Shown here: positions 1 through 17,323 of the stretch, one piece after another
Numbering within the stretch: position 1 is the stretch's first letter
How the letters are laid out: every line of letters starts with the position of its first letter
NCBI GenBank assembly: GCA_007134725.1
Contig: SLKF01000100.1
Coordinates: forward strand, 1-17,323
DNA length: 17,323 nucleotides
From: Clostridiales bacterium
GTDB lineage: Bacteria > Bacillota > Clostridia > Peptostreptococcales > T1SED10-28
Direction of reading: 5' to 3'
Program-made: the position numbers and the translations under genes
The notes under the pieces: model-generated
What the model saw: the letters and a program-made list of their open reading frames with translations, nothing else
Database searches by the model: none
Told to the model about the DNA's origin: nothing

Positions 1-122
1 CCACCATTTGCTGCTGTAACCCGTGGAAAACGCCAAATATTTCCTGTTCCAACTGCCATACCGATAGCAGCACATATAAATCCAAAACGACTTCCAAATG
101 TTGATTTGCTTGATCCTTCCAT
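1..122 (-). CDS. Sodium:neurotransmitter symporter (NSS/SNF) family transporter, N-terminal fragment
   Basis: The gene is cut by the window edge; only the first 40 or so residues are present. The minus-strand ATG at 122-120 is preceded by AAAGGAGG (140-133) with 10 nt spacing. The peptide starts MEGSSKSTFGSRFGFICA and continues with an A-I-G-M-A-V-G-T-G-N-I-W-R-F-P stretch, the NSS/SNF signature in TM1, where the unwound G-x-G-N-x-W-R-F-P segment binds Na+ and the amino-acid substrate. Bacterial members are inner-membrane Na+-coupled amino-acid importers. It lies 119 nt downstream of the selenoprotein B gene with no convincing terminator between them, so it may be co-transcribed and import the reductase substrate. 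Substrate cannot be read from this fragment. Family call is confident; substrate and operon membership are inference. Confidence 0.85.
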   Translation of the reverse strand, partial: MEGSSKSTFGSRFGFICAAIGMAVGTGNIWRFPRVTAANG

Positions 123-241
123 TGCTTACATTCCTCCTTTGAAAGATATGAATACAAATACGTCTAAGGGTTTACACCTCCTTTATGTTTTCTCTCATCA
201 ACAAACAGATTTATAAGGTCAATCATTGATGCTGACATGGT

Positions 242-1558
242 TTAGGGTTTGACTTCAAAAACCCTTTGGTCCTGTATTTCAGTCCCTAAGGCTTCCAGAG
301 AGGCCCTAACGATTTTTCTCCGCAAGAGTTTTTCCTCTTCCATGGATTTATTCGGGTCTCCTACGGGATAGGGAATTGCCACTCCCGGAATAATCCGGTT
401 GGCTCCTGTGGTCAGGGAAATCGGAACAATGGTACAGATGTGTACAACGCCGATTCCATACCGTTCAATCTCTTTGACGACCGTTGCTCCGCAACGGGTA
501 CAGGTGCCTCAGGTGGAGGTGAGAATCACGCCGTCCACGCCGTCTTCCTTCAGTTGTTTTCCGATCTCCACACCAAACCGTTGGGAGTTCATTACCGATG
601 TTCCGGTTCCCACCGTGGTGTAAAAATATTCATGGACTTTCCCGATATAGCCTTCTTTTTCAAAATCTCTCAATACATCCAACGGTAAGATCCGATCCGG
701 ATCTCCATTGGCATAGATGGGATCATAACCTCCATGCACGGTTTCATAGGCATCTTCCACAAAGTCATCCAATCCTTCGATGGAATATTTTCCGAATTTC
801 GTTGCACTGGCAGACTCGATGCGATCAGGATTTCCTTTGGGAAGAATCCCTCCGGTACACACTAGAGCAATGGTAGCTTTACTGAGATCTTCAATGGCCG
901 CTGCCGCTTTTACCCGGTCAAATACGGGAACATTGAGCTCCGTTTCAAAGGGCTCTTCCCTAAACCGCTTCATCAGCATCTCAACCGCCCGTTCAGCTCC
1001 GTTTTTATCAGAAAAAACCGTTACCCGACGACCTTGAGGGAAAATCCCTTCTTTTTTAGGCTCTTCCAAGGCTTCTCCCCGAAGAAGTTTCTTTGCGATT
1101 TCCCCCATCTTCGGCAAAGCCTTTCGCATAGTCGCTGCGGAATTTCCGGTCCTGACAATATGAATACTGGCTTTTGCTCCTTCCAATCCCGGGTTTTCTT
1201 CATACATTCCCGACAGTACGGGAATCTGCAGTTCTTCGTTAATCATTTTTCCCACCCCGCCGCAGGCCATTCCGTATCGCCCTGCATTAAAGGCGGGACC
1301 TGCCACAAAGAGGTCAGGTTCATGTTTTTTTACCATCTCAAGAATGGTTTTTTTGGCATCTTTTTCATGTTCATTATAGTAGTTGTCTCCACAGATGATG
1401 GTGGCAACCACGGTGCCTTCACCCTGAAGATAACCCTCAAGTCCCATTGCCGGGCCTTTTGCTCCCAGGGTTTCTTCCGGTGGTATATGGGCTTTTTCTT
1501 CGCCTCCGATGTTTCCGAAAAATTGATTGATATAATACACAACTTTTTTCTCTGCCAT
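242..1558 (-). CDS. Glycine/sarcosine/betaine reductase component B, selenoprotein subunit (GrdB/GrdF/GrdH family), UGA read as selenocysteine
   Basis: This is the selenocysteine-containing 47-kDa-type subunit of substrate-specific protein B, which passes the substrate as a Schiff base partner to selenoprotein A for reductive deamination. The frame meets UGA at 511-509 (residue 350) but continues as U-G-T-C-T-R-C-G-A-T-V-V-K-E-I-E and on to TAA at 244-242, giving 438 residues, the normal family length. The U-x-x-C-x-x-C motif is the family's redox site. The start is the ATG at 1558: AGGAGG (1572-1567) is 8 nt upstream and overlaps the alternative GTG at 1567, so the GTG is unlikely. The N-terminus (V-V-Y-Y-I-N-Q-F-F-G) is typical. 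The gene begins 12 nt after the GrdE-type gene, whose TAG stop sits inside this SD. Substrate (glycine, sarcosine or betaine) is not certain. Confidence 0.95.
481..511 (-). promoter_or_regulatory. Selenocysteine UGA codon with bacterial SECIS-like hairpin
   Basis: The in-frame UGA is at 511-509. After 11 nt there is a perfect 7-bp stem, CCGTTGC (497-491) with GCAACGG (487-481), closed by a GGA loop (490-488). Distance and loop G fit the upper mini-hairpin of bacterial SECIS elements, which SelB binds within the coding region. It is encoded within conserved G-T-C-T-R-C-G-A-T codons, so part of the pairing follows from the protein sequence; its SECIS role is inferred. Confidence 0.85.
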
Positions 1559-1570
1559 TTTCGCCACCTC

Positions 1571-2857
1571 CTAATATTCCTTAACGGTCACATTGTGGTA
1601 TCCGATTTCTGAAGTACAGCCGAGAATGGCATTCAGTTCACACTCCAGGCTGCCGTCAGGCAAGAGACTTCCACTGTATCCCCCCGCCAGATGTTCGATG
1701 GCCTTCTCATTTCCGATGACCTTCTCCATGGGAGGCAACGTCACAAGGTGGCTGACATTCCCTGTGCTGATAATAGCTTTTGCATAGGGACTGGCATCCG
1801 TAAGGGATTGGCTCATTCCATCCCGTCCTGCACATTCATCCGTAATCAGAACAGTTTTCACACCCTCTTCCTCCAACAGTTTACAGTTCAGCATCAAATC
1901 GGAATCCGGGTTGCCGTAACCTTCTTCAGAAACAATGACTCCATCGGCTCCCAGGTGCTTTGCAATATTTGTTGCCATATTACAGGAACGAAGTTTTCCC
2001 TGCAGCGTAATGTTTTCATTGGTCAGAACCACTCCCAGAAACACCAGATCTTTACCATGTCGCTTATAGAGTTCCTTAACCACGGAATTGTTCAAATGTT
2101 GATAGGTGGTGATCTTATCACAGGCTGCCACGCAATTTCCACTGACTACGGCACCGTCTAAAACTTCATTGGGATGCAGCAAGGTTGGAAGGGTTTGCTT
2201 TGCATCCAACCCATAGATATAAGTGTCATGGAGAAGTCCTTGAGTGATGAGCATTTCCAGATACACAACTTTGGGTAAATCAGGATACTTTACGATTTCC
2301 ACCGCGTTGCTGTTCATTTCAAAGGTTTCAATCTCGTCGGGTTCAAGGTTCCTGGCACATTCTCCTATATAGGCTGCAGCTTTCAGTCCCGCCAACCTGG
2401 CGGCTTCCTCGTGTTCATGTTGGGTGATTCCTTTCTTCGGCTCCAGCTCCACGATAATGTTGAGGGTTTTAGAGAAGGGACTGTAGGCAGCTCCGGGACC
2501 ACTCATATCAAGAACCCCCTCTTGGAATCCGACGATGCTTCCCGTTGTCACCACAGCAGCATTTTTGAACACATGGGATCGCCCTTTACCGGCGGTTGCC
2601 ATGGTGCTGGTCACTCCGGGAAATTCTTTTGCTTCCCCGACCACTTTTACCCGGGGCTCAATCACATCTTTGACGGGAATGATTCGAACCGATTCTCCCG
2701 GCTTTGCCAGATCCACGTTCACTTTGCCGATTCTGTGATCCTCCAGTAAATGGTCCCTCAACCCTTGGACATTAACCGTTAAAATCCCCTCCTCAAAAGC
2801 ATTCTCTTCACCGAGTACCACGTCTTTGACAAAAATATTTCCCATTTCCAGTTTCAT
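1571..2857 (-). CDS. Glycine/sarcosine/betaine reductase component B, proprotein subunit (GrdE/GrdG/GrdI family)
   Basis: The 428-residue proprotein of substrate-binding protein B. In this family it is cleaved at an Asn-Cys bond to give alpha and beta chains, the cysteine becoming a pyruvoyl group that binds the substrate amine. Here the site is N241-C242 in the context S-G-N-C-V-A-A-C-D-K, matching the position known for GrdE. Other family stretches are V-K-D-V-I-E-P-R-V (62-70) and T-D-E-x-A-G-R-D-G in the C-terminal half. The residues after the cleavage site (K-I-T-T-Y-Q-H) remind me more of sarcosine/betaine-type GrdG/GrdI than of glycine-type GrdE, but this is from memory. ATG at 2857 has AGGAGG at 2872-2867, overlapping the grdX stop. 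The gene's own TAG overlaps the next SD, so grdX, this gene and the selenoprotein form a tightly coupled operon. Confidence 0.95.
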   Translation of the reverse strand: MKLEMGNIFVKDVVLGEENAFEEGILTVNVQGLRDHLLEDHRIGKVNVDLAKPGESVRIIPVKDVIEPRVKVVGEAKEFPGVTSTMATAGKGRSHVFKNAAVVTTGSIVGFQEGVLDMSGPGAAYSPFSKTLNIIVELEPKKGITQHEHEEAARLAGLKAAAYIGECARNLEPDEIETFEMNSNAVEIVKYPDLPKVVYLEMLITQGLLHDTYIYGLDAKQTLPTLLHPNEVLDGAVVSGNCVAACDKITTYQHLNNSVVKELYKRHGKDLVFLGVVLTNENITLQGKLRSCNMATNIAKHLGADGVIVSEEGYGNPDSDLMLNCKLLEEEGVKTVLITDECAGRDGMSQSLTDASPYAKAIISTGNVSHLVTLPPMEKVIGNEKAIEHLAGGYSGSLLPDGSLECELNAILGCTSEIGYHNVTVKEY

Positions 2858-2870
2858 CCACTAACACCTC

Positions 2871-3242
2871 CTATAAGACTCCTAGTTCCTTCAAGGTACT
2901 TTGCAGTAATTGTTCATCCACATATTGAAAATCTTCCATCAACACTTTATCAACCGGTGTTTTCATAACCCTCATCCGTTCATAATATCGCAGGGCTTTT
3001 TCAATGGTCTCTAAAGAAGGAAGGTCAACACCCTCATTTATGTTCTTAGGCTTTAAAAGAACCGCCGACCGGAAGGGACTCTCCATCATTCGCCGGCTTG
3101 CCGGCATCGGATCACTTAAGAGTTTTGCTCCTAAATGAACCTGGTCCCTGATGATCTTATAAAATTCTATACAGTTTCTCTTATAGTAAATCACTTTGCA
3201 TTTAGTATTTCTAACCAAAGGATTATTGGTGTGAATTTCCAT
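2871..3242 (-). CDS. grdX: GrdX family protein
   Basis: A 123-residue protein, the small gene that usually opens glycine-reductase operons; its biochemical role is not established. It starts M-E-I-H-T-N-N-P-L-V and includes the N-P-x-V segment near the N-terminus plus the mid-protein D-x-V-H-x-G-A-K-L-L-S-D-P-M-P pattern that I recognise from GrdX. The central basic stretch (R-R-M-M-E-S-P-F-R-S-A) is followed by a helical C-terminal half. It has no signal peptide or membrane segment. ATG at 3242 is preceded by AGGAAGG (3255-3249). It is the first gene behind the sigma-54 promoter at 3306-3291, and its TAG overlaps the SD of the following proprotein gene. Recognition rests on both sequence and operon position. 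Confidence 0.88.
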   Translation of the reverse strand: MEIHTNNPLVRNTKCKVIYYKRNCIEFYKIIRDQVHLGAKLLSDPMPASRRMMESPFRSAVLLKPKNINEGVDLPSLETIEKALRYYERMRVMKTPVDKVLMEDFQYVDEQLLQSTLKELGVL

Positions 3243-3290
3243 TTTTTCACCTTCCTACAACCGTCATTAATGGACCTACCTAATTATAAA

Positions 3291-3307
3291 GCAAAGTTAG
3301 TGCCAAG
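3291..3307 (-). promoter_or_regulatory. Sigma-54 promoter of the grdX operon
   Basis: The minus strand reads CTTGGCACTAACTTTGC. This gives the -24 element TTGGCAC (3306-3300), five nucleotides, then the -12 TTGC (3294-3291), with exactly 10 nt between GG and GC as sigma-54 requires. Transcription should start near 3280, about 40 nt before the grdX ATG. A TATAAT-like hexamer (3288-3283) follows but has no matching -35. It implies activation by an AAA+ enhancer-binding protein not encoded in this window. Confidence 0.85.
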
Positions 3308-3451
3308 TTTTTGATTTTTCTTTATTTTCAGTTAATTTTTTCGCCGCTTCCCTTTATTTAGCCCTTCGAATTAATTGTTAATAAATAAACAATTTGATTT
3401 TTTGAAATTTTCTGTCTTTCGACGGTGTGAAAGGGCTTTTCACCCTTTATT

Positions 3452-3489
3452 TATGTCGTTATTTAGACGTTCGTCAATTTTTCGACATA
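3452..3489. promoter_or_regulatory. Concentric dyad, candidate enhancer site for the grdX sigma-54 promoter
   Basis: Outer arms TATGTCG (3452-3458) and CGACATA (3483-3489) share their centre (3470.5) with an inner palindrome GACG-TT-CGTC (3466-3475). The centre is about 165 nt upstream of the -24 element, a normal distance for an upstream activating sequence. No U-tract follows, so it does not look like an intrinsic terminator for the gene ending at 3533. Its function is inferred. Confidence 0.55.
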
Positions 3490-3532
3490 TTTTCAATGAT
3501 TTCCAACCCTAAAGTCGAGATAACTTCCACTA

Positions 3533-4024
3533 TTATTCCATTTTGATATATCTCACCGGATTATTCTGATTTTTTAAAAACTTCTCGAAATCTTCGTATG
3601 AGATTGTTATACTGGCAGTGTTGATATTAGGATGGAAGGTGATTTTTTCCTCTTTCTTCAAATCTTCATCCACCAAAACAATAACTTTACCGTCTTCATT
3701 ATTAATCAAACCGAAAACCGAAACCCCTCCGGGTTCAAGTCCCAAGTGAGCTTTCAACCGTTTTTCCGAGGCAAAACTCAACCGGGTGCTTCCAATCTTC
3801 TGAGCGATGGCCTGGGTATTGGCCTTTTTGTCATGGTGCACCAGTGCAAGATAATGTACATTCCCTTTGGCATTTCTCAAAAATAGACTTTTACAATGCA
3901 TCGGTTCAATGGTAAACTCCAAATTTTCGATATCTTCCATGGTCATTACCGGTGGATGCTCATATTTTTCGTACTCAATTTCCAAGGTGTCCAAAACCTG
4001 ATATACTTTTTCCGCTTCATTCAT
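3533..4024 (-). CDS. ProXp-ala-type (YbaK/PrdX family) aminoacyl-tRNA deacylase
   Basis: A 163-residue single-domain trans-editing protein that, by family, hydrolyses mischarged Ala-tRNA(Pro). Visible family features are the E-H-P-P-V motif (22-26), K45 in C-K-S-L-F-L-R, which matches the essential lysine of the INS/YbaK superfamily, L-x-L-E-P-G-G-V-S-V-F-G-L (94-106), and H-P-N (131-133) near the C-terminal T-I-S-Y-E-D-F. The start is taken as ATG at 4024: it has a GGTGA-type SD and gives the family's usual N-terminus, whereas an in-frame ATG at 4066 lacks an SD and would overlap the upstream gene. It follows the ThiF/MoeB-like gene by 28 nt. Relatives named PrdX sit beside proline reductase genes in Stickland clostridia, which fits the proline-related surroundings. 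Confidence 0.9.
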   Translation of the reverse strand: MNEAEKVYQVLDTLEIEYEKYEHPPVMTMEDIENLEFTIEPMHCKSLFLRNAKGNVHYLALVHHDKKANTQAIAQKIGSTRLSFASEKRLKAHLGLEPGGVSVFGLINNEDGKVIVLVDEDLKKEEKITFHPNINTASITISYEDFEKFLKNQNNPVRYIKME

Positions 4025-4052
4025 TTTATCACCAATCCTTTTTTTGAATTTA

Positions 4053-4820
4053 CTATAAGAACTCATAGTATTCTTTTACACAGCAGGGGCATTCTTCGTT
4101 CTTTGGAAGAGAAATCGTTTCATAATCATTCTCCCATAGATTGATATGAATCATGTCTTTCAAAATCTTCTCCCGATTCCCACTCAAGTATTTGATGGCT
4201 TCACTGACTTGGTAGGTGGCAATCATACCGGTTATGGTATTTAAAACACCGTGGGTATCGGCTCTTTGGGTTTCATTTTTCTCCAGGGGATGCATCATCA
4301 TACAGCGAAGGCACGGTCCCCCGTCGGGAAAAAAGGTTTTTATATTACCGTGGTTTTCCACAGCGCCCCCATAAATCCATGGAATCTTTTTCTTAAATGC
4401 ACCATCGTTGATAATGTATCTGGTTGGAAAATTGTCGGTACAGTCAATGACCAGGTCAATACCCTCCATTAACTCCAGAATGTTTTCACCGGTACATCGT
4501 TGATTTACGGCTTCAATCCTGATCTGCCCATCAAGCCGATGAACATACTTTTTTACCGCATCCACTTTCAATGTCTCTTCTTCCACATCTTCGGGAAAAT
4601 AGAGTATTTGTCGATGGAGATTGCTCATTTCCACCACATCCTGATCCACAACCCGCAAAAATCCCACACCAGCTCTTACAAGCAAATTAATGACGGGGGT
4701 TCCCAATCCGCCACATCCAATAATTAAGACTTTTCCCTTTTCCAGGCGTTTCTGCCCGGTTTCCCCCAGGCCGTAAAAAAGAGATTGTTTATGAAATCGC
4801 CCATGCCTTCCTTCGGTCAC
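4053..4820 (-). CDS. ThiF/MoeB/HesA-family E1-like adenylyltransferase
   Basis: A 255-residue cytosolic enzyme of the family that adenylates the C-terminal Gly-Gly of ubiquitin-like sulfur carriers (ThiS, MoaD) or related substrates. Visible features are the nucleotide-binding G-C-G-G-L-G loop (35-40), V-V-D-Q-D (58-61 region), S-N-L-H-R-Q (66-71), the catalytic-region D-C-T-D-N (126-130), and a zinc site formed by C170-x-x-C173 with C244-x-x-C247. The segment corresponding to the thiolation cysteine of ThiF reads A-D-T-H-G-V-L without cysteine, so it may only adenylate. No rhodanese domain is fused. The start is GTG at 4820 with AGGAGG (4835-4830) 9 nt upstream. No sulfur-carrier gene is in the window, so the substrate is unknown. 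It leads a two-gene unit with the tRNA-editing gene. Confidence 0.9.
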   Translation of the reverse strand: MTEGRHGRFHKQSLFYGLGETGQKRLEKGKVLIIGCGGLGTPVINLLVRAGVGFLRVVDQDVVEMSNLHRQILYFPEDVEEETLKVDAVKKYVHRLDGQIRIEAVNQRCTGENILELMEGIDLVIDCTDNFPTRYIINDGAFKKKIPWIYGGAVENHGNIKTFFPDGGPCLRCMMMHPLEKNETQRADTHGVLNTITGMIATYQVSEAIKYLSGNREKILKDMIHINLWENDYETISLPKNEECPCCVKEYYEFL

Positions 4821-4888
4821 CCTTAATCCCCTCCTTTTTGGTTTTCAATATCCAACCTGCTCCTAAATTGTCAGATGATTTAGAAAAT

Positions 4889-4917
4889 ATTTTATCACAG
4901 GGGATCATTAAAAGCAA
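4889..4917 (-). promoter_or_regulatory. Sigma-A promoter of the ThiF-like / ProXp-ala unit
   Basis: TTGCTT (4917-4912), 17 nt, then TAAAAT (4894-4889), with a TGA directly before the -10 giving an extended TGn element. It lies immediately after the hypD terminator and about 70 nt before the GTG start. The -35 is only a partial match. Confidence 0.6.
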
Positions 4918-4918
4918 C

Positions 4919-4943
4919 AAACCCCGGAGGGCATCCGGGGTTT
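4919..4943 (-). terminator. Intrinsic terminator of the hypD operon
   Basis: A perfect 10-bp stem, AAACCCCGGA with TCCGGGGTTT, around a 5-nt loop, starts 6 nt after the hypD stop codon. It is followed on the minus strand by GTTGCTTTT, a modest U-rich tail. Stem strength makes termination likely. Confidence 0.85.
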
Positions 4944-4949
4944 ATCTTA

Positions 4950-7331
4950 TCAGATCATCTTTTGTTCCGTTCTTGCAATAATTTCGTCCTGAAGGCTTTT
5001 GTTCAGATTATTGAAGTAATCACTGTAACCCGCAACCCGAACAATGAGATCCCTATGTTCTTCCGGCTTTTCCTGGGCTTTTCGAAGGGTCTTTGCATCC
5101 ACCACATTAAACTGAATATGATGACCGTCCAGCTTGAAATAGGACCGAATAAGATAAGTCAGATGATCCAGACTTTCATCACTTTCCATCATCTGAGGCG
5201 TAAACTTTTGATTCAATAGGGTTCCTCCGGTTTTAAGGTGATCCATCTTTGATGCGGATTTAATCACCGCTGTGGGTCCATTTCGGTCGCTTCCCTGAAC
5301 CGGGGAGATTCCTTCGGAAAGGGGTAATCCCCCTCTTCGCCCCTCCGCTGTTGCTCCGATCACCGAACCGAAATACACATGGCAGGTGGTAGGGAGCATG
5401 TTTATGCGGTAGGTGCCACCCCGCATGGTGGGTCTGCCGTTGACGGCTTCGTAAAAGCTGTTGAAAACCTGGGTCATGATGCTGTCGGCATAGTCATCAT
5501 CGTTTCCGTAACGGGGTGTTTTATTTAATAGAAATTGACGCATGGGTTCCTGATTTTCAAAATTCTTGTTCAGTACATCCAGGAGTTTATCCATGGAATA
5601 TTTTTTCTGATCGAACACATGATATTTGATGGCGGATAAACTGTCCGTAATCGTCCCGATCCCCACCCCTTGAATGTAATTGGTGTTGTATCTGGCACCG
5701 CCGGCGTTGTAATCCTTTGCCTTCTTGATGCAGTCATCAATCACTGTGGATAGAAATGGTGCCGGCATATAATTGGCATAGAGTTTTTCGATCAAGTGAT
5801 TCCCCCGAATTTTGATATCAATAAAATAATTCAACTGGGTCTTAAAGGCTTCCATCAATTGATCAAAATCATTAAAATCCTTCGGGGATCCGGTTTTTAG
5901 ACCGATCATTTTCTCTGTTCTTGGATCCACACCGTTATGCAGGGTGATCTCCAAAATTTTGGTCAGGTTAAAATATCCCGTCAGGATATAGCTTTCCTTC
6001 CCAAAGGCTCCGGTTTCAACACAGCCGCTGTTTCCTCCACAGCGGGCATCTTCGATGGTTTTGCCCTGACGTAAGAGTTCTCCAATCACCGCATCCGTAT
6101 TAAAAATGGAAGGCTGTCCCCATCCCTTTCGAATAATTTCTCCCGCTTTTTTGATGAAACCGTTTGGTGTCTTTTTGCTTACCTGAATATTGGTGCTGGG
6201 CTGTAAAAGCCGCATTTCATCAATGACTTCCAATAAAAGATAGGAAGCTTCATTGACTCCATCGGAGCCGTCAACCTTAAGCCCCCCCACATTGATATTG
6301 GCAAAATCCGTATAGGTTCCGCTTTCCTGGAGGGTAATCCCCACCTTAGGCGGTGCAGGCTGATTGTTGAATTTTATCCAGAAGCATTGCAGCAGTTCCT
6401 TGGCTTCCTCTCTTGTTAAGGTGCCCGCTTCAATTTCCTTTGTATAAAAAGGTTCCAAGTGCTGATCCAGTCTTCCCGGTGAAAAAGCGTCCCAGGTATT
6501 GAGCTCAGTGATAACGCCTAAATGCACAAACCAGTAGGCCTGGAGGGCTTCATGAAAAGTTCTTGGTGCATATTTCGGAACATGAAAGGCAATATCCGCA
6601 ATTCTTTCCAACTCTTTCTTTCGCTTGGGATCTACTTCTTTCCGGCTCAGCTCCATAGCCTTTTTCCCATGACGTTCTGCAAAAATCATAATTCCATCGG
6701 CCGAGAGATCCATGGCTTTGAGTTCTTCCTGTTTTTCATAGGCTTCCGGGTCACTCATGAAATCCAACCCATCCAGTTCCCCTTTAATTTCTTCTTTTAT
6801 TTCTAAAAATCCTTTTTTAAAGATCTTATCGTCTCCCACGGTATGACCGGGGGCTCGCTGCTCCATAAACTCCGTAAAAATTCCTGCTGCATAACACTCC
6901 ATCCACTCTTCGGTCATCTCGTTAAAAATAAGATCCCGAATGGATTTTCCCTGCCAGTAGGGGATGATCTCCTTCTTTTGAACTTCTAGAACCTTTTCGG
7001 TGACGGCAAAGGAGATTTTCTCCCGCTTGTCCATGATGTCCATATCCTCCAGGGTGTGACAGCAAAGCTCAGGATAGTTTGGCGCCTGCTGAGGTCCTTC
7101 CCCCCGTTCACCTACAACCAACTCATCCTCATTGATACAGATGGTTTTATTCTCCATCATATGTTTAAAAGTCCGTGCCCGAAGGACAGGAATCGACACT
7201 TTCCCTTGGTGCTGTTTATAGGCCTCCGTCACCAGCCGTGCCCGTTCAATGCTAATTTTCGGGGTGGTGGTCTCACTCTGCGCTCTGAGTTTTTTTACTC
7301 GAGCATTCATTCCCCGTAATTCCTTTTTCAT
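4950..7331 (-). CDS. hypD: trans-4-hydroxy-L-proline dehydratase (glycyl radical enzyme)
   Basis: A 793-residue glycyl radical enzyme of the pyruvate-formate-lyase superfamily, which removes water from trans-4-hydroxyproline to give pyrroline-5-carboxylate. The N-terminal PFL domain holds the thiyl-radical cysteine C437 with E439 in G-G-N-S-G-C-V-E-T-G; the C-terminal radical loop R-V-A-G-Y-S-D carries G768. D281 (W-D-A-F-S-P-G-R-L-D-Q-H) and D342 (T-Y-T-D-F-A-N-I-N) match the substrate-binding aspartates of the characterised Clostridioides difficile enzyme (C434, E436, D278, D339, G765), each offset by three. This separates it from glycerol, choline and propanediol dehydratases. The ATG at 7331 has GGAGGA 9 nt upstream and lies 6 nt after the activase stop. 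The name is unrelated to hydrogenase-maturation HypD. The enzyme is oxygen sensitive, so it supports an anaerobic host. Confidence 0.95.
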   Translation of the reverse strand: MKKELRGMNARVKKLRAQSETTTPKISIERARLVTEAYKQHQGKVSIPVLRARTFKHMMENKTICINEDELVVGERGEGPQQAPNYPELCCHTLEDMDIMDKREKISFAVTEKVLEVQKKEIIPYWQGKSIRDLIFNEMTEEWMECYAAGIFTEFMEQRAPGHTVGDDKIFKKGFLEIKEEIKGELDGLDFMSDPEAYEKQEELKAMDLSADGIMIFAERHGKKAMELSRKEVDPKRKKELERIADIAFHVPKYAPRTFHEALQAYWFVHLGVITELNTWDAFSPGRLDQHLEPFYTKEIEAGTLTREEAKELLQCFWIKFNNQPAPPKVGITLQESGTYTDFANINVGGLKVDGSDGVNEASYLLLEVIDEMRLLQPSTNIQVSKKTPNGFIKKAGEIIRKGWGQPSIFNTDAVIGELLRQGKTIEDARCGGNSGCVETGAFGKESYILTGYFNLTKILEITLHNGVDPRTEKMIGLKTGSPKDFNDFDQLMEAFKTQLNYFIDIKIRGNHLIEKLYANYMPAPFLSTVIDDCIKKAKDYNAGGARYNTNYIQGVGIGTITDSLSAIKYHVFDQKKYSMDKLLDVLNKNFENQEPMRQFLLNKTPRYGNDDDYADSIMTQVFNSFYEAVNGRPTMRGGTYRINMLPTTCHVYFGSVIGATAEGRRGGLPLSEGISPVQGSDRNGPTAVIKSASKMDHLKTGGTLLNQKFTPQMMESDESLDHLTYLIRSYFKLDGHHIQFNVVDAKTLRKAQEKPEEHRDLIVRVAGYSDYFNNLNKSLQDEIIARTEQKMI

Positions 7332-7337
7332 TTTCGC

Positions 7338-8240
7338 TCATCCTCCGATCTTTACGGTAATTCCTTCCTCTTGAAACTTTTTTTTCATCCTCTGCATTTC
7401 CTCATCCCTCGGTTCCGGTACATCAGGAATTTGATATTTCCAACCGATCCGCTCATATTTATCCATTCCCGTCTTATGATAGGGCAAAAGCATTACTTCT
7501 TTTAAGCCCATGGATGCAATCCACTTTCCCAGAGCCCTTAGATGGTCTTCCTCGTCGTTCATTCCCGGAATAATGGGGATTCTGACGTAAACCTTTTCTT
7601 TTAAATAGGCCAGTCTTTCCAAATTTTCGAGAATCCGTAGATTTGAAACGCCTGTCATCTCCATATGGCGATCGGTATCCAGATGCTTTACATCATAGAG
7701 GAACAGATCAATGACCTTCCTCACTTGATCAATGGCTTCCCACTTTACATGACCGGAAGTATCAATCGCGGTATGAATGCCTTGCTCTTTACAAACTTTG
7801 GCAATTTCATATACAAACTCCCATTGCATAAGAGGTTCCCCTCCTGAAAAAGTGACCCCTCCTCCGGACTCCTGATAAAAGACTTTGTCTTTTTCAATTT
7901 CTTTTACAACCTCATCCACGGTCATTTCTTTGCCCACTATCTCTAATGCATTTGTGGGGCATACCTCAGCGCATTCGCCGGCCTTAATGCAGACCTCCCG
8001 GTCAAGGATTGATTCTTCTCGGTGAAGTTTTACAGCGTCCACCGGGCAAGCCTTCATGCACTCTCCACAGCTGATACAAAGATTTTTTGAGTAGCTGATC
8101 TCCCGATCAACCCTAATACTCTCGGGATTATGACACCATAAACATTTCAGGGGACATCCCTTAAGAAATATCGTTGTCCGTATCCCCGGACCATCGTGAA
8201 GAGAATATTTCTGAATGTTAAATACAATTCCTTTTTTCAC
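7338..8240 (-). CDS. Glycyl radical enzyme activase (radical SAM), partner of HypD
   Basis: A 300-residue radical-SAM enzyme that abstracts hydrogen from the target glycine of the dehydratase encoded next. C29-x3-C33-x2-C36 binds the catalytic [4Fe-4S] cluster. A ferredoxin-like insert follows: C55-x2-C58-x2-C61-x3-C65 is a complete site, while the second, C84-x5-C90-x3-C94, has alanine at 87 where a cysteine is usual. S-G-G-G-V-T-F-S-G-G-E-P-L matches the SAM-binding GGE motif, and D-V-K-H-L-D is the usual activase motif near residue 190. The start is GTG at 8240 with GAGGTGA at 8251-8245. It is the first gene behind the sigma-54 promoter and is separated from hypD by 6 nt, so the two proteins are made together. 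Confidence 0.93.
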   Translation of the reverse strand: MKKGIVFNIQKYSLHDGPGIRTTIFLKGCPLKCLWCHNPESIRVDREISYSKNLCISCGECMKACPVDAVKLHREESILDREVCIKAGECAEVCPTNALEIVGKEMTVDEVVKEIEKDKVFYQESGGGVTFSGGEPLMQWEFVYEIAKVCKEQGIHTAIDTSGHVKWEAIDQVRKVIDLFLYDVKHLDTDRHMEMTGVSNLRILENLERLAYLKEKVYVRIPIIPGMNDEEDHLRALGKWIASMGLKEVMLLPYHKTGMDKYERIGWKYQIPDVPEPRDEEMQRMKKKFQEEGITVKIGG

Positions 8241-8290
8241 AGCGTCACCTCAGGTTGAATTGATAATAAGTACTTCTTTTATTGATATTA

Positions 8291-8308
8291 TTGCAAGTAC
8301 TGTGCCAA
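8291..8308 (-). promoter_or_regulatory. Sigma-54 promoter of the activase-hypD operon
   Basis: The minus strand reads TTGGCACAGTACTTGCAA: -24 TTGGCAC (8308-8302), five nucleotides, -12 TTGCAA (8296-8291), with exactly 10 nt between GG and GC. This is very close to consensus. Transcription would start near 8280, about 40 nt before the GTG. An imperfect palindrome AGTCT-TC-AGACT (8308-8319) abuts the -24 element. Confidence 0.88.
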
Positions 8309-8352
8309 GTCTTCAGACTAATTATGGATCTCAATGACCTCTTTAATCCAAG

Positions 8353-8398
8353 AAGGGGACAGGGACCCGTCCGGTTTCAGACAAGTTCCTGTCCCCTT
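8353..8398. repeat. REP-like inverted repeat between rocD and the hyp operon
   Basis: Arms AAGGGGACAGGGAC (8353-8366) and GTTCCTGTCCCCTT (8385-8398) pair over 14 positions with one G-T, around an 18-nt loop. The GGGGACAGG...CCTGTCCCC pattern resembles dispersed intergenic palindromes found in several Firmicutes genomes. It begins 28 nt after the rocD stop and could also act as a transcript 3' end, although no U-tract follows on the minus strand. Whether it is repeated elsewhere cannot be seen here. Confidence 0.65.
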
Positions 8399-8425
8399 GT
8401 TGGGAGTCAGTGATGTTAAAAGAAA

Positions 8426-9625
8426 TTACAGGGCTTCCAGAACCCCTTTGATGATCTTAATGGCATCCATCAGTTCCTCTTTGGTAATGACCAGGGGAGG
8501 AGCAAAGCGGATAATATGTCCGTGGGTCTGTTTTGCCAACACTCCTTTTTCTTTCAAGGCGAGACAAACATCATATGCTTCAAAGCCTTCCTCAAACACT
8601 ACGGCGTTCAGAAGTCCTTTCCCTCGGACCTGAACCACTTTGTCTGATTTCACCGTAGAGAGTTCTTCTCTGAATATTTTCCCGAGCTCTTGGGCATTTT
8701 CTGCTAGATGCTCGTCCTCAAGGACTTCCAAAGATGCTTTTGCAACGGCACAGGCAATGGGGTACCCTCCGAAGGTGGAACCGTGGGAACCGGGAGTGAA
8801 AATCTCCATTACTTCCTTTGTCCCCACCACAGCGGAAACTGGAATGACGCCTCCTCCCAAAGCTTTTCCCAAAGTCATAAGATCCGGTTTCACATTCTCA
8901 TGATCCACGGCAAATTTCTTTCCGGTCCGACAGAAACCGGTCTGAATTTCATCGTCAATCATCAGAACATTATGATTGGTACAAATGGATCGGACACAGG
9001 CTAAATACCCTTCGTCAGGTACATAGACCCCGGCTTCCCCTTGAATCGGTTCAATAATAACCGCACAGGTGTTTTCAGTAATGGCATCTTCAATAGCTTT
9101 TGCGTCATTGTAATCCACAATCACAAAACCGGGAGTATAGGGTCCGTAATTTACCCGGGCCACCTCATCGGTTGACATGGAAACAATGGTTATGGTCCGA
9201 CCGTGAAAGTTTTCTTTTACACAGATGATTTCCTGTTTCCCATTTTCAATGCCTTTTTTTTCAACACCCCAACGACGGGCGATTTTCAGTGCGGTTTCTA
9301 CAGCCTCTGCTCCGGTGTTCATGGGAAGAGCAACGTCAAAGCCTGTGTATTCACAAAGTTTCTTGAGATAAACTCCCATGACATCATTATGAAAGGCCCG
9401 AGAGGTCAAGGTACAGCGCCCGGCCTGTTCAATCAAAGCATCAATAATTTTAGGATGGCGATGTCCCTGATTCACGGCGGAATAAGCGGACAGAAAATCA
9501 TAATACTCCCGTCCCTCGGGATCCCAGACTTTCACACCTTCAGCTTTGGAGATTACCACTGGTAGCGGATGATAATTATGGGCACCATAGGTTTCATCCA
9601 TTTTGATATAATCTTGTGTATTCAT
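8426..9625 (-). CDS. rocD: Ornithine--oxo-acid aminotransferase
   Basis: A 399-residue class-III PLP aminotransferase that converts ornithine and 2-oxoglutarate to glutamate-5-semialdehyde (in equilibrium with P5C) and glutamate. The ornithine-specific N-terminus reads Y-G-A-H-N-Y-H-P-L-P-V-V (13-24). N-T-G-A-E-A (103-108) contacts PLP phosphate, L-M-I-D-D-E-I-Q-T-G (221-230) holds the cofactor aspartate, and K254 in L-G-K-A-L-G-G-G forms the Schiff base. Length is normal for bacterial RocD. ATG at 9625 follows a strong AAAGGAGG. It has its own sigma-A promoter and is followed by a REP-like repeat, so it appears monocistronic. It lies directly upstream of the hydroxyproline dehydratase operon, whose product is the same P5C. 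Confidence 0.94.
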   Translation of the reverse strand: MNTQDYIKMDETYGAHNYHPLPVVISKAEGVKVWDPEGREYYDFLSAYSAVNQGHRHPKIIDALIEQAGRCTLTSRAFHNDVMGVYLKKLCEYTGFDVALPMNTGAEAVETALKIARRWGVEKKGIENGKQEIICVKENFHGRTITIVSMSTDEVARVNYGPYTPGFVIVDYNDAKAIEDAITENTCAVIIEPIQGEAGVYVPDEGYLACVRSICTNHNVLMIDDEIQTGFCRTGKKFAVDHENVKPDLMTLGKALGGGVIPVSAVVGTKEVMEIFTPGSHGSTFGGYPIACAVAKASLEVLEDEHLAENAQELGKIFREELSTVKSDKVVQVRGKGLLNAVVFEEGFEAYDVCLALKEKGVLAKQTHGHIIRFAPPLVITKEELMDAIKIIKGVLEAL

Positions 9626-9748
9626 AAAAAACCTCCTTTAGTTTTTGTATGTATATTTACTAATCTAGTTGTATAACCTAAATTCCACGACAACTTCAAA
9701 ATTCTTTGTTTTTGAGCCGTTTACGAGAAATTTAAGTTAAGTTTTCTA

Positions 9749-9777
9749 ATTTTAACATACAATTCACTCTCTTTCAA
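9749..9777 (-). promoter_or_regulatory. Sigma-A promoter of rocD
   Basis: TTGAAA (9777-9772), a 17-nt spacer, and TAAAAT (9754-9749), preceded by TGT as an extended -10. It predicts a leader of about 115 nt before the rocD ATG. The remaining spacer between 9626 and 9851 shows only short hairpins (for example CTGA/TCAG near 9828-9839) and no recognised riboswitch. Confidence 0.6.
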
Positions 9778-9851
9778 CCTGGATTTCCCCAGTTCATAAG
9801 GAGGCTGGTTTTTCAACCCGAAGAACACTGAAAAATCAGACGAAGGTTTTA

Positions 9852-11036
9852 TCATCGACTCATCTCTGTTCTTCCCTTCATAAATCGAAAAATCATGGCA
9901 GCCATAATAAGGATGCCAATCATGATAAAACTTAGATCATAGCCCAGCAAAGGAATCATTCCGGAGAATACGAAGGAACCGGAAGCCATGAAAATATCGA
10001 TGGTGTTTTCCTGGATGGATATTGCAATGGCCCGGGACTCCTGGGAAACGGTCTTAATCAGTCTTGTGGTAAGTCCCAGTACAGCCCCTGCATAACCGAT
10101 TCCCAGTAGAATTCCTGCCAGAATCATGGCCTCTGATAAAAAGCTTACCGTGGTTAACAATAAGAGACCGACTCCGTAACTTAGCCCTAGAAAAAGAATA
10201 ATCAATAAGGGAGATTTATGATCCAGCAGTTTTCCAACTACAATACTGGCTACAATCCCTGCAAAGGAGTAGATGGTAAAAAAGATCCCCGCATTTTCCA
10301 AGGTTGGAACCTGCTCTAAGTATACGGGAACAAAAGTGAAAACAATCCCGGAGGCGAAGGAAAAAATTCCGATTCCTATATATATTTCCCGGAGGCGCCT
10401 CTCTTTCAGTACCTCTTTCACTTTGTGAAAAAACTTCAGCTTTTCCGTCGCTCTGGGTTTCGGACCATGGATAAAAAACATTAATAAAAATGCAAGGATT
10501 CCGATCCCAAAGCTCCCCAAAAACCAGGTATTGTAACTATAGCGATTGATCGTACTGATGGCAATGAATGGACCGATTAAAAGTCCCATGGCACTGACTA
10601 ATCGGTATAACCCCATATAGGTCCCCATCTTATGAAAAGGGGCTACATCTCCTACAAAAGCCGGTCCACTGGCAAAATACGCCGCTAAGCCGATGGATTG
10701 GTAGATCCTAATAAACACCACGGTCCACACCGATTGGGCAAAGTATAAAAGAATCGGCGTACTCCCAAAAACAAAAGCTCCGATTAATAAGGGAATCTTT
10801 CTGCCGCTACGGTCCGATAAGGGTCCGAGATAAATCCGGAAAATCACCGCCCCTAAAAAAAACAGGGTTCCCTGAAGCCCGGAGTGAAAGTCGCTTCCCC
10901 CTAATTCTAAAATATACAGGGGCGTAGTTGTAACACTGGCCCAAAAGTTAATAAAAACCAAAAGGGAGACCGTATAAAAAAGTCCCCAATTTTTAATCGT
11001 TCCTTCTGTTTCCTGTGAGTGAACCATTTTTGGCAT
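9852..11036 (-). CDS. Major facilitator superfamily transporter
   Basis: A 394-residue polytopic inner-membrane protein with about 12 hydrophobic segments, the normal MFS layout. The loop after TM2 carries motif A as G-P-L-S-D-R-S-G-R-K-I (about residues 73-83), and a weaker copy G-K-L-L-D-H-K occurs in the second half. The proline/glycine-rich segment V-S-A-M-G-L-L-I-G-P-F (about 148-158) resembles motif C of proton-coupled antiporters, so export is plausible, but the substrate cannot be assigned. ATG at 11036 has AGGAGA 4 nt upstream. It starts 14 nt after the DUF1295 gene, as the last gene of that operon. No strong terminator follows; two weak hairpins are present before the rocD promoter. 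Confidence 0.88.
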   Translation of the reverse strand: MPKMVHSQETEGTIKNWGLFYTVSLLVFINFWASVTTTPLYILELGGSDFHSGLQGTLFFLGAVIFRIYLGPLSDRSGRKIPLLIGAFVFGSTPILLYFAQSVWTVVFIRIYQSIGLAAYFASGPAFVGDVAPFHKMGTYMGLYRLVSAMGLLIGPFIAISTINRYSYNTWFLGSFGIGILAFLLMFFIHGPKPRATEKLKFFHKVKEVLKERRLREIYIGIGIFSFASGIVFTFVPVYLEQVPTLENAGIFFTIYSFAGIVASIVVGKLLDHKSPLLIILFLGLSYGVGLLLLTTVSFLSEAMILAGILLGIGYAGAVLGLTTRLIKTVSQESRAIAISIQENTIDIFMASGSFVFSGMIPLLGYDLSFIMIGILIMAAMIFRFMKGRTEMSR

Positions 11037-11050
11037 CCCTTCTCCTGTGC

Positions 11051-11827
11051 TTACTTTTTCTTTGGAAAGCAGGGGAAAAACTTTGGTGTTACCTCTTTGT
11101 ACTCCTGATAACCCGGTCTTTTTGCAAAGCTTTTTTCCAGCATGGGTACCCCGGAAACGAATAGCAGTAAATAGGTAATCACAACCGGACTAACAAAAAC
11201 TGCAATGGAAGTGCCTGCTGAAACCCCGATGATGGCCAGTCCCCACCACATGGTGGCCTCTCCGAAATAATTGGGATGTCTGGTGTATTTCCAGAGTCCT
11301 GAGCTCATGATTTTCCCTTTGTTTGCAGGATTTTCTTTGAATTTTTTCAGTTGATAATCCCCTACACTCTCGAAGAAAAAACCGATAATCCAAATACCCA
11401 GTCCCACAAGGGAAAAAAACGTAATTGCTGCCGGGGTTTCCTGACGGTTAATTAATATTACCGGCAGGGCTACAATAAACATAAATACGCCCTGGAGCAT
11501 ATAAACTTGGAAAAAAGCCCGGGGAATCACCCATTTTCCCCATTCTTCCCGCCATTTGGCATACCGGAAGTCTTCCCCTTTTCCAAGGTTTCGTTTGATA
11601 ATATGGTAAAAGAGTCGAATGCCCCAAATACTGATCAGCACCGTAATTAATAGATTGGCCCCTCCTATATTCCCCGAGCGCAGAGTGGTAAACCAGGCTA
11701 AAATTACAAAGCCGATGCCCCATCCGATATCGACAATGGAATTGTTTTTGATCAGGGTTCCTACCATAAAGAAAATGAAAAAGTAAGCAAATAAAACAAT
11801 GACGGACTCCATAATAAGTTGATTCAT
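11051..11827 (-). CDS. DUF1295 family membrane protein (steroid 5-alpha-reductase-like fold)
   Basis: A 258-residue integral membrane protein with about six hydrophobic segments. The C-terminal half carries S-G-L-W-K-Y-T-R-H-P-N-Y-F-G-E, the nucleotide/cofactor-binding signature shared by DUF1295, isoprenylcysteine methyltransferases and steroid 5-alpha-reductases, followed by P-M-L-E-K-S-F-A-K-R-P-G-Y-Q-E-Y. Family members are likely membrane reductases or methyltransferases, and the bacterial substrate is unknown. The start is ATG at 11827 with AGGAGG (11840-11835) 7 nt upstream; an in-frame TTG at 11833 is less likely. It begins 2 nt after the stop of the DhaL-DegV gene, so translation is probably coupled. 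Its neighbour handles fatty acids, so a lipid substrate would fit, but that is inference. Confidence 0.88.
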   Translation of the reverse strand: MNQLIMESVIVLFAYFFIFFMVGTLIKNNSIVDIGWGIGFVILAWFTTLRSGNIGGANLLITVLISIWGIRLFYHIIKRNLGKGEDFRYAKWREEWGKWVIPRAFFQVYMLQGVFMFIVALPVILINRQETPAAITFFSLVGLGIWIIGFFFESVGDYQLKKFKENPANKGKIMSSGLWKYTRHPNYFGEATMWWGLAIIGVSAGTSIAVFVSPVVITYLLLFVSGVPMLEKSFAKRPGYQEYKEVTPKFFPCFPKKK

Positions 11828-11829
11828 GA

Positions 11830-13611
11830 TCAAACCTCCTCTCGAATAAAGCCTACGGCTATGGCTCCTTCCCCCACATGGAGGGCCGTTACGGAAGAGA
11901 TTTCCGTGATGTATTTCGGTGCTTTCCCGATGATTTCCTCAATCTCCGCGGCAAAATCCTGAGCTCCTTTTTGATCCTTGGAATAAACCACCACGTACTC
12001 GCTTATGGGTTTTTCTTGGTTTTTCTTCTCGAGCATTTTTTTAATTTTACCCATCAGCATCTTTTTCGATACCGCGATGGAAAAAGCGGTGCCTTTCCCC
12101 TCTTTATCAAGAGAAATAATGGGGCGCAACTTAAAGAATACCCCGATTTTTCCGACGACTTTTGGAACTCTACCGCTTTTTAAGGAGTTGGCAAAGGTGT
12201 TGAGGGCTACATAGATTTCTGTTCGGGGAATAATGTCTTCAATTGCTTTTACTATCTCTTCTTTTGATTTCCCCTCCGCCACCATCTCTGCCGTGCGGGC
12301 GACTAATAGTCCTTGGGCCCCGGAGTTCAGTTTCGAGTCGATCACTTCGATGGGGTATCCTTCTTTCTTTAGTTTTTTTCCGTATTTTTCTACGCTTTCA
12401 TAAGTTCCACTGAGTTTGCTGGAAACCATAATGCAAATAATACTCTCATAGTGTTCCTTTAAAAAATCGATTTTCTGTTTTACCTGCATATCGTTGGGCT
12501 GGCCGCTATTGGGATAAATCTTGGAGTTTTTGATCGTATCATAAAAATCCTCGGCTTCCACCGTTACTTTATCCAGGTACTGGTTTTCTCCTACAAATAT
12601 GTTTACCGGTAGCAAGTGCACGTCGTATTGATCTAAATAGGATTTTGGAAAATCTCCGATAGAATCCGTTAAAATTGCTATTTTTGAAGTTTTGTCCTTC
12701 AATCTTTCCTGCATCCTCATATCCTCAATCTTTGGTCGATCAATCACACCGTACTTTGACAATGTTTTGAAAACCGCCTCTACTTTATTAGTATGAAGAT
12801 GCACATGCTTTAAGGTTGGACTTCCCGCAACAATAATGGAATCTCCATAGGCTGACAGAGCTTCTTTCAATTGCTCTTTTTCCACCTTCCCCTTGACTAG
12901 GGCCTCGGTGCAGTATCTGAATTCGGTGTTCTCATGATTTCGGTTATATCCCTGATTCAATACCCCTACCCCTTGAAAATCTCTTGCAACTTCGAGGGTT
13001 TCTCCCCGAATGAATTTTATAATTCCTTCCAAATAATAAACAAACCCCTTGGCTCCGGAATCCACCACATTGTGTTTTTTTAGTATTGCCAACTGTTCCG
13101 GCGTCTTCGAAAGAAGCTTTTTAGCCTCATCAATAGAGCTTAAAAACATTTCATCTACATACTGGTATTTGTCTTTATGCTCGGATAAATAAATCGACCA
13201 CTGTTTCATTACCGTTAACATGGTGCCTTCCACAGGATGAACCAGGGAATCATAAATCCCCTCGGAAGCTTTTCGAATCACTTCAATAAAATCCTTTAAA
13301 GAAATTCGGTCTTTCCCCTCACTGGCGGAGGCAATCCCGGAAATATACTGGGCGAAAATTACGCCGGAATTCCCCCTTGCTCCATAGATGGAAGCTTCTG
13401 CCATGGATTTGCTGGTTTCATAGAAAGAATCCACCACTTGGGTATAATCAATTACGGAGTTCAGGGTCATGGCCAGGTTATTACCCGTATCTCCATCGGC
13501 AACGGGAAAAACATTGATTTTGTTGAGATGCTCCTTGTTATTGATCACTTCCATGGCTCCATGGCGAAACATATTAAAAAAATCTTTACCGTTTAAATAA
13601 TTTTGTCTCAT
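11830..13611 (-). CDS. DhaL (DAK2)-DegV fusion protein, FakA/FakB-like
   Basis: A 593-residue two-part protein. Residues 1-200 form a DhaL/DAK2 kinase domain with V-A-D-G-D-T-G-N-N (37-45; Mg-ATP aspartates), G-A-R-G-N-S-G-V-I (77-85) and V-V-D-S-G-A-K-G-F (182-190). A middle segment (about 225-300) with F-R-Y-C-T-E and H-V-H-L-H-T-N resembles the FakA central domain. From about 310 a complete DegV domain follows: T-D-S-I-G-D (315-320), S-S-K-L-S-G-T-Y-E-S, S-G-R-V-P-K and H-V-G-E-G-A. DegV proteins bind a fatty acid (FakB), and the DAK2 protein FakA phosphorylates it. The start is ATG at 13611, with AAAGGTG (13624-13618) 6 nt upstream; a GTG at 13620 overlaps that SD. Joining kinase and acyl-carrier parts in one chain is the notable feature. 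Confidence 0.9.
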   Translation of the reverse strand: MRQNYLNGKDFFNMFRHGAMEVINNKEHLNKINVFPVADGDTGNNLAMTLNSVIDYTQVVDSFYETSKSMAEASIYGARGNSGVIFAQYISGIASASEGKDRISLKDFIEVIRKASEGIYDSLVHPVEGTMLTVMKQWSIYLSEHKDKYQYVDEMFLSSIDEAKKLLSKTPEQLAILKKHNVVDSGAKGFVYYLEGIIKFIRGETLEVARDFQGVGVLNQGYNRNHENTEFRYCTEALVKGKVEKEQLKEALSAYGDSIIVAGSPTLKHVHLHTNKVEAVFKTLSKYGVIDRPKIEDMRMQERLKDKTSKIAILTDSIGDFPKSYLDQYDVHLLPVNIFVGENQYLDKVTVEAEDFYDTIKNSKIYPNSGQPNDMQVKQKIDFLKEHYESIICIMVSSKLSGTYESVEKYGKKLKKEGYPIEVIDSKLNSGAQGLLVARTAEMVAEGKSKEEIVKAIEDIIPRTEIYVALNTFANSLKSGRVPKVVGKIGVFFKLRPIISLDKEGKGTAFSIAVSKKMLMGKIKKMLEKKNQEKPISEYVVVYSKDQKGAQDFAAEIEEIIGKAPKYITEISSVTALHVGEGAIAVGFIREEV

Positions 13612-13664
13612 CGTCATCACCTTTTCTTTAGATTTATTTTTTATGAAATGCGGGATTGATATTT

Positions 13665-14066
13665 TTAGAATAAATAGTTAATAATTCCAAAGGAAATCCC
13701 GGCAGTAGCAGCGGAAAGTACCGTTCCCCAAATCAAGTCGATCACAGTAACATTCATAGGCCATTCTTTTAGGGTCGCCAGATTCGTTAAATCATAAGTA
13801 CCATAGGTGACCAGTCCGAAACCGCCCCCGGCCAAGAATGCATAGCGTATATTTTCTTTTTGTAGTGCAGGATCAATGACAAAGAATATTAACCCTACAA
13901 TAAAGATACAATAAAATATAATTGCGGCAAGCCAGTTCACATTTTTTTTCATTAAGTGGCCTAAGTACTTCCTGTAAATATTTTTTGCGATGAACCCCAG
14001 CCATATCAAATCGATGATCATGAAAACCACAAAGGTAATTAGAAACATAACAATCCAGTCCAACAT
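13665..14066 (-). CDS. DUF2177 family membrane protein
   Basis: A 133-residue, very hydrophobic protein with about four transmembrane helices, the usual size and shape of DUF2177; no function is established for the family. Recognisable features are the N-terminal helix with I-D-L-I-W-L-G (about 19-25), a G-G-G-F-G-L-V-T-Y-G-T-Y-D-L-T-N-L-A-T-L segment at about 80-99, and D-L-I-W-G-T near the last helix. The start is set at ATG 14066, just after GGAGGAGGG; extension to 14117 would need a GTG without an SD and add a charged tail that the family lacks. It precedes the DhaL-DegV gene by 53 nt and probably opens that operon. A possible promoter lies upstream (TTTAGA, 17 nt, TATAAA), weak at -35. 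Confidence 0.85.
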   Translation of the reverse strand: MLDWIVMFLITFVVFMIIDLIWLGFIAKNIYRKYLGHLMKKNVNWLAAIIFYCIFIVGLIFFVIDPALQKENIRYAFLAGGGFGLVTYGTYDLTNLATLKEWPMNVTVIDLIWGTVLSAATAGISFGIINYLF

Positions 14067-14271
14067 TACATCCCTCCTCCTGCTATAAGTTTTGAGTTGC
14101 CTCCTTTCAGCAAACACTGTAAACTTCTATTTCTTTATACATTAATACCCTTTTCTTCTAAAAACACACTTTTCTGATTCCTCCACAGGAAAAATATATA
14201 ATGGTTATGCTCCCAGGGATTCTCCCTACTATTACCATTCTATTTGAAAGCACTTCCCCAGTAAAAGAATT
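14067..14271. promoter_or_regulatory. Intergenic region with weak promoter for the DUF2177 operon
   Basis: A 205-nt AT-rich spacer. On the minus strand TTTAGA, 17 nt, TATAAA (near 14160-14133) is a possible sigma-A promoter with a weak -35. A short hairpin AGGGA-GAA-TCCCT (14216-14228) lies after the GGCT-like stop. Two extra SD-like sequences (AAAGGAGG near 14107-14100, TGGAGGAA near 14186-14179) have no usable start codon behind them. Confidence 0.4.
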
Positions 14272-14910
14272 TTATTCCTTTCTCAGGATCTGTTGCAGTT
14301 CTTCCCTTGAATAATAACCTTTGATCCCTCTCTGTTGCATGAAATACTTTTCCACTTCCCATAAGGAAAATATATGACTTTCTTCTAAGCCTTTTTGAAT
14401 GATTTTTAAGTAACTTGGATCGGGAGGATTAATAAGGATATGTTTAAAATCTTCCAGTACTGTGAAGGTATAAATCGGATAGCCCTCTTCTTCTCCAAGA
14501 TGAAGCAATTTTCCATACCAATTATCGGGCAATACCACTTTTTCTTCTCCCTTTGTTGGCAAGATCCAGTCAAGCTTCTGTTTTAGGGGAATATAATTTT
14601 CCTGCTTTACAAGGTCGAAAAATTGATCCTTGGTAATAAGATACATTCTTGCATAAGTAAGGGCCGTGGGATCCTCCTTTGGATCTATGGCCGCCACCCC
14701 TTTATTATTCCAACGGGTGGAAGTCCCTGCAAAAACCATTTCATGAGGAATGGTTTTTCCCCGGACTTTTAGGGGTTCCGCACCATCCCTACACCCTTTT
14801 TCCCGCTCCATTGAGCCAGGAGGCTGCCCTCCCAGGATATAACAATAGAAGCGATTTTTGTTCAAGTTTGATCCATAGCTCAGATACCATACATACTCTT
14901 TATTTTTCAA
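14272..14910 (-). CDS. Gamma-glutamylcyclotransferase-like protein
   Basis: About 212 residues of the gamma-glutamylcyclotransferase-like (BtrG/GGCT-fold) family. The signature Y-L-S-Y-G-S-N-L-N near the N-terminus is the substrate-binding loop, and G-V-A-A-I-D-P-K-E in the middle is family-like. Members cyclise gamma-glutamyl groups, but many bacterial ones are uncharacterised, so the substrate is open. Start choice is unusual: GGAGGG (14922-14917) touches the ATG at 14916 but sits 7 nt from a TTG at 14910, which I prefer. Upstream ATGs at 14931 and 14952 have no good SD. It stands alone between the terminator at 15089-15114 and the DUF2177 operon, with 205 nt downstream that hold short hairpins only. 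Confidence 0.8.
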   Translation of the reverse strand: MKNKEYVWYLSYGSNLNKNRFYCYILGGQPPGSMEREKGCRDGAEPLKVRGKTIPHEMVFAGTSTRWNNKGVAAIDPKEDPTALTYARMYLITKDQFFDLVKQENYIPLKQKLDWILPTKGEEKVVLPDNWYGKLLHLGEEEGYPIYTFTVLEDFKHILINPPDPSYLKIIQKGLEESHIFSLWEVEKYFMQQRGIKGYYSREELQQILRKE

Positions 14911-14982
14911 ATCCATCCCTCCAAACTCCATTCTTTTACAGTCTATACCCATTTTTTTTTAAGAATCACTTGATTTTTCGGG

Positions 14983-15015
14983 AAGGATACCTTTTATTTA
15001 AAAATAAATATCCTT
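14983..15015. repeat. AT-rich imperfect inverted repeat upstream of the GGCT-like gene
   Basis: Outer arms AAGGATA (14983-14989) and TATCCTT (15009-15015) enclose a second pairing, TTTATTT with AAATAAA, offset by a three-base bulge. It lies in the leader or promoter zone of the GGCT-like gene. It could be an operator or a leader hairpin; no U-tract follows on the minus strand. Confidence 0.45.
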
Positions 15016-15088
15016 ACCAGCAAATTCGAAGTCCGGTGAAAATCCTTTTTCCCCTTTCGATCTCAGCCTCTTATTCAAAAAAAAATAA

Positions 15089-15114
15089 AAAAAGACTTCA
15101 AAAGAAGTCTTTTT
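15089..15114 (-). terminator. Intrinsic terminator overlapping the MBL hydrolase stop codon
   Basis: Minus-strand AAAAAGACTTC, loop TTTT, then GAAGTCTTTTT, followed by a long T-rich run (15090-15077). The hydrolase's last codons (K-D-F-F) and its TGA at 15100-15098 form the left arm and loop. This closes the kynU-hydrolase unit. The hairpin is nearly symmetric, but the only transcription expected here is on the minus strand. Confidence 0.9.
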
Positions 15115-15937
15115 TCCATCCTACCCCCAGCTCTTTAATGTTTAGTCCTTGACTGAGAGCAATTTTACTTTGTAAGTCTGTACAATGTCCCGCATACACT
15201 TCTCCAATTTCCTGATTCTTTAGGTAGTTTAAGGTTTCATCCATCAACTTGTGATCCGGATTTTGCAAGTGAAAGCCTCCGATTACATGATCGATTTTTT
15301 CTTCCTTCGTAATTTTTTTCGCATATTCCACCGTATTGCAAATCCCGGCGTGGGCGCAACCCGTAAGAATGATTAATCCATCTTTCCCTTTATACACTAG
15401 GGCGGAGTCATCCAACATATAGTCCGGCTGCAAACTGCCCTTATATAACACCCGACCAAAGGGTTCCTGATTTTCAAAATCATTGCTGCGTTCAATTTCC
15501 CCGAGATAAACTAAGCGATCCGTGAGCCAATAGGGTTCCTTTCCTAAGTGGAGAGAAAAGTGTTTTTCCAGGGTATCCGATTGAATCATTGAACCGTTCT
15601 CCTCCCCCTTCTCCGACTCTTTATAAAGAAAAGTATGGGGATGCGCCACTAATAGCGGAAGTTTTACTTGATCTCCCTTTCGTTGCTTTTCAATCTGTCT
15701 TTTTATAAACTCCGGGAGACCTCCCGTATGGTCATCATGCCCATGGGATAAAACCAGATAGTCCGTCTCCAATAAATCAATTCCCATTTTTATGGCATTC
15801 TCCAGGAAAATGCCGGAGTAGCCCACATCAAATAAAATCTTCTTTCCTTCGGTTTCAATAAAATAGGATATCCCCGGCTCGCCATAATAATAATGGTCCA
15901 CAAAGGTTTGATTGTCCACCAATAAGGTTACTTTCAT
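15098..15937 (-). CDS. MBL-fold metallo-hydrolase (RFAP-synthase-like subfamily)
   Basis: A 279-residue cytosolic metallo-beta-lactamase-fold protein. The metal site is complete: H65-x-H67-x-D69-H70 in S-H-G-H-D-D-H-T-G-G, then H196 in T-G-C-A-H-A-G-I-C-N and H223 in G-G-F-H-L. The T-G-C-A-H-x-G-I-x-N motif and the N-terminal L-V-D-N-Q pattern place it with the subfamily that includes archaeal RFAP synthase of methanopterin synthesis and many bacterial hydrolases of unknown substrate; a pterin role is unlikely to be transferable. AGGAGG precedes the ATG at 15937. It lies 51 nt after kynureninase, with no terminator between, so a role acting on a kynurenine-pathway compound is possible but unproven. 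Confidence 0.9.
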   Translation of the reverse strand: MKVTLLVDNQTFVDHYYYGEPGISYFIETEGKKILFDVGYSGIFLENAIKMGIDLLETDYLVLSHGHDDHTGGLPEFIKRQIEKQRKGDQVKLPLLVAHPHTFLYKESEKGEENGSMIQSDTLEKHFSLHLGKEPYWLTDRLVYLGEIERSNDFENQEPFGRVLYKGSLQPDYMLDDSALVYKGKDGLIILTGCAHAGICNTVEYAKKITKEEKIDHVIGGFHLQNPDHKLMDETLNYLKNQEIGEVYAGHCTDLQSKIALSQGLNIKELGVGWKKDFF

Positions 15938-15988
15938 AAGAACCTCCTTTTTTTCACTTTTGATTTCAATGTCTCTAAAATAATTCCA

Positions 15989-17272
15989 CTACAATACGGT
16001 TCCTCTTTCCAAGGAATACTTTTGAAAAATCTTTTCTTCAGCGATTTTTTCCAGGATCTCCACCAGTCGAAATACCTCTTCATAGGTATTATAAAGAGCC
16101 ACAGGAGCTAAACGAATGACGTTCGGCTCTCGGTAATCCGGCACTACCCCATGATCCCGTAGGGCAAGACTGATCCGATAGGCTTCTTCATGTTCTAGGG
16201 ATACATGGCCCCCACGACGATGATTTTCCCGGGGATTACCGATCTTATAACCCCACTTCAACAGTCGTTTTTCCGCTAGAAACATTAAGTATTCCGTAAT
16301 GATCAGAGATTTCTCCCGAATTCGTTGTATTCCCGCTTCTTCAAATATTTTCAACGACCCTTCCAGGGGGGCAATGGACAGCATATGAGGACTGCCTTGT
16401 AGCCAACCTCCGGCATCTTCCGCCTGTTCAAAACAGTGTTCTAATCGGAACTGCCGATCATCCCGATTGCCGAACCAACCTTTCAGTCCCGCCTCCCGTG
16501 TAAAGTGTTTTCGATTGATGTACAATCCCCCTACGGAGCCCGGGCCTCCGTTTAAATATTTATAGGTGCACCATACGGCAAAATCCGGATCAATTTTTTT
16601 GAAATTGTGGGGGATGGCACCGATGGAATGGGCTAAATCCCAACCAATAATAATTCCTCTTTTATGGGCCTCTTCGGTGATTTGCTCCATATTGATCAAC
16701 TGTGCGCTGCGGTACAGCACCGAGGGCAAAAGAATTAAGGCCACATCGTCTTTCATTGCCTCAATAATATCCTCTTCCAAAATTTCCCGGCCGTCTTTGC
16801 TTGTTACGGTGACTAACGCCTCATCCTCTGTATATCCCTTTAAATTAATAAGACTTTTTACCGCATAGATGTCCGTGGGAAAATTCAATTCATCCACCAG
16901 AATTTTATACCGGTCTTGATCTGGTTTATAGAAGGTGGCCAGGGCTTGATGTAAGTTGGTGGTAATGCTGCCGTTTAGAATAATCTCCTTGGCCTCGGCC
17001 CCAATCAGATGGGCCAGTTTTTCTCCCACCAGTTTAGGATAATTAAAATACCGGCCTTTTTCCATGCCCCAAATTTTAATCCCTTCATTTTCCCAATCCT
17101 TTGCCACTCGTTTTATGGAGGCTTGAGCATCATGGGAACTCAGGCCTAAGGAGTTGCCGTCCATATAAATCTCTTCTTCCTTTACATGAAATCTCGAGCG
17201 AAAATCCTTTAAGGGGTCCCGTTGGTCCAGGGTTTTTGCAAATTCTAAATTTTCTTGAAATTTATTCTCCAT
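15989..17272 (-). CDS. kynU: Kynureninase
   Basis: A 427-residue PLP-dependent fold-type-I hydrolase that splits kynurenine into anthranilate and alanine. Family features are Y-M-D-G-N-S-L-G-L near the N-terminus (36-44), F-P-T-D (131-134), W-D-L-A-H-S (211-216) with the cofactor aspartate and histidine, and K238 in C-T-Y-K-Y-L-N-G-G-P-G forming the Schiff base. G-W-F-G and W-L-Q-G-S-P further along are typical of kynureninase, and G-H-V-S-L plus V-V-P-D-Y-R-E-P-N-V-I-R-L-A-P complete the C-terminal domain, so the assignment is secure. AAAGGAGG lies just before the ATG at 17272. It is followed by the MBL-fold hydrolase. Any promoter or upstream gene lies beyond the window edge; tryptophan 2,3-dioxygenase and kynurenine formamidase are not visible here. 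Confidence 0.95.
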   Translation of the reverse strand: MENKFQENLEFAKTLDQRDPLKDFRSRFHVKEEEIYMDGNSLGLSSHDAQASIKRVAKDWENEGIKIWGMEKGRYFNYPKLVGEKLAHLIGAEAKEIILNGSITTNLHQALATFYKPDQDRYKILVDELNFPTDIYAVKSLINLKGYTEDEALVTVTSKDGREILEEDIIEAMKDDVALILLPSVLYRSAQLINMEQITEEAHKRGIIIGWDLAHSIGAIPHNFKKIDPDFAVWCTYKYLNGGPGSVGGLYINRKHFTREAGLKGWFGNRDDRQFRLEHCFEQAEDAGGWLQGSPHMLSIAPLEGSLKIFEEAGIQRIREKSLIITEYLMFLAEKRLLKWGYKIGNPRENHRRGGHVSLEHEEAYRISLALRDHGVVPDYREPNVIRLAPVALYNTYEEVFRLVEILEKIAEEKIFQKYSLERGTVL

Positions 17273-17323
17273 AAAATCCCTCCTTTGCTTCTTAGAAATA
17301 TGATACCATAAAATCCCCTTTGC

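Follow-up and report, generated by a model that had tools for sequence, protein, structure and literature searches.

Sigma-54 control of the prd operon has been published for C. difficile (PMC7438776, PMC6615313), in which the sarcosine reductase genes CD1740-1741 are also described as having a -24/-12 promoter, together with SarRS (PMC7438776; PMC6615313, Table 1). SigL promoters are described in the 58-kb betaine cluster of Sporomusa sphaeroides KIAC (PMC12456013). For the genes of sarcosine and betaine reductase, then, control by sigma-54 is in the literature (PMC7438776, PMC6615313, PMC12456013). The glycine reductase operon of C. difficile is not transcribed from a -24/-12 promoter, and its expression increases in a sigL mutant. 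Hydroxyproline, abundant in collagen, feeds anaerobes via HypD, and little is known of how hypD is switched. The response of hypD to hydroxyproline in rich medium differs among four clostridia (PMC9044972). Among the literature matches listed, with supplements and most subscription papers out of reach, there was no report of sigma-54 at hypD and none of a PrdR-type enhancer at a grd operon.

The window analyzed here, the whole stretch of 17,323 bases, is contig C291 of genome G000, whose assembly is 80% complete. It holds a grd operon and a hyp operon, each preceded by a perfect sigma-54 promoter match. Like PrdR/prd of C. difficile and relatives, as far as it is described in PMC6615313 and PMC7438776, the grd locus combines a -24/-12 promoter, an enhancer-binding protein (EBP) of the same group, and GTC-N8-GAC sites with an 18-bp tandem. 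It shares with SarRS/CD1740-1741 a grdGF-type operon with a -24/-12 promoter; the C. difficile activator, however, belongs to a two-component system and is adjacent, whereas the window has a PrdR-type enhancer and begins its operon with grdX. The Sporomusa cluster likewise pairs sigma-54 promoters with glycine, sarcosine, and betaine reductase, but it spans 58 kb, and the accessible text of PMC12456013 does not mention a PrdR-type enhancer. The hyp operon has the enzyme pair of the published HypD/activase systems, with the activase upstream (PMC7077986, PMC9044972), whose accessible text does not mention a sigma-54 promoter.

The matches to the promoter pattern and their recurrence in relatives, taken with the enhancer motifs and with the families and linkage of the EBPs, make it probable that both sites are working sigma-54 promoters with different activators, a PrdR-type EBP plus Rex at grd and, in relatives, a linked EBP at hyp. 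We lean, though only slightly, toward the broader reading that the hypD-linked EBPs constitute a dedicated hydroxyproline activator in Clostridia and Sporomusaceae with a palindrome of its own, and that in the window's lineage a PrdR-type activator has been rewired from proline reductase to a selenoprotein-B reductase and gated by Rex.

Genes and sigma-54 promoters of the window

Gene identities were taken from NCBIfam model scores and the cut-offs of the models (Table 1). The grd reductase is, by these profiles, of the protein-B type. GrdF scored 634.1 of the 800 bits required by the sarcosine model (NF040794), 598.6 of 602.2 for glycine, and 560.4 of 775 for betaine, and GrdG also fell short of its sarcosine model; since every substrate-specific cut-off was missed, glycine, sarcosine, and betaine are all candidate substrates. 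The hyp unit probably consists of the activase gene and hypD alone, because a terminator-like hairpin follows hypD.

Table 1. Features of the 17,323-base window
Feature	Position	Strand	Evidence
Start of SNF-family Na+ symporter gene, truncated at contig end; would continue on C180 if the contigs adjoin	1..122	-	121-base contig overlap; C180 portion matches PF00209
grdF-like selenoprotein B, in-frame UGA at 509-511	242..1567	-	TIGR01918, 639.9 bits (cut-off 65.45)
grdG-like subunit, protein-B reductase	1571..2857	-	Best NF040793 (sarcosine GrdG), 574.3 bits, under cut-off 780
grdX	2871..3242	-	NF038093, 81.9 bits (cut-off 40)
Sigma-54 (-24/-12) promoter of grdX-grdG-grdF, TTGGCAC-N5-TTGC	3291..3306	-	Exact match; site in same place in G391 and G395
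Rex-box-like palindrome, TTGTTTA-TTTA-TTAACAA on minus strand	3375..3392		1 mismatch to TTGTTAANNNNTTAACAA
Predicted PrdR-type enhancer, first of tandem, GTC-N8-GAC	3453..3470		8.2 bits (42-site PWM)
Predicted PrdR-type enhancer, second of tandem, 18 bp from first	3471..3488		14.4 bits
ybaK/proX-like tRNA deacylase gene	3533..4066	-	Best TIGR00011, 35.8 bits, under cut-off 153.25; 85% identical copy in G395
thiF/moeB-like gene	4053..4820	-	Profile match; 89% identical copy ahead of same enhancer in G395
Terminator-like hairpin directly 3' of hypD, 13 pairs	4916..4946	-	
hypD, trans-4-hydroxy-L-proline dehydratase (glycyl radical enzyme)	4950..7331	-	NF043068, 1424.5 bits, passing cut-off 1100
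HypD activase (radical SAM), GTG start	7338..8240	-	NF043069, 416 bits, just under cut-off 425
Sigma-54 promoter of activase-hypD operon, TTGGCAC-N5-TTGC	8293..8308	-	Exact match; similar position in relatives
24-nt inverted repeat upstream of hyp promoter	8348..8403		Two weak enhancer-like matches in or beside it
Ornithine aminotransferase gene, upstream neighbor of hyp promoter	8426..9625	-	TIGR01885, 600.2 bits (cut-off 378.4)

The preliminary description had placed near-consensus sigma-54 promoters ahead of both operons, and this finding is correct and reaches past the window into relatives. The pattern TTGGCACNNNNNTTGC has two exact matches in the window, at 3306-3291 and 8308-8293 on the minus strand, against a mean of 0.01 in 200 dinucleotide shuffles, none of which has two. 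The end of the hyp site had been put at 8292, one base off. The GG-to-GC distance is 10 nt in both sites, as had been claimed; the gap to the first start codon, given before as about 40 nt, measures 48 nt at grd (grdX ATG at 3242; predicted leader, about 37 nt) and 52 nt at hyp (activase GTG at 8240; predicted leader, about 41 nt). With up to two mismatches a shorter sigma-54 pattern is not enriched in the window (11 matches found, 10.8 expected), so only perfect sites were counted there and degenerate ones were dropped. Sigma-A promoters, previously assigned to the neighboring genes, are not established by the 28 sigma-70-like matches found versus 16.6 in shuffles.

Scanning the whole genome for the promoter pattern and listing its EBPs, both proposed in the preliminary description, gave 85 promoter matches when one mismatch was allowed, against 43 for the pattern reversed, and 12 EBPs, the latter from 13 PF00158 matches, one of which is ClpB-like on reading. 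For 9 of these EBPs a -24/-12 site adjoins the gene, and two of the 9 sites carry one mismatch. Absence of rpoN had been named as the refuting case; a fragment of rpoN encoding the C-terminal DNA-binding domain of sigma-54 is present at the start of a contig. Seven matches in the genome are perfect, including the two in the window. Those on C83 and C175 are intergenic and adjoin an EBP gene; those on C55 and C57 are intergenic with no EBP beside them, and that on C34 is intragenic. These last three of seven are what one would point to if the window's matches were due to chance and the operons were read from sigma-A promoters, which we consider very improbable, given two matches where 0.01 were expected, each at the right distance ahead of an operon, and given that the sites recur in relatives while the reversed pattern occurs at 0 of 118 hypD loci. 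Both promoters look real, and each implies control by EBPs.

A predicted PrdR-type enhancer upstream of grd

The prd upstream regions of relatives in the order contain 42 GTC-N8-GAC sites in 19 regions, with at least one site in 18 of the 19; shuffled regions give a mean of 0.21, spacings other than N8 give 0 to 3 sites, and 11 of 24 neighbor spacings are exactly 18 bp. The 19 regions are 20 stretches minus L320 and L322, which have no perfect promoter, plus L263, and this count replaced an earlier one on 27 regions, many of them short. A position weight matrix (PWM) was built from the 42 sites in place of one from 15. Shuffles kept single-base content for the counts of GTC-N8-GAC and of the hyp palindrome and kept dinucleotides for PWM scores. 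The motif agrees with the upstream activating sequence (UAS) class that includes PrdR, defined by Nie et al. as TGT and ACA 10 to 12 bp apart.

The grd upstream region has the tandem enhancer seen ahead of prd operons, which bears out the analogy with PrdR drawn in the preliminary description. The second site of the tandem (3471..3488) has the top PWM score of the whole window, and none of 400 shuffles of the region reaches its 14.4 bits. In the same-genus genome G391, the best score in the grd region is 15.8 bits, again with 0 of 400 shuffles as good, while none of nine other sigma-54 promoters of G000 scores above -1.9 bits in a comparison that left out the perfect sites on C55 and C57. The perfect 18-bp tandem occurs once in G000, at grd. 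It is also found once in G393 (same genus), ahead of prd, and once in G395 (same family), past thiF-ybaK; there a sigma-54 site follows after about 180 bp, and the G395 sequence stops short of any gene downstream of it. Allowing one mismatch in the tandem gives no excess over the reversed control (G000, 2 versus 1; G391, 5 versus 3; G392, 1 versus 2; G393, 1 versus 2; G394, 4 versus 5; G395, 2 versus 6). What carries the argument is therefore the exact tandem, together with where it lies and how far it is conserved. In G391 the first enhancer site and the promoter are kept and the second site is degenerate. The arrangement is largely conserved in two relatives, G391 and G395.

Judged as a member of a PrdR regulon, the grd operon has GTC-N8-GAC upstream of a sigma-54 promoter, and the genome encodes two EBPs of the PrdR group, on C180 and C179. 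In contrast to the PrdR/prd system, the target is a selenoprotein-B reductase, and no prdA was found above the cut-off in G000 (80% complete) or in G391; prdA is present in G393. The grd locus thus resembles a PrdR regulon yet is not a prd operon.

A Rex-box-like element between enhancer and promoter

Between the tandem enhancer and the sigma-54 promoter of grd lies a palindrome that resembles the clostridial Rex-box consensus quoted in PMC5367854. Allowing one mismatch, the scan with TTGTTAANNNNTTAACAA gave this single match, and 1 of 200 shuffles has one. In a three-genome alignment the letters outside the N4 are identical in G000, G391, and G395, so that a one-mismatch Rex box near the promoter is kept in three genomes. 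This position sets the locus apart from PrdR/prd, since no Rex box with up to two mismatches was found in any of the 18 prd regions scanned, nor at the hyp promoter or at the C180 site. In C. difficile the targets of Rex are reported to include glycine reductase (PMC12285225), and Rex binds DNA when NADH/NAD+ is low (PMC4885068).

A candidate activator of grd on a probable neighboring contig

The EBPs of C180 and C179 have CBS and PAS domains and group with prd-linked EBPs (support, 100/98), and that of C180 is 41% identical over nearly its full length to that of the C. difficile-like genome G301. The end of C180 matches the window start in an exact 121-base overlap inside one transporter gene, as compared with a subset of the genome's 308 contigs. 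The two are probably neighboring contigs, although the overlap may arise merely from a repeated gene. If the junction is true, the order would be a sox-like operon, the PrdR-like EBP, a proline racemase homologue, the transporter, grdF-G-X, thiF-ybaK, the hyp operon, and ornithine aminotransferase, that is, a proline and hydroxyproline cluster containing its own activator. The sox-like promoter on C180 has two PrdR-type sites of 13.7 and 12.2 bits, the best reached by 0 of 400 shuffles, at a spacing other than the 18-bp tandem. The region of the second PrdR-like EBP, on C179, scored 3.1 bits, and 124 of 400 shuffles were as good.

The grd operon might instead be driven by a SarR-like, NtrC-type EBP, since SarRS is encoded next to CD1740-1741, the sarcosine reductase genes that C. 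difficile reads from a -24/-12 promoter (PMC7438776), and an EBP on C241 of G000 has a receiver domain and groups with a grd-linked EBP of G301 (93/93, with long branches). We regard this as unlikely: the perfect prd-type tandem at grd is unique in the assembly and largely conserved, and the grdG-like genes of G000 lie on C291 and C162, with none on C241.

For a PrdR-type activator at grd, binding, ligand, the Rex step, and the direction of regulation follow by prediction. An EBP of the PrdR family (CBS-PAS-AAA-Fis), encoded on the probable next contig, would bind the tandem GTC-N8-GAC about 165 to 183 bp upstream of the -24 element and open the promoter in the presence of its ligand (proline or some related signal). 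While NADH/NAD+ is low, Rex bound to the intervening box would block this activation, so that synthesis of the reductase would coincide with the need for an electron sink. The grd enhancer suggests that activators can be exchanged among Stickland reductases, in which case a switch of the proline type may control the use of a different electron acceptor.

Sigma-54 promoters and linked EBPs at hypD in relatives

A named collection supplied 80 hypD loci, and a survey of the class (391 genomes) supplied 40 stretches; two relatives in the order and the window were added. From the class survey, 39 of the 41 non-window matches above 1000 bits were used, plus G269; G215 and G157, with the start cut off, and G259, G178, and G084, with shorter or split matches, were left out. 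Removal of one duplicate from 123 rows left 122, and removal of 4 with less than 60 bp upstream left 118 distinct loci. In 24 loci, window included, HypD identity to the window reaches 66.9% or more, a cut-off chosen after a first look at the data with identity taken from the best tblastn segment. A perfect site precedes 12 of these 24, the window among them, a one-mismatch site (TGGTAT) precedes 3, and the other 9 have no site. The remaining 94 have no perfect site and a single one-mismatch site. Perfect sites start 37 to 93 bp ahead of the activase gene, or, in L046, 85 bp ahead of hypD. On a HypD tree of 117 rows, which replaced one of 78, the sites cluster, with 8 changes versus a shuffled mean of 15.2; none of 500 shuffles gave so few.

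In 11 hypD loci the gene directly upstream encodes an EBP of about 475 residues, with PAS, AAA+, and Fis domains in the three checked; in L187, the linked EBP is present and the perfect site lies ahead of the EBP gene, not the activase gene. Together with a second EBP of L045, these 11 make up a single group (support, 95/90) that includes none of the 12 EBPs of G000. Between EBP and promoter, 9 of the 14 regions from relatives contain a perfect GTNCC-N6-GGNAC palindrome (shuffle mean, 0.03), and 12 of the 14 contain it if one mismatch is allowed (shuffle mean, 0.5); its commonest form is GTMCCA-N4-TGGKAC. In such relatives the PAS-AAA-Fis EBP from the upstream gene would bind a palindrome of this kind and activate the activase-hypD genes, hydroxyproline being the presumed signal. 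Such an EBP, linked to hypD and with its palindrome defined, is a candidate regulator that lends itself to testing.

Of 43 surveyed genomes, 30 have rpoN. Eleven genomes of the class survey have a site, and 10 of them carry rpoN; of the 13 without rpoN only G083 has a site, with one mismatch. Twenty of the 30 genomes with rpoN have no site ahead of hypD (in G391 that region lies beyond the sequence), so that possession of sigma-54 does not always go with this trait. The hypD gene of G391 starts at the edge of a contig, and an activase gene was not found there, which leaves the hyp promoter without a same-genus footprint. G301 has rpoN and a prdA promoter that equals the published C. difficile one, and no sigma-54 site lies within 2,600 bp before its hypD.

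The hyp promoter of the window and its activator

The preliminary description had inferred EBP control of hypD. The promoter does recur in relatives with a linked EBP, but no EBP gene lies in the window, and the neighbor of the hyp promoter is the ornithine aminotransferase gene. Two matches lie in or beside the inverted repeat upstream of the promoter. That at 8367-8384, of PrdR type, is weak (4.7 bits; 37 of 400 shuffles as good), and that at 8391-8406 fits the hyp-type palindrome with one mismatch and without the usual CCA/TGG core, where about 0.035 are expected per region; neither is good evidence of an enhancer. Elsewhere in the genome there is one perfect GTNCCANNNNTGGNAC, and matches to it with at most one mismatch are rarer than the reversed control (31 versus 95 on each strand).

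A single PrdR-like activator could in principle serve both operons, acting at hyp through the weak GTC-N8-GAC or by looping from the grd enhancer. Such sharing would suit the probable union of grd, hyp, and the C180 EBP in one gene cluster and the candidate site within the inverted repeat. We nevertheless think it rather unlikely, because that site scores only 4.7 bits, has a GC-rich core, and lies inside the repeat, and because the hyp promoters of relatives mostly have a different palindrome and linked EBPs of a different group. Most likely the grd and hyp operons have no common activator. The window's lineage would have retained the hyp promoter, with the linked EBP not adjacent and its site unrecognizable, so that activation would fall to a different EBP, or to the linked one if its gene lies in the fifth of the genome that the assembly lacks.

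The EBPs of C263 and C179 were considered as hyp activators and rejected. These OrdR-like proteins are the nearest relatives of the hypD-linked EBPs in G000 (41 to 49% identity), but they fall outside the hypD-linked group and stand at lysine- and ornithine-type operons of their own, linked to ord/ort-type and kamA-type genes (names assigned by reading).

Probable contig neighborhood and PrdR-like regulators

The ends of the window and of contig C180 of the same genome share an exact 121-base match, which falls inside a single SNF-type transporter gene; this suggests that the two contigs are adjacent in the genome. A sarcosine-oxidase-like operon (FAD and ferredoxin-type subunits) on C180 is preceded by a sigma-54 promoter, opposite which lies a PrdR-like enhancer-binding protein (EBP) gene, with a proline racemase homologue adjoining. 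On C179, a second PrdR-like EBP, in which GAFAGA stands in place of the GAFTGA motif, lies upstream of FAD/ferredoxin genes resembling those of C180; a scan of the C179 stretch found no sigma-54 site at ≤1 mismatch.

Features and their coordinates
Feature	Location	Remarks
Contig-end overlap	window 1-121; G000:C180 8420-8540 (L134)	
Sarcosine-oxidase-like operon with its sigma-54 promoter, PrdR-like EBP and proline racemase homologue	C180 (L134 175-6805)	
Second PrdR-like EBP locus	G000:C179:18000-26324 (L144)	
thiF-ybaK pair	window 3533-4820; L328 167-1454	85-89% identity
Inverted repeat	window 8348-8403	GGGGACAGG arms; between ornithine aminotransferase and hyp promoter
Second EBP and the genes following it	L045 12609-15515	immediately 3' of hypD

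Flanks of the grd and hyp promoters

The thiF-ybaK pair is shared across two genera, and its position directly upstream of the grd-type enhancer is conserved in the window and in L328, from a same-family relative. Beyond copies of the window itself, the inverted-repeat pattern occurred only in L232 among 337 fetched loci.

In a relative's hypD locus (L045), downstream of the second EBP lies a gene for an M24 (Creatinase/prolidase-type) peptidase, and then come genes assigned, on reading, to an oligopeptide ABC transporter; this gene set beyond hypD may hint at collagen-peptide use. In the genome search output, the matched hypD stretches of L182 (G220) and L184 (G155) are each listed with one in-frame TAG.
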